In this document: positions 1 to 64,000 of the stretch, in pieces | Position numbering within the stretch: position 1 is the first letter of the stretch | Layout: every line of letters starts with the position of its first letter | Assembly (NCBI GenBank): GCA_951394045.1 | Contig: OX595994.1 | Coordinates: forward strand, 868,001 to 932,000 | DNA: 64,000 bases | Direction of reading: 5' to 3' | Source of the DNA: Nitzschia sp. DOCU1 | Taxonomy: Eukaryota; Bacillariophyta; Bacillariophyceae; Bacillariales; Bacillariaceae | Program-made: the position numbers and the translations under genes | The notes under the pieces: model-generated | Databases searched by the model: none | Told to the model about the DNA's origin: nothing | Seen by the model: only the letters and a program-made list of their open reading frames with translations

Positions 1-413
1 CGTTAAGATTCCTTCCCCGATTGCCTCTCGTTAGGGCACAGTGGCAACAAATAAGTGCAGCCTCTTAATAATACTGGGTTTGGTGCTAACTACTGTGCGT
101 CGATTGCTTCGGCCGCCCTACTAATACAATGGCGGGGGGATGCGGATACCGGTATCAATCGGATTGGTCCAATCCGGCATCACTCCATTGTACTCTATGT
201 ACATTCGAACATATGCAATATAATACTGACTTTACATACTCAATGTACACGTCACAAAAATCGCGACTACGGACGCATGACAAAAACCAAAAATCGCGAC
301 TACAAACAAATAAATGTGGATCGCAACAGAAGTCACGGCCAAACAAATTGCGAAACTTTAGCTGAACTCTTGTTGCCATAACCTGGGCGAAACATCAAAC
401 ATATTCGAGTACC
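1..413. other. Upstream region of the receptor-like ADP-ribosyltransferase
   Basis: No convincing gene is visible here. The stretch holds two copies of a 16-base direct repeat at 255-270 and 288-303, 33 bases apart. The frame of the downstream gene is open back to a TGA at 363-365, but no ATG lies between that stop and the ATG at 414. If the downstream receptor has a signal peptide, its exon should lie here or beyond the left edge. Confidence 0.4.
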
Positions 414-3400
414 ATGTGCGACGATGGCAATCCCACCACGTACTGGCAGACCAATGTCAGCGACGCCATCGCAATCGCAGGAATATTCGGTTATGACGAC
501 TGGGGTGACTATATTTTCGACTTTACTTTCCAACTTATCCATGAGGGCTGGTTTGACTACGTTGACCCTGGCCTTGCAACTCAGACATGGCTCTACGCCA
601 CTGCCGTTCCGGAACGCCACGAATGCGATGAATCTGCGGTTGTCAAAGCGTACTGGCAATTGCGCGGAATGCACGGTATCGTAGGTGCTCGGTGCTCGGG
701 TAGTTCGAGGTCCATCGCAAGGATTTCATCTCTTGAAAATGTTCCTCAAGTTTCACCGTCGTCCACGTCGTCTACATTGAGCGACAAGGAGGAGTTTCCT
801 GATTTCTCCCGCCTCGTTGCCCCAGATGATGGGCATGGAGAAGTCGGAGCCGTTGTGGCGATGCTCCGGTCGTTCGGTTGGAAACGAGTGAGCATTCTTA
901 GTACCAATAATCAGTTCTCCCAGGACTGGACCACCGAGTTCCGTGGGCTCTGGATAGAAGAAGAAGACGATGACGCCAGCGAAAGATGGAATGGTGTCGT
1001 AGTTCATTCCAACACCCTTCGACTGACGCAAGATGGATCCTTGGACGTGGATTTCGCAAGGCAGGCACTTGAGGCTGTACCCGCTGAAGACTCCCCAAAC
1101 AATTCAAGAATCATACTACTCGTGGCACACGATGGTGCGGCCTTTGAATTGCTGAAGCTTGCGGATTCCATGAACTTTCAACCTGGTTTTGGTACAATCT
1201 GGGTTGGTCCTTCAGCTTGGACTGGTAAAATCATACCAGATGATCTCGCGATGGGGAAGATATCAAACTTCCCAGGCTATGGCTATCTTGGCGTTACTCC
1301 TTTGCGATACAAGGGACAGCGGCAGTCGGACTTTCTGCAGTTGCTGCAGACCTGGCAAGCACAAAAAAATCGGGCTTCATGGGGTGGCGACAAGTTTCCA
1401 ACTTTTGCTGCGGAGACAGTAGACTCCATTTTAGCAATGACAACGGCACTATTGCGTACTCCAAAGGAGAAAAGAAACGACGGATTCTCTGTTGTTCGCG
1501 AACTTCGAAATCTTGAGTTCGAGGGCATGAGTGGTCCTGTTTCGTTTACAGAAAATGGGGATCGCGAAGATCCAAAGTTTGCCATCATTCAGGGAGCATA
1601 CGGGAACGATACTTGGGTGGAAATTGGTGCCACGGGAGTCGACGGAGTTTCTTCTTTCATAGATCTAAAGTTGGCTTGCTTTCCGGGTCTGACGTGCGGC
1701 GTCATCCCAAAGGATTCCAACCCCCTACCAAAGGACAAACTGGAAGGATGGGTACTCGGCACCATTATTCCCATCGCCATCCTATTGCTCGGCCTGGCAG
1801 CTAAGTATTGGGCAAGTACCCGGTCCAAACGAAAAATCAAGGCCGAGCTGAAAGCGTTCCGTGATTCGGTAGTTGCCACACGAGCCGTCAAGCAAATGTA
1901 CATTCCTTGGACTTCGTCGGAATTGAGTGGCGACAACCCCGTGATGAATTCAGAGACCGTGTCGTCGTTGCCACCTTCGCCTCCGCCACCGCAAGTGGAA
2001 TGGCATTGGCAAGAGACCCCATTCAAGATGAATTTGCACTTGGCTTGCGATGTCGCCGATTACCATGGTTGTTGGGTGAAGTATTCCAGCGAGAGTAACG
2101 CCAAGCTAGAGACGGCATACCAGCAAAGCAAAAAATTATGTTCGCCCCTGAAGGGCTATAGTGTGAACTTTGAAACCATGGAGCAGAAAAATGAGAGCAC
2201 TGGTTTTCCAAGGGCCGTGCGGCGCATTGTTGACGTCGCCAGTGATGCCACTAATCCTGCCGATGATGTCTGTACCTCTGGTAGCACTTGCGACATTGAT
2301 TATTCGGCTGCTCGCTATGGCACTCGGCTGCCGAAAGAAATCTGCAACGAGCCTCAAATGGTGCTTCTGCCAGGAGATATTGTCCAGGTCTCTAACAACC
2401 GGCCGGATGGCTTGGCATTTGGAACCAAGGTAACGCATCTCGTTGAATCTCGCATTTGCCTTCACCGACTCTATCTTCTCACATATATCCTTTCTTCCAG
2501 CTGTTCAGTGCCAACGAGGATCTCGAGAGGGAAATTCTTGCTTCACTGTCATCTAAGTCTTCAGAAGAGGAAGTGGCTTGTGTGACCGCCAATTCTGGTT
2601 GGTTCGAATTAGACGCTACAAGAGTTCCTAGCAGTGACGACTTGAAACCACTCAAAGCCAACGTCGGGGACACTGCAGTCCTGGATCCCCCTGACACGTG
2701 GGAAACGGTTGTCAATCCCACCGTCGCTCAACTTCACGAAATCAAAACGACCGACACCGAATACAATGGCCTGGCTAACGCCTTTTTGTCGACTTTGAGT
2801 CGCGATCGCGTGAAGATTCTCAAGATCCAAAGAGTGCAAAATCTGGCCATGTGGCAGTCTTATGTTGTCAAGCGGCAAACAATCTGCTATCGTGACAATG
2901 CCGATCCAACCGACAAGCGCGCTCTCGGAAGGGTTGAAAAGCGCTGGCTATATCATGGGACAAACGTCGAGATCTTGGACAAGATTCTCCAACAAGGCTT
3001 CAACCGGTCCTTTTGCGGTAAGAATGCCACCGTTTATGGCAAAGGAGTCTATTTCGCACGAGACGCTTCGTATTCGGTCAATCGAACGTATGCCGTCCCA
3101 GATCGTCAGGGTAACCAGTATATCATGGCATGTCGCGTTGTTGTTGGCGAATATTGCGTGGGCAAGCTCAATGCGATCACACCTGATGTCCGCGACGCAA
3201 AGACGCATACACTGTTTGACTCCACAGTCGACTTGCTTACGAACCCTTCCATTTTCGTTACGTATCACGATGCTCAGGTAAATAATAACGCTGAGGCGAT
3301 TGTTCAGCGCCGAGAGGAAAAGTCACTCACATTCGTTCCGTTCCCTCCCTCTTGACCTCCAGGCATATCCCGAGGTAAGCAAACCACCCCCGAGTTAAGT

Positions 3401-3503
3401 TTGCATGATAATGTCCGGAATCCATGTCTCAATTCGTCCTTCTTGCCCTGCTCTCGATCTTTTTGCATGAGTCAAGTACATCATCAAGTTCAAACAAATT
3501 TGA
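414..3503 (+). CDS. Receptor-like ADP-ribosyltransferase: ANF-type ligand-binding domain, TM, WWE, PARP catalytic domain
   Basis: Four exons (414-2429, 2501-3277, 3363-3374, 3477-3503) encode 943 residues. Residues 10-400 resemble the ANF/periplasmic-binding-protein type 1 receptor domain, with GARCSG, PQVSPSSTS and a FxRLVAPDD stretch. A hydrophobic segment at about 445-466 is followed by basic residues (SKRKIK), as in a type I membrane protein. Residues 525-605 look like a WWE domain, which in known proteins binds ADP-ribose units. The C-terminus is a PARP-type catalytic domain with LYHGT (His824), GKGVYFA (Tyr856) and NPSIFV (Ile923 where poly-ADP-ribosylating PARPs have Glu). This H-Y-I triad predicts mono-ADP-ribosylation. 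All splice sites are GT-AG and keep frame; exon 3 has only 12 bases. The spliced end, AYPEYIIKF, matches the usual PARP ending. The ATG at 414 gives no signal peptide, so the N-terminus is probably incomplete. Confidence 0.82.
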
Positions 3504-4004
3504 GATCTTCGCAATCAACTCCTCAAACAGCGTATATTGATCTGCATTGGTATTGCAGATTTTCGAAACCGGTAGAGATACCATACTACTAACGCAGCGA
3601 AGTATAAACCCGACAGCTTCCGGCGTAGAGAACGATGAAGTAGTTACTGAGGACGTGAGAAGTGATCAAACACGACGACGCATCGCATCGCTGCCTTGTT
3701 GTATGCATATGCTGGAAGCGCTCGTGGGAGAGTGGACCTCACTTAGATAGGAAGGCTGGCTGGCGCCAACCACATGGATGCCCAATGCCAAATGCGAGCC
3801 AGGCAAACCTAGTTTTGAAAATTCGTCTCCTCTCGAAAATGGAAGCAAAATCGCGAGCGCTCCCCGCCCATCTTCGGTGGCACGAAATCGGCAAGATCCA
3901 CAAAAGCAAACCCCTTCTTTCTCTTCTACGTAGTATCCTCCTGTATAGCCGCTGCATCAAAGCCAAACTTACGAGTCGACAGGAGCAGCCAAGGCGCTGT
4001 TATC
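3504..4004. other. Intergenic, no gene seen
   Basis: This stretch lies between two genes on the same strand, so it should hold the 3' UTR of the ADP-ribosyltransferase gene and the promoter and 5' UTR of the aldolase-like gene. Short open frames here begin with non-ATG codons or lack protein-like composition. I see no RNA gene or repeat. Confidence 0.4.
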
Positions 4005-5072
4005 ATGAATGTTTCTCGGCGCAAACTACAACGCGGGTTGCCCATTCTGTCGCCAAATCATGGGCGAGTGCGATCTTTGAGTAGGATAAGCGGTTCGACA
4101 ACAAATATGTTTCGAGGTGTGTATCCTATTGTTGTCACACCGTTTTGCGATGACCCTGGGGAATCCATCGACTTTCCGAGCTTTCGACGATGTCTCTCGT
4201 TCCTGCATCAAACGGGCGTTTCGGGTGTTACCGTGGCAGGCGTCCTGGGCGAATCCAATCGATTGACGGACTGGGAACGACAAAGACTAGTTGAAACCGC
4301 CTCGGACGAGATTCGGCAAAGTGGCCACAAGCTCAAGTTGTGCGTGGGAACGACGCATACGGGAACTGCCGCCACAGTGGCACTGAGTCAAATGGCAAGA
4401 GACTGCGGTGCCGATGGAGTCATGATATCGCCAACCAAACCACAATTTGGAGCGCAGCCTTCAGACAATGATATTTTGCAACTATACACTCGGGTGGCGG
4501 AAGCGTGCCCGGATCTTTCTATCATTGTTCAGGACCTTCCGTCGCTCACAGGCGTTTACATGTCGACAAGTCTTTTGGCTCAAATCGCCAGCACCGTTCC
4601 TACCGTCGCCTCCATCAAATTAGAGTCTCCACCGACCATTCAACGAATCGAAGCACTTCATGAAAATGCACTTTTTCGAGAAAGTGGTTCTACAATACTA
4701 TGTGGTTTGGGGGCCTTGTATGCTGGCTTTGATTTGAAGCACGGAGTGGATGGGTTCATGACGGGCTTTGCCTTTCCAGAAATACTAGTCGCCATGATGA
4801 ATAAAGCAAAGGAACAGGACGAAGATGCTTACTTAAGCTTATATCGAAAATATCTGGATTTGATTGTCTTTGAGCAACAGCCTGGTGGACTTGCGATTCG
4901 AAAAGAAATCTATCGCCGGCGGAAGCTCATTGACAGTGGCGTCCTACGCAGCCCAGGCGGTGCGATTACTCCAATTTTACAAAAGGCGGTCGATGAGCAG
5001 CTGCACCGTTCCTTTCCTGGTATTGATCTCTCCAAACCAATACCAAGGGAGTATCTTATGGCACCCTACTAA
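4005..5072 (+). CDS. DapA/N-acetylneuraminate lyase family aldolase-like protein
   Basis: A single exon encodes 355 residues with a (beta/alpha)8 aldolase signature. The family start is FRGVYPIVVTPF at residues 36-47, the glycine loop is GVLGES at 79-84, and the Schiff-base lysine is in ASIKLE (Lys205). In dihydrodipicolinate synthase the loop reads GTTGE and the proton-relay Tyr sits in a YNVP-like motif. Here the loop lacks both Thr residues and the second motif reads QDLP (176-179), with no Tyr. The fold and lysine chemistry are therefore likely, but the lysine-biosynthesis reaction is not. The first 35 residues are Arg- and Ser-rich and could be an organelle presequence; a second Met at 35 sits right at the domain edge. 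Substrate unknown. Confidence 0.75.
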   Translation: MNVSRRKLQRGLPILSPNHGRVRSLSRISGSTTNMFRGVYPIVVTPFCDDPGESIDFPSFRRCLSFLHQTGVSGVTVAGVLGESNRLTDWERQRLVETASDEIRQSGHKLKLCVGTTHTGTAATVALSQMARDCGADGVMISPTKPQFGAQPSDNDILQLYTRVAEACPDLSIIVQDLPSLTGVYMSTSLLAQIASTVPTVASIKLESPPTIQRIEALHENALFRESGSTILCGLGALYAGFDLKHGVDGFMTGFAFPEILVAMMNKAKEQDEDAYLSLYRKYLDLIVFEQQPGGLAIRKEIYRRRKLIDSGVLRSPGGAITPILQKAVDEQLHRSFPGIDLSKPIPREYLMAPY

Positions 5073-5717
5073 AGTACTGTGAGCTCTAGATATGTGATAT
5101 AGATCTTAGTAGCATCGAATTTGACTTCTAGATGTTTTTCCAGTTCAATGCGGCAACAAGAAGTGCTACTAGTATATCCCGAGGATGACTATTACCGTAC
5201 AGGAATCAACAAACGCTTCATTCTCTGAAATTCATCAGACATTTCGCTTTACTTTTGTGTTTGCACACAGCAAGCTACTCTAAGGCCCACTGCTACGTGA
5301 ATTTCGATTTTGGTATGGAAGGGCTCCCTGCAGCTTCGCCCTTCTTTGATGTCTTCCTTTACCAACATACAGGAGGGAGATCCGCCTGGAGACAGCAAAC
5401 CGCTTCACTCGATGGCGTACTGTCGATTCCAATCCTCTCTCGCCCAAGTACGAGATGACGCTGGCGTCTCTCGGTGTCAACATAACAATAAGAGGGCGCA
5501 CCAGAACACAGAGAGAGAGACGCAGCGGCAACCAGGGGAAGATCCTCTCCCTAGGATATGCACAACCGGTAGCTACACCATACTCTGGTCCATAGACCGA
5601 AGATTGCGAAAGCTACTTCAACACAGTCCTAGTAAGCTGCAGTGCACGGGGAAAGCAATAATTTCGCTCTATTACGTCTTCCTGCTGGGATGGCTGGCAC
5701 AGTACCAGGTAGTCTCG
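5073..5717. other. Intergenic with a dispersed-repeat copy
   Basis: This lies between the 3' ends of two convergent genes. It contains one copy of a repeat found again in inverted orientation near 39.1 kb (see 5365-5437), and a short TGTGT-TTGC-ACACA hairpin near 5255-5270. Open frames across it are low-complexity and share sequence with the repeat rather than with any protein family I recognise. Confidence 0.5.
5365..5437 (+). repeat. Dispersed repeat, copy A
   Basis: About 73 bases that match the reverse complement of 39104-39179 at roughly 80 percent identity by eye. Shared blocks include GGAGGGAGATCCGCCT, CTTCACTCGA and CGATTCCAATCCTC. A partial third copy lies at 39379-39427. No terminal repeats or coding capacity are visible, so its class is unknown. 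Confidence 0.65.
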
Positions 5718-6503
5718 TTAGGTGCCCTTGAACAATGGCCCAAACGTAACGAGCCAAAAGAATACATACGCCAGATAATATAGCCAGCTCACGTTAAAGC
5801 GAACAAACTGGCGGTAATTCCGTCGACCAATACAAGTCCCCATCCACACGCAGTGATGATCGTAGCCTGCAATGCACACATTACAATCGGGACAATGTGC
5901 CCCATCGGGTGGTTGGTAGACTTGACAAAAGTCACACCATCGCCATTGACTAGCTTCCGAGGACGAAACTGTGGCAGGCACTTGCTTGTGAAGGCAAATG
6001 CCGGGATCCCGTAGCGAAACATCGGTTAACAGGTAGGTGCTCGCCCCGAAAAAGATAAAGCAAAACACCACCGACCCAGGACCAAGAACCATGGCCTTAT
6101 TAATGCAAAAATGGGTCACCACTGCCAGGATCAGCCAAACACAAGTAGGACCGAACCACTGAGGACCTAGCACTCCCCAGCCAGAAGTTTGAAAGTATTC
6201 GGGAAAGAAGATTTGCATGTTTCCGATAGGCTGCATGTGAATCAATCCATTCAAATAGTCTTGCGGCGGTCCTTCCAGGGCATGCATTGCCGTGTTTGTA
6301 CCGGAGGATTCCCCATTACCGCGACCATTACCGCGACCCCCAGCACGCAATAAAGACCCCCCGCCCACTTCCTCTTCGTCTCCCGTGTCTAGTTCCATGG
6401 GTTCAATCTTTCGGCCGTTCGGCTGCTGACTGTCGTCGGGTCCCCCACTTGCGGGCATCTGCCCGTTCTCCATCTGTCCTATTGTGTCCAGCATATCCAT
6501 CAT
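5718..6503 (-). CDS. DHHC-type protein S-acyltransferase
   Basis: A single exon encodes 261 residues. The cysteine-rich domain runs from Cys190 to about 230 with CDFC, HCPDCNVC and the catalytic DHHC at 215-218, followed by the usual CxGxxNYRxF-like stretch. Such enzymes transfer palmitate from acyl-CoA to cytosolic cysteines, commonly at Golgi, ER or vacuole membranes. Two membrane spans lie before the domain (about 117-135 and 141-160) and one after (about 239-258). The protein stops right after this third span, whereas family members usually have a fourth span and a cytosolic tail. The N-terminal 75 residues are acidic and Gly-rich, without recognised motifs. The gene converges on the upstream aldolase-like gene. 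The enzyme assignment is firm; the substrate is unknown. Confidence 0.88.
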   Translation of the reverse strand: MMDMLDTIGQMENGQMPASGGPDDSQQPNGRKIEPMELDTGDEEEVGGGSLLRAGGRGNGRGNGESSGTNTAMHALEGPPQDYLNGLIHMQPIGNMQIFFPEYFQTSGWGVLGPQWFGPTCVWLILAVVTHFCINKAMVLGPGSVVFCFIFFGASTYLLTDVSLRDPGICLHKQVPATVSSSEASQWRWCDFCQVYQPPDGAHCPDCNVCIAGYDHHCVWMGTCIGRRNYRQFVRFNVSWLYYLAYVFFWLVTFGPLFKGT

Positions 6504-7058
6504 CTTTTCCAGGGCGTTCAGTAAATTTTTTCAATTCTAGAAACAGGATAAGTTCGCTTTATCAACAGGTAGACGTTGATGTATGATTTCGCCGAGCTTG
6601 AAACGCGAGAATACCACGAGAAAAGCCGAAGGGTCAGCAGAGGTCATTTTGAATTCGGCCATTGTCATCTATCCGAGCGGCCAATCCCCACTCCGACACG
6701 CGGAAGGAGAACGGCGAACTCTCTCAAGGACGGATATCTGCCCGCCAGTGTCCGAGACTTCGATCCCTTCGACTGGAACCACCATCCCACGTCACGCATG
6801 TCGGGGCGTCTTGCCGCCTCCCTCCATGCTGGGGACCACCCACCACCATTCTTTTTCCCTCCACTCCCACAATCTTTGTTTTCGTCGCGGATCTCTGCCT
6901 TCCAAAACGACGAAATCCGACATCATCTTTGTTCTTACAATTGTGTCTGCTGCAACTCTGCTTCTTGTCAAAGATAGACGAGACATTGTTACATAGCAAA
7001 CCAAACGATTGCCATCTATTGAAAGTCGCAGCGTTATTTCCAATACCTGTCTTCCATA
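6504..7058. other. Divergent promoter region
   Basis: This stretch separates the starts of the DHHC enzyme (minus strand) and the nucleolar RRM protein (plus strand), so it should carry both promoters. Several overlapping open frames of 90-140 codons cross it in different frames, none with a recognisable protein. No TATA element or repeat stands out. Confidence 0.45.
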
Positions 7059-8382
7059 ATGTCGAAAACGCTCCACCGTAATCTTCAAGCCAAAATGGGC
7101 GGTCTACAGGGTAGGTTGGTGGAGGGCGGGCGGGCTAATACCAATATCGACACACACCATGGCTTTGTGATTCACTTGTGTGTCTCCTTTATTCGTTTAT
7201 CGTTCAGGTCCAGAATGGGATAGCAGTGACGAGGAGGAAGCCGAGCAGCAAGTGGTGAAATCGAAAACGACCAAGGTGTCAAAGAAAACTTCTACCAAAG
7301 ACGGTGCCAAACAATCGAAAAAGGCCGGCAAGAAGAATGATAAGGAGGCCAACAAGGAAGACGAAACAGAAAAGGATGCAACTGTTTTGTACATTGGTCA
7401 TTTGCCAATTGAGTTTGAAGAACGAGACCTCAAAATCTTTTTGCAACAGTTCGGCAAGGTGGTGAATCTTCGGATAAGTCGATCGGTGAGCACTGGAAAT
7501 TCTCGTGGATATGCCTTTGTGCGATGGGAAGATGCCGAGACGGCTCGAATCGTTGCCGATACGTTGCAAGGATACTTTGTGGGGCAGCGTCGTTTGATCT
7601 GTCATTTGGTGCCGAATCCTCCCAAGGGAATGTTCTTTCACACCGACAAGGTCATTGACAGACGCAAAATACGCAACAAGGCAGCAGAGAAGCAGCGTAG
7701 CCGCGAATTGGCGAATGTTGGAAAGTTGAAGGAAATTACAGCCAGATTGGTGCAACGGGAGCGAAAGAAGCGAGGCAAGTTTGCAGCGTTGGGTATTGAT
7801 TATGACTTTCCGGGGTACGAAGCTAGTCAGATGAATGTCGACGAGAATGAGGACAGCAACGTGGCAACGAAAGGAGAGAATGACGATAAAGATGCGACTC
7901 CTAAATCGTCGGACAAGAAAGTGAAGAGACGGAAAGACTCGGTAGATAGTATCGGCTCAGCCTCTTCTGAGTCGCGAAAGCGAAAGGATTCTGTGGGAAG
8001 CGAAGGGTCGGCGAGCAAAAAGTCCAAGCGTAAAGACTCGGTCGGAAGTGAAGCCAGTGCTCCAGACTCTAGCAGCAAGAAGGAAAAGAAAGAGCGAAAG
8101 GATTCTATTGGAAGCGAAGGGTCGGCGAGCAAAAAGTCCAAGCGCAAAGACTCGGTCGGAAGTGAAGCCAGCGCCCCACACTCTAGCAGCAAGAAGGAAA
8201 AGAAAGAGCGAAAGGAATCCGTTGGAACTGAAGCGTCTCCGGCTGTCAAAGGAAAGACTAGAACAGCTGAGGTCGAGTCCACACCCACCAAGAAGAAGCC
8301 TGTAGAGGAGAAAGTCGTTCAGTCCGAAAAGAAGAGCAAAAAGGAAAAGAAGAACAAGAAACGACGACAGTCGGCTCCCTAA
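7059..8382 (+). CDS. NIFK/Nop15-like nucleolar RRM protein
   Basis: Two exons (7059-7110 and 7208-8382, 97-base intron) encode 408 residues. One RRM lies near residues 78-155, with VLYIGHLP as RNP2 and SRGYAFVRW as RNP1. It is followed by the family's basic stretch NPPKGMFFHTDKVIDRRKIR. This layout matches human NIFK and yeast Nop15, which act in 60S ribosome maturation in the nucleolus. The ATG at 7059 is chosen because splicing joins MSKTLHRNLQAKMGGLQ to the acidic GPEWDSSDEEE segment in frame. The C-terminal third is Lys/Ser-rich and made of 38-residue tandem units containing RKDSVGSE. In NIFK the phosphorylated tail binds the Ki-67 FHA domain; a similar phospho-tail role here is inference. 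Confidence 0.85.
7981..8232 (+). repeat. 114-base in-frame tandem repeat in the nucleolar protein tail
   Basis: Units start at 7981, 8095 and 8209; the third is partial. Each full unit is 114 bases or 38 codons and encodes Ser/Lys/Glu-rich sequence with SVGSE or SIGSE motifs. The first two units are nearly identical at the nucleotide level, suggesting recent expansion. Confidence 0.85.
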
Positions 8383-8500
8383 TCCTTCCATCTGTTAAAT
8401 GAATGACTAATGCATAGTAAAACTTTTCCACAATGCACTTGTGCGAGTTATTCTTCCCTTTTATAAGGTTATGGACACTTCTATCCACACGGTCAAACTA

Positions 8501-9880
8501 CTATAGACCAAGCATTGTTCGTCGGCGCTTGGCCATGGCAATCATGTTGGCCATTCGAGAATCCTTGTACTCTTGGGAGACGCTTGAGTCATTACAAAAT
8601 TTCAACTCGGCGTAGGTTCGATTTACCAATGGAGGAAGAATGTCAGCAGCAATGTTGTCACGTATCAAATGGAGACGATCATGGGTGGCAAGTGAAGATT
8701 CTGGCTCACCACCACCAGACGACGACGTGGCATTGGTGGTGTCCGATGCATTGCTTATAATGCCCCGGATAGTCCAACTTTCAACACTCGGATTCCATCG
8801 CGCTGCGGATGCCGAAAAGTCGCTCGACGTATGATAAATGGTCTTGGTTCGCAACAATGTATACCAATCGGCCCAGAGTTGTAGCACTTGTTGTTGTTTC
8901 GAGTAGGAGCTCGTTAACTGCATTATAGAACTGCTGCTTTGATTCACTCGTTCTCCCCACGAAATGCCAAGTGCCGAATGTTGTATGAGGGTCCAAGGAG
9001 GATGGGACCATCCATATCGTTCCCGAAAGAAGTCGTACCATGCGACCCGATTGGTCACCAAGTAAGTATGACGAGGCAAGGTGTCCCCTAGCAAAACAAG
9101 AGTTTTGTGGTCGAGACCCGAACGCTCATCCAACTCTCCATCGGCTTGGCGTAAATGCACTACGGATTCTGGAGGCATGTTCCATGGTAAAACGTCCCAA
9201 AGAGCCCGCGTCGGACGGTAGAACCGGTGGAACACATCAGAGGCGTTGTGGAACAGAACGCTAATATGGGGCCATCGAGGATAGGTATTCCCTGTATAGT
9301 ACAACACTTTGTCGTGACTTGTCAGTCGTTCTTTCAATGAACATTCACTGGAAAAGCCCGATGAATCATAATTGTTGCGTTTCAAGGTATTATCCTCGTC
9401 AGAAGGATGAGCTTGCTGAATTTCAAGGCATTCCTCCACATGTAAGGGTTCAAACGCCGTTTGAAAGCTGGGATAGTCGACGCACACGGTTCGATGGAAT
9501 TCGATACCCAGCAAATGAGCTGCCAATAGGCCTGAAACGACATTTCCAGCTCCTTGCCCCGTAAATACGTGGCGAAAAATAAGATATTTCTTGTTTGGCT
9601 CGTGTTGTGGCGAGCTTGTCGCTGTTGTTGCATCTGGCGCCGACGATTGACTTGAAGAATCAATAGTGTCATATTGTCGCCGTTGTCTTGTTGTTCTTTC
9701 GCGAGAAAAGGCCTTGTCATTGTCAGCATGCTGCTGCTGAAGAGCTCGAAGCGAACCACCAATGGAAACGGCCAACCAGTATTGTTGAAGCAGAATCAAA
9801 GTCACAATCACAAGCCTTGCAAAGGATCCCAAGCGACGCCGTCGGCGCTTCTTATTATTCCACCAGGCGCCTTCCATCAT
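8501..9880 (-). CDS. Golgi-type II membrane protein, glycosyltransferase-like (fucosyltransferase-like)
   Basis: The open frame extends upstream to 10147. I start at the Met pair at 9880 because it gives a classic type II signal anchor: a short basic tail with NKKRRRRR and then one hydrophobic span (FARLVIVTLILLQQYWLAV). That leaves 459 residues. The lumenal part begins with a Ser/Gln-rich stem and then a conserved-looking block, FTGQGAGNVVSGLLAAHLL and HRTVCVDYP. This resembles the nucleotide-sugar-binding start of plant xyloglucan-type fucosyltransferases, but I recognise it only weakly. Several N-glycosylation sequons fit a secretory location. It converges with the nucleolar RRM gene, with 118 bases between stops. 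The exact sugar and acceptor are unknown, and it could belong to a diatom-specific family. Confidence 0.55.
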   Translation of the reverse strand: MMEGAWWNNKKRRRRRLGSFARLVIVTLILLQQYWLAVSIGGSLRALQQQHADNDKAFSRERTTRQRRQYDTIDSSSQSSAPDATTATSSPQHEPNKKYLIFRHVFTGQGAGNVVSGLLAAHLLGIEFHRTVCVDYPSFQTAFEPLHVEECLEIQQAHPSDEDNTLKRNNYDSSGFSSECSLKERLTSHDKVLYYTGNTYPRWPHISVLFHNASDVFHRFYRPTRALWDVLPWNMPPESVVHLRQADGELDERSGLDHKTLVLLGDTLPRHTYLVTNRVAWYDFFRERYGWSHPPWTLIQHSALGISWGERVNQSSSSIMQLTSSYSKQQQVLQLWADWYTLLRTKTIYHTSSDFSASAARWNPSVESWTIRGIISNASDTTNATSSSGGGEPESSLATHDRLHLIRDNIAADILPPLVNRTYAELKFCNDSSVSQEYKDSRMANMIAMAKRRRTMLGL

Positions 9881-10407
9881 TGTTTGGCTCTGATGAAAAA
9901 AGAACAAGTCCTGCAGACCTAAACAAAATGGTGGGGCAGCGTTATCAGATGTGATGGATACCACATCAACGGCAGGCAAATCTGAAAAAATGATCGAATT
10001 TGAAAAAAATTCAAGTCGTTTGATGATGGATGTTCGAACGAAGACTGACGCGCGCGCCTCATTGCGCGAGTAGTGACCAATACGACTCCACCGTCCGCCC
10101 ACCAAACGACACGCGCCCACAGCCAAATTTGTTGCACGCCGAGACATGCTTTCGTGATGTTGCGTATCTTCGAATGTCGCTCAGGAAACAACAACAATAT
10201 CATGACGCTTGTTCACCATTACATGGTGCAGGCATCGTGGTATTCCGACGAAAAGAATAACGTGGTGATTGAGAAAGCGCCGAAACTGTTGACCAATCAA
10301 GGGCCACCAGAAGATCAAACGAACAACGAATATCCGACCCAGGTACCAAAAAGCTTATCTTTGACTTCTCTCGACTGCTTCCCCCTAACTCTTTGAAACA
10401 AGCAAAC
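9881..10407. other. Divergent promoter region or N-terminal extension
   Basis: This lies between the preferred start of the glycosyltransferase-like gene and the four-span membrane protein. The glycosyltransferase frame remains open to 10147, so part of it may be coding if an upstream start is used. That extension reads as basic and lacks any motif. Nothing else is recognisable. Confidence 0.4.
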
Positions 10408-11157
10408 ATGACTCAGGGGGAGAGAGAATATGACTCGGGAACAAGAAGAGCGCCCGAAGAGTCGGCAGGTGGAGATGATATGTTTGTAGCCGAGACTGCC
10501 ACGATCAAGATTTATGCGAAGACGCCAGGCGAGGTTCTTTCGTCCAAGTTTGTCCTCGCACAGCTGCTCTTTAACATTATCGCATCCTTTCTGGGTCCAC
10601 TCGGTACTTTTTATTTGTTATTTGGGTGGCTTTCGGAAGGCCCCTATGAATGGAGTTCCGGCCCTTGTGTGGGTGTAGTGGTGGGATCGTTAGCGGGATC
10701 ACCCATTTTGATATTTGCGTTAATGCCAGTGGGCTTACCCGAAGCCGTGGAAAATGGTTGGTTTCCAAGACTTTCCGAAAAGAATCTGGGAGGATCTGAT
10801 GGTGAGGAACCTTGCTGGTGGATGTTTCCTTTCTTGATGAAGATTTTGAAATGGCGATGGTCAACGCTCCGGGGGCTGGCAATTGGAATGATCGTCGGGG
10901 TTGTCTACGTGCCGATTGCATTACTAATTGCTCGATATGCGCTAGGTCCGACCCTGTCGACGTGGACATTGATCTGGTTCAACGTTGTCTACGAGGTAGT
11001 ACTGGCGATTCCTGTCCTTTTATTTGGACTGTTGGGCTACGCACTGGAACCAAATCTGGACGTCACCTTGGAACGAATGAGTTCGCATCCGAATTGTGGT
11101 ATTCGATTACTCTACCGAACAATCGTCAGTCTTCGAATGACGATATGTCCATACTAG
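10408..11157 (+). CDS. Four-span integral membrane protein of unknown function
   Basis: A single exon encodes 249 residues from the first ATG at 10408; the open frame begins slightly earlier at a non-ATG codon. A hydrophilic N-terminus of about 45 residues is followed by four clear hydrophobic segments: LAQLLFNIIASFLGPLGTFY, VGVVVGSLAGSPILIFALM, LAIGMIVGVVYVPIALLIA and VVYEVVLAIPVLLFGLLGYA. The loop between spans 2 and 3 is acidic and carries CWWMFPFLM. I do not recognise the family. The even spacing of spans and continuous frame make it a credible gene; its location and role are open. Confidence 0.6.
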   Translation: MTQGEREYDSGTRRAPEESAGGDDMFVAETATIKIYAKTPGEVLSSKFVLAQLLFNIIASFLGPLGTFYLLFGWLSEGPYEWSSGPCVGVVVGSLAGSPILIFALMPVGLPEAVENGWFPRLSEKNLGGSDGEEPCWWMFPFLMKILKWRWSTLRGLAIGMIVGVVYVPIALLIARYALGPTLSTWTLIWFNVVYEVVLAIPVLLFGLLGYALEPNLDVTLERMSSHPNCGIRLLYRTIVSLRMTICPY

Positions 11158-12177
11158 TTGCAGCAACCACGACGAGTTGAAAGACTTGGACCTTTCCGAT
11201 CCATAAATACTACTGGCTCGTCCGAACAAGAAAAGTTGCGGCTTGTTGACGGCCGGCATCATGGCTGTATGCATCCTGCTACCATGACCAGCCATTCTAT
11301 TTTCAATGAGGCTGCTGAAAAAGTGATGATATGATGATAAGAATAAGGCACAACATTCCCGAAACTTCCGTGGATGACTGATCTGATCCCTACTACTGCT
11401 AGTAGTAGCGCTTTGAGAGGCGTGCGCCGTTTTTTGATGACCCGTTTGACCATTCCGATGAGCAAAAACAAATGTGCCATTTTGGGCGCCTTCTCTAGAG
11501 CTAGAATAGTGAGTGGACCGACCCTGCAAACTATGATACTCTCTCCTACTATCAATTAGGTGAGGTTCCAGCACGACAAAGTCTAGCTAGCAAGTTATAT
11601 CTACTTACAGCTTTTACCTGGGATTCAGGGCTTAGTGCATTTGTCTCTGGTTTCGATCGCTGCTTCTCTTCACAGCGACGATGTAATATTTATTGCATCG
11701 CAAAAATGCCGCCACAAATGATCACTTCGACTTCATGATTTGTCGCGAGGCACCAACCCTCTCTACTTCTAGCTACAGCGGTAGAAGTTGGAGGCGACGT
11801 TTCGACACCCATCTTTACTAGCTACTGGTATTCCTTAGAGCGCAATAGTATAATAGAAATAAACATTGGAAAAAACAACGGCTTCTTGCCATTTTGCTCC
11901 ATGATCCATACCCATAGTACGGACCGACAGCGTCATCTAAAGCCCGCGGAAGACGTCACCGCCGCCCGTCGATATTTTTCTCATCTCTTCTTTGACTCTC
12001 TTTTGCGTCGCTCGGTGCCCATCATCGCATCTCGCTTCACACAAAAGAAAACACGTCATGCGACAATGATAATAGATCATCACCGATACATCGTTTCAGT
12101 CGTACTATGGCTGTTGCTTTTTACGAACTATCATTGACTTGATACGGTCACACAATTCCAAGAGCTACAGGTCATCC
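11158..12177. other. Intergenic, about 1 kb, no gene seen
   Basis: This lies between two plus-strand genes. Open frames on both strands are short, start with non-ATG codons or have biased Ser/His composition, and none resembles a protein. Small CTAGCTAG-type and CTACTAGTAG-type motifs recur, as they do elsewhere in this genome's intergenic DNA. The last few hundred bases are presumably the promoter and 5' UTR of the ABC transporter gene. Confidence 0.4.
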
Positions 12178-15100
12178 ATGACCATGAAGGATGAAAGTGA
12201 GGCCGGAATCCAAGATGAGGGCAATACTGATCGTCCCGAACCTCCCACCGACGGTGATGATGCCGCGAAATCGCTCGCATGCCCACATTCCACTCCGATG
12301 ACAAAAAGCACCCATCCGCCAAACCCGCTCGAGCAAGCGAGTGTCTGGAGCCGAATCTTCTTTCTCTGGGCTTATCCGCTAGTTCGACTAGGAAAAATAC
12401 GTCCACTCGAAGATAATGACCTCCCTACGTTGGCCGACGTGGATAGCTCAGATTTTCAAGCCAACCACATCCAGCAAATCTGGAAGGAAGAAAAGGAAAA
12501 AGCACATGACGCTCTACGACCGACGTCTCTGGCAAGGGCGTTGTTTCGGGATTACTGGAGGAGGACGCGACGGGCACGATGGATATTGGCTGGGAATATG
12601 GTATCTAGGCTCGTGCAGACGATTGCGTTAGGCCGGGTCTTGCGCCTTCTGGATAAGGGGGATACAGCTGATAGTAATATGGGCTATGCATGGGCCGCGT
12701 TGCTGGTGGTATGTGGGTTTGTTTCATTTCCCACCAAACAATTGCAGTTTTTCGAAACATATCGGATAGGGTACGTCATTGCCGATGAACTGTTCTGCGG
12801 TCCATGAGTGCAACCTCATTTCACTATCTACAAATTTCTCCACGCCAGGCTTCAACTTCGAACATCGTTAGTGGCATCTGTATATAGTAAGATTCTACGC
12901 ATACCTTCCGTTGGAACCGAATCTTCCAACTTGACGTCAGGGCATGTGACGAATCTGGCCAGCAACGATGTGGAACGCTTCGTGGCAACTGCTGTGACTG
13001 CAAACTTTATCGTCCTGGGTCCCTTGGAAGCACTTCTAATATTGGTTCTTGGTGTATATATCATTGGTCCTGTCTTTTGCGCTGGATATGGCTTGTTATG
13101 TCTGCTGGTTCCTCTGCAATTTTGGCTGGGCAATCGATTTGCAACCCTCCGCGCACTGATCGCCAAGGAAACTGATGCTCGCGTGGGATGGATCTCACAG
13201 GCAGTACATGGGGCCCGAATAATGAAACAAAGTGGCTTTGAAACAATGTTTCTGGACCGGATCACTTGTCAACGACGCAGAGAAATTCAACAACTTCAAA
13301 CCACTTCCCGCCTCAAAGCATTGAACGAAGCAATTTACTTCTTCTCCAGTGTCATTGTAGCAAGTTTTGTCTATTGTGTCTATGTGGCGGTGGATGGGCG
13401 TTTGACTCCTGAGATTGTCTACACTACCTTGACGCTGCTGAACATTCTGCAATTCACGTTGACGAAACATATTCCAAATGCCATTATGGGGCTTTCGGAG
13501 TGCTACGTTTCTTGTCAGCGGCTGCAGGCGCTTTTGGACCTACCCGAAGCAAATCTTTTGGGCGTCGGGGACTGTGTGAATGCTACAACCACTGCTGATG
13601 TCGAAGCTGTCAATAAACCTATTCTATCCTTGTCGGCTGTTACCTGCCATTGGGATTCGAGCACTTCCGATCGGTCTCAGGGACTGAACAAAATAGCACT
13701 GTCAGACATATCCCTCACATTTCAGCCTGGCAAGTTGTACTGCGTGATTGGTAGAATCGGAAGCTCCAAGTCTGCCCTTCTGCAGGCTTTGTCGGGGGAG
13801 CTGCCCGCTACTTCGGGCTCCATTCAGCGAACAACCAACTTAATCGGCTACGCTGCCCAAGAGTCTTGGATAATGAATGGGACCATCAGGGAGAATATCT
13901 TGATGGGGTTAAACTTTGATCCGGAAAGGTACAACATGGTGATCGAGGCTTGTGCTCTCCGACATGATCTGGATCACTTTTCGAATGGAGACGAGACCAT
14001 CGTTGGAGACCGGGGAATTCAAATTAGCGGGGGGCAGAAAGCGCGAATCGGCCTTGCGAGGGTCTTCTACAAGCCCCACACAGACCTGCTTTTGTTGGAC
14101 GATCCATTGAGTGCCTGTGATGCAAACACCGCAAAGACGATTTTCTTTTCCGCCATCCAGAGACTAGGAGTGCAACGCCAGAAATGTGTGGTTTTGGTTA
14201 CTCACCAACATCAATTCGTTGGGATGGCAGACCATTGCTTTCTCATGGATCAAGGAACAGTGGCGTGCGTAGGGACTTTCGAAGACTGCCGGGCTTCAGC
14301 AACAGTCTCGACCAACAATGAAATCCAAATAGTCGAAGCGCATGACACCGAAGAAGAAACCGAAGAATCTTTCGGAAACGAGCTACCAGCCAAATCTGCC
14401 AAAGAATCACAAGAAGAGAAGCGAGTAACCGGTATTGTCAAAACAGATACGTGGAATGCGTACGCCAAGGCCATCGGTGGTTATCCAGTGTGTGCTTTCT
14501 TCTTTGCGATATTTGTTATGTCTCAGGCTACGTTATTGCTTACGCTCTTATTGATGGGCAGATGGGGGGAGCTTGCGCAAGAGGAACAACACAGTGCTAG
14601 ATGGTTTGCCGTGGTCGGAGGAATGACAGCTACACTGGTTTTGCTTACAATTTTTCGAGCACAGGCATCGTTTTTCATTTTGATAAATGGCTCTCGGAAG
14701 TTGCACGATGAAATGACGACAGCCGTTCTCCGTGCTAAAATGAGCTTCTTCGATACGAACCCACTGGGACGTATTCTTAACCGCTTTTCGGCAGATGTGG
14801 GCATCGTGGACGAGACTCTGCCATGTACGTGCTGGAAAGCCTGCTATTATTATTTTTTCCGTGGCGTCCTTCATATTCTAACCCCTTCCCTCAGTGACCA
14901 TCTATGATTTCCTTGTAGGAGCTTTCATGTTTCTAGGGAGTGTTTGCACTGCGATTGTTGTTCTCCCCTTTGTGCTGCTGGTGTTGCCACCGATTGTCTA
15001 TTGCTTCCTGCGCTTTCGTTCAACCTTTGTTGCTACGACTCGCGAGCTGAAGCGTCTCGAGGGTCTAGCTCGGAGCCCTATCTATGCGATGCTGAGCGAG

Positions 15101-16306
15101 ACCATGTTGGGAATAGCCACCATCCGGGCCAACGGATCCTCCGATTTCTTTGCTCGCAAATTTTCCTCGGCACACGACACACATTGCAGGGCTGCTTGGG
15201 CTTTCATGGCGTCGTCGCGATGGTTCGCAACTTCACTTGATACGCTTTCCTTTTCGTTGCTAACCACCGCTACATTCGTCGCCGTTCTTCTGCACCAGCA
15301 AGGATGGATGAACGTGGACCCTGCCACTCTTGGGCTAGCATTAACGCTACTGATTCAAATGGCGAACACAAATTTTCCCTGGATGGTCAGGCAAAGCGCC
15401 GAAGTGACGAACCAAATGGTCTCGGTGGAAAGGATCCTGGAGTTCTGCCGTCTAGAGCCCGAAGCACCACTGGAGTTGGACTCTGACAAGCAGCTTGACA
15501 GCTTTTGGCCCGACAAGGGATCAATTCAGGTTCAGGATCTTTCAGTGCGGTATCGGTCAGAGCTTCCATTGGCATTGGATAGTGTATCGTTCACCATTCA
15601 GAGTGGTTCCAGGATCGGCATTGTTGGAAGGACAGGCAGCGGGAAGTCGACCATGGTTCAAACTCTGTTTCGTCTTCTTGAAGCAGAGAGGGGAAGAATC
15701 ATTATCGATGGAGTAGATATTGCCGGGGTGGGGCTTCATCGACTGAGAAAACGGATATCTGTCATCCCGCAAGTGCCCACTTTATTTAGTGGTTGCAGTA
15801 TCCGAGAGAACTTGGATCTTTTTGGGGTTTATTCGGACGGGGACATTCAACAGGCGATACAAGACGCCCACCTTGTGGAGGCAGTCGAATTTTTGCCATT
15901 AGGAATCCATTCCATCGTATCGGAGGGAGGGTCGAACTTTTCAGTTGGGCAAAGACAGCTTCTTTGCCTTGCACGAGCCATATTGAGCAAGAACAAGATT
16001 TTGGTGTTGGACGAAGCGACAGCCAACGTCGACCCGGGTACGAGTAAGCTAATTCAAGAGACTCTCGAGCGGTCTTTTTCAGACGGCACGATAATCGCCG
16101 TTGCACATCGGTTGGAAACGATCATGAACGCGGACTCGGTCATCGTTATGGGGAACGCCCGAGTATTGGAGCATGATTCGCCACAGCGGCTACTTGCAAA
16201 AGAGTCGAGTTATTTCTCCTCCATGGCTAAAAGTGGTGGATATCTCAAAGCTGCATCTTTTGGTGGAAGCGATGGAAGTGAAGTCATTAAACAGGAGGAC
16301 GAATAG
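12178..16306 (+). CDS. ABC transporter, ABCC/MRP subfamily (full transporter)
   Basis: Three exons (12178-12770, 12849-14824, 14895-16306) encode 1326 residues in the order TMD1-NBD1-TMD2-NBD2, without the extra TMD0 of long MRPs. The TGA after 12800 lies inside the first intron, so the gene is not broken. NBD1 has signature ISGGQ near 590 and Walker B LLLLDDPLSACD, the non-catalytic form usual in ABCC NBD1. Its Walker A reads GRIGSSKS (499-506), with Ser where the canonical motif has its third Gly. NBD2 has GRTGSGKS (1101-1108), FSVGQ, LVLDEATANVD and the H-loop AVAHR, all canonical. ABCC exporters move glutathione conjugates and organic anions out of the cytosol, at the plasma membrane or vacuole. 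The start at 12178 is the first ATG in the frame. Confidence 0.9.
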
Positions 16307-16333
16307 AAAGCACACCCCTAGTTTTTAACTGCT

Positions 16334-17620
16334 TCAAACTGGAACGTCAACGATTTCACCAAGGACATTCGCATCGATGGGCTGTTGGATCCAAAGGGTC
16401 AATGCTCTTCGGAACTTGTCGGCATGGACCGTCTGAACAGAATGGACAAGTGTCGAGTCAAAAATAAGAAGACGGCCATTCTGGGGAAGCACGTCCGTGT
16501 AATGGCAAAGGTCCGGTGCGTCCTTGGCCTCAGCTAGCTCTCGAGAGTCATGGTAGATTCGAAGGGCACCCCCGTCTGAAGGTTTCCACTCTTCGTTGCA
16601 GTACAATATTGCCGTAAAGGCGCGGTAGTTTCGACGCGTGTCCAGATGTTTTCCATTCTCCCAGGAATTATCACTGTGCTCTACGTAAAAGTCCCCCTTC
16701 CCATATTCTGCTGCCTGGATTGCAGAAGGGTTTGTTAGAGGGTGGCTGGCAGTTGCTGGTGCAATGGGATTGTGGACCGATGGTGGGAAGTCATAGTTCT
16801 GATTCAGAAAGGATGCGATTCCCATTAAAACATCGAAGTGCCTCTCAAGGCCACAAGCCTGAGCATTCTCACGTTGTAGAAAAGTGACAGTATCCCTTCG
16901 GATTTCTTCGCTTTGCCCAGACTTATTGTTCAAAAAGTAACCAAGATTTTGATGCATTTCTTTTGTCGTTTTAACCGTGTCGTCCAGAACGACAAAACCT
17001 TGCTCAGATAACTCGTCAAGAACATCGCGAGACGATTTGTAGGGAGACACGTTGAAGATATCCTCAATCTCGTGACTCCCAGCCAATTTGGCAGAAAGAG
17101 CATTGTGTCCAGGATGAGGCGGCTGGTTATTCGCGTGCCAAAACACTTCAGTCTGAAGATTGGTCATATCAATGCCCTGGAACGCGTCGCGATTCTCATA
17201 AATTTTCCGACACAGCCATCCGAAGTCTTCCTTCGTCGCACCGTCGACTTGCAGGACAAAGTGATCCGAGGTTCGTCGATTGAATGGATCGTAATTGGCT
17301 GCCAATGATGGAAATCTTTCGGATGAATCAAAGCGGAGCCGGCAGTCATCACCAAACAGTGGAATCTTGTATATGGCCGGGCCTCCAATGGATTCAGGTG
17401 TCGACTGCTCGAACGATCGTTGGATAAATTCCGTCGAGTCCACCATTTCATGAAATGCTCTTGTGAGCTTTTCGTGTCCGTCCGAGTTCCTGTATTCAAT
17501 CTTTGTCGGGAATGACACAATGTGGGACAATGACGATGTAACGTCAATCAAAAGAGCAACAAACAACATCGACCCAAGAAAGGCACAAAGTTGTCGAACG
17601 ATGAAGGGTCTTGATAGCAT
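16334..17620 (-). CDS. Secretory 2OG-Fe(II) dioxygenase, prolyl 4-hydroxylase-like
   Basis: A single exon encodes 428 residues. The N-terminus has a signal peptide or anchor (hydrophobic 10-30). The catalytic domain is C-terminal: HSD at 315-317 gives the iron-binding HxD, the distal His is in LVHSV (393), and KFRRAL just after provides the basic residue for 2-oxoglutarate. GGALRIYH and NGRLLIFDSTLVHSV match the prolyl 4-hydroxylase superfamily. The enzyme probably hydroxylates a protein side chain in the ER or Golgi, but the substrate class cannot be told from sequence. The first 200 residues hold no motif I know. Its stop lies 27 bases from the convergent ABC transporter stop. Confidence 0.8.
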   Translation of the reverse strand: MLSRPFIVRQLCAFLGSMLFVALLIDVTSSLSHIVSFPTKIEYRNSDGHEKLTRAFHEMVDSTEFIQRSFEQSTPESIGGPAIYKIPLFGDDCRLRFDSSERFPSLAANYDPFNRRTSDHFVLQVDGATKEDFGWLCRKIYENRDAFQGIDMTNLQTEVFWHANNQPPHPGHNALSAKLAGSHEIEDIFNVSPYKSSRDVLDELSEQGFVVLDDTVKTTKEMHQNLGYFLNNKSGQSEEIRRDTVTFLQRENAQACGLERHFDVLMGIASFLNQNYDFPPSVHNPIAPATASHPLTNPSAIQAAEYGKGDFYVEHSDNSWENGKHLDTRRNYRAFTAILYCNEEWKPSDGGALRIYHDSRELAEAKDAPDLCHYTDVLPQNGRLLIFDSTLVHSVQTVHADKFRRALTLWIQQPIDANVLGEIVDVPV

Positions 17621-18351
17621 GGTATCGGTAAAGATCAGGCTGTTACAGAAAGAACATTAGGAATTGTGGTTGCCATGGGGAAACTTTGCTTTTGAATGTC
17701 ATGAGGAGAGCGAAGAAACAGCAGATCTTCGACCACGTCTTCAAGAGGCATCTTGTCGTCCTTGATCCGCCTTGGCTGACGCGTGAACTTTTTCTTTTCT
17801 TTTTCTTTTCCTGTTGGTTGCTTCTTTGACAGAGGGACATGTCGTAGGCTAGCATCTGTTTTCGCGGTTGATTGCAGACCGCGGCAATGCGTGAGGTGTC
17901 GAATTTTCGTAGATTGACCCTTAATTTTGTGGCCTTTCGCCTTCTGGGTTTGCCGTCTCTCGGCAGCATTTTTCCTCGACCAATCAAAAGAGTTGAACTC
18001 AGCTGCGTTTGGCTCGTTCGGAACCGCCACGCACGAGCCTGGACATGTCTGTATTGGAAAATATATGTATATATGTATGCATACAATGGTGGAGGCTTGC
18101 ATGCTCAAGCGCTCTTCTGACTCGAAGGACCAAAAAATCTTATCTCTTATTCGAGTCATTCCACCCACCTGACGACAATGGCGTCTCGGTCCAAAATCGG
18201 TCCATTCGTCCTTTCCATAAAAGCAACTGACACTAGTGTCACTAGCACTTTGATCTTATTGTCGTCTTTCTACTTGCGATATTCGGGGCTCGGAGCCATG
18301 TGATTTGGCAGCGCAGAAAGGTTTTCTAATCGGAGGATCTCATAACGAGCG
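17621..18351. other. Divergent promoter region, no firm gene
   Basis: This lies between the starts of the dioxygenase (minus) and the phosphatase-kinase fusion (plus). A minus-strand open frame at 17635-18168 looks partly protein-like and Lys-rich at its end, but it lacks a good ATG and would stop 15 bases before the dioxygenase start. A TATATATGTATATATGTATG stretch near 18062 is simple-sequence DNA. Confidence 0.4.
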
Positions 18352-20967
18352 ATGGACGACGTTTTTCCAGCGGAGACGGGCAACGGAAATCACAGGAAGA
18401 AGACCATGAATGCGATTACATTTCTGACGGACGAACAAGCTCAGCCACGTCTGGATATGATCCGTAGCTACGTCGCCAAGCCGATCCCTCGGTCGGAGAG
18501 CTGGACGGATCCGGAACCTGCATGGCTGGAAGGTGCCGGTATCTTGATTGGCAACAGGCACCATGCCAGCAGAGTGGACGATCTCGTTCGACGAGGTGTG
18601 ACAGCTGTATTGAACTGCGCTTCTGGGGGGATATCTCGATTGCCAATGGACGAGCTACAACAAAAAGGTATCGCCTATCAATTTACAAATGTTCGGCAGG
18701 ACGACGTTTTGTATCCAATTCTTTTTGACCCCAGGACAGGGGAACCATCCAAGCACCTGCAGGTCGCCAAAGCGCTCTACATGCAAGTTCGACAAGCGGG
18801 TGGTCGAGTCATGTTCTTTTGTGTCGCGGGGCAAAATAGGTGCGTCTTTCTTTTGTCGTCTTGCCGTGTGATGAAAAATTGCAGTGTGACTGATCTAGCC
18901 GTCCTGATCGCAGATCTGCGGCGTTGGCAGTTGCTGTGTTGATGCTCTGTGGATATCCTTTGGAAGAGCCACTGAAGAGTTTGTCGCAGACTCGGCCATT
19001 CGTCCTTGAAAACGAGGGATTCCAAAGGCAGCTGGTGGAGCTGGAGGCTATGCTAAAAGGTCGTCACAACAAGAAGGTCAAAATATCGGAAACCAATCAA
19101 GAAGTCTACACCTTTGGCACCCCTCCGAGGGAGGTGATGACTCGATCTTCTTCTCTGGATTCCAGGTTGGGATTGGTAGAAGTAGAGCTATTGATCCCGG
19201 GGCTATGTACAATGGACGTAAAAATTGCCAAGGAATCTTCGATTGCAGAGGTGAAGGAACGGCTTATCGAGCACGCAAACGAATTTTTCTTGTCCTACTC
19301 CAACCCTCCAGCAAAAGTGGCCAAATCCTGGGTCGTCCTCGCCATGTTTGGATATGACGACATGTACGATTTCCCCCTTGAAAAAGAAGCGATCGAGCTA
19401 GGCGTCCAGCTTGAATTAATGCAACAAATGTTTGGATTGGAAGTTTTCACACCACCAAATTCGATGGAGCAGCATGTCCGATGGAATTCCAAATGCCGCT
19501 TTGCCCTTGTTATCTTTTCTGTTTACAAATTGCAGAGTAGTGGAGAAACTTACGAAGAGCCGTGGACCTTTGTGCACGAAGAACGACCAGGGGCGCCCGC
19601 TACTTTTCTAGAGTACAACTTGTTGACGACTCATCTCCGCGCGTGGGATTTTGGTACGTTCATTCATTCCCACCTCGACTAGTACGCGTCGATTGTTGTT
19701 CCTCATCTTTTGATTTCAGTGACGGGTCAGTCCTATTGTTCAATAGAGCCGATCGTCTTCAGTTTCTCGCCTGATCCCCGAGACAAGCGTCAATTCATGA
19801 GAATCTCGACCAGCGCCAACAAACCAGTTCAATTCCACGCGCCAGGAGAAGGAGGTATTCTTGGTATGGGTGCTAATGCAATTGTGCATCGAGTCGGGCT
19901 CGGTAAAGTGACAAAGTCGACCAATAGTCGAGAGCCTGGATTCATGGATAGCTGCCCGCCAGATGGACGATGGGATGCGGCCGTGAAACGCCAGTTTAGC
20001 TTTGACAAGATGGTCGCGTTTCTCGAGAATAGATCCGAAGCAGGATTGGCCAAGCGGATCCGCATGGCAAGTTTGCTGAATTCTGATGGCCGGGTCGTGG
20101 AGTTTTATGGATTGGGAGGTAAGGGATCAATTTCGTTGTGCATCTGTCCTTTGAGTTCTTGCATTAAAAACCCCAACGCTCTTCTTGGGTTTCTCTACAG
20201 TTGGTTTGTCGTCCAACTCGTACAATGAGCACGAATACAAATTTGAGGCGATGCTGCTGGCTCGCTACGAGGAGGAATTTTCGACGTATACAATGAAGAA
20301 ATTCATGGAAGATTATTTGATCCCCATTGAACGGACATTGCCGGAGGAACGTGAAGAGATCAGGAACCTCCAAGCCAAGTTTTCTCTCATTTCGGTCAAA
20401 GTACTGCTTGTCAGTCTTTTGAATGCGTTTCGCGATTTGACTTTGGTCGGGGTGCAGGCGTTTGACTTTAATCATTTGTCCAATGTGTTGGTGTCGCGCG
20501 ATCACCGGTTGTGTCGTTTGATTGACATAGACGGGGACTCGAAGGGTTCCATTCAGCTCGATGACACGGCGGAATACATTAAAGGCTCGACCGACACCGC
20601 GTCTTCTACCACTGGCATGTTGCCGATCCACAAACCGTCATTGGATGTTGACTTGAAAACTGTTCTTCCGACTCTTATTGAACAACTAATTCTGGGCAAA
20701 GGACGAGGGCGTGAGTTCGTCACAAACAAACGATCAGAAATTTGGAGGGCAAAGCCTGAGAAAGCTAAGGAATTGATCACGGAAGTTCTGAAGGAAAACT
20801 TCTATCCTGTAGTTCAGGGGGAAGATGAGCTTGTCAAGGCCGAAAAGCATGTCCATAAGGTTGCGCAGTGGTTCTATGCTTTGCTCAAGAAGCAGCCACC
20901 ATGGGGCAATTGGACTCGTGACATCTATGATGCCATGCGTTGTATAGACCATCTACCGATTTCCTAG
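18352..20967 (+). CDS. Dual-specificity phosphatase fused to a divergent protein-kinase-like domain
   Basis: Four exons (18352-18839, 18914-19653, 19720-20118, 20201-20967) encode 797 residues. Residues 55-200 are a dual-specificity phosphatase domain. The first intron falls inside the active-site loop, and splicing restores CVAGQNRS (Cys157, Arg163), the CX5R signature, with acidic residues QDD at 116-118 as possible general acid. Residues 200-400 are unassigned. From about 450 there is a kinase-like pattern: glycine loop GGILGMGANAIVHRV (454-468), AAVKR with Lys499, then FDFNHLSNVLV (Asp631, Asn637) like a catalytic loop, and LIDIDGD (651-655) in place of DFG. The canonical HRD is missing, so activity is uncertain. 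Phosphatase identity is firm; the kinase-like call rests on spacing of motifs. The fusion depends on the three intron joins, all phase-consistent GT-AG. Confidence 0.75.
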
Positions 20968-21012
20968 CCGGATAATTAGTATGGCTTGGGTTTGAACCAA
21001 TTTTTTATTGAA

Positions 21013-22152
21013 TTACGTACTAGCTCGTGCCATGTTGCGGTATCCCGTCCCAAGACAACTCATGAGCACTGTCTTTGTTTCAAAATCGGGCGTCAGTTTG
21101 AACTCAACATCAAACGCCCGCTTCAGTAATCGTAGTGTTTCCACCGTGTATTGCGAGAGCGTCCCAAGTCGTATTCTCGACACATCTTCGGGGGTCAGGC
21201 ACATCCACACCAAGGCCAATGACTGGCACGAAGTGTCCAAGACGCCCCCACGCCGTATCTCTTCCAACAAAAGACAAGCACCTCGCTGCCCCAATTCTTC
21301 CGGGAGTTCTGCACCTCGCTCGGCTTGATTAGGATCCAAGCAGCACTCGGCCGTGAGAATGACACCTGTTGTTGATTCACTCGATACTATCAATGACAAG
21401 CCCGGACTCGGTGCACACCCGTTGCGTTTGGGAGAGTTCACATCCGTGTGAATCCAGACATCCGGCAGCAATTTGTGGAAAACGCCTTTGGCCGAATAAG
21501 CGACTCGAGCCGCCATGGACGACGAGACAATCTTGCAAGAAATGGCAGTTCCACGAATTCGTTTTATCTTTCCAGGATCCGTAAAGTCAATAGACTGAAA
21601 TTGTTTAACAATAGGGCAAGAAAACAGAACTTTGCCGCCTCCCATTGGCGCAGCCGCCCGTTGGAGCACTCGAATTTGTGGCTCCAATCCCTCGTCATCC
21701 GTACCTATGCCGAACTTTGAAAATAGCGGTAAAGCCGAGACTCGAAGATAATCAGGTGATGGATCCATCTCACAACAACCATCTGTCATGCCATGCAGCA
21801 CAATCGACAACGTCTCTTTTCCAAACGGCGCCAATGGCATGATTCCTTCTAGAAACCATCCAATCGATCGAGAATCTGGGCAGTGATGATCGATATCTCC
21901 CCCCAGCAATACTCCTGGTTGGAACCGTAACTGTGTTCCCGTATTGTTGATCTCCATTTTGGTTCCATTGGTCATTTGATCAATCAATCGCAAGAAACTG
22001 GCTTCATAATCTTTTAGGCCGGGATTCTGTAGATCATCTGCTCGAATATTCCGAATAAGTAGCGGTCGATGAGATAACAGGCTAACCACTATCCGCTGCC
22101 GAAATTGAACGGCCCCGTCTTCGAATCTTAGTAGAGATCCAATCTTGCTCAT
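21013..22152 (-). CDS. RCL1: RNA 3'-terminal phosphate cyclase-like protein RCL1
   Basis: A single exon encodes 379 residues from the ATG at 22152, which places the family start LLRFEDGAVQFRQRIVVSLL near the N-terminus. The protein keeps the RtcA/Rcl1 fold signatures LGGDIDHHCP, GMTDG, GGGKVLFSCP and RGTAISCKIVSS. Rcl1 proteins have lost cyclase activity and act in 18S rRNA processing at site A2, with Bms1 and U3 snoRNP in the nucleolus. The length matches family members of about 370 residues. The reading FQPGVLLGGDIDHHC rather than a catalytic cyclase pattern supports Rcl1 over RtcA. It converges on the phosphatase-kinase gene, with 45 bases between stops. A second ribosome-biogenesis gene (NIFK-like) lies 13 kb away, with no sign of linkage. 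Confidence 0.88.
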   Translation of the reverse strand: MSKIGSLLRFEDGAVQFRQRIVVSLLSHRPLLIRNIRADDLQNPGLKDYEASFLRLIDQMTNGTKMEINNTGTQLRFQPGVLLGGDIDHHCPDSRSIGWFLEGIMPLAPFGKETLSIVLHGMTDGCCEMDPSPDYLRVSALPLFSKFGIGTDDEGLEPQIRVLQRAAAPMGGGKVLFSCPIVKQFQSIDFTDPGKIKRIRGTAISCKIVSSSMAARVAYSAKGVFHKLLPDVWIHTDVNSPKRNGCAPSPGLSLIVSSESTTGVILTAECCLDPNQAERGAELPEELGQRGACLLLEEIRRGGVLDTSCQSLALVWMCLTPEDVSRIRLGTLSQYTVETLRLLKRAFDVEFKLTPDFETKTVLMSCLGTGYRNMARAST

Positions 22153-22758
22153 TGTGTCGTCGTCGTCGTGGATGATGATTCTGCAGTGCCTGATGACGGC
22201 GAAAAGGAACAACCGCTGTTGCTGACAAAGTGAAAGATGCGGCGGGACGAAGGACGATTACCGACAGATGGTAGTACCACTTCTATTCCGCGCTTAACCT
22301 TTTGGAAGAGAAAGCAGCTAGCGAGCTTTCGATTTCTTTGTTTGGGAAGTGGCAAGAACGAAATGGATTGTCCCCATGCATGGTGGCCGCCGGCTTACAG
22401 AAAAAATTCAGTGGTCGTCGCGATGGTTGATGCCGAGGCGCGAGAAGGCGAGCGCGCGCAAAACGATTGGCTAAGATATGTATGATGCGTATCTAATAAA
22501 GTACGTATAAAGCTTATTCGAGTGACGTCTTGCCATCACCATTCATCGTCTCCTCCAACGCATCTCAATCATCGGCAGCCAACGAAAAACATCAGAAGAA
22601 TATCTAACACAAGGAACCCATCACTTCTTTGCCTCTTCATAAAGGAACTGGGTTCAGTGGAGAGCTTCGTTCATCAACTTTCCGCTGCTGTATCGGTTAT
22701 CGGTAATTGTTTAAGTGAAGCCAGCAGCACGCTAAAGATCACAGGCAGATTGCTGAAT
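22153..22758. other. Divergent promoter region
   Basis: This separates the starts of RCL1 (minus) and the plastid PPR protein (plus). A TATAAA sequence lies at 22506-22511, about 250 bases before the PPR start. The PPR reading frame is open back to about 22522, but that extension is Ser/His-rich and would bury the signal peptide. Confidence 0.4.
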
Positions 22759-24450
22759 ATGATGATGGCAACCAAACGATTCGCCTTCAGCTGGGGGTTC
22801 TTACTGTTGTCAAGTCAAGTGGAAGCCTTTTCGTCGCAATGGAGATGGGGCTCTAGTCCTACTAAGAGTGTAATGACAACTTCTACATGCAAGAAAACGT
22901 CGTCGCTTTACTTTGGCACTCGACTTTCTGTCGCGATCTTACCGACTCAAAGCCATAGCAAAGTAGACGATGGTGACGACGACGAAGGCGATTTCGAGTT
23001 TCTTTTGGATGACGACGACGACGAAGACTATGAAATTGATTTGGCAAAAAAAGAAGAATGGATGGACGAGTTGCACCGGTTGGCACGTACCTCTTCTCAA
23101 GACCCAATGGCGGTCGAAAAGGCTCAAAAGGTCTTTGACGAAATGTTTGAAGCCTACGTCATGACAGAGGAAACGAGCATGTGGCCGGCTGTAGACGTTT
23201 ACAATTTGTTGCTGGAGACACACGCGTATGCTAGATCACCTGAGGGAGGAGTGCATGCCGAAAAATTGTTGTCGAGAATGGAAGATCCCTCGGTAGAATT
23301 CATTGCCAGGCCTAACCTGGAGACTTACTTGAATGTTATGGACGCCTGGGCCATGCGAAAGAATCCTGCCAAGGCAGAAGAAGTATTGAAACGGCTGGAA
23401 CAGCGCTACGAAAAAACCGGCGACGAGGCCATTCAAGTGACGTCGGATGCTTACAACAAACTCATTAAAGCGTATGGGATGGTAGGAGACGCCGAAAAGG
23501 CCGAAGAAATCTTCGTCTCGCTGCTCGACAAAGAGGAGGACGATCCACTCAAGGCTAATTACAAGACATGGGTACAAATCATGAAGGCCTTTGCTTCTCG
23601 TCAGGATGGAGCTGAAAAGGTGCAAGCTCTCTACCGAGAAATGCTCAAGGCCTACCGCATGGGCGACGAGGACTGCAAACCCAGAATCGAAGTTTACAAC
23701 ACTTTAATTCGCGCACTAGGACAAAAATGGGATGGTGCCGAAGAAGCTGAAGAGATATTGTTTGACTTGGTGAGTCGATTCCGGGGAGGAGAGGAAGATG
23801 TCCGACCCAACGGCGAGACATTCCGAAACGTCTTGACAGCCCAACGCCGTCGCAAGAATGTGTCGGGGGCCAAAGTGGAACAGCTTTTGCAAATTCAAGA
23901 AGGACTTTATGCAACGTCGAAAGAAGAAGATTTAAAGCTGGATGGTCGAGTCTACAACGTCGCGTTATATGCCATTTCTCGATGCCGCGATCATAAAAAG
24001 GCGGTCCGCGCTCGCCGCATAGTTGATAAGATGCGAGAGCTGGACGACCAGGTTCACCATATCAATGTGCGAACATACTTCAATCTCCTGTCGGCTTGTG
24101 CCTATACCGACGGAACACCAGAAGAAAAGTTGCAGGCATTTCAAATAGCAGTCGACGCTCTGAAAGAACTTCGAGAAAGCCTTCACCATGAGCCTGACAG
24201 CTCTTGCTTTGGAATGTTCCTCAAGGCATGCGCGAACTTGATGCCCGAAAGTCGCAAGCGGGACGCCGTGGTGGAAAACGTCTTTCGGAAATGCTGCAAC
24301 GATGGTCTGGTGGATGAATTTGTGTTGGCAGAATTTGAAAGGGCGTCATCGAAAGCGTTGCAGTTGGAAGTTTTGGGGGGATTCCTCGAGGATGATGTCC
24401 GCATACCAAAGGAATGGAGCAAGAACGCATACAATATGGAAGAAGCTTAA
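22759..24450 (+). CDS. Plastid-targeted pentatricopeptide repeat protein
   Basis: A single exon encodes 563 residues. I start at the Met triplet at 22759 because it gives a signal peptide (RFAFSWGFLLLSSQVEA) directly followed by FSSQWRW. This is the signal-peptide plus Phe pattern that directs proteins into complex plastids of diatoms. After an Asp-rich spacer of about 50 residues comes an array of at least six helical 35-residue-like repeats, for example VDVYNLLLETHAYAR, LETYLNVMDAWAM, SDAYNKLIKAYGMVGDAEKA and IEVYNTLIRALGQ. PPR proteins bind single-stranded organelle RNA and steer its processing, stability or translation. The RNA target cannot be read without a code alignment. It converges with TPPII, with 75 bases between stops. 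Confidence 0.88.
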   Translation: MMMATKRFAFSWGFLLLSSQVEAFSSQWRWGSSPTKSVMTTSTCKKTSSLYFGTRLSVAILPTQSHSKVDDGDDDEGDFEFLLDDDDDEDYEIDLAKKEEWMDELHRLARTSSQDPMAVEKAQKVFDEMFEAYVMTEETSMWPAVDVYNLLLETHAYARSPEGGVHAEKLLSRMEDPSVEFIARPNLETYLNVMDAWAMRKNPAKAEEVLKRLEQRYEKTGDEAIQVTSDAYNKLIKAYGMVGDAEKAEEIFVSLLDKEEDDPLKANYKTWVQIMKAFASRQDGAEKVQALYREMLKAYRMGDEDCKPRIEVYNTLIRALGQKWDGAEEAEEILFDLVSRFRGGEEDVRPNGETFRNVLTAQRRRKNVSGAKVEQLLQIQEGLYATSKEEDLKLDGRVYNVALYAISRCRDHKKAVRARRIVDKMRELDDQVHHINVRTYFNLLSACAYTDGTPEEKLQAFQIAVDALKELRESLHHEPDSSCFGMFLKACANLMPESRKRDAVVENVFRKCCNDGLVDEFVLAEFERASSKALQLEVLGGFLEDDVRIPKEWSKNAYNMEEA

Positions 24451-24525
24451 ATTCTAATGCTAGACAAAACAAATTATTTCTAAGAATGTTGACAACATGT
24501 GTACCATTGCGCGTCTATTGTGCTT

Positions 24526-27500
24526 TTAGAAGAGCTTGTAATCAGCAGGTGCGGCCACGAACTTCATCGCCTTGTCTCTCTTGTACAGGGCTGTATACCC
24601 GATCTCGCGAAAAATTGCAGCTCGCTTCTCCAACAGATCTGACTTCGTGAGTGGCTTGACTCCACCAGTATCCTTGCCATTTTTTGCAAGAAGCTTGTTG
24701 ATCCTCTTCAGAGCCATGCCGTGACGCCCCGCCCGGCAATCGCGTTCAAGAGCCAAAGAGACATATTTTCCGTTGGAATCGATTTCCGCCCATGATTTGA
24801 GATCCAACAGCGTCTGATCGAACTTGACGGAGGAATCTTCCTCCTTCGAATCGGCTAATGCCAACGCTTTTCGAACAAGTGCCTCGATAAGATTGCTCTT
24901 TTTCTTTTCCATCTCCTTGTTCTTCTTGACTTTCTCTGGCTCGTCCTTATCCACTCTCTTCCCAAAATGGAGAGCCAACTCGTCCTCTGATATTGCCGAA
25001 ATAATTTGGTTAGCCACCTCGACAATCTTTGGTAAGATCTCTTCCCGTGTCTTGAGACCGTCCAAGTACTTTAGATTCGCCATGAGCAAGGGAATATGTT
25101 CCGGGTAATCCTTCACCATTTCTGCATACATTTCCTCGAACTTCCCAGCATCCTTTTCTTCCTTGGTGAGTTTGTCAAGTTGGTTCACCTTCAAATCACG
25201 AATCGCTTCACCCAAGCGCTCGTCAGCACTCCGTTCATCCTTCGGTTCAGCTACCTCACCCTCCGGCGACGACGGCTTGTCCATCTTAGGGCCTACGACG
25301 TAAGTCATGGGGAAGCCATTGGGTCGTTTGCCTTCACCGGGAAGTGAGGTCTCCCCACTCGCGTAGGTACAGCTCCCCACCAGGACGTCGCCGGGCTTGC
25401 ACGACGAAGGGAGCTTGGAAGCGGGTGGTTCCGCAAAAAATACTGACGCACATGAGCCCCTTCGCAGCGTACGCTTCTTCATGGTTTTCTTTCCGCCGAT
25501 CATCAAGTCTTCCCGGGTCGAGAAAACCGTCAGCGAAATCTCCTTTTCTATCTTTCGTTCAATCCAGATTGTCATATCTTTGAGCTTTTCGAGCATGGAA
25601 GGATCATCATGGCGGACCTGCATCTTCAGCACTATCGTACCCTTGGGACCTGTGATCGCTTTTGGGTAGGCATCGCAATACCCAAGATATTTCTTGTCAC
25701 CGTCGTAGGCCAGGATCAGCTGGGATTCGTAAGTCGATTCATATAGCACTTCCTGAAGTGCCGGCGCTCTGGGAGTAAAAGCGCCCTTCTCATCTTGGGA
25801 AAATTCATAGGTCAAGACAAGCTGATAAGTTTTCTTGTCGTTCCAAGGCTGCACATCACGATCACCAAGTGGCGCAATGACCCCTTCGGTCTTGGGGCGG
25901 ACTGCAGTCTTCCATTTTGTGAGTTTGGCCGAAGGATTGATCATCTCATCTTTCAAATCACTGCTGACCCGCACAAAAGCAAACGTATCGCCACCGTTTA
26001 TGGAGACTGTCTGTGGTACAGGTTGAATTCCTCGAAATTCGATAGTGACGTCCGCCTTTGTTGGCCCCGACGCGGACCAATATCGGCCAACATCAACTTC
26101 ACAAGTTATTCCGGCCTCGACAGAAATTGAATTGACGCTGATCTGCGACGGAAGCAAATTCAAATATTTTTGTTGTGCATTGTCGCGATAAGCGGCATGG
26201 GGGATGAGTTGCACCGTATGAAGCACAAATAGTCGACTGGTCGCCTCGCTTGATGCGTCTCGTCCATCTCGGACGGTGACGTCCATCCAAGTACTTCCCA
26301 TTGGCGGGACAACAAAGAAGCGTTTGATTTCGGTAGCCTCGAACTATACGACAGAGCGTAAGAGCACAATCTTGCACTGCATGTTGGAGAAAACCCAAGT
26401 CACTTACCGATAGTGATTGTAACTCGATTCGCTGCTGCTCGAGGAGTGGCCTGATCACTGTTATCGGGAGAGACCACATAACACCGCGCTGAGGATTTTC
26501 TGCATCAGAACCGCAAACTTTTGCTGTATGAACGCCGTGCGGCAATGCGGACGCGTCTACCGAAATCTTAAAGGATCGCCCGTTGTTCATGAGCATAAAA
26601 TAATCGGGAACCGACACCCACGAGGGCGCTGTTGACTGCAAAGCAAACTTCATTTCAAAGTCTATCCGTTCCTTTTGAGTCTGGTCATTCAAGTTGTCGG
26701 TCCGTCTAAAGTTCGGATTCACGCGGACCGAGAAGGCCTGTTTCGATGCGCTCTCCTCGGGTTGACGCATGTAGATTCCTCGTGGGTTCCCCGACTGTCC
26801 CTCCAAGTAGACCTCAAAGTGGATGTCCTCGGTCACCAAGTCTTTGGTTGCCACAAGGTGATCGAACGCCTTGTCCACTTGTACAATTCCCCATCCTTGC
26901 TGCAGAGAACTCAAACCGGGCATAAATTTGGCAGAATTTTCGATAGCACGTTGGATTCTAGGCGGCGAAATGGGAATACCCTCGGCTTTACAAGCTGATA
27001 GGAGCAAAGCTACACACCCACATGCGTGCGGGGAAGCCATACTAGTTCCATTCATAAGCATCGATTTTTGAAGGGTCCAATTGGAAACAGATGTAATAGC
27101 GCCCCCCGGTGCACAAACTGTGACGCCGTTATCACCATCTTGAGCGGGACCGACGCTACTCCAGGTATAGGTCGTACCAACCAATGTGTCCTTGTCGTCA
27201 GTATTGGATTCTAAACTGTAGTCCGCCTTCATCATGTCCGGCGAGACGTAGGCAGCAACACCAATGATACAGGTGGATATCCCCCCAGGAGCATTAACGG
27301 TGGTCAACGCGGGCCCGTTGTTGCCCACTGCCGAGACAAAAACGATATTGTGCCGCCACACCAATTCCTCCGCCAAACGAATAACTCGTCCCGCATTCGG
27401 GATCTGACTGGCTTCTCCGTAGCTTAAATTGATGACATCACACCCCAGTCGAACGGCTGCCATGATTCCTCTGGCGATACTGCTTCCACTTTCCATTGAT

Positions 27501-28483
27501 CCCATACGAGAATCCCCGATCTTGATGGATATCAGCTGCGCTCCAGGTGCAACACCACTTCGTTCCCCTTCGGCAGCGGCTGCAATGGCTGCCACGTGCG
27601 TCCCATGCGGCGTACAGTCTCCGACTATGCTCAAAACCTGTGCATCCTCATAAAAGTTGACGCCATAGTTGTATTGATCGACCGAGGAAATGGTACTATA
27701 TTGTCGTTCTTTGTGAAAGGCTGCCAATGGAATCTTGTCTGTCCAATCTAGCGTAGTCTGTTCCGTTTCATCGTCATCGTCACAATTGGCTATCCCAATC
27801 ACTGCGCGGTGATCCTTTCCATCAAAGAACACCACACAATCCAAAATCATCCCAGGATCATTCTCACTGTCCCATTCCCTGTCCGTCAAAATCTCAATAC
27901 GGGCTTGCAATTCGTCGCGGACTCGAATCTCTTCCGGTGAAGGCGATTTCTGGTTGGCTTCTTGCCACTCGGAAAGCTCTTTTCGCACCTTGACGACATA
28001 GGATTGCAATTGCTTCTCAAGTTTGGTTTGCCGATCGGCTTTGACTCGAGCAACGACCGATGCCGGAAAGAGTTCATAGGCCAGTTTCAGGCCCAGCTGT
28101 ACTGTCGGCGGAGTGGTGGTGGGTGGCCGAACTTCCTGACTAGGAGCGGGGGCTTCTTTTTCCCACCACGACTTTGCGAGTTTGAGAGTCTTTCCGCTCA
28201 AGGCCTCCACTTGATAGTAATTGCAATCGTTACCTGGATCAATCGTCTGCCGACTCGTCGAAACGTCGACATCGCCACTTCCCGTACAATCCACAATATC
28301 CAAGAGTTTCGGTGTCACCCCGTCTTGCATCATTGAGATGCCACTAGCGCCTGGATCGATCCCCGTATCCAAAATGCCAATCAACACATTTTTGCCATTG
28401 TATTCTGGGTGCGCTTTTAAAAATTCAAGTGCGTTGGTTTCCTTTTTGGGCACCAAATCAATCGAGGGAAAGGACGGAGCCAT
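24526..28483 (-). CDS. TPP2: Tripeptidyl peptidase II
   Basis: Two exons (28483-26408, then 26343-24526, with a 64-base intron) encode 1297 residues, close to animal and plant TPPII. The subtilisin-type catalytic residues are Asp39 in LDTGID, His293 in PHGTH, Asn388 in VGNNGP and Ser481 in NGTSMASPHACG. The long insert between Asp and His is typical of TPPII and distinguishes it from bacterial subtilisins. The C-terminal half, rich in beta then helical sequence, forms the giant spindle-shaped oligomer in known family members. TPPII removes tripeptides from peptides released by the proteasome in the cytosol. No signal peptide is present, which fits. The intron join reads QSLS then FEATEIKRFF, in frame. 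Confidence 0.95.
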
Positions 28484-29197
28484 TCTTTCGCGTTGCTTTG
28501 AATGACAACCTGATTATCACTCCTTCTCGAGAAATAATGCCTACACCTTCACCTGACAATATAGCTACCGAGAAAGGCAAACGGACTGGCACTAGACCGA
28601 ATGAGATGGATGGTCGACATCTGGCATCATCGATCAGACGCGATTGTAGTTTCGCTTCGTCGGAATGAAGCAAAGGAACCATTCACGGATGTCTCAGTCA
28701 TGGACAATACGTCAACCCAACGCTTTCGCAATGAAGCGGTTAAATGAACGTTTCTTCCACGGAGGCCCGCGTCTTCTGTGCGCGCACAGTCGACTGAGTG
28801 GATCCTTTACTTCCGCGCGGTTGCTACTGGTAGATGAAAAGATCGTTCTGCCGATCACAATCTTGCATTTGCCATGATGATAGTAGTACAGGTAGTTGCC
28901 AAACCGGAGTAAAGAGAGAAAATGCGGCGACAAGGTTTATTTGACCCTATTTCGTTAGCGAAGCTCTGGAATCCTCTCAGCCTAATAGTGGCAGTATATG
29001 TTGACCGACAAGCAACAGCAACGCAGTAATAAGAAGGGCTACACAGAGGTAAGGACCGGGGCGTTCACACGGCGGGTCCAGCCACTATCTTGAAGTCTTG
29101 GTAGAAAAGAATTCACAAAGGAGGAGGAGATATGCAATGAAGGTCAAATGGGTAATGAAGTAGCTGGATGCGACGTCGGCTTGGCCATCGTCGCTAT
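28484..29197. other. Intergenic, about 0.7 kb, no gene seen
   Basis: This lies between two minus-strand genes and should contain the TPPII promoter and the 3' UTR of the MOSC gene. Open frames are short and overlap in several frames. No repeat or RNA gene stands out. Confidence 0.4.
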
Positions 29198-30522
29198 TCA
29201 AAAATCCGGTTTAGTGTTGGCAATGGAAACAAGGATACCCACACTTGCTACCAAGACAGCAATGCCACACGCAATGGGCCAATTCATTAACTTCTTCACA
29301 CCATCCCGACCAAGAAGGTGTGCATCCCAAGGAACACTTTCCAAAACCTTGACGTCATCACCGACATGGATTTCTCCGACCTTGCCATTTGCGCCCATGT
29401 AAAGGCCAAAGTAGACGGAAGCCCAACCACCCCACTCCGGATCGTGAAACTTTTGTGGAAATGCTGCCTTTAGAACCCTCCACAACAGAAGCTTTTCGGA
29501 AAATAAAAAGTTCCCAGTCGTTTGATCGCGACACGGTACTGTGCACCGAGGACATGGCTTTATACTATGCAACACGAGCGAAGACGACGACGATCCATTC
29601 GTAATTTCCAATCTTGACCAATTTTCTTCGACCCATGGCTCCAACTGATCTCCATCCACAACAATGTTTCCACGAAAGGACCGAATAGGGTAGTTGTCGA
29701 CTTGAGCTTTAAGAGCCAAATCTCGTGCCGAAGCTTTGCTAACCAACAAAAAGGGAGCAAAGTCTGCGAGGCGACGATAGTTACCCTCAAACCTGGCCGC
29801 GTATTGGGGGTCGTACTTTGACCGTTCAATCAAGGGAAAGATAGGAGGGTACTCTCCAAGATCTACCAAATCGTCCATACTTCGAACCAAGGCGAAGTTG
29901 CCCTTGATTGTTTTACCGTTCACGTAGCGCGGTTTTGCTTTCCCTGCTTGTCCATCTTTTGGACGATTTAGGTATCGTGTAATCCACTCTGATCCTTTTT
30001 CATGTATTTTACAATCCAAAAATGCCAGCGACCATCCCTCTCCGGCACTTTCCACCTTGACGGTGGGTCCGTCCTCGTAGGCAGCCGCGTCAGTAGGTAT
30101 GCACAATTCATCCATTCCTGGTGCATTCAAACAAATGATATCCTTCTTCTTTTCGTCTTGGAATTTGACTTCAATGGAAGCAAGTATCGGAAGCTTGTTT
30201 TCAGTTGCAAGTTGAATTGTGAGGAAGGACGTGAGGATCGTCCAAAATCAAAGGATACACCACTCACTCGACCTCCAGCTAAAGCCTCCAGCTTCGGTGC
30301 ATGGGTGCCATCTAGATCGACAATACACCACGTTCGATCAAACTCAATTCTGCAACATCAAGGGAAGTCCAAATACCGTGAGAGCAGACTGTAAATTGCC
30401 GCAACGCACCCAAGCAAGAGCCCCTACCCTGCTGGCGTGATCTTTGCCGTCTTGATGGAGACTCCTTGGCAGCCCTTGACGGGGTGAACCCATAACTCTT
30501 CGACCTTGGCAACTGCAGTCAT
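29198..30522 (-). CDS. MOSC-domain protein (mARC-like) with a C-terminal membrane anchor
   Basis: Three exons (30522-30428, 30349-30268, 30193-29198) encode 390 residues. Exon 1 gives VEELWVHPVKGCQGVSIKTA, the start of the MOSC N-terminal beta-barrel, and exon 2 gives EFDRTWCIVDLDG. Exon 3 carries FRGNIVVDG, WSRLEIT and KPCPRCTVPCRDQTTG, hallmarks of the MOSC family that includes mitochondrial amidoxime-reducing component. Such proteins bind sulfurated molybdenum cofactor and reduce N-hydroxylated compounds using a cytochrome b5 partner. Instead of an N-terminal anchor there is a C-terminal span, MNWPIACGIAVLVASVGILV, followed by seven residues, so it looks tail-anchored. By eye, the family's Mo-ligand Cys position may be a His (in KFHDPEWGG), which needs an alignment. 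Both introns are GT-AG. Confidence 0.85.
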
Positions 30523-30864
30523 CTGTCAAAACGCTGTGTCCAAAACCATTGTTGCCGTGTGTGAGAGGATTGAAATGTATGCATGAGGCGAGAGTAGAGT
30601 GGCAAAATCTTTGGACGGCGGGGAAAATGGGGTCGATGTTTGATGTGGACGTGTATCGGACGTTCGCAGGCGTCCGTTTCAGAATATGGATCGAATCAGT
30701 CGGAAAGATTTTTGCGATCTTTTTGCTTCGGGGCGGGTCATCACCCGATACTCCTGTCCGCTGGGCGTCTCGGATGCAAACTGATATCTGTCCTCTTGCA
30801 GCATCGCATCGCATTCGTCAAGCTCAAACACTGTTATAATATCAGCCGATGAGAACTCAGAAGA
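30523..30864. other. Divergent promoter region
   Basis: About 340 bases separate the starts of the MOSC gene (minus) and the class 3 lipase gene (plus). Nothing recognisable apart from expected promoter sequence. Confidence 0.4.
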
Positions 30865-33800
30865 ATGAACGGCACACCAGAGCGTAACCCTGGAAGGTAT
30901 GGCGAGAAATTTGATGTGGTTTCGTCACAACAGCCCCCGACGAGTGCAGCAGCTCCGCCGCCACGTCCTCGAGTGGATGGACAAGACGCAGAAGAAAGGG
31001 GTACCGCTGATGGTGAGAATCAAATCAGCAACAGTGACATCGAACGAGGACAACCGAATGATGGTGCAGTAGGGTGGAAGGGATGGATCACTGGGTGGGT
31101 AGCAGGGGCAACAACTGCCGAGAAAAATCCATCGGAACAGGTGGGCGATGAGGTGCGGGACGAAGGCGGCGGGAACGGGCAAGAACACCCGCCGCCCATC
31201 CCAGCTCCCACCGGGTCGGAACGCGTAGTTTCCTTTGAAAAAGAAGGCGACGAAGAAGAAAAAAGGACCATCAACAAGGAAGACGCGCCGGAGCAACAAG
31301 AGACTTGGGAAAGTGAGCCACCCGAACCCACGGAGCTCTACTTGGAACACTACTTTCGAGACCACTTTACGCTCTCGACGCCCTCCAGTCTGGTGAGATT
31401 TCGGTCGGAGCACACGGCAGCCCGCGTCTTTGAAAACAAAACCTCGCAATTCATTCTGGAAGAGCAGATCGATGAAGTGTCAAAGCGTCGCCGAATCCAT
31501 GTCAAGCTGCTCTCGGATGGAACAACGGGATTGCAATTCCTCCGTGGGCTTTATACAGTCATGTGTGTATTTTGGACTGGGATCTTCTTCGTCTTATGCC
31601 TTCAGATTATGTTGATTATGGTCTTGGAGCTAGCTATTCAATATGGAGAAACGGGCATCAATCCAGATTTGGATCCATTCAATTTCATTGGGTACGTGTA
31701 CGACCGGCACAAAGAAGTGGACGTGGAATTTTGTCATGCTTCTCAGGCTCTTTCCTTGCAGCGTCATATTGGGCATTTTCGTCTTCTCCTATGGATTTGC
31801 GCTGGGAATGGTCATTGCTGGGGCCTTTGTGAGTGACGCGTGGACAGGACACACCCTGGTCAAACTTTTCTTCTTCAAGAATCGGCACGGAAGTGTGCTT
31901 GTCGATTGGGTCTTCTTTTGCTTTTTCGTACTATTTCCCTTGCTAGTCATGTGCATAACACTATTGATGAAGAGGGATGACTGGTGGTCCATTACATTGC
32001 TGTTTTGGTATGGATGCGTCAGTTTCTTCTTTGTCATTTTCGCCACCAACAGCGTCTTCTTTGAAGTCCAAGGTGCTGTGAGTTTCCTTTCCAAACGTCC
32101 AGATTTAATGGGGAAAGGATTCTGGCGTTGCGTCAAGGAGGGGTTATTGCTCAAACAGACGGCAGCCTACAGCGGATATCGAACATGTAAATACCTAGCT
32201 CGTTCCGCCGCCTTGACTGAGGACGTGGACCACTCCTTTCGGGAAGGGACTATTTTGGATTGGAGCCTAGAAGAACGAACGGGCCCTTGGTCAAAGATTA
32301 CCAAATGGAAGTTTGTATCCACGGCGTCTTCCAAATCTCTTCCCTTCTTTTCCGCTGTCGACCCTCCGCAGCGGCTTTTTACCATAGATGACGTTCAAGA
32401 CTATCGTCCCTACGTGACAAAATATACTTGGAGTTTGGAGCGACTCTTTTGTCGACCACGGAATTCACGGTACATTGTTATTGTTGCAGGTCCGGGTGCC
32501 TTGACCAAAGAACAAATGCGAAGCAGCCTGGTGTGTTCCATTTTGGGCATTTCGGTTTTCTTTCTATTAATTCTCTCCATGTTGGTGTGGCTGAGATTTG
32601 GTGCTGCACTGATAACTGTTGTCATGGTTATTTTTGGTCTCCTTTCTTTGCCGCTATGGAAGGATCTTCGACGACTCGTCAAAGTCACGACTCGAATATT
32701 TGCCGCCAGAGATGAGCAAAAACGGCAACAGCAACTGCCAACAACGCAGGATGAAAGCCTGCTTTACGCTACCCCTGATCCTAGACTTCCCCAATCCCGT
32801 CGGCTGTCACGTCGCGAATCCGAATTATCAGATGAACCGAATGAAGGAATGTTTCTTGTGGCGCAACAAGAGCGAGTTACGAAGGCTTCAGAGATGCTTT
32901 GTTGGATAGCCTTTGGCTTGGAAATTCTATTATTCTTCATCTATCCCTTGGTGGTTCTCATAATTCTCCAAAATTATCAGCTGGTGGTTTTATTTGTCAT
33001 TGTCGCAGGAGTGTCGGCAGTTCGGTACTATATCAGTTTGGTGACGATTGTGGAAGAGACTGGGCAATTGTCGCTTGTGAGTGGAGCAACAGCGAAGATT
33101 CGATGGGGAAAACAATCCAGATTGAATGAACTAATTGAAGCTATCAGTTACAATAAGACGCGCCAGATATGGCAGCTCGTCTTAGCTGGTTGCGGGTTGT
33201 TCTGGTTGGTGCTTTCGTTGGGTGCTTCTGGGCAATCAACTGACTCCACTTTCGAGGGAAGTTTGACCTTTGTCAACGGCTATTCTTGGGCACCACAGCC
33301 CGAAGATGTCCGCTATCCAACTTGCGACTTATCGAAAAGCTCCACATTCGGAGTGAATGCAACCTTGGCGGACTTTGCTTTTCTTACTACCTTGTCTTAC
33401 AAAACCGATGCATTGGCGACGTCGCAGCTTACGGGGTGGTTTCAAGGTGTGGACGTCGTGGAAGATCGAGAGACGGTCCTAGAATATCGAAAGCAGAACA
33501 ACGTTGATTCTTCTCCTGCTTTCTTTCGATTATATCGGTTCCGATTGGGAAACGGGCTAGACCGAGGTGTTGTCAGCATACGAGGAACACAAAAGCTCTG
33601 GGACGTTGTAAGTGTTTTCGGTGCCCTGTCCGAGGAACAAATGACGAATTTCTCAACGGCGTTTTGTGTTTCTTCCACCTGCCAGCTTGCCGATTTTCAG
33701 CTCTGGAGTACAACAATGCTTTGTCAGGGGCTAAGAGCCATCCTTCCGATCGGGGAAATGTGGACGCCGATTTTGGATCGTAAGTGAGATTCTACTAGCA

Positions 33801-34396
33801 TCGCTGTGGTGCGGTCGCAATCTAACCCATTCGGTTCCCATCCACTAGAAATCGTGGCCATGATTAGTTTCTTTCAGAGGGGGTCGGTGGAGAAAGTTTC
33901 TTTCTACAAAGTGACGACGCCCTTTGCTGAGCAATTGAAGAACGACCCTACTTTTGACAGTATTCAACTTACCGGGCATTCTTTGGGTGGTGGTTTGGCC
34001 ATGATTTCGGGCGCACAGAGTCGTGTGCCTGCAGTTGCTCTCTCGGGCCCGAACGCAATGCTGAGTGGGCGTTCCTTTGACCCTATAGTCACCCCCGATC
34101 AATTGAACCAGTATACTTTGAACATCATTCCAGACCGTGATTTGGTGCCAAGATTTGACGACCGAGCAAAAAATTTCCAAAATATTCGATGCCTAGCGCC
34201 ATTACACGCAGTTGCAGAATGTCATAGCTTTTTCCGTTCATTCTGTGAAATTGTCTATACGTGTGGAAACAAGGACCGGCCTGCCGTTTGCGAATGTGTG
34301 TACGAGTACGGGTACGATCTTCCGGTGGCAGATCCGAACGAGGAGCGTAGCTTCGCGCAAGCTTGCGAGGAGATGGGCTACGAAGTGAAAAGCTAA
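30865..34396 (+). CDS. Polytopic membrane protein with a class 3 lipase domain
   Basis: Three exons (30865-31691, 31762-33779, 33849-34396) encode 1130 residues. The first 150 residues are acidic, Pro/Gly-rich and probably disordered. About eight hydrophobic spans follow in three groups: residues around 235-330, 345-400 and 550-760. The C-terminal 300 residues form a lipase_3-like alpha/beta hydrolase: VVSIRGT is the oxyanion strand and LTGHSLGGGLA is the nucleophile elbow with its Ser. A later NIIPDRDLVPRFDD could supply the Asp, and PLHAV or ECHSF the His. The arrangement (membrane region first, lipase last) differs from soluble fungal lipases and from animal DAGL, where a four-span region precedes the lipase. 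Hydrolysis of a membrane glycerolipid is likely; location and substrate are unknown. Confidence 0.8.
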
Positions 34397-34617
34397 TTAT
34401 ACTAGGAAGTTTATTTTATTCGTGTAGCTGATCGGCAGCCACTCCCTTCATCGTTGCTTTGAGTTTCCCACCCAGATCTTGTGCGACAGAGATGGGCTAC
34501 GAAGTGAAAAGCTAATTATTCTAGAGGAAGAAGTTTATTTTATTCGTGTAGCTGATCGGCAGCCACTCCCTTCATCATTGCTTTGAGTTTATTCCCCACC
34601 CAGATCTTGTGCGACAG
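34371..34617 (+). repeat. Tandem duplication of the lipase gene 3' end
   Basis: Copy 1 (34371-34489) contains the last eight codons and stop of the lipase gene. Copy 2 (34490-34617) repeats it with small insertions and a few substitutions, including the coding end AGATGGGCTACGAAGTGAAA and its stop. Both continue through the same downstream TTTATTTTATTCGTGTAGC sequence. Confidence 0.92.
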
Positions 34618-34805
34618 ACAGGCGCGCGCGATGGCAGTGCGATGGCTTTTCTCGCGTCACGATCCTCGTTCTTCTTTGAAGAGAGCATCAGGAAAAGGCC
34701 GCCATGGCGTCTCTCATCATCCATCTCTCCTACGTTGATTGGCAGTTGCAGAATCACGCATTGCTGTAAAGTTAACGATACACTCGATAGCGAAGAGCAA
34801 GAACA

Positions 34806-35255
34806 ATGAGTCCTCCAGGATCTGCGCATCTAAACTTTACCATGGGCGGTCTCGTCATGGTGGGCGGTGCCATGGGGTACTTTCGTAAGGGAAGCACCAT
34901 GTCGTTAATTGCAGGTGTGACTTTTGGTAGCCTGTTAATTGGATCGGGTGTGTTGATTACTCAAGGAGAATCGTTCAAGGGTCATTCTCTAGCTGCCGGA
35001 TGTACAGGACTCATGACCGTAGCCATGGGTCAGCGATTCTTGAGCACGGGAAAATTCATGCCAGCGGGTATGGTGGCATCTTTGGGAGCCGTAGGATTGG
35101 CGTATAATGTGAAAAAGGCAATTGAATGGATGCCAGATAAAAATGGTAAGTGTAGGATGCGAATGAAAGCCTTGTTGTGGTGGTAGAAAAATGGATCCAA
35201 CACATATCCAACTTCTAACCTTCGCATGTCGCTGATTTCGTCTTCTTCAGACTAG
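34806..35255 (+). CDS. TMEM14 family membrane protein
   Basis: Two exons (34806-35145 and 35251-35255, with a 105-base intron) encode 114 residues; the second exon supplies only the end of the last codon and the stop. Four hydrophobic segments with the family's Gly-rich pattern are visible: GGLVMVGGAMGYFRKGSTMS, LIAGVTFGSLLIGSGVLIT, a third from LAAGCTGLMTVAMGQRF, and a fourth, MPAGMVASLGAVGLAYN. TMEM14 proteins sit in mitochondrial inner or plastid envelope membranes; animal TMEM14C helps move porphyrin precursors and plant FAX proteins export fatty acids. No transit peptide is visible, which suggests mitochondria or ER. If the intron were retained the protein would end in a different 13-residue tail. 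Confidence 0.85.
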
Positions 35256-35640
35256 GTCGAATCGGAATTTGTCATGCGTGGAAGATCGTCAAGGAATACC
35301 AATTCATGGCTAGTGCTTCTTTCTTGTGTAAAATTTCCTAAACCATTATTAGTAAAAGACGAGCAGAATCTTTATTATAGTCGTCAATGAAATGGTATTC
35401 AGCCGTTCGAGAACGACGCTCTTTTGTGGGGCGACATCAGTCATCAGATGCCGTGGCTTTTCTTCTGCTTCTTCCCTCCAGGCCTTCTAGTTTGTTCTCT
35501 GGTGGTATCCGATGGTTACCAGGTCCCGCGTAGCTGGAGACATGTCCTGATGGATAACTTTTGGCATTCCTTTGTCAACCCAACAACAACAGCGCACCCT
35601 GTATCAGAAATTTTGCCTTGGCATTGCACAGGGGACAAAC
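35256..35640. other. Intergenic, no gene seen
   Basis: This lies between the convergent TMEM14 and F-box-like genes. It contains ordinary AT-rich 3' UTR-like sequence. One Phe/Cys-rich frame crosses it, without protein character. Confidence 0.4.
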
Positions 35641-36933
35641 TCAACTTGACAAACCGGTGTTCGTGTTTTGTCTCCTTTTTTCATCCCACCCCGACAAATG
35701 ATCAAGCAAATGTAGCAAGGTGACACCATCCTCTCGATCGGCCGCCTGTCGACTGTTGAATAACTTGGCTGCTCCGCTGCGATAAGTCATCCAGATGTCC
35801 AGCCGCAACTCACTGAAAGCCAATTCCACCGACTGTTTGGATTGATCAAAGTCTCGTGTATAGCACAACAAAGAAGGCTCTATTTTGACATTGTCGAGGA
35901 CATCACTTCGGAATGCCTCGCCTTGGCGCAGACGCTCCAAATAAGCTTGACCCACAAAGTCCAAATCCAGCGGGTCTGTCGAAAACTCGAGGTAGCCCAT
36001 GTCGACTTCAACAGTCTCAGCTTTTTTATTCTTTTTGCGAGCGGTCTCCTTTAGTTCTGCTAAATCTAGCCCGGACAATGGCAATGTCATCTTGGCGGTG
36101 GGCCCAGTAGCACTTGCAGAACTATCTTCGCAATAGTCATACTCTCCCCAGGAGGTGTTTACAGTATCGTGAACGATTGCGCATTGGGAACGATCCGTTC
36201 GGAGCAAGTGCATGGTCGCCTTCCAGTCAAAGAAATCGGTACAGAACATGTCAAATTCAATAATTCCATTCTTGCGGATTGTGTGAGGTCCCAACAAGAC
36301 TGGATCCAACAAAGAAATGTTCATTTCTCCTGTTTGTAGCAACGACTCTAGTTCGTTGCCCGACAAAGCAATTGAGACAGTCTCTTGTTCCTTTGAATTG
36401 AAAATGCTAATCAACAAAACAAGCTTGTCGATTGATATTGTAGGGGGGTCGAGTCGTTGAGGTCTCATCATTGGCGCGGAGATTTGATAGTGATCCAAGT
36501 GACTGCTCACGATGCGTTGCTTAAAGAGCCACTCATACCCTCTTCGTTCCAATACGCAGCTTGGCACCAATGAAGAATTTTGCCATTGGCGACAGCAAAG
36601 TAGCTTCCATAACTGGTGATTTCCCAGCGATTGACCAATTGACTTGGAAACTAACAGCAGCCATCGGCCCTGTTCTCGAATCGTCAAGTATTCTGACGAA
36701 CAAACCTGGCGAATAACTTCGGCAGGGATGGGGCATGACGATGATGGCGCTTCGTCCTGAGAACAAATAGTGTTGGGGCCCTGTCGGAGGGTCTCACAGA
36801 CAGACACCAGCTTTTGCAAAAGATTGTTTCGATCCTCGCCACCAAGTCTGTTGGCCGCTGCCAATAAATTCCCGAGGTCCGCTTCGACTACCTCCAGTAG
36901 CAGGTCCACTTCTGTGGAACAACAATGATTCAT
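35641..36933 (-). CDS. F-box-like protein of unknown target
   Basis: A single exon encodes 430 residues. Residues 67-115 resemble an F-box: CPIPAEVIRQVCSSEYL, then a Leu/Trp-rich stretch ending LWKLLCCRQW, the usual form in diatom F-box-like proteins. F-box proteins bridge substrates to SKP1-cullin-RING ubiquitin ligases. The rest (150-410) is beta-rich with no recognised repeat, and may be a substrate-recognition domain. A short basic patch, ARKKNKK, lies near 305. The match to the F-box is by eye only and could be wrong; the length and continuous frame make the gene itself secure. Its start is 86 bases from a divergent ATG at 37020. Confidence 0.55.
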   Translation of the reverse strand: MNHCCSTEVDLLLEVVEADLGNLLAAANRLGGEDRNNLLQKLVSVCETLRQGPNTICSQDEAPSSSCPIPAEVIRQVCSSEYLTIREQGRWLLLVSKSIGQSLGNHQLWKLLCCRQWQNSSLVPSCVLERRGYEWLFKQRIVSSHLDHYQISAPMMRPQRLDPPTISIDKLVLLISIFNSKEQETVSIALSGNELESLLQTGEMNISLLDPVLLGPHTIRKNGIIEFDMFCTDFFDWKATMHLLRTDRSQCAIVHDTVNTSWGEYDYCEDSSASATGPTAKMTLPLSGLDLAELKETARKKNKKAETVEVDMGYLEFSTDPLDLDFVGQAYLERLRQGEAFRSDVLDNVKIEPSLLCYTRDFDQSKQSVELAFSELRLDIWMTYRSGAAKLFNSRQAADREDGVTLLHLLDHLSGWDEKRRQNTNTGLSS

Positions 36934-37019
36934 CGGCTCCTCATATCCACTTCCACTCTTAATTGTCTGCGTTCAGAATGGCAATGTGTTTCGCCCCTGA
37001 CCGCAGGCACTAGAACAAA

Positions 37020-37392
37020 ATGACAGCAGAAGAACGCCCACTGGCATTTCCTGACGACGAGAAACCTAAGAGCACCAAGTATACCTGCACACTTTCGAAT
37101 GAATGGAATCTAGAGAGGATGTACTACAATGGAGCCCCAACAACCATTGAGCGTGGTAAAAAGGCATCGCGTCACGCTCGAGGCAAGAATTGCTGCCGAG
37201 CTTGGCGGCGGTGGCCGTTGCCCGCTTCAAGTGGTCAAAGAAGTCAATACGGTCATTGAACGAACGATGGGCCCGCGCGCAAGTAAATGCACGTATGCGT
37301 GGCAAAGGGGCTATTCGATGAAGACCAGTCACTTAGGGCGATTTTTTGAATACATAGGAGAATTCATGACCGGCAGCCGCGGAAACTCATGA
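37020..37392 (+). other. Candidate short gene with a possible frame change
   Basis: An ATG at 37020 in a good AACAAA context opens a 79-codon frame starting MTAEERPLAFPDDEKPKS, divergent from the F-box-like gene. Past about 37150 that frame becomes Arg/Trp/Cys-rich, while an overlapping frame from 37129 to 37392 reads more like protein (RIAAELGGGGRCPLQVVKEV). A short intron, a frameshift or simple chance could explain this. I recognise neither product. It may be a degraded gene or no gene. Confidence 0.2.
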
Positions 37393-37900
37393 GCTTTTAC
37401 GACGCAAGCGCAGGCACACCCACATACATCTGCAAGGATCCTTCGCGATCCATACAGACTGACAGTACATAGTTAGCGCGCCTCCTGCAAGCAACGCTGC
37501 AGTTGCTTCGATGCTTGATGACCATGCAAGCAAAACTTCCAGAACAACAATGGCGATGGAGTAATATGATGCAACAATCAGCATGTAGACACAACAATCG
37601 AAGCAAGCATGAACTTTCAATTTGGCGAGTTGGGTGATGATGAATGTGGATGACTTTTCAGCGAACGTGGAAGCCTCATCGTGGGAAACATCACGAAACT
37701 GCTCGACTTGACCAGCGAAAACCCCACGAAAAAATCACTTTTTCACTCAATCGTCGTCACATTTTTGCGAAAGGAGCACTCTACTTCGCTCCTTTCTTCA
37801 TCATCGTCCATGATGTTGGAGATGACAGTCCTACAGCAGCGCCACCGGCTGCTGTTTGTCTCGCAGGAAAGTCGGCAGTTCTTTGAGTTGTGGAGATGAC

Positions 37901-37964
37901 GTCCTGGGGTCCCCATGGGTGGGATCCTAAAAGCTGCCATCGGCAGCACGCCGGGATCGATCCT
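37901..37964 (+). repeat. Short inverted-repeat element, copy 1
   Basis: About 64 bases with CTGGGGTCCCCATGGGTGGG near the left end and GCAGCACGCCGGGATCGATCC at the right. It is about 80 percent identical to the outer parts of copy 2 but lacks roughly 35 central bases. Confidence 0.6.
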
Positions 37965-38046
37965 CGCTCCTGTTCTGTCTGTTGTTCTTCTCTCTTTCTT
38001 TCAACATATCTTTGGATTGCTCTGGTGGTGGCAGTCCAGGTCGTGT

Positions 38047-38145
38047 CGATCCTTCCTGGGGTCCCCGTGGGTGGGACCCTAAAAGCTATCGTATCATCCT
38101 CCCACGGTTTCGTGGCATGGGGCGGTAGCACGCCGGGAAGGATCG
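38047..38145 (+). repeat. Short inverted-repeat element, copy 2 (MITE-like)
   Basis: A 99-base unit begins CGATCCTTCCTGGGG and ends CGCCGGGAAGGATCG. The outer ten bases are perfect inverted complements and twelve of the outer fifteen match. It is non-coding. The structure resembles a miniature inverted-repeat element, though I see no clear target-site duplication. Confidence 0.55.
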
Positions 38146-39103
38146 TTTGATTGTCGACATAGGGGCTTGGATTCGAGGTGAGTTCTTTGTTGTCGTGCTG
38201 GTGTTTTTGCGTTCTCACAAGATTCTCCTCGTTCTATTTTAGCTGTTGCAGGTACTACCGACCATGACTCCAAAAGTGTTCTCTTTTCATTCCCTTGTGT
38301 GCAGGTACATCCCCGCCTGGCTATGAAAAATATATGTAATTTGTGAGGTGACAGCCGAAAGAAGAGGAGTGGGAAGGGGGGCAACCGGCATGGCTTGGGG
38401 CACTGGGGGCAAAGCCAGTGATACACCATTGACCCCGGAACCCCCGTCCCACGTTGGATGCAGCAAGTTGGCGGATGAGTGGATGCTGTGGCATGTTCCA
38501 GTCCCGAACATGGTAACGCAGACATCCATGACCCCAATGATTGGACTCCATCATAAAAATTGGCCTCCAAGGGAATGGAAGAGGATTGCTTAGGAATGTC
38601 CTCGGATGAGGTTTTGCTTGTGATGGTCTACAATGGAAAGTGGAGAAGATTGATGAGAATGAAGGCATTGGCGTGACGGCAAAGGCTTCATCTTGCAATC
38701 AAAGCTACTTTGTTGGTCGGATCTGTTGTTGGAAAGTTGAGTCCTCTCTTTGTTTTGCAGGTTGGTTGTGGTGTGGGTGGATGTATTTGTGCATGTATTC
38801 GGTGTCTTCATGGTAAGTTCGAATTGTCAGGTGCCGTTTGATCGTATTTCATATTTTTCTCCCACGGTGCTACTTATACCCTTGTTCTTTCCTCCTTTTG
38901 CAGGCGTCTGGTGTTGTTCTACAACAAAACCATCTTTTCCCAGAGCAACGATCCTGATCCCTGATCTCGACCCCGATTCCAATTCTCCCCGCACACAAAC
39001 AGCCTGATCAACGCAACCGGTTTGTGGTTCCGGTTTTAAAACGTCCTCCACTCGCGTTCGTGTCTCGTCGCGGAGAGTTAAGTGTAACCTGTGCTGGTGC
39101 GGG

Positions 39104-39179
39104 GAGGATTGGAATCGGCTGTACGCCGTCGAGTGAAGTGGATTGTTGTCTCTACTAGGCGGATCTCCCTCCCGTATGT
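39104..39179 (-). repeat. Dispersed repeat, copy B
   Basis: This is the reverse complement of copy A at 5365-5437 with about 80 percent identity. It shares a 35-base identical block (39121-39155) with the third copy at 39393-39427. Confidence 0.7.
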
Positions 39180-39378
39180 GCGTAGAGGGAGCTCTCCTCC
39201 GGGCGGAGCAGCTGTGGCCCATCCCCTCCGAAATCGAACTGCTTTGACGTAGCGGTGGGGCTCAGTAACTTTTTGTGTGAGAACACAAAAACGAAGCCAA
39301 AAGTTCGATGACTTGTAGCCAACTCCTGGCGAGTGCTACCGGCACAATAGTTTATCTACTAGCGCCGGGCGGAAGACG

Positions 39379-39427
39379 ATTGGAAATCGGCAGTACGCCG
39401 TCGAGTGAAGTGGATTGTTGTCTCTAC
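39379..39427 (-). repeat. Dispersed repeat, copy C (partial)
   Basis: About 49 bases in direct orientation to copy B, 272 bases further on. The 35 bases at 39393-39427 are identical to 39121-39155. The match ends abruptly at CTCTAC, where copy B continues into GGCGGATCTCCCTCC. Confidence 0.75.
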
Positions 39428-39502
39428 AATGTCAAGTAACTATCATGCACTCTATTATTACTACACTCCTAGAGACTCTACCATTCTTTGTTCTTTTCTC
39501 CC

Positions 39503-40988
39503 TCAATCCTCATTGGCATTGCGATGCCCACCGCCACCGCCACGCCCGCGGGATCCCCGACGTTGGTTGTTGCGCTTGCGATGGTTGTTGTTGTTATTAT
39601 TCATGCTGGCGTGCGGTCCTTGTCCATCGGATCCCAAAAGTGGGGGCGATCCCTCTTCCTCAATGACATTCTGCGCCAGTCCCCACAAAATAATACTGAT
39701 CCGCCCCTTTCCATCTTGTTCTGCTGGAGGCAAGGCATTAATGCCATGTTTCCACAAAATGTTAGCGTCACGGCCAAAGGAAAAGACGCCATTGTTGGTT
39801 TGAGGAAAGTAAATGCGGACCTTTTCCTCATTTTGCAAGGGTTCGGCTCGAATAAAGGCCAATTCACGGGTAGCACCAAAACTGACGCCGACCGTAATGT
39901 TTTGATTGCGAGCGCGTTGAGGATTGAACGCCGCTGAATCGTGATGAAAGGGCTTCCAGTCCGAACTAAATAAAGCGAAAAAGAGTGAGCACAATTAGGG
40001 CTGTGACGAGCCTGTATCAACGCTGATGTACGTACCTATCATGATACCAGTTGAATCGCGTTCCAATGCTTTCTTTGCGGATCGAAAAGTACTCGCAAAG
40101 TTGATCAATAATCTTGGAAAAGGTGGGACTTCCCGTAGGATTCTTACAAATCAAATGGGCTCCTTCATGCCAGCTAATCCATTCCGATCCTTTGACATTG
40201 CCTTGTTTCTGCACTTGGCGCATTTCTTCCACTAGTTTGTAGTACAAGGTCCAATCGTCTTCTGCGCCAAACAATTCCGGCACAATCACCACATCGTCAT
40301 GTTTGAGTGGTTTGTTCAATTGTGGTGTTTGATTGGAGGCCACCAAAACACGTAAATCGGGTCTCACCAAGGTCGAAGCGGGGTCAAAGGATTCAGTATT
40401 GCGACCGTTGCCACGCGCTGCCGCCTTTTGGGTAATGCGCTTGGTGGGATCTTCGCCTCGAGGATCGTCGCGTACGTCGCCCAATTTATCATCCTTGGGG
40501 GCATTGACAATCCGATACTCTGGATACGCTTTTTGTGGAGGCCGATTGTCTCGTGGCGGTGGAGGCTCCCAGCGGGGATTCGAGTGACGAATAGGATGAC
40601 TATCCCTAGGATGACGACGGTGGTCATCATTAGGAGGATAGTCCCGATCTCGACCACCACCACCACCACGCCGGTGGTCATTGTAGTAGCGGTCGTCTCT
40701 GTCATAATAACGGCGATCATCATCATAACTTCGATCGTACGAAGATCGTCCACCCCTACTAGATCGATAGTCATCACGACGAGAAGAATAACGTGGTGAT
40801 CGAGACCGAGAACGACTGCTGGAACTACGGCTGCTGCTGCTGCTGCGTCGGCGGCGAGATGGCGGAGATCGACGGCGGCCTCGACTCCAATCTTTGCGAA
40901 CATCCTCTTGGATACGACCATCGTCGTCGTTATTATTATGATTGTCTACCCGAGGACCATTCTCTTTATTGCCTTCGGGAGACGACAT
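39503..40988 (-). CDS. AlkB-like 2OG-Fe(II) dioxygenase with an RS-rich N-terminus
   Basis: Two exons (40988-40036, then 39965-39503, with a 70-base intron) encode 471 residues. I start at MSSPEGNKENGP because the frame upstream has no coding character. Residues 35-150 are Arg/Ser-, Asp/Tyr- and Gly-rich, including SRSRSRSPR, as in splicing factors. The catalytic domain starts near 230. The intron join restores FNWYHDSSDWKPFHHD, where HHD supplies the HxD iron ligands. VGVSFGATRELAF, then NGVFSFGRDANILWKHGI with the distal His, and GRISIILWG with the 2-oxoglutarate Arg complete the AlkB fold. The C-terminus is an Asn/Arg/Gly-rich tail resembling RGG motifs. AlkB enzymes oxidatively demethylate nucleic acids or proteins; the RS and RGG-like tails suggest an RNA substrate. 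Confidence 0.82.
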
Positions 40989-41399
40989 GATGAAAGTTGT
41001 TGTTGGTGACTTGTTGTGACTCTTGTGTGTGATTTGGCGGAATGAAATGTTGGACGACCTCTCCTCGCCGAGAGGCAACAAAGTGACACCAATGCGTCTG
41101 TGGTACAGAATGTACGGTGGTGCTCTACGAGACCTGGCAGATTTGTGGGCGAACCCAAGCCCGATTTTTAAAAAATGGCGCGAAGTCAAAGTCAAATAAG
41201 TCGATTCTTTCAATCACACCCGGGATTCAACGGTAAAAGGATTTGGCGGCCAAGTTCAAATCGCGTGTGCTTGTGCTGGCGGACGACAATGACGGCGACG
41301 ACATTCCACAAGGAAACATTAAGTTAAAGGAAAGACTCGACTCTAGCCGTTCCATCACTAGTTTCCTTTTGCTGAGATTCCAGTAACACTCGATTAACC
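40989..41399. other. Divergent promoter region
   Basis: About 410 bases separate the starts of the AlkB-like gene and the hydrolase gene. The AlkB frame is open upstream to 41213, but that extension is not protein-like. Nothing else is recognisable. Confidence 0.4.
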
Positions 41400-42557
41400 A
41401 TGAACTGCCTTGGCGCTACCCTCGACCAAGATGAAATGACCGCTGCCGACCTCGCCCAGCGCGATGCCCTACAAGCACAACCCCTGGCATTTACGGGTGA
41501 TGAATCTCTAGTTGCAGCCACGTCTCGCATTGTGGTTCCGGTTCGTCTTCTTGGTCACAATAAGAAGTGGCAATGGATCTTTCTCAATGTCGAATGTTTC
41601 GAACATGACACGACTCATGCCGAATCCAATTTGGTCGTTTATATTCCTGGCATTTGTGAATCGGCCGAAACCAAGAGCGTGCAACAAATGGCACAATGGT
41701 CCAAGAGTATGCACGTCAAATTAGCCGTAGTAGAACTGCAAGGTCATGGATTATCATCGGGTACTTTGGGGGAAATGACCACGGATTTGGAATCACTCGT
41801 GGGACAAGTCTTGTTGGCTTTAAAACAAGCCAAGGCAAAATTGTTGGTGCATCCCGATATTTCCTACGTCTTGTGTGGCAGTTCCTTGGGAGGCACGTTG
41901 GCATTATATGCTGCCGAATACATGTCCCGACGATGGCAACTCATCCAAAGTGGAGACACAGATGTTGGGGTAGGATTATTGTATGCACATGACTTGTGGA
42001 CTGGCTTTTTAAAGCATGGCAAGTTGGCAGGTGTCGTTGCTATTACACCTGCTGTGGGTGTGGACCCGGATGTCTTGCCACCCTCCTGGATGGTTTCGAC
42101 ACTGACCTTTCTTTCGTCGTGGGCACCCACAGCGCAAGTACCCTTGACTCCATTGGAAGACTCGAAGCATTACAATTGTCCCAAGACCACGACCCGAAAT
42201 TTCAAAGGCCATTGGCCTCTGGTGACTTCTAAATTCTTGTTGGATATGACCTCCAAAATTGTTCCAGGCGATATTCAAGGGGAACAATTGACGTTGAGGG
42301 GTATTTCTCGAGTCATTATTCTAGCGGGCGCCAAAGACAATATGATTCCCATGGCATCTTTGGAGGTATTAGAGTCCAAACTAGCATGCAAACAAAAAGA
42401 ATTGGTCGTCTTGCCCAACGCAGGGCATGATGTCTTGGTAAATCCAAAGTCCAGGGCAGAAGCCTTGGAACACGTGTTTGTACCATTGTTGCACGACAAG
42501 AATACCAAGGACGATGACGATAACAAGGAAGAAACGTTGGACGAGAAGAAGGAGTAA
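41400..42557 (+). CDS. Alpha/beta hydrolase, monoacylglycerol-lipase-like
   Basis: A single exon encodes 385 residues. The catalytic triad is visible as Ser162 in GSSLG (160-164), Asp313 in AGAKDNMIP and His343 in NAGHDVL. The upstream ELQGHGLSSG matches the conserved GHGxSxG stretch of monoacylglycerol lipases and plant caffeoylshikimate esterases. The C-terminal 20 residues are acidic and Lys-rich with no motif. No signal peptide or span is evident, so a cytosolic or lipid-droplet location is plausible. It likely cleaves a monoacylglycerol or a similar ester. With the class 3 lipase and the DGAT2-like gene it gives the window three glycerolipid-type enzymes, but they are separated by unrelated genes. 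Confidence 0.82.
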   Translation: MNCLGATLDQDEMTAADLAQRDALQAQPLAFTGDESLVAATSRIVVPVRLLGHNKKWQWIFLNVECFEHDTTHAESNLVVYIPGICESAETKSVQQMAQWSKSMHVKLAVVELQGHGLSSGTLGEMTTDLESLVGQVLLALKQAKAKLLVHPDISYVLCGSSLGGTLALYAAEYMSRRWQLIQSGDTDVGVGLLYAHDLWTGFLKHGKLAGVVAITPAVGVDPDVLPPSWMVSTLTFLSSWAPTAQVPLTPLEDSKHYNCPKTTTRNFKGHWPLVTSKFLLDMTSKIVPGDIQGEQLTLRGISRVIILAGAKDNMIPMASLEVLESKLACKQKELVVLPNAGHDVLVNPKSRAEALEHVFVPLLHDKNTKDDDDNKEETLDEKKE

Positions 42558-42746
42558 GTCCAGGTAGATTCGTTCGTTGCACTGTATCATAGATATTGAA
42601 ACATAGGTTGCATTTATTGACAATGCTGTAGTATATTTTGAACCCTATCCAGCTACATCTAAGAGGGGACGCAGCACTGACGCACACATGAGCCTAAAAG
42701 CAATAGTCCTGTATGTTCAGAGGTACTTGACTGCTAGCATGGCTTC

Positions 42747-45116
42747 TCATCGCACATGGAGCAAGACTCCCAATAAAAAGAACCAGACTCCAAACGATGC
42801 CAGGCCCAGCAGTTGATAGTCTCGAGCAGGAGCACTACCATCCGGTCGGTTTTGTAACGAGTTGGTAGTTTCCGCTTGGTTCAAAATCACATTTCCCATT
42901 CGTAGGCCAAGAGACAAGAATCCATTCAACAGAGCAGTAGTCGCAAGCAGCATGACAAATGCAAGTATGGAATCCACCAGAGACCACAACAATGACGAAT
43001 CTTGCGCCGCTAGGACTGCGTTCATCATTTGTTCCTTCCAATCGCCGCCGTCTTTCCAATGTTGAAACTGAACGGCCAACATGGCAGCCTTGGCACCCAA
43101 GTAGGCCAAGAGGAACGATCGAGGCAAACTTTCAAAGAGACCATTCTTCATTTGCAGCAGAGACATCCACTGTTTTTGATTCGAGTCACTCGGCGGGTGC
43201 TGCTGTCGGAGAATCGGTTGTATCAAGGCAGTCATGGCTACGGCATCCAAGGTCGGTAGACTTCCAAACAAGGTTCCCACGAGACAAAATCGTAATCCAA
43301 ACAAGACGGGCTCTAATGCCCGTGCTTTTCCTAGAATATTGGAGATTGTGGGCACTGGAGTACTCGTCAAGCCCTTGGCAGCGCCATGAGAAATACTCAA
43401 AACGACTCCAGGATAAAACGTCGAGGCCGTGGCCAAAAGTAGCCAAACCACCAAGGATTTACCGGCGGCGCCAAAGTATTCCAAAAGCCCAACGTGCATG
43501 GTAAAGAGACTGACGGAAATGACATCGCACATGACAGGGGGACTTCCCATTCCGGGAAAGGGAAATGCTCCCCAGGTCACGCTTGATTTCGTGTCAACAA
43601 AGTTGGCCACCAGCGAAAGTGTCGTCAATAAACCTAGCAAGATTCCCACGACGCCATCTTCCAGAAGAAAATCCAAAGCACGGGCCGCCATTGACGAGGC
43701 CGGCTCTTTCCGTTCGTCAAAGCAAAACTTGAGTAGACTTTGGACGCCGAGAAGACAAAGGTTGCCGCAAGTCAGTACGGTAGGTAGCAGGACCAACAGA
43801 TTGACAACAGCAGCGTGGCCTTCGTTGGATCTATAAAAGGGGCTCCACCGTTCTTTGGTTTGCAAAAAGTGATTGGTAGAACACGTCACAACATGGCAGT
43901 AGTGAAACAAGTCGAACAGATTGGACGTGGATTTGATCAAATCTCGTTGCGCGTTTTGTCGGTAGATTTGCATCATGTGAAGACTACCATGATTTTGTTG
44001 TTGTAGAATACTCAAACGATTGCTGTGATCCATTTCCATCCGTCGAAACTTGTCGACCAGCACTTTGACCTTGTCGAGGGCACAGTCTCTAGCCTCATGA
44101 TCCGCCAAGTCTCCCCGCTTTCCTACCCAAGGGCAACCAAAGGATTCGTAGCGACACCGCACTTTCTCAAAAGCACACAATTTTTCGTGATCTTGGACGT
44201 TTGGAAGACGTAGGTTCTGCTCGGGGCATTCTTCGTGCCGACATGCTACCGTAGGTCCATTATACATTTCATGCATCAACCTTTCGTCGCGGACCATATG
44301 CTCAAACTCAACTCGACAAGTAGGACACTTTGGCTTCATATTGGCCGCTGCGGTGGAGCCTTGTCGACTTTCCATGACCGCTCGCAACAAACAAGCGTGA
44401 CAAAAGCGAGCCGAACACGTTTCCGATGGACACCCCACTGGATCTTTCATAAATTCATAGCACAGAGAGCATTTAAATCGGGCCAAAGCTTCCTCGTTGC
44501 TAGAATCAGCACTCAAATTTGCCTGGGCACTGCTAGACTCCTGTACTGGTTGGGGTTGCAAGGGATGCAAATGCGAAACGCGGATATTTACATTCCCAGG
44601 AAGTGCTGCTGTTGTTGGTGACGAGTTGACAACATTCGTTCTCACTGTGGGGTCAGAAGCGGGGGGAGGCCCGAATACATGGTTCACGCTGATTCGTGTA
44701 TTGTGTCGATTAAAAGATTGCTGATGCTGTAGTGGAACAGTGACAACATTGCCCCTGCCCAAATCCAAGCGTACTTGCCCCGTATTTCCATCGACATGCA
44801 CAAGTCGAGGGGTCACTCCTCCAGCGAGTTGAGGATGCGTAAGACGAACGTGAAGCCTATCCATATCAGGAGCTGCGGGGTTGACAGGATTTTGAGCTAC
44901 CGTGGCTTGGCCCGCTGATGCCGGTGCTGATGCTGGCTGATTATTCTGCGATGCTGGAGGGCTCGATTCGTTGGTGGCTTGTGTAGAGGATGCCACTGGG
45001 GCACTGGCCGGAGGATCCACCACATGTGCTGCAGATATGGCACTAGCTCCCTCTTCTGAGTTCTCTACCGGCGTCTCTGCCACCGCATGGCCCTCCGAAG
45101 TATCTGTTTCCGACAT
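42747..45116 (-). CDS. RING and TRAF-type zinc finger protein with a polytopic C-terminus
   Basis: A single exon encodes 789 residues from MSETDTSEGHAV; the frame runs 14 codons further upstream. The first 200 residues are Ala/Pro/Ser/Gln-rich. A RING finger follows (FKCSLCYEFMKDPVGC, FCHACLLRAV, CPTCRVEF), then TRAF-type zinc-finger sequence (CRHEECPEQNLRLPNVQDHEKLC, CRYESFGCPWVGKRGDL) and a coiled stretch. The C-terminal half has about seven hydrophobic spans, beginning VVNLLVLLPTVLTCGNLCL and ending LLGLASFGVWFFLLGVLL. Animal TRAFs instead carry a MATH domain after the zinc fingers. The protein is probably a membrane-embedded E3 ubiquitin ligase, perhaps in the ER or an organelle membrane. 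Substrate and topology are unknown. Confidence 0.8.
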   Translation of the reverse strand: MSETDTSEGHAVAETPVENSEEGASAISAAHVVDPPASAPVASSTQATNESSPPASQNNQPASAPASAGQATVAQNPVNPAAPDMDRLHVRLTHPQLAGGVTPRLVHVDGNTGQVRLDLGRGNVVTVPLQHQQSFNRHNTRISVNHVFGPPPASDPTVRTNVVNSSPTTAALPGNVNIRVSHLHPLQPQPVQESSSAQANLSADSSNEEALARFKCSLCYEFMKDPVGCPSETCSARFCHACLLRAVMESRQGSTAAANMKPKCPTCRVEFEHMVRDERLMHEMYNGPTVACRHEECPEQNLRLPNVQDHEKLCAFEKVRCRYESFGCPWVGKRGDLADHEARDCALDKVKVLVDKFRRMEMDHSNRLSILQQQNHGSLHMMQIYRQNAQRDLIKSTSNLFDLFHYCHVVTCSTNHFLQTKERWSPFYRSNEGHAAVVNLLVLLPTVLTCGNLCLLGVQSLLKFCFDERKEPASSMAARALDFLLEDGVVGILLGLLTTLSLVANFVDTKSSVTWGAFPFPGMGSPPVMCDVISVSLFTMHVGLLEYFGAAGKSLVVWLLLATASTFYPGVVLSISHGAAKGLTSTPVPTISNILGKARALEPVLFGLRFCLVGTLFGSLPTLDAVAMTALIQPILRQQHPPSDSNQKQWMSLLQMKNGLFESLPRSFLLAYLGAKAAMLAVQFQHWKDGGDWKEQMMNAVLAAQDSSLLWSLVDSILAFVMLLATTALLNGFLSLGLRMGNVILNQAETTNSLQNRPDGSAPARDYQLLGLASFGVWFFLLGVLLHVR

Positions 45117-46002
45117 GTCGAAACTCGATTGATACGTCGCAAGGACTTGATGACGCAAAAATTTTGTATCTTGTCCCTTTTCACACCTTCTTGCTCAACA
45201 CCTCAAAACCTTGCGGCGAAACGATGGTGCCGTCACTTCAGTGGGGAAAAGAGTAAAAGACCACCAGAGTGCATCAAAGATTCTCAATCCTGGGTTGTGG
45301 GTTGGCAACGAAGTTCATAGGCAATGAACTGTTATCAGGACGACAAAATGGAAAAGCTCACCAAGGGACAAAAGGAGAGATCGAGATCGATCGAGAACGG
45401 CGGGGGAGGCGCGCGGTTGACGATTACATGTCGGGTTAGTCGACCAGCTTCAATCGCACTGCCGGAGTTGAGGTTGCCTACGTCATCCGGTCATGAATTG
45501 AGGTCGATTGAATCAACGGGTTATGGATCCCCCGGTAGATCAAAGGAGTCGACAATCTTGAAAATGAATGAATCGAATCCATCTTCGTCGACTCTAGCTA
45601 CCGTATCTTTGGATCCCTGACTATTGAAGGATATCTTGCTGTAAACCACCACTACCATTACTACCGCAAATTGAAGCCGATGATGAAGTTGAAGATACTA
45701 TTACAAGAGTCGGTTCCCAAACATTCAACATACTCGACAAGATCAAGAGGTTGATCTTGCAAATCCTAGCACTCGATAACGACTTATAATTTGAACACAG
45801 GTTCGAGTTGTCACACAGAAATCTACGTATATTTCAGTACTATCTCTACAGCCGGCAACGAAAGCAAACACCCCAGATTCTCACACAAACCCCTCTCAAT
45901 ATCACTCGTTCCAACAAATTGTCTCATCTACAATCATGGCTCCTCGCCTGTCTCAACACCGTGGCGCCGAGAATTCAGTGAGCTACTCAAGATACTATTG
46001 AT
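45117..46002. other. Divergent intergenic region, about 0.9 kb
   Basis: A 90-codon frame from an ATG at 45348 is Ser/Arg-rich with no recognisable family and is not called. The last 18 bases (45985 onward) already belong to the 318-base tandem repeat of the SP-RING gene. An ATG at 45935 opens a 21-codon frame that reaches a stop just before the SP-RING start, in another frame. Confidence 0.4.
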
Positions 46003-46635
46003 ATGGATGAAGAGGACGACGATATTGCGGTCATTCCTACACAAGGCGGCGGAAACAATTTCAAATGCCCCATCACCACCTTGCTTATGGAGAACCCTTA
46101 CCGCAACAAGGTTTGTGGCCATACCTATGAGTATGACGCCATTCTGAACCACTTACGCAAAGATCGTCGGGGAAGATGTCCCGTGGCTGGCTGTAACTGT
46201 CAACATATCACGGAAGCGCACCTCGAGAAGGATGCGCGTACGGCAAACCTAATTCGTCGTGAAAAGGTTCGTCGACAGCATGCTCAGGACCTTCAGAGAG
46301 GTACTCAAGATACTACTAATATGGATGCGGAGGACGACGATATTGCGGTCGTTCCTACTCAAGGCGGCGGAAACAATTTCAAATGCCCCATCACCACCTT
46401 GCTTATGGAGAACCCTTACCGCAACAAGGTTTGTGGCCATACCTATGAGTATGACGCCATTCTGAACCACTTACGCAAAGATCGTCGGGGAAGATGTCCC
46501 GTGGCTGGCTGTAACTGTCAACGTATCACGGAAGCGCACCTCGAGAAGGATGCGCGTACGGCAAACCTAATTCGTCGTGAAAAGGTTCGTCGACAGCATG
46601 CTCAGGACCTTCAGAGAGCGACTCAAGATACTACT
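45985..46635 (+). repeat. 318-base tandem duplication spanning the SP-RING domains
   Basis: Unit 1 is 45985-46302 and unit 2 is 46303-46620, exactly 318 bases (106 codons) apart. ACTCAAGATACTAC begins a third unit at 46621 that stops after about 15 bases. Identity is roughly 97 percent or more by eye, with most changes in the acidic leader. Confidence 0.95.
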
Positions 46636-46686
46636 GCCGCAGCTTGTCATACGAGGCAACGTAGGATAGAGTACCAATGTAGATAA
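46003..46686 (+). CDS. Protein with two near-identical SP-RING (NSE2/MMS21-type) domains
   Basis: A single exon encodes 227 residues: two copies of a 106-residue unit and a short basic tail. Each unit has an acidic leader (EDDDIAVIPTQGGG or a close variant) and an SP-RING domain: FKCPITTLLMENPY, KVCGHTYEYDAILNHL and GRCPVAGCNC, followed by ITEAHLEKDARTANLIRR. This fits the zf-Nse domain of MMS21/NSE2, the SUMO E3 ligase of the SMC5/6 complex. MMS21 normally has one such domain and an N-terminal helical region that docks on SMC5; that region is absent here. The units differ at only a handful of codons. The upstream frame is closed by a TGA at 45979-45981, so the ATG at 46003 is the likely start. 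This may be a stand-alone SUMO-ligase-like gene or a truncated duplicate. Confidence 0.75.
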   Translation: MDEEDDDIAVIPTQGGGNNFKCPITTLLMENPYRNKVCGHTYEYDAILNHLRKDRRGRCPVAGCNCQHITEAHLEKDARTANLIRREKVRRQHAQDLQRGTQDTTNMDAEDDDIAVVPTQGGGNNFKCPITTLLMENPYRNKVCGHTYEYDAILNHLRKDRRGRCPVAGCNCQRITEAHLEKDARTANLIRREKVRRQHAQDLQRATQDTTAAACHTRQRRIEYQCR

Positions 46687-47211
46687 CTAGCTACGACAAC
46701 TACTGCTTGAGACTCCTACTAGTAGCTCGTTCACATTCTAGTAGCTACAACATTCTGCTAGAGACTACTACTAGCTCGTGCACACTTTGCTTGGACATGC
46801 ATGCTGGCACATAAGTCATGGACCGACGTGATATACTACCACAGTCAGTATCAGCAGCCAGCTGCAGCAAATCAATGTTTCGAATGATCTCTATTCTAGT
46901 CCTAGTAGGAGGTGATCTTGTACAAGTAGACATCACGAATTTTCTAGCTAGTCGTAGTGGTTCCAACCGGCACCATTTCAATCGAATGACGACCTATGCT
47001 TGATTCCTAACCATGGAACCATCGAACTTTGGCTTCCACCGTTTGTGTTTTCACACAACAAGCTGATAGGCCCCACCAACCCAACTCCTCTTTCTTCTCA
47101 AGAAGATATATCAGAAATCATTCATTGACTCATCACTTTTGCTTTATGTATGGGGGGATTGCACCACACTTTGCAACAACCAACGACCCGCAGTACATTG
47201 ACGACATTCTA
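46687..47211. other. Intergenic, no gene seen
   Basis: This lies between the SP-RING and DGAT2-like genes, which converge. The left part repeats short CTACTAGTAGCTCGT-like motifs about 45 bases apart. A TTGTGT-TTTC-ACACAA hairpin lies near 47043-47058 and resembles those near 5.3 and 39.3 kb. Confidence 0.4.
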
Positions 47212-48210
47212 TTACAACACTATTTCAAGTCGTCGATCGCCGTAACCTAACGCGTGCTTGTGCTCCTCAAACAATTCCGTGAGCGCCTTGCAAAAGGTTT
47301 CGTGTGCCTCGATGACTTCGGCGTCGGTTGGATTTCCAGCCTCTTGGACTCGGAATACAAGTGGCTTTCCAAAAGCTACCGTGGTTGGAACAGGCAAGGG
47401 TACCATACTTCCCCAGTATCCAAAGGCTATTGGTAAACAAACTCCAAACCGTTTCTGAAGCCATTCCCGTGGTCCAAACAAGAAATCGCAAGTCCAATGG
47501 TAGTCACTGGCCCCAAAGACGTAGACGGGTACCACGGGGACGCCCTTTTGCATGGCTAGTCTTAAAAATCCACGCCGATGTTTTAGGTAAACAATCTCCC
47601 GACCCCGTGTGGTTCGTAATTGCTCGGCTTCTCCTCCCGGCTTGACCCAAATCGTCCTTCCTCGATCCAAGGCGGCTTCTGCTACCGACCGACTCGCGTC
47701 AATGCCGCCCGTCCATAATGCCCATTCTCGAACAATGGGAACTCGAAAGAGCACGGATGCCGTCAAGGATCGTATTTGTGTATGAATATTGGGAAAGACG
47801 GTTTGCCATAATCCCGCCATGGCCACATGATAATCGGCCCACACGGCATGTGGGAACATGGCCAAAACAAATTGAGCTTCTGGTTGTTGTTCGGCTTGGA
47901 CAAGTTCCTGGGGCAAGGGCGCCACTGTCATTTGTAGCAATTTTCGCATGTATCGAAAAATGAAAAAATCCTTGGCAAAGGCTGCTCGATAGTCACCATC
48001 GTCCAATTCATGCCGCCCCCATGTCAACGTGTAGGTATAATAAGGAAGTGTCGTGGACAAAAAGAGGCCAATGCTGGTGCGGGACCGTGGAAACAATGCA
48101 AGTCCCAAGGGGGGTCCAAAGGTCAAGGCAGATATGAAAAAGTAAGGAATGCCAAAGGATAAATATCCCAAGATAGAGTCGGACCTGGACAACGTGCAAG
48201 ATGGTGGCAT
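47212..48210 (-). CDS. DGAT2-family acyltransferase-like protein
   Basis: A single exon encodes 332 residues from the first ATG at 48210. The frame is open to 48333 without another ATG, so an upstream exon is possible. Conserved DGAT2-family blocks are VPIVREWALWTGGIDASR, KPGGEAEQL, RRGFLRLAMQKGVPVVPVYVFG and the closing FGKPL near 305. Two hydrophobic segments lie near the N-terminus (about 15-50), as in the family's hairpin anchor. The HPHG motif of diacylglycerol acyltransferase 2 is replaced by FPHAVW, which keeps the second His only. DGAT2 enzymes make triacylglycerol at the ER; this divergent form may use another acyl acceptor or be less active. It is not certain to be a true DGAT. Confidence 0.78.
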   Translation of the reverse strand: MPPSCTLSRSDSILGYLSFGIPYFFISALTFGPPLGLALFPRSRTSIGLFLSTTLPYYTYTLTWGRHELDDGDYRAAFAKDFFIFRYMRKLLQMTVAPLPQELVQAEQQPEAQFVLAMFPHAVWADYHVAMAGLWQTVFPNIHTQIRSLTASVLFRVPIVREWALWTGGIDASRSVAEAALDRGRTIWVKPGGEAEQLRTTRGREIVYLKHRRGFLRLAMQKGVPVVPVYVFGASDYHWTCDFLFGPREWLQKRFGVCLPIAFGYWGSMVPLPVPTTVAFGKPLVFRVQEAGNPTDAEVIEAHETFCKALTELFEEHKHALGYGDRRLEIVL

Positions 48211-48706
48211 ATCTACTGGGTCACCACAAGGGTCGTTTGGATCTTTTGGCGGCAATGACGATGAGTAGTGGTGGTCGATAATTTCACGTGAGCCGTTGTC
48301 AACGTCAGCAGTCCTTGGCTCCCGATACCTCAAAGCTTTGCAAGTGGGCGGGAGGAGGAGGCTTTCACAGCTCTCTAGCTAGAGACGAGAGGAGAAAGAC
48401 ACAGTGTCAACCCGAGGTGACGAGCCGCCAAGGCGAAGAAACGCAAAAGATATGTGAGCGGATTGGACGCACGCGAAAAGGAGGAACGCCATTTTCAAAA
48501 ATTCGGGGGTGCATGCCCCATTTTAGATTGAGGGGGATTGGCAGGCGCAGCGGCACCAAAATCAAAGCGCGTCATCCTCGATGGCGATCAACGACGATGG
48601 GCTTGCTTCAAATCACATGCTGGCAGCAGTTCAAACATTTCATCTCTAAAACAGTCTCTTGTTGCTACATTCGGTGTCTTTTGTAATAGCTGTTAATATT
48701 GCAGGC
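48211..48706. other. Divergent promoter region
   Basis: About 500 bases lie between the DGAT2-like start and the orphan helical protein. The DGAT2 frame stays open to about 48333. A GCAG just before the ATG at 48707 could be a splice acceptor for an upstream exon of the next gene. Confidence 0.4.
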
Positions 48707-50071
48707 ATGGATGCTGATTCACCAATGCCCAAGGTGATGTTTGCGCAAGAAGGCAAGGAGCAAAGCAGTGTTACTCGGCGAGTAGCAAGTCCTCGATGTG
48801 TCATGGAGCAACAACAACAGCAACAACAGCATTTGCCATTGTCTCCAGTGGCTCGATTAGAGCGATACAATCGACATGTCGTCCGACAAGCGAAACTTTG
48901 GATGGTGAAATCGCGTTACAAGGAAGCTTTGAAAGTGGGCAATGACTACCTGCGACAACAACTTCGAGACGGCTGGAGTGGTCCGTTGAGTTACTTTCAA
49001 ACAACCGTCAAGTTAGCAACGCCATTTCTGTTACCAAACAAAGTATCGCAACAAGACGAACAACAGTCGGTGTATTTCTTTCAAGTCCGTCTTGGCACAC
49101 AATTAACGGCGGTCGATGAACTGGCGACTATAGTTCTGCAATCTTGGTATGAAATTGCCAAACAAGATGTGGACTCTGATGTTCGAGCATGGCAACATGT
49201 GTTGCCCCTCCTCAAAATGTACTCGCTTCATCCCATGCCAATACAATTATTTGTGCAGATTTGGGTGCCATTTTGGCATTCCTTTCGTCTTGTGGATGGG
49301 CGGAGTTTAGCACTTTCCTGGAGTTTACAAGTGGCCGTTTTGCTAGTCGAACAATCCATCCGATTTGATGCCACACATCAGCCATTGCTGTTAAAGGAAC
49401 TACGGGAAGAACTGGTCGAATTTTTGTTTTTGAAGCAAATCTTAAAAGTACGAGACAAAACCTTGCTTCAACAAATGATCAAGGCGGTGCTAGCTCCACA
49501 GAACGAGTCCTGGGAGCCTTTGATTCATCAAATCAGCAACAACAGCCTTGAGAATGAGAATGATTCAAAGAATGATACTCTATCCCTCCATATACTGTGG
49601 GGCATGTTAAATGATGCACAAAATCAAGACGAATGGCCGGGACTCTCTGCCGAGTTGAGAGACAGGCTTTTGAATCATGAGACGCTAAAAGCAATGCCAC
49701 TGAGCTTGGATTTGTCCTTGTCCACCCAGGATTCGTCAACCCCGTCCTCCATGTTCCAGTTGGGTTCAAAGGGCTTGCCGCAACGTTTGCAGTCCCTGCT
49801 GCCACCCTCGTTGGGAGTGTTGTGGCAGAGACTGCGAGATTTCGCCACGAATGTTAGGGGTACTCTTGGGACATCTTTGGCACAAGATCGAAACGTGTTG
49901 CAGCGACAACAAAGGTTACAATTGGCAATTTCAATAGTGTCCTTGTTACTAGCGTGGCGGAATCGCGGAATCTTGAGGCATTTGACCAAGGCAGCCGCAA
50001 CGGCATTGCTCGCACCCATTACCGAACTGGTAGAAGCTCTCACACCTACCAAGCCGCGGTTACAGCGATAA
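48707..50071 (+). CDS. Helical protein with a hydrophobic C-terminal segment, unknown
   Basis: A single exon encodes 454 residues from the ATG at 48707. The N-terminus has a short poly-Gln run. The body is mostly predicted helix with TPR-like sequence, for example RHVVRQAKLWMVKSRYKEAL followed by KVGNDYLRQQL and later DELATIVLQSWYEIAKQD. Near the C-terminus a moderately hydrophobic stretch, LQLAISIVSLLLAW, could act as a tail anchor. The outline (helical cytosolic part plus C-terminal anchor) is reminiscent of peroxisomal PEX26/APEM9 proteins, but I see no specific motif and would not assign it. An exon upstream is possible because GCAG precedes the ATG. Confidence 0.55.
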   Translation: MDADSPMPKVMFAQEGKEQSSVTRRVASPRCVMEQQQQQQQHLPLSPVARLERYNRHVVRQAKLWMVKSRYKEALKVGNDYLRQQLRDGWSGPLSYFQTTVKLATPFLLPNKVSQQDEQQSVYFFQVRLGTQLTAVDELATIVLQSWYEIAKQDVDSDVRAWQHVLPLLKMYSLHPMPIQLFVQIWVPFWHSFRLVDGRSLALSWSLQVAVLLVEQSIRFDATHQPLLLKELREELVEFLFLKQILKVRDKTLLQQMIKAVLAPQNESWEPLIHQISNNSLENENDSKNDTLSLHILWGMLNDAQNQDEWPGLSAELRDRLLNHETLKAMPLSLDLSLSTQDSSTPSSMFQLGSKGLPQRLQSLLPPSLGVLWQRLRDFATNVRGTLGTSLAQDRNVLQRQQRLQLAISIVSLLLAWRNRGILRHLTKAAATALLAPITELVEALTPTKPRLQR

Positions 50072-50244
50072 TAAAGTTTAAACCTTGCTGCTTTTAGACA
50101 ATAGTGTCCAAGTCCACAAACTCGTACTGTGTTTGTATTGTCATTCCCTCGTTAGTGTCCGAGAGGTGAGTGCGCCTTGCGACTAGAGTCGCTAGTACCC
50201 GTATTTTACACGGCAAAACTATAAAAGCTATAGGCGAGTCTTGT

Positions 50245-51087
50245 CTATACCATTTCTAATTCTATTGGTGCAAGAGCATAGTCAACTCGGTGTCGGTCTC
50301 TTCGCTGAGAACTCCGTCGACTACTTGTAGTGCTGCTACTGCTCGTTGTTGTTGTAGCAGTCCCCCGCCGGCTAGTTGGAGTCGGTCGCTCATACAACTG
50401 TTGTAGTTCCCCAAAGATCATTCCGGCCATGACGACACCACACAACATGCCAAACACCACAAATCCACGGCTAGGATCCTCTTCTTCATAATAAATGTAA
50501 CTCTCGCCCCCACACAAGAGAATCAGGCTGTGATCCAAATATTCATCATGTTCAAAGGATTCTTCGGATAAATTCGACCAGTCTTCGACATAGGAGCGGT
50601 AGATTTCCATGCTTTTGCAGAAATTGTCGGAAATATAATTCATCAGACTCGGCGGCGTCACACTGGACATGATCAAGGCATTAAAGGTTTCGTCATCTTC
50701 AAAGGGTTGGTTGGAAGTAGTGCCATTCCAGTCCCAATCGTATTGTGCCCAACCTTCCGTTTCCATGGTCAATAAGACTTGCGGCGAAGATACGTTGCAA
50801 CTATTATAATACCACTTGTTTCGAGGAATATCCCGCATACTGCTGGTTCGTAGGTCATGTCGAAGTGTGGTATTGCTGACACCCGACAAAATTGTGCGAT
50901 AATAGCCATCAAATAACTCCACAACATCAAACGTCGAGCGGATATCTTGGTGACAAATGAATTGGACGTGGACTCGTGGAAGTCGATATGTATACATTTG
51001 GTTCACCACTACATCGTCCACGGCGGTGGCAGATAGTATTGACCAGGCTGCCCATAACAGCAACGGCAAGAGTTTGGATGGGAACAT
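50245..51087 (-). CDS. Type I membrane protein with a short lumenal domain, unknown
   Basis: A single exon encodes 280 residues from the ATG at 51087, chosen because it opens a clean signal peptide (FPSKLLPLLLWAAWSILSATAVDD). The lumenal part of about 190 residues has five or six Cys and several N-glycosylation sequons (NTT, NVS, NGT, NLS), consistent with secretion. One span, GFVVFGMLCGVVMAGMIFGE, near 220 is followed by a 45-residue Ser/Thr/Arg-rich cytosolic tail. I do not recognise the fold. It could be an ER or plasma-membrane receptor-like or cargo protein. Its stop lies about 170 bases from the convergent gene on the other strand. Confidence 0.6.
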   Translation of the reverse strand: MFPSKLLPLLLWAAWSILSATAVDDVVVNQMYTYRLPRVHVQFICHQDIRSTFDVVELFDGYYRTILSGVSNTTLRHDLRTSSMRDIPRNKWYYNSCNVSSPQVLLTMETEGWAQYDWDWNGTTSNQPFEDDETFNALIMSSVTPPSLMNYISDNFCKSMEIYRSYVEDWSNLSEESFEHDEYLDHSLILLCGGESYIYYEEEDPSRGFVVFGMLCGVVMAGMIFGELQQLYERPTPTSRRGTATTTTSSSSTTSSRRSSQRRDRHRVDYALAPIELEMV

Positions 51088-51542
51088 CTGGACTTCCGAT
51101 TCTATTTCGGAAGTCTGGGCGCGACACAGATGTGAATATTCCCTCTGTTCTTCACACAATCACAGCAATCTGGCTTTCACGAAAGATCGCTTTCAACTCT
51201 TAGAACAATGCTGCTGGTGGCGGTGATGATGATGAGCACAAAGGCATGGCTTTGGTGTTATTGTGAAGGTCTATCGCACCATCGCTCATCACCTGATCAC
51301 CCCAACGAACAAACGTCGATGGGTCTCTCTCTCGCTCGAAGCCGGCACGCTCGCACATTGGTCCATTTGGTCGAAACCGTTGACGTCATCGCGCGACAAC
51401 GAGAAAAGATCGCGTTCGAAACACTCAACACGATCTTCTCGGTTCCCCTTGACTCTTGACGAAGGCTGCGTTTTCTCTTGGACCACATCAGATACTTGGC
51501 TATTGCATTCCATTTTCCAATGTAAACATAACAAAAGCTATC
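51088..51542. other. Divergent promoter region
   Basis: This separates the type I membrane protein (minus) from the ChaN-methyltransferase fusion (plus). The fusion's frame is open back to 51456 at a non-ATG codon. No other feature is visible. Confidence 0.4.
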
Positions 51543-53342
51543 ATGACGATAAGTGGAAGGAATGTCATGCAACAGGTTTGGCATCGCCTGGTGGGAGTCC
51601 GTGGTGCCACCAATCTCTTTTCGGATCAAATTTCCAGTTCCGCCAAGGGAACCTCCAACTTTGGACAAGTTTACTACCCTCAAGCCGCCCAAGAGATTGC
51701 CAAGCATCGACTCGTTTTCTTTGGAGAAGTTCATTCCATGCCTCCGATTATTGCCTTTCAACGTCAAGTACAAGCGGCCATGGTGGAACACCAGACTTGT
51801 AGTACTCATAGTGACGATGCCAAGGTTCATGTGATTATGGAGCATTTTAGCTTGGATCTCCAAAGCCTTCTCGATGACTATTGCAATGGAAAATATACGT
51901 TTGAGGAACTAGTCCAACATTATCGGGAAATGGGAGAAGAAGGTCACGAACTCGAACCCTATCGAGATTTGCTAGAAGATGCTCGACTATCCCAAAGCGT
52001 CCGACTGCACGCTGGCTTTTTGCCCCGAAAATACGCTCGAATGCTCTTGAAAGAAGGATCCGCGGCAACATTGCAAGCGGCAGCACCGTGGCTTCCTTCC
52101 ATTGGTAGTTTTCAGGGAACTTCCTTTCACTACAATATTTTTGAAAGTCTTTTGAGTGGTCGGTTCATTTACAACAATGACGACATTCCACCTACTGATC
52201 AGTTTCGACGGATCTTTGACGCACAAGTCTTGAAAGATGTGGCCATGGCGCACAAAGTCAATGGGTTAATCGAGGACAACAGTGACGATAAATATCTGGT
52301 GATTGCGGGAAACGGACACTTACTGCACTACTGCGGCGTTCCCGAGCGAGTATTGGAAGAACACCCACAACTAGCGAAGGATTCCTGCCTGATCATTAGC
52401 GAAAGCACCGATGCATCCGCCTTTAACGAATCCAAGATTGCAGCATCGCTTACGGATCGATTCGGAAAGGAAGGCTACAATCCCGCAGATTATGTCTATC
52501 TATACCAGATTCCACAAGAGATTTTGAACGAATGGCAAGTCAAGGAGGAAACTCAGAAAGCGTACGATCAAGTTGGAGAAACAGCAGCCCTCCAGGGCAA
52601 TATGCTCAAGGCGGCTTGGATCATGTACAATATGGGTTATACCGAAGAACAGTTTCAAATTGCGGGTCAAGACGCCTACAATTTCCAAGGCGTGGGGAAT
52701 CCACACTTGCATGCCAAGATTCAAAAGCGGGATCGTGTATTGGACGTCGGGTCGGGACTCGGCATCGACTCGTTCATTGCTTGCCATGCCACGGGCCCAG
52801 AGGGCGAGGTTGTGGGCATTGACATTAGCACCAAGGAAGTGAAGCATGCTCAAAAGAGAGCCCAAGAAAGAGGCTTTGACAATCTCAAGTTCCATGTGGC
52901 CGATATGGAACGCATCCCACTTCCTGACGATTCAGTCGATGTTGTCATTTCCAACGGCGCGTTTTGCTTGGCACCCAACAAACAAAAAGCGTTTCGGGAA
53001 CTATATCGAGTACTAAAGCCCGGTGGAAGAATTTCGGTCTGTACGACTACGACTCAGGTGGACAATCTGGAACCGGGTGTGTCATGGCCGTTGTGCATGA
53101 AAATGTTCATTCGCAAGAAGGATATCAAGCCGTTATGCGAGGATATTGGATTTGTCAATGTTGTCATTGACGATTCGGATAGTAGCATGACGATGGAGAT
53201 CCCTGAAAACGTCCTCCAAAATGACACGAATCCTCGGCGCAATCGAGTTCATGTGGGCGGGGAGGATTTCAAGCATTTAGAAGATTACGACATGGACAAG
53301 CTATGTGCCCGAGTTTGTGTCGTTGCGGAAAAGCCACTCTAG
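51543..53342 (+). CDS. ChaN-like domain fused to a class I SAM methyltransferase
   Basis: A single exon encodes 599 residues. Residues 30-325 resemble the ChaN/DUF399 haem-iron family of the TIKI/TraB-like fold: HRLVFFGEVHSMPP carries the paired Glu62 and His64, VHVIMEHFS the next strand, and IAGNGHLLHYCGVPERV the second His near 259. Bacterial ChaN binds haem and is linked to iron uptake. Residues 395-599 are a Rossmann methyltransferase: VLDVGSGLGIDSF (motif I, near 399-411), VGIDIS, then DVVISNGAFCLAPNK and VLKPGGRISV. The pattern is closest to UbiE/arsenite-methyltransferase-type enzymes, though the arsenic-binding Cys set is not evident. The frame is unbroken between domains, so the fusion is real in the sequence. 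Function is unknown; roles in haem or iron handling or small-molecule methylation are guesses. Confidence 0.78.
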   Translation: MTISGRNVMQQVWHRLVGVRGATNLFSDQISSSAKGTSNFGQVYYPQAAQEIAKHRLVFFGEVHSMPPIIAFQRQVQAAMVEHQTCSTHSDDAKVHVIMEHFSLDLQSLLDDYCNGKYTFEELVQHYREMGEEGHELEPYRDLLEDARLSQSVRLHAGFLPRKYARMLLKEGSAATLQAAAPWLPSIGSFQGTSFHYNIFESLLSGRFIYNNDDIPPTDQFRRIFDAQVLKDVAMAHKVNGLIEDNSDDKYLVIAGNGHLLHYCGVPERVLEEHPQLAKDSCLIISESTDASAFNESKIAASLTDRFGKEGYNPADYVYLYQIPQEILNEWQVKEETQKAYDQVGETAALQGNMLKAAWIMYNMGYTEEQFQIAGQDAYNFQGVGNPHLHAKIQKRDRVLDVGSGLGIDSFIACHATGPEGEVVGIDISTKEVKHAQKRAQERGFDNLKFHVADMERIPLPDDSVDVVISNGAFCLAPNKQKAFRELYRVLKPGGRISVCTTTTQVDNLEPGVSWPLCMKMFIRKKDIKPLCEDIGFVNVVIDDSDSSMTMEIPENVLQNDTNPRRNRVHVGGEDFKHLEDYDMDKLCARVCVVAEKPL

Positions 53343-54095
53343 AGTAGGTGGGCTACAATACTGATTCGCAGGCGATGGCCGTTTGGCATGGACCATTCCC
53401 CGATGTATCCGTAGTTGGCGACGTGTCGAATCGGAAAAATTCTCTTGGGGGGGTGAAACTCTCCGTTGCATTACGCAGCAGATCCCAATGGATCCGTCTT
53501 GGATAATTTTGTGTGTCCTTTCCGAGCTAGGAGTTCCGACTCGCAGACACAAAATAATCGATGGCCATGCAAAGGCGACCTCTAGTAAGGCGTAGATAGG
53601 GCTCAGCGGAAGAGTGCCAATTAACCTCCTCGACTCCTCGTTTCAATAAGAAATTAGTGAACAAATAAGTTTTGCGATACTAAACTGAAACGTTGTGGCT
53701 GGGGATAGTATAATCCATGGTGGCTACTATGACATTTGGGCTGGTAGTTCGTTTACCTATTTGGACTCGAACTCGTTGCCTCTTCCGTTGATACCGGTAA
53801 TAGCAACTCTGCCTCGTCAGTCTGTCAGTTGGTGGACGGCCAGCCCGGTAGAAAAGGCGCGTCATCTCCCAAACTTAATATACCCCATCTACATATCTGT
53901 AGATAATAAAAGGCATATACAGTGTGCCGAATTTGGGTTTCCTTCGTTCGACATGAGAACCTCTTCTTTTATCAGGGGTGAGTTCAATATTTACACTTTT
54001 ATTAAAACATTCAGATTGGCCCCTTACTTTCGGCTGTAGGATGAGAAGCCTTTTTCTTTGAAAAAGTCTGCACCACCGCTCCAACACCGTCATTT
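53343..54095. other. Intergenic, about 0.75 kb
   Basis: This lies between two plus-strand genes. An inverted repeat with arms near 53506-53515 and 53547-53555 (ATTTTGTGT and ACACAAAAT) could form a stem-loop with a loop of about 31 bases, perhaps in the 3' UTR of the ChaN fusion. No gene is visible. Confidence 0.4.
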
Positions 54096-56349
54096 ATGTT
54101 GCATCATCGTTCTTTGGTATTGGCTCTGCCTCAGGTTGTGCCATTACTCTTCTTGGAGACGACTCTGTCCACAACATTACAGAATAGCAGTTGGACCATG
54201 TCGTCGAAAGTTTATGGTACGAGTCCTAGCGAAAAGAAGGAAGAGTGGATTCCAATCGAACCGCCATACGACGTTGAGGCAGACACAAAAGCTGGAGCGC
54301 CCGATTTGACGGCCGTTCCCACGGAATCATCGGGTGGTAGCTCGCACGACGATGAGGAGGAACCATTTGTGGGGAATGTCAAAAATGCAGCTTCTGAAAA
54401 AGAGTCATTGTCGATGGCTACCAAGGATCTAAAGAAGGAAATCAACATTATTCAGGAGCTCTTGCCTCCTGGTGTGGTTCATCAGGTGGTTGTGGACGAT
54501 GCCGACGATGATGATTCATCGAACGACCATCCCGTGCAAAGGGTGCTGCAGCAGTTTTCCAAGTCGGTAGAACCTTTGCAAAAGAATATGGATGAAAACG
54601 TAAAGAAACTTCAGGCTGCCATGGATGCAAACGTAAAGCCTCACTGGGACAAAGCAGTGGCCGTTCTCGACGAAAAGGTGGGCCGACAACTGCAACCTCA
54701 CATTGAAAAAGCACACGTCGCCGTTCGGAATTTTCAGGTGCAAACGTCTCAGCAATGGGAAAACTTGTCCAGCTCGACGCGCAATATAGTAGACGTGCAT
54801 GTCAAGCCTGGCCTGGAAAACGTCAAACGGGGCACAGTGGAAGGCTTTGAAAATGTCAAGCGTGGTACCGTCGAAGGCTTGGAAACCTCCAAGCGCGTTC
54901 TTTCCGACATTCCTGGCCATTCCAAGCGCGCCATTGACCAGCACATTCTTCCTGCAGTTGAGACGGTCAAACTAGAAACACACAAAACAATCCGAACGGT
55001 TCAGTCCAAGAGTTTGGAGAGTTATCAAAAGCATCTCGAGCCACACGTCGACAAAGCGCACAAAGTTCATACGACGTATCAAAGTTTGTACATGGGTCGT
55101 GCACCGGGTCTCTTTGATGCTCACGAAACGCGCTTCCACGTGATTCTAGTGGAAGCCTCGCTTCGAGCCTTTGGCAAGGTTTTGTTTTGCGACAATCCAG
55201 TCACTGGAGGATTCATTTGGGTTGCCGTTTTCATTGGGTCGCCAATCGTGGCGCTTTGTGCCTTGTCGTGCGTCGTATCTTTGTTGTATACTGCAAAGTA
55301 TCTGGAAGTGACTGAAGCGATGCATCTTCAAAGCGGTGATCTCGGTGTCAACGCAGTACTAGTCGGTGCTGGGACGGTAGCCTTTTTCCACTTTGAAAAT
55401 CCCTTCTTGGGATGGATGGGATCTCTCATGATGTCTACCTTTATCCTACCTCCCATTACACTTCTGGTTACCTTACACTGCACTCGATCGTGGCTCTTTC
55501 AACCTACTTCCGCCGGACCTGCCATGCCCACTCTATTGATTCCCTACAACTTGGTCATGATTGCATTTTTGGTTATGACCATCCTGTGGGACCGCGCCTT
55601 GGTGGTACCTGCTGTCGAAGAGACTACAGTTTCTCCTCATTTGATTTCTGCTACCATGAACGGACTTTCCAAGGTCTTTTTAGTGCGAGGCGTCGTTTCG
55701 GGATGGCTCATCTTGGGAGGTACTCTGTTGTGCAGTCGCATTATTGCCGGCTCCATGCTACTTGGTAGCGTCGTGGCTACGTTATTAGGGTGGGGTTTCG
55801 GCATGCCGGCGTTTGCCTTGAATGCGGGGACAGCGGGATATAACGCCGCTCTAACAACCGCGGCCATGGTATACTACTTTGAGCCTTCTTGGACGCTGGT
55901 CGTCGTTGGAGTTTTCGTCGTCGTCTTGTGTGGTCTCTTTGAAGCAGCATTTGCTGTCTTTTTCATGGATGCAGTGTGAGTGTAAAATGTCTCCTTGTGA
56001 CTATCACTTTCAAGTGTTGTGTGGACTAACGGTACCTTTCTCTTGTAGCGGCATACCGATAACGTTGACGTTGGGCTTTTGCTTTGCTACGATTGCCATT
56101 TTAATGTTGGATACTGAGGAATCTTGTTCCCGCAGTGGTGTCTTGAAGCGGGTTCCTCAGGAAGAGTTATCAACGCCGGAAGAATACTTGGCAGGTCGCG
56201 CTGTCGTGGAAAACGTCAACTTGGCCCCAGCCGCCTTTTCAGAAGACGAGTTTGTCACGGCGGTGCCTGCTGCTGAAGAGTCCAAGGAGACGGACGAAAT
56301 TGCAAGCGAATCGACTCCTCTACTTAGCAGCAAAGGATTGGATGTGTAA
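54096..56349 (+). CDS. Urea transporter (SLC14/UT family) with a long helical N-terminal extension
   Basis: Two exons (54096-55975 and 56049-56349, with a 73-base intron) encode 726 residues. The C-terminal half is a urea transporter: CDNPVTGGFIWVAVFIGSPI, GDLGVNAVLVGAGTV, later LVRGVVSGWLILGGTLLCSR and GTAGYNAALTTAAM. It contains the family's two internal repeats and about ten spans. UT proteins are channel-like and let urea cross the plasma membrane or vacuole, feeding diatom urease and the urea cycle. The first 320 residues are unusual: an acidic linker and then a long amphipathic region with repeated ENVKRGTVEG, HVDKAHK and VKPHWDK-type units, reminiscent of apolipoprotein-like helices. 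This part could bind membranes or form a coiled coil. The last 80 residues are an acidic cytosolic tail ending in SESTPLLSS, a dileucine-like pattern. Confidence 0.82.
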
Positions 56350-56595
56350 ATATAGAACGGATTGATGGGATAGGGAATCCGCGCAGGCAATTTCTTACAA
56401 AAATTGGGAATGTTGTTTTCTAGTGAAAAAGTTAATATGAATTTCTCTTAAGCAGCAGATACCCTGTCGTAGTAACCACAAATAGGACCATCAGCGACTG
56501 TTGCGATGCTCGGAGAATAGCTAGCGCATCGGCTTTTGCCGTCGGCTGACATTGAGATCTCATTCTCGTCGCCGGTAGTGGTTTGGCACGGGTCA

Positions 56596-57726
56596 TCACG
56601 GAACAGCCTTGCTCAAAATGCGTTTGATGCCATTGCAATGAGCCATGCCCAACACAGCGACTACGACTTTGTCATTATCGCCGTTGGCTTTTGCAAATTC
56701 TTCCAAGGGTGGGCTGCCTGGAGCATACGTCGTAGTCGTCGAGGCAAATGCCGTCGGTGCACGAGTCTCCTTGCCGGCACCCAATCCAAGCCACTCTAAT
56801 GCTGCCAGCGGGTTCGGCTGCTCCTTTTTCTTTCCCGCATAAATCTTGCACTGATCAAGGATACTTTGGGCCAAGATCTCGTTGCGTTCGGCCAACAATG
56901 GTTTCAGAAGCAGACGGGCAAAGACGGCCGTCTCCAGAGCTGCAAAGCCGAAGGAAAGCATCCAATCAGTGTTCGAAATGGACTCATCTGTTAGCAAGGA
57001 TTCCAACGAGGTGGGATCGTCCAAGAAGGATAGCGCTCCCAACACAGTTAGACCGATGCTTGTGGGTAGTGGATCACGGACCAGATACGACAATGGATAT
57101 TTGACGAGACTGACTGGAAATACTAGGAGCAAGCGAGGATCAAAGAAAGCAAAAGCGCTCAAGTAGCCCTCGCCGCCAAAGGGTACTGTCTCCTCCCAAG
57201 CCGATTTTAATTCCTTTCCGAATCGCTTCCATCCTGAGGGAGGTGACACCAAATCTTTCATCGTTTCTTTGAACGACGCTTTCAATGCTTCAACCGTTAC
57301 GTTGATTTGCTGATCTCCAAGAATCACGGGTCGATTGAAAGACAAAGCAGAATCACAAGCGGTCCGCATTTCATTGTTGAGAATCTTCTTGAGAAAAGGT
57401 TTATCCTTGTACAATTCAGCGGTCTTGTTCCATCGAATATCGCATGCTTCGACCACGACGGATCCAAGTCGATTCTCGGATGCCAGCGTTTCAATCGTTT
57501 CCTTTGCTAGTTTTATGGATGCAGGATTATAGTGCATTGCCCCAATGAGAATGACTTTGATTCCAGTCTGCGGCTCTTCGAATTCCAAGACCTGTGCAGC
57601 GCCAGAAGTTAAAGAAATTCGATTTCCTCGTCGTTGAACTCCAGGAAGAACCCCGAAGGACTCTGCGCAGAGCGTCAAGCACCAAAGCACGAGGAGGTGT
57701 CTCAAAATGAAAGCAAACAAGCGCAT
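56596..57726 (-). CDS. TraB/PrgY-family protein with a plastid-type presequence
   Basis: A single exon encodes 376 residues. The N-terminus (FAFILRHLLVLWCLTLCAESFGV) is a signal peptide ending in a Ser-Phe junction, the pattern that targets complex plastids. The body matches the TraB family: VILIGAMHYNPAS, VVVEACDIRWNK, ILGDQQINVTVEAL and the closing VLGMAHCNGIKRIL. Key residues of this TIKI-like fold, the first-strand His and the late GxxH, are present. Two hydrophobic stretches lie in the middle (about 200-280), perhaps membrane-associated. Bacterial TraB/PrgY restrain pheromone signalling and animal TIKI is a Wnt-cleaving protease; plastid members are uncharacterised, so a proteolytic role is only inferred. 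The gene converges with the urea transporter gene. Confidence 0.82.
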   Translation of the reverse strand: MRLFAFILRHLLVLWCLTLCAESFGVLPGVQRRGNRISLTSGAAQVLEFEEPQTGIKVILIGAMHYNPASIKLAKETIETLASENRLGSVVVEACDIRWNKTAELYKDKPFLKKILNNEMRTACDSALSFNRPVILGDQQINVTVEALKASFKETMKDLVSPPSGWKRFGKELKSAWEETVPFGGEGYLSAFAFFDPRLLLVFPVSLVKYPLSYLVRDPLPTSIGLTVLGALSFLDDPTSLESLLTDESISNTDWMLSFGFAALETAVFARLLLKPLLAERNEILAQSILDQCKIYAGKKKEQPNPLAALEWLGLGAGKETRAPTAFASTTTTYAPGSPPLEEFAKANGDNDKVVVAVLGMAHCNGIKRILSKAVP

Positions 57727-59541
57727 GGTTTGTTTTTTGAATGAAATGCTGCTCCGTCGCTTCGTCTCTACAACCTCTTTGTTACACCACGGTTTCGGTG
57801 TTCCTGTACGTTCCCTTTATGCACCCGTTTTGCAATATTTCCTGTAGTAGCCCGGCAAATACAGGTGAAAGGCATATTAAAATGGCCCAGTCGGAACGCC
57901 TCCCGAGCGTGCCTGCGTCGGGACACCACCTGTATTTTCGTGTCGCACCCTCCCTTTAATTACCATAAATCGGCTCATTCTACAGATCCAAATACAGGAA
58001 AAGCCACCGTTCCACAGGTTGCTGCAGGAAACGAAAAATGTCACTACCTGTAATTCCACGTCACACCGCTCAGGTGGGACCCTCCGAAGAAATCCCCTAA
58101 TTCTCCACTCCCTCTAATATGACCCTCCTTCCAAATCGATTCAAATCAAACCCGGTATTTGGCGTAACCACATGCAAACGTCGGCGGCAGCAAAACGCTC
58201 TACTGTCAAGAGACCATGGTACAATGATAATACACTACAATCGTTGTCTAATTTAACATTATCTATGCAATATCAGGCCACAGCATCAGCCCTCTTGCAA
58301 CATTATTTCACCCCCAGTTGCCCAGCACCAGCCGAAGTATCCAACAACCATCCTGAGGAACGAGATTCATTTTCCTTTCTTCGTTGATCTTCCAGTGATA
58401 TCATCCGTTGTTCGCCTTCAATTGCTCTTCGCAAAACTCATGAATTCTGAAATGGGATGGAATAAGCAAATAGAGGACAAGTGAGTTCCCTGATTCAACA
58501 ATCATCATCCAGAGAGTACCCAGCCGCTTACCTTCATTTGCCCCCATCAAATTCGCTACAACAACAAAATGACAAGGTGAGACACGCCCTGCTTTCCCTT
58601 TGCCCCTGCTTTCATATCCGCCTCTTCTCACCCTTTTTCTATTCAACAAAGTCCTTCACTGCAGTATCTTTGATAATTGATGATTGTGCCCTCATCTTGA
58701 CGAGCTTTCAGCCATCCGCATGGTCACGAAGTAAAAGTGGCGACGTCTCTATCTCGTTTTTTGGGCGGTCCACCTCCACACCGCGGCAACACGATGCCCG
58801 CCACAGCGACGAGATGAGGCCATCCCATTTTATGGCGCGGTACCAGCGAAAACTCATGCAGCGTGGGCTTATTATTATTACTAGCTACTGTAGATATAAC
58901 ATGAATACTATCAAAATTCACATGGAACGTACCTGTAGTTAGACCCTATGTAACCAACCGGCGTGCCATTTTATCGGCGGTGATGACGATTGCGGGTCGG
59001 ATCGATGTTTCAGAGGCGAATGAGAAGTCGGGAGCACGCGAGTTATGTCAAAGTGTATGATATGGTGCCTACGCACGTAAGTACCCAGGCAAAATTTGAG
59101 CCGGTAAAGCCATCTACTACCGTCTACTGGTAGCTAGAGTAGCAAGGACGGCTCTTCAACTATGACATCATCTCTAGCTAGTACTGCTGGAGGATGCAAA
59201 GTTCACGAGGTGGTGGCTGCTCGATGCGTTTGATTAACGGCAGTGGCTGCTATAAAAGACAGGAGCGCATGGAGTCAGTTGAGAATGCTGCTCCCTCCCC
59301 TATTCGCCTGCCATGAGAACACCCACGCGGGTTTCCTTTTCTACTGGTAGTACAGTTGGAATCAGACTAAAACTCATTCTGGCGGATTCATCCAGCAGCG
59401 GCGCGCCAGGAACGAATGGGCACAATACATATTGCTACTAGGAGTGATAAGCGTTAACCAATAATGTACAAAATCATGCAGCTCTATTAGTGTAGTATCT
59501 CTACTCTGGATCTTTTTCTTCCTTTCCTCATTGGGCAGGCT
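57727..59541. other. Long intergenic region, about 1.8 kb
   Basis: This lies between two minus-strand genes and includes the TraB promoter. No frame is convincing; the longest (58481-58942) starts at a non-ATG codon and is low in protein character. A TATAAAAG at about 59250-59257 precedes an ATG at 59313 that opens a 42-codon frame beginning MRTPTRVSF and ending TAG. I report this only as a candidate. No RNA gene is recognised. Confidence 0.4.
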
Positions 59542-60360
59542 TTAGAAGACGATCGTTTTTGTGCCACGTCGTTTGGGCGTATCTCGTAGCGCGTGTCCAA
59601 TACGATTATCAATCACAGCTTTGGGAGCACCTTTAAGACCCGTCATATTACTGTGTTTCTTCACAAAGCAAAAGAATTTGACGCTCTGGCCATTGACTCC
59701 TTTTCTTACTTTCTCTTCGATTTCTTTGCGAATTTCAGCTTTGCGTTCTTTCTTCACGTTGTTGACACGAAGTTCTTCATAATACTGGTCAACGATTCGA
59801 CGATAACGGATATTGCCAGGGTTATCGCGAAGGGGCTCTCCCCGTCCGAAATATACATGATGCGTCCCATGTTTCAGCATTATGGCTCGCATTTGTTGCC
59901 CCCGAAGTTTACTAGAAGTCTTGTCTCTTTGACTCCTGACTTTTCGAGATTTCTTGACTCTGGAAACAACCTGAGCTTGCTTGATGCCATTGTTGGTTAC
60001 GAGCAGCGTCGTCTTGGTGGCTTGTTTCATGTTGACAATATCGGGATTGCCGAAAATCGACGAAGAAAAGTGATCCGGCGCTGGTGCAGCTCGTCGTGAC
60101 TGCTGCATCAATGTGCCGTCCTCCTTTTCTTCGTTATGGCCATGATTGTTAAGATCAGGTGTGTTCTCCAACCATTTAGATATCGCCAACAACTCATCGG
60201 ATTCTTCATCGGTAACAGCAGTATACCAGGGAGAGCAATCATCGAAGTCGCAACAAGACCAGCCAAGCAGGGGAGATTCGCTTCTAAGTGACAATCCTGA
60301 AAGATATGTGCTCACCGAGTGCTCATTTGACGATAGCATGGGATATCCGTCGTGTTGCAT
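59542..60360 (-). CDS. DUF6824-like domain protein, probably nuclear
   Basis: A single exon encodes 272 residues. The first 95 residues are acidic and Ser-rich. A basic stretch (KKSRKVRSQRDK) precedes the conserved domain at about 163-265: THHVYFGRGEPLRDNPGNIR, RRIVDQYYEEL, a KKERKAEIRKEI helix, and near the end DNRIGHALRD. This GRGxxxxxHPGNxxxR arrangement is the DUF6824 pattern found in very many diatom proteins, some with other DNA- or chromatin-binding domains. Its function is not established. The basic regions suggest nuclear or nucleic-acid-binding roles. No signal peptide is present. Confidence 0.7.
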   Translation of the reverse strand: MQHDGYPMLSSNEHSVSTYLSGLSLRSESPLLGWSCCDFDDCSPWYTAVTDEESDELLAISKWLENTPDLNNHGHNEEKEDGTLMQQSRRAAPAPDHFSSSIFGNPDIVNMKQATKTTLLVTNNGIKQAQVVSRVKKSRKVRSQRDKTSSKLRGQQMRAIMLKHGTHHVYFGRGEPLRDNPGNIRYRRIVDQYYEELRVNNVKKERKAEIRKEIEEKVRKGVNGQSVKFFCFVKKHSNMTGLKGAPKAVIDNRIGHALRDTPKRRGTKTIVF

Positions 60361-60731
60361 TGTAATAAAACGATGTTTTCAGGAATTGTGAGCTGATAGT
60401 TTAGCAGCATTGTGTTCGACTCTTCCAAAGCGGGTCAACCATACGGGTCTGCCGAGATGACGTGGAATCGCCGCGCGCTCCACGCGCACCCGCTCCAGTC
60501 GTGTATCTTCCACCATTTCATTAAATGGCGGCTTGCACGTTTGACATGCATTCGCCGAGGCGTTGAAACAGCTGTTGGCCTCCCTTTCTTCCAATAGGAC
60601 GTGTTCAATAGTACCGATATCCATGGTAGGATGATACACGCAGCAATGCTATAATATCTTCCGGAAGACGCGAATTAGTCATGATTCTTTGACTGGTCTG
60701 GGTGGCTTGCTATGTCGTCATAACACATAAC
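60361..60731. other. Intergenic, no gene seen
   Basis: This lies between two minus-strand genes. An 86-codon minus-strand frame crosses it without recognisable features. It should contain the 3' UTR of the PIKfyve gene and the promoter of the DUF6824-like gene. Confidence 0.4.
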
Positions 60732-63700
60732 TTAGATCGTCGTCCACTTGCTCGGGACTGTCATGAAGTATCGTTCCATCGCATTTGTGAAACGAGCCTT
60801 GTACAACGGAGGTTGAATGATTGTAGGTGCTTCGCTTCCTACCACCATCGGCAAACTTTTCCCGACACGTTCCATCTGCTTCAAAATATCATATTGGCGC
60901 ATAAAATCAATTATGCCGACCACCAGCTCCATTCTCTCCTCATCCACTCCCACTAATATTGAGTAGTCTAGGACATTGATGATCGATAGGAACAAGGTAT
61001 CATTCAAAATACTCATGTGGAACACCTGAGAGAAAGACAAGGTTAGTCGCCCATCATTCAATTCAATTCATGAGTCAACAATGACAAACTACACAACTCA
61101 CAGCCTTGGCGCGGTCGTTCATGGGCATTGGACGACCAGAAGTAAATTCCAAAAAATCTCCATCCAGAAGAGTGCCAGATTCCTTCCTGTTCGAAGAACT
61201 TGGTCCATCCTCTCTGTCACTTGCATCGGAATCTACTTCTGCGTCGGATCCGTGAGCATGGCCGTGTTTGCGATGGGAGGTCATTGCATCAGATCCACGA
61301 GTCGGCGTGTCTAGGGAAGGATCGTCCTTGGCACGAGCAATCTGAGCTGCGAAACGACCGCGAAGCGAGCCTTTAAGGTCGAAAGTTCTTGAAATCTTCT
61401 TTTTGTAGAAAATGTTTTGCATCACCGCAACTTGCTCCATACTTCTCTTTCCAGTTACGCGGTTGTGGTAACCGATCTGATAGACTCCGACAATTTTGCA
61501 AAGTACAGTCGGCAGGCCGTGAAAGAATGCTTTGCTCAGATATTCAAAGTAAGCCGGGGCGCTTTCCAAGAACATTTGCAGCTCTGTTCGAGAAATACAC
61601 TTGATTACGAACCGCTCGTCTGAAGTTCGCGCAAAGCTTGCACCACTCTTGCCTCCACTGGCGGCCCAGTTGTACGCCGACGATAGACTCTGCACGTACG
61701 CTTGTTCGACATCCATGGCATTCGCCGCCTGGGAAGAGTTTGAGTCGGCATTCTTGGCCCCGTGAGGTGAAAGGAATGCCTGTCTCACAGCCTGAAACTG
61801 CGTCGCCCAGTACGTTGTACAAACGAATTTGCATAAGTTCTGGCCCTTCTCATCAAAGTCTCGGAAAGTATGCTTGATATGTGATTTATTTCGCACGAGC
61901 ATTCGGCGTTCAATCCCCATCTTCTCGTTTGGGGTTGAACTAGTTCCAGGAGCATGTGAGGAAGGCGTACGAGCATGCTGCGAATCATTCATCGGGCGCG
62001 CACTAGCCCCAGGTTCCAACGAGGCCGCTCCACCAGGTGGTTCGATACCCGTTCCATTACCGGGTGTCTCGGGGTAGGTAGTCTCCATCTTGGCATAGCC
62101 TTGGAACTGATTGGCATATTCAGTCGAGGAAAGTGAATAAGCAATAACGGTGCACAGCTGTTCGTCGACAACAGGAACGACAATACCATTAACCCCTGGT
62201 TCCAGTCTGGGTCGACCCTCATTGAAGATACCAAGGTTGACGACATAAGGATCTGATTCTCGACCTCCTCTATTGAAGAATCGAGTGAGAGCCGACTTGA
62301 CCGCGCCTCCTGGAGTGACCTTCGTCGTCAAGGCAGAGTTGGCTATTTCCTTGGCACCACTATCTCCCCTCCTTGTGCCAAGAGACTTGATCGGTCCCCG
62401 TGCAATTTCAATGGGAGCAGAATTGCTCTGATATAATCGTCTCCTCGACGCAAGAACATCAGCATCAACACCATCCGCAAAGTCAATCGTGCCGTCTGGA
62501 TCCTCGAAGTCATCATCGTATTCGATTTCAGTCTTGGTATTATTTCCACCTGGAAGGATTGGGAGGACCGTCGAAATATCTGTAATATTGTACCTGGAGT
62601 AAACTTCATGCAGCTGCCGAAGCCTGCGGATACCTTCATGAAGCTCGTCGTGATTCTGATCGCCAACAATGGCCGGAACGTTTGGCCCCACGAGGCTATC
62701 GTTTCTCTGTGTCGACGAGGAGGCCAGTTTCTTCATTGCCACGATCGCTTGCCCAGCCGCACTGAGCTTTTCGTTCCACGCAGAAGTCAGCATAAAGAGA
62801 TACCGCCTGGCAAACCAAGGGAAGCGGAGAAGTGCATCACTAACGACATTGTCGCCATCATTAGCACACTTGTGGGAGACCGACGCAATCTTCTCCTGAA
62901 GCGTCTTGGCAGCGTGGTCCACTTCAGATCCTATGCGATTCAATTCTGAAACAACCATTTGCAAATGATCGGGTCGGTTTCCGTTGCTACCATAAAGGGC
63001 TCGAGCTTCTCTCGATACTTTCTCAATATGTTTGTCAAACTTTACGAACAGCAACGATGATGCCATAGAAATTTGCTCCAATTCTCGCAGCGCCACGTTC
63101 CGATGAAAATCTAGGTCGATGGGCAATGATTTGCGAACAAACACTCCAAAGGGCCGTACTCGTTCGTATGTAAAGCGCGCAGCAAGGCGTCCGCATCCAA
63201 AATACAGCGTTGACGACGTCTGTAGATTGCATCTGCAGTCGCTTTGGGGTGAATTCATAATCAAGTGGCGATTGTAAAAGAAGGACTCCAAAAACTTTCC
63301 AAATGAATACTTCCAGGTATTTTCGGAAATGTAAACCAGGGGCGTTACCACCTTGGCACAATTCTTGCAGTAGGTCCAGGTCGCAATAGGTGGATCCTCG
63401 ACTTCTTCTCCATCGTCCTCGTCATCCGTGCCACTATCCTTGCGGCCTAAGCTGTTTGGTGCAGGCGGGAGCGGATCATCCATGTGGTCGACGGTAATGT
63501 TGATCAAGCCATCGTTGTGCACAAAGGAGAGCGAGTGCATCAAGACTGAACATTTACAACTTGGATTTTGGCACTTCAATGACAGGTTGAAACATGAATC
63601 TCTTAGAAATTGCCCCAACGATACATCTTGTAATGAGTAGTAACAAATTCCTTTCACTTCGGCAGGGCAACATTGGGTCTTGTCAGTCATCCACACGGAA

Positions 63701-64000
63701 CTAATGAGAATTGACTGGTGGTCAAAGGCCGTCACCTGGCCCGAGATGCTGCGTTGCGAGCTTTCGTTGTTGGATCCACCGTTCCACGGTCGGATCTTGC
63801 GATTCGACGGCGGCTGCCCGTAGTCGACGCATAGGCTTGACGAAAAGAGATTTTCGGGCTTAACTTCATAGCTCGATTGCAACCGAGCGCAACGCTCCTT
63901 TAAAAAGGATGTCTCCAACCGAAGGTTATAAGCCGCATTCACCAAAAACCGAAATACAATTTTGACCTGCTTGAGGGCAGCGCGACTAGCACCACGCAAC
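60732..64000 (-). CDS. FAB1: 1-phosphatidylinositol 3-phosphate 5-kinase (Fab1/PIKfyve), 5' end beyond the window
   Basis: The visible part has two exons (63999 or beyond to 61102, and 61025 to 60732, with a 76-base intron) and about 1070 residues; the start lies past the right edge. It begins with FLVNAAYNLRLETSFL, the end of the TCP-1/chaperonin-like domain. The Cys-rich region (DSCFNLSLKCQNPSCKC, TYCKNCAKVVTPLVY, RVRPFGVFVRKSL) follows, then a long Ser/Gly-rich linker. The PIPK kinase domain has FVIKCISRTELQMF, the signature DLKGSLRG and, across the intron, DYSILVGVDEE and MERVGKSLPMVVGSEAPTI. Fab1 makes PI(3,5)P2 from PI3P on endosomes and the vacuole, controlling membrane traffic and vacuole size. 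An N-terminal FYVE finger is expected outside the window. Confidence 0.92.

Follow-up and report, generated by a model that had tools for sequence, protein, structure and literature searches.

The 64,000-nucleotide stretch of Nitzschia sp. DOCU1 DNA analysed here (the window) carries near its beginning a gene that raises the question of whether one membrane protein can join an ANF-type ligand sensor to a PARP-type ADP-ribosyltransferase. The first-pass annotation, made from the letters alone, read the gene as an ANF domain, one membrane span, a WWE domain and a PARP domain in a single protein of 943 residues.

Gene structure and domain content

The gene occupies positions 414-3503 of the forward strand and has four exons and three GT..AG introns; the joined frame translates to exactly the 943 residues proposed. 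A Pfam scan of this protein found all three domains above their curated cut-offs and gave no cyclase domain, 7tm_3 region or macrodomain. Hydropathy recovered a single strong hydrophobic span, with the best 19-residue window at residues 445-463 (mean hydropathy 2.22). The features, by window position, are:

414..2429, + strand: exon 1, an open frame of 2016 bases (codons 1-672) encoding the ANF sensor, the membrane span, the WWE domain and the first part of the SH3-like domain
468..1628, + strand: ANF/PBP1-type ligand-binding domain, residues 19-405 (Pfam ANF_receptor core 55-393, 2e-38)
1746..1811, + strand: transmembrane span, residues 445-466, by hydropathy
1812..1868, + strand: K/R-rich juxtamembrane stretch, residues 467-485, on the predicted cytosolic side (from the sequence and the family-wide K/R asymmetry)
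1995..2231, + strand: WWE domain, residues 528-606 (Pfam 550-604, 1.4e-11, 45 bits against a cut-off of 21.1)
2331..2656, + strand: predicted SH3-like domain, residues 640-724, split by intron 1 (profile evidence)
2430..2500, + strand: intron 1, GT..AG, 71 nt, joining within the conserved AFGTK-L block
2501..3277, + strand: exon 2, the remainder of the SH3-like domain and most of PARP
2756..3497, + strand: PARP catalytic domain, residues 758-942, exons 2-4 (Pfam 6.3e-25, 88.3 bits against a cut-off of 26.7)
2954..2956, + strand: triad His, residue H824
3050..3052, + strand: triad Tyr, residue Y856
3251..3253, + strand: third triad position, Ile and not Glu, residue I923
3278..3362, + strand: intron 2, GT..AG, 85 nt
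3363..3374, + strand: exon 3, a 12-base micro-exon encoding AYPE of the PARP domain
3375..3476, + strand: intron 3, GT..AG, 102 nt
3477..3503, + strand: exon 4, YIIKFKQI and the stop

The ANF_receptor/PBP1 assignment comes from the window protein itself, and the fold was checked on the homologue P0001. Nine residues are invariant in the WWE region of 31 aligned homologues, and the window protein keeps all of them. Both the score of the catalytic domain and the presence of the triad His and Tyr place the protein in the PARP superfamily.

Just downstream of the receptor gene lies a dihydrodipicolinate synthase family gene (4005-5072, + strand), and a DHHC palmitoyltransferase reading frame is found at 5721-6530 on the - strand. 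An Rfam scan across the window gave no match. Elsewhere in the host genome (52 Mb in 63 contigs), one reading frame joins DUF6824 and WWE (L019, C14:148210-151428); a second WWE match with the same score, about 46 kb from it at C14:195973-196191, is perhaps a duplicate.

Support for a single gene

Because the ANF domain, the span and the WWE domain share one uninterrupted exon, the link from WWE to PARP is the only one that requires splicing. That link crosses an intron, as would be the case if two adjacent genes had been wrongly joined, and the homologues bear directly on this possibility. A search with the whole protein returned 52 homologues, the best of them with 47% identity across 99% of the query, and 26 of the 52 carry ANF, WWE and PARP according to the database's own Pfam table (18 with WWE before PARP, as in the window, and 8 with WWE last). 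P0004 and P0007 are MMETSP transcripts with all three domains, P0002 is from Cylindrotheca closterium and P0005 is from a Bacillariaceae MAG; P0001, of 958 residues, is encoded on a contig of 3011 bases that could hold little intron sequence. In an alignment with P0001, P0004 and P0007, the exon joins of the window gene fall in the gap-free conserved blocks AFGTK-L and YHDAQ/S-AYPE-Y, and the AYPE of the micro-exon is conserved in all three. The three-domain homologues, two of them from transcripts, and the position of the joins in conserved blocks thus indicate that the model is not mis-joined. Such an error is largely refuted, and we put its probability close to nil. The search for the same architecture in other genomes, proposed in the first-pass annotation, was also productive: a search with the C-terminal cassette added, among the matches listed, homologues of the same layout from Seminavis robusta, Nitzschia inconspicua and Cylindrotheca fusiformis.

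A predicted SH3-like domain between WWE and PARP

The first-pass domain list was right in its four entries and lacked a predicted fifth. At about residues 640-724 the family has a conserved block of roughly the form G-D/Q-x-V/I-Q ... W-A-F-G ... G-W-F, in which L replaces the first W in the window copy. Eight family members were combined into a profile and compared with PDB sequences, which gave 27 rows up to an E-value of 10 (best 0.0037); nearly all of these we take to be SH3 domains, and the others include a DARPin, GAPDH and an unnamed cDNA. When single segments were scanned against Pfam, three of six gave only SH3 families, below cut-off (best 0.0028), and the other three, the window's own included, gave no match. 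A structure model predicted for P0058 (mean pLDDT 83.3) arranges the strands of the block in the SH3 order, with a helix inserted. The fold-search lists were filled by ANF or PARP, and it is on the profiles and the strand order of this model that we call the block SH3-like.

Catalytic triad and predicted activity

The H-Y-I triad read in the first pass was recovered as H824-Y856-I923. We counted triad residues in 118 aligned rows, 28 of 146 having been dropped for gaps. The third residue is Glu in none of the 118, the His is kept in 117 and the Tyr in all; the HG and GKGVYFA motifs are invariant across 30 aligned proteins. With Ile in the third position, the window protein departs from the H-Y-E triad of poly-ADP-ribose polymerases, and since no H-Y-E occurs among the 118 rows either, mono-ADP-ribosylation is predicted. 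Among solved structures in the PDB, the catalytic domain is closest to those of PARP14 (1.3e-38), PARP15 and PARP10.

The missing Glu also fits a receptor whose PARP domain is catalytically dead and serves as a scaffold or ADP-ribose reader, as in plant RCD1, the signal passing through SH3 and WWE, which are both binding modules. PARP13 is a parallel for such a scaffold, and PARPs with a non-Glu triad may be inactive. RCD1-type WWE-PARP proteins are reported to be without transferase activity in the part of PMC4245714 that concerns them. However, the retention of His and Tyr and the invariance of both motifs would be unexpected in a scaffold, and we regard this alternative as rather unlikely.

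Family and protein searches of the host genome, made exon by exon with the best candidates scored (a procedure that could miss a heavily split PARP), found no second PARP. The genome has three macrodomain matches and five ADP-ribosylglycohydrolase-family matches (two of the five adjacent, perhaps one gene), so that removal of ADP-ribose would be possible.

Membrane topology

The sensor had been placed outside the membrane and the WWE-PARP part in the cytosol. Of 157 family proteins scanned, 135 have the span ahead of the cytosolic domains, and the K/R charge asymmetry predicts a cytosolic WWE-PARP part in 130 of these 135; positive charge after the span, family-wide, supports a C-terminus-in topology. 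The window gene model has no recognisable signal peptide of the cleavable kind expected in a type I receptor. The reading frame upstream of the gene stops at window base 34 (L002 4534), and between bases 34 and 469, with every ATG and GT-AG introns of at least 35 bases considered (25 of 27 in-frame joins listed), we found no convincing hydrophobic start; the nearest candidate, an ATG at 140 spliced to an acceptor at 410, is weak and putative.

A gene model of this kind could instead describe an internal metabolite sensor whose ANF domain lies within the cell, either in the cytosol or in some internal compartment. Some N-termini in the family agree with this: among 88 N-complete proteins, 21 have at most 18 residues ahead of the domain and no signal-peptide-like start (the window protein and the transcript-derived P0004 are of this type), and 25 have longer leads that also are without such a start by a hydropathy rule (the transcript-derived P0007 among them). 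Many of the database models derive from metagenome contigs and may be truncated or given a wrong start. On the other hand, signal-peptide-like N-termini are present in 42 of the 88, including the close homologue P0001 and the transcript-derived P0179, P0181 and P0187 of a second family described below. Together with the charge asymmetry, and with related proteins that have CUB, EGF, LRR or PBP-type ectodomains, they make an internal sensor quite improbable. We infer that the sensor of the window gene faces outward; the topology first proposed is supported family-wide, and the signal peptide expected to accompany it is not recognisable in the window gene model.

One cassette behind many sensors

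Our search with residues 525-943 found 598 proteins, 120 of which were listed. By Pfam entries, tallied by hand, these 120 of the 598 include 48 with ANF, 15 with CUB (5 of the 15 also NMT1-type), 1 with an NMT1-type domain alone, 3 with Peripla_BP_6 and no ANF, 3 with PBP_like_2, 2 with Cache, 2 with Bmp, 2 with EGF-type domains only, 1 with LRR and 1 with PF00595 (PDZ); 42 have none of these sensors. Direct scans found PBP_like_2 in P0109 (5.3e-37), dCache_2 in P0130 (4.1e-14), Bmp in P0134 (1.2e-16), LRR_8 in P0155 (5e-25) and CUB with NMT1 in P0139. One cassette is common to several sensor types. The first-pass view of the gene as one protein holds, and its scope was too small: the window protein belongs to a large family whose members carry different sensors.

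In the cassette proteins P0061, P0062, P0067, P0122 and P0139, the ectodomain resembles NMT1/taurine-sulfonate-binding proteins, in some cases with CUB. The NMT1 match is below cut-off in P0062 and P0067, and P0061 (Cylindrotheca closterium) has a match at 1.1e-29 to TIGR01729, a model of taurine-binding proteins, but falls well short of the cut-off set for it. For these NMT1-type members the likeness suggests sulfonates as candidate cues.

Among the matches listed in the whole-protein and cassette searches, all organism-labelled rows are diatoms or Aureococcus anophagefferens, a pelagophyte. By layout, the scanned set of 157 (the window protein plus 156 homologues) comprises 114 with a span followed by WWE-SH3L-PARP, 7 with the cassette and no detected span, 14 without a PARP match and 22 with other combinations. 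N-terminal truncation is suspected in the 7 of 121 WWE-SH3L-PARP proteins that lack a span ahead of the cassette. We built a midpoint-rooted PARP tree from 51 hand-picked rows, in which 18 ANF and 11 non-ANF members of this first family are intermixed. Well-supported branches force at least four switches between sensor labels; in one case P0139 (NMT1/CUB) stands beside P0098 (ANF) at 100/99, in a run whose bootstrap had not fully settled. This intermixing suggests that sensors have been exchanged on a shared TM-WWE-SH3L-PARP cassette. The variety of other sensors among the relatives suggests that algae have an undescribed class of receptors at the cell surface.

A second family with terminal WWE

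A second family (for example P0048, P0040, P0161 and P0166) has the order ANF, span, PARP and terminal WWE, and its PARP domain is of a different lineage. A search from P0048 (residues 440-921) gave 59 proteins including the query, among them the MMETSP transcripts P0179, P0181 and P0187, as well as a protein from Helicotheca tamesis. In the PARP tree its 15 rows form one clade (99/98), which groups with five WWE-PARPs without ANF, three of them without and two with predicted spans. The first family, with WWE before PARP, groups with mammalian PARP14, and the split between this pair and the second family with the other WWE-PARPs has support of 100/99 (100/100 in an earlier run), with Lemmus PARP14 as the one animal sequence.

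In an ANF tree of 40 hand-picked rows, flagged by the program for long branches, a single clade (100/100) unites the ANF domains of the two PARP families and excludes nine others from the host genome. Members of the two families are intermingled in the best tree obtained, and no well-supported branch forces the mixing. The simplest reading of these sequence trees would be that related ANF domains were joined to two PARP lineages. Three of the nine other host ANF proteins were scanned, and all are ANF-7tm_3 proteins (class C GPCR type); L005 (C14), L010 (C2) and L011 (C12) have this architecture.

Proposed mechanism and significance

We consider it probable that the window gene encodes a single-pass receptor mono-ADP-ribosyltransferase, with signalling proposed to run from sensor to PARP. 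A small solute, probably amino-acid- or organic-acid-like, would close the two-lobed ANF domain outside the membrane. For the sensor, NCBIfam gives only a branched-chain amino-acid-binding match, below cut-off, and in the structure list of the homologue P0001, bacterial Leu-binding proteins rank level with mGlu and GABA-B. Closure would be passed as a movement through the single span into the cytosolic WWE-SH3-PARP cassette and would change the activity or placement of PARP, which would use NAD+ to attach single ADP-ribose units to itself or to partners. The WWE domain may read ADP-ribose-type marks, and the SH3-like domain may dock partners.

We lean, with less assurance, towards a broader reading in which diatoms and pelagophytes have receptor ADP-ribosyltransferases as one of their major receptor classes. 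The TM-WWE-SH3-PARP unit would stand behind ANF, taurine/sulfonate-binding-like NMT1 with CUB, PBP_like_2, Bmp, Cache, EGF and LRR sensors, ANF would have been joined a second time to the other PARP lineage, and solutes would directly write cytosolic mono-ADP-ribose. Should the cassette prove active and under ligand control, ADP-ribosylation would take its place beside phosphorylation and cyclic nucleotides as a direct output of receptors, and would do so in ecologically important algae. Since candidate ligands are suggested by the sensor domains, the sensing of solutes and bacterial neighbours by diatoms becomes directly testable.

We know of no receptor that has ADP-ribosylation as its direct output. 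Our search of the open-access literature, a scope that leaves subscription papers and bioRxiv preprints mostly outside, found no description of a receptor-coupled PARP; the conserved receptor-enzyme layout is real and is described nowhere that we found in that literature. In the relevant portion of PMC2964712, diatoms appear to be without PARPs, and the corresponding portion of PMC4245714 gives at least two for Thalassiosira oceanica and seemingly none for T. pseudonana, with no mention there of receptors.

Comparison with known systems

All the parts are known, and the order of sensor, span and enzyme is that of enzyme-linked receptors; it is the output that differs. Receptor guanylyl cyclases of the NPR-A/GC-A type have an ANF-type sensor, a single span and a cytosolic enzyme output. 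The window protein shares this plan, whereas by Pfam it has no cyclase domain and would signal through a PARP-type transferase accompanied by a WWE and a predicted SH3-like domain. Class C GPCRs (GABA-B, mGlu) share the sensor fold, as seen in P0001, and ANF-7tm_3 proteins occur in the same genome; the window protein differs in its single span and enzyme output, and the ANF clade of the PARP families stands apart from the nine host ANF domains. With the Clade 3 PARPs (PARP10, PARP14 and PARP15, and for the WWE-PARP order PARP7, PARP11 and PARP12) it has in common WWE before PARP and a non-Glu triad, and among solved structures its catalytic domain is closest to those of PARP14, PARP15 and PARP10; unlike them it spans the membrane, has a ligand-binding ectodomain and a predicted SH3-like domain, and by Pfam lacks a macrodomain.

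PARP16 is not known to have an ectodomain sensor. It is the only human PARP known as membrane-associated according to the section of PMC10789625 that covers it, which also describes a membrane anchor and a cytosolic catalytic domain. In these it resembles the window protein, whereas its transmembrane region is C-terminal, as stated in part of PMC4245714. The ecto-ARTs (ARTC) are likewise ADP-ribosyltransferases at the membrane, but their catalytic domains, of R-S-E type, face the ER lumen or the outside, as described in the ARTC portion of PMC10789625.
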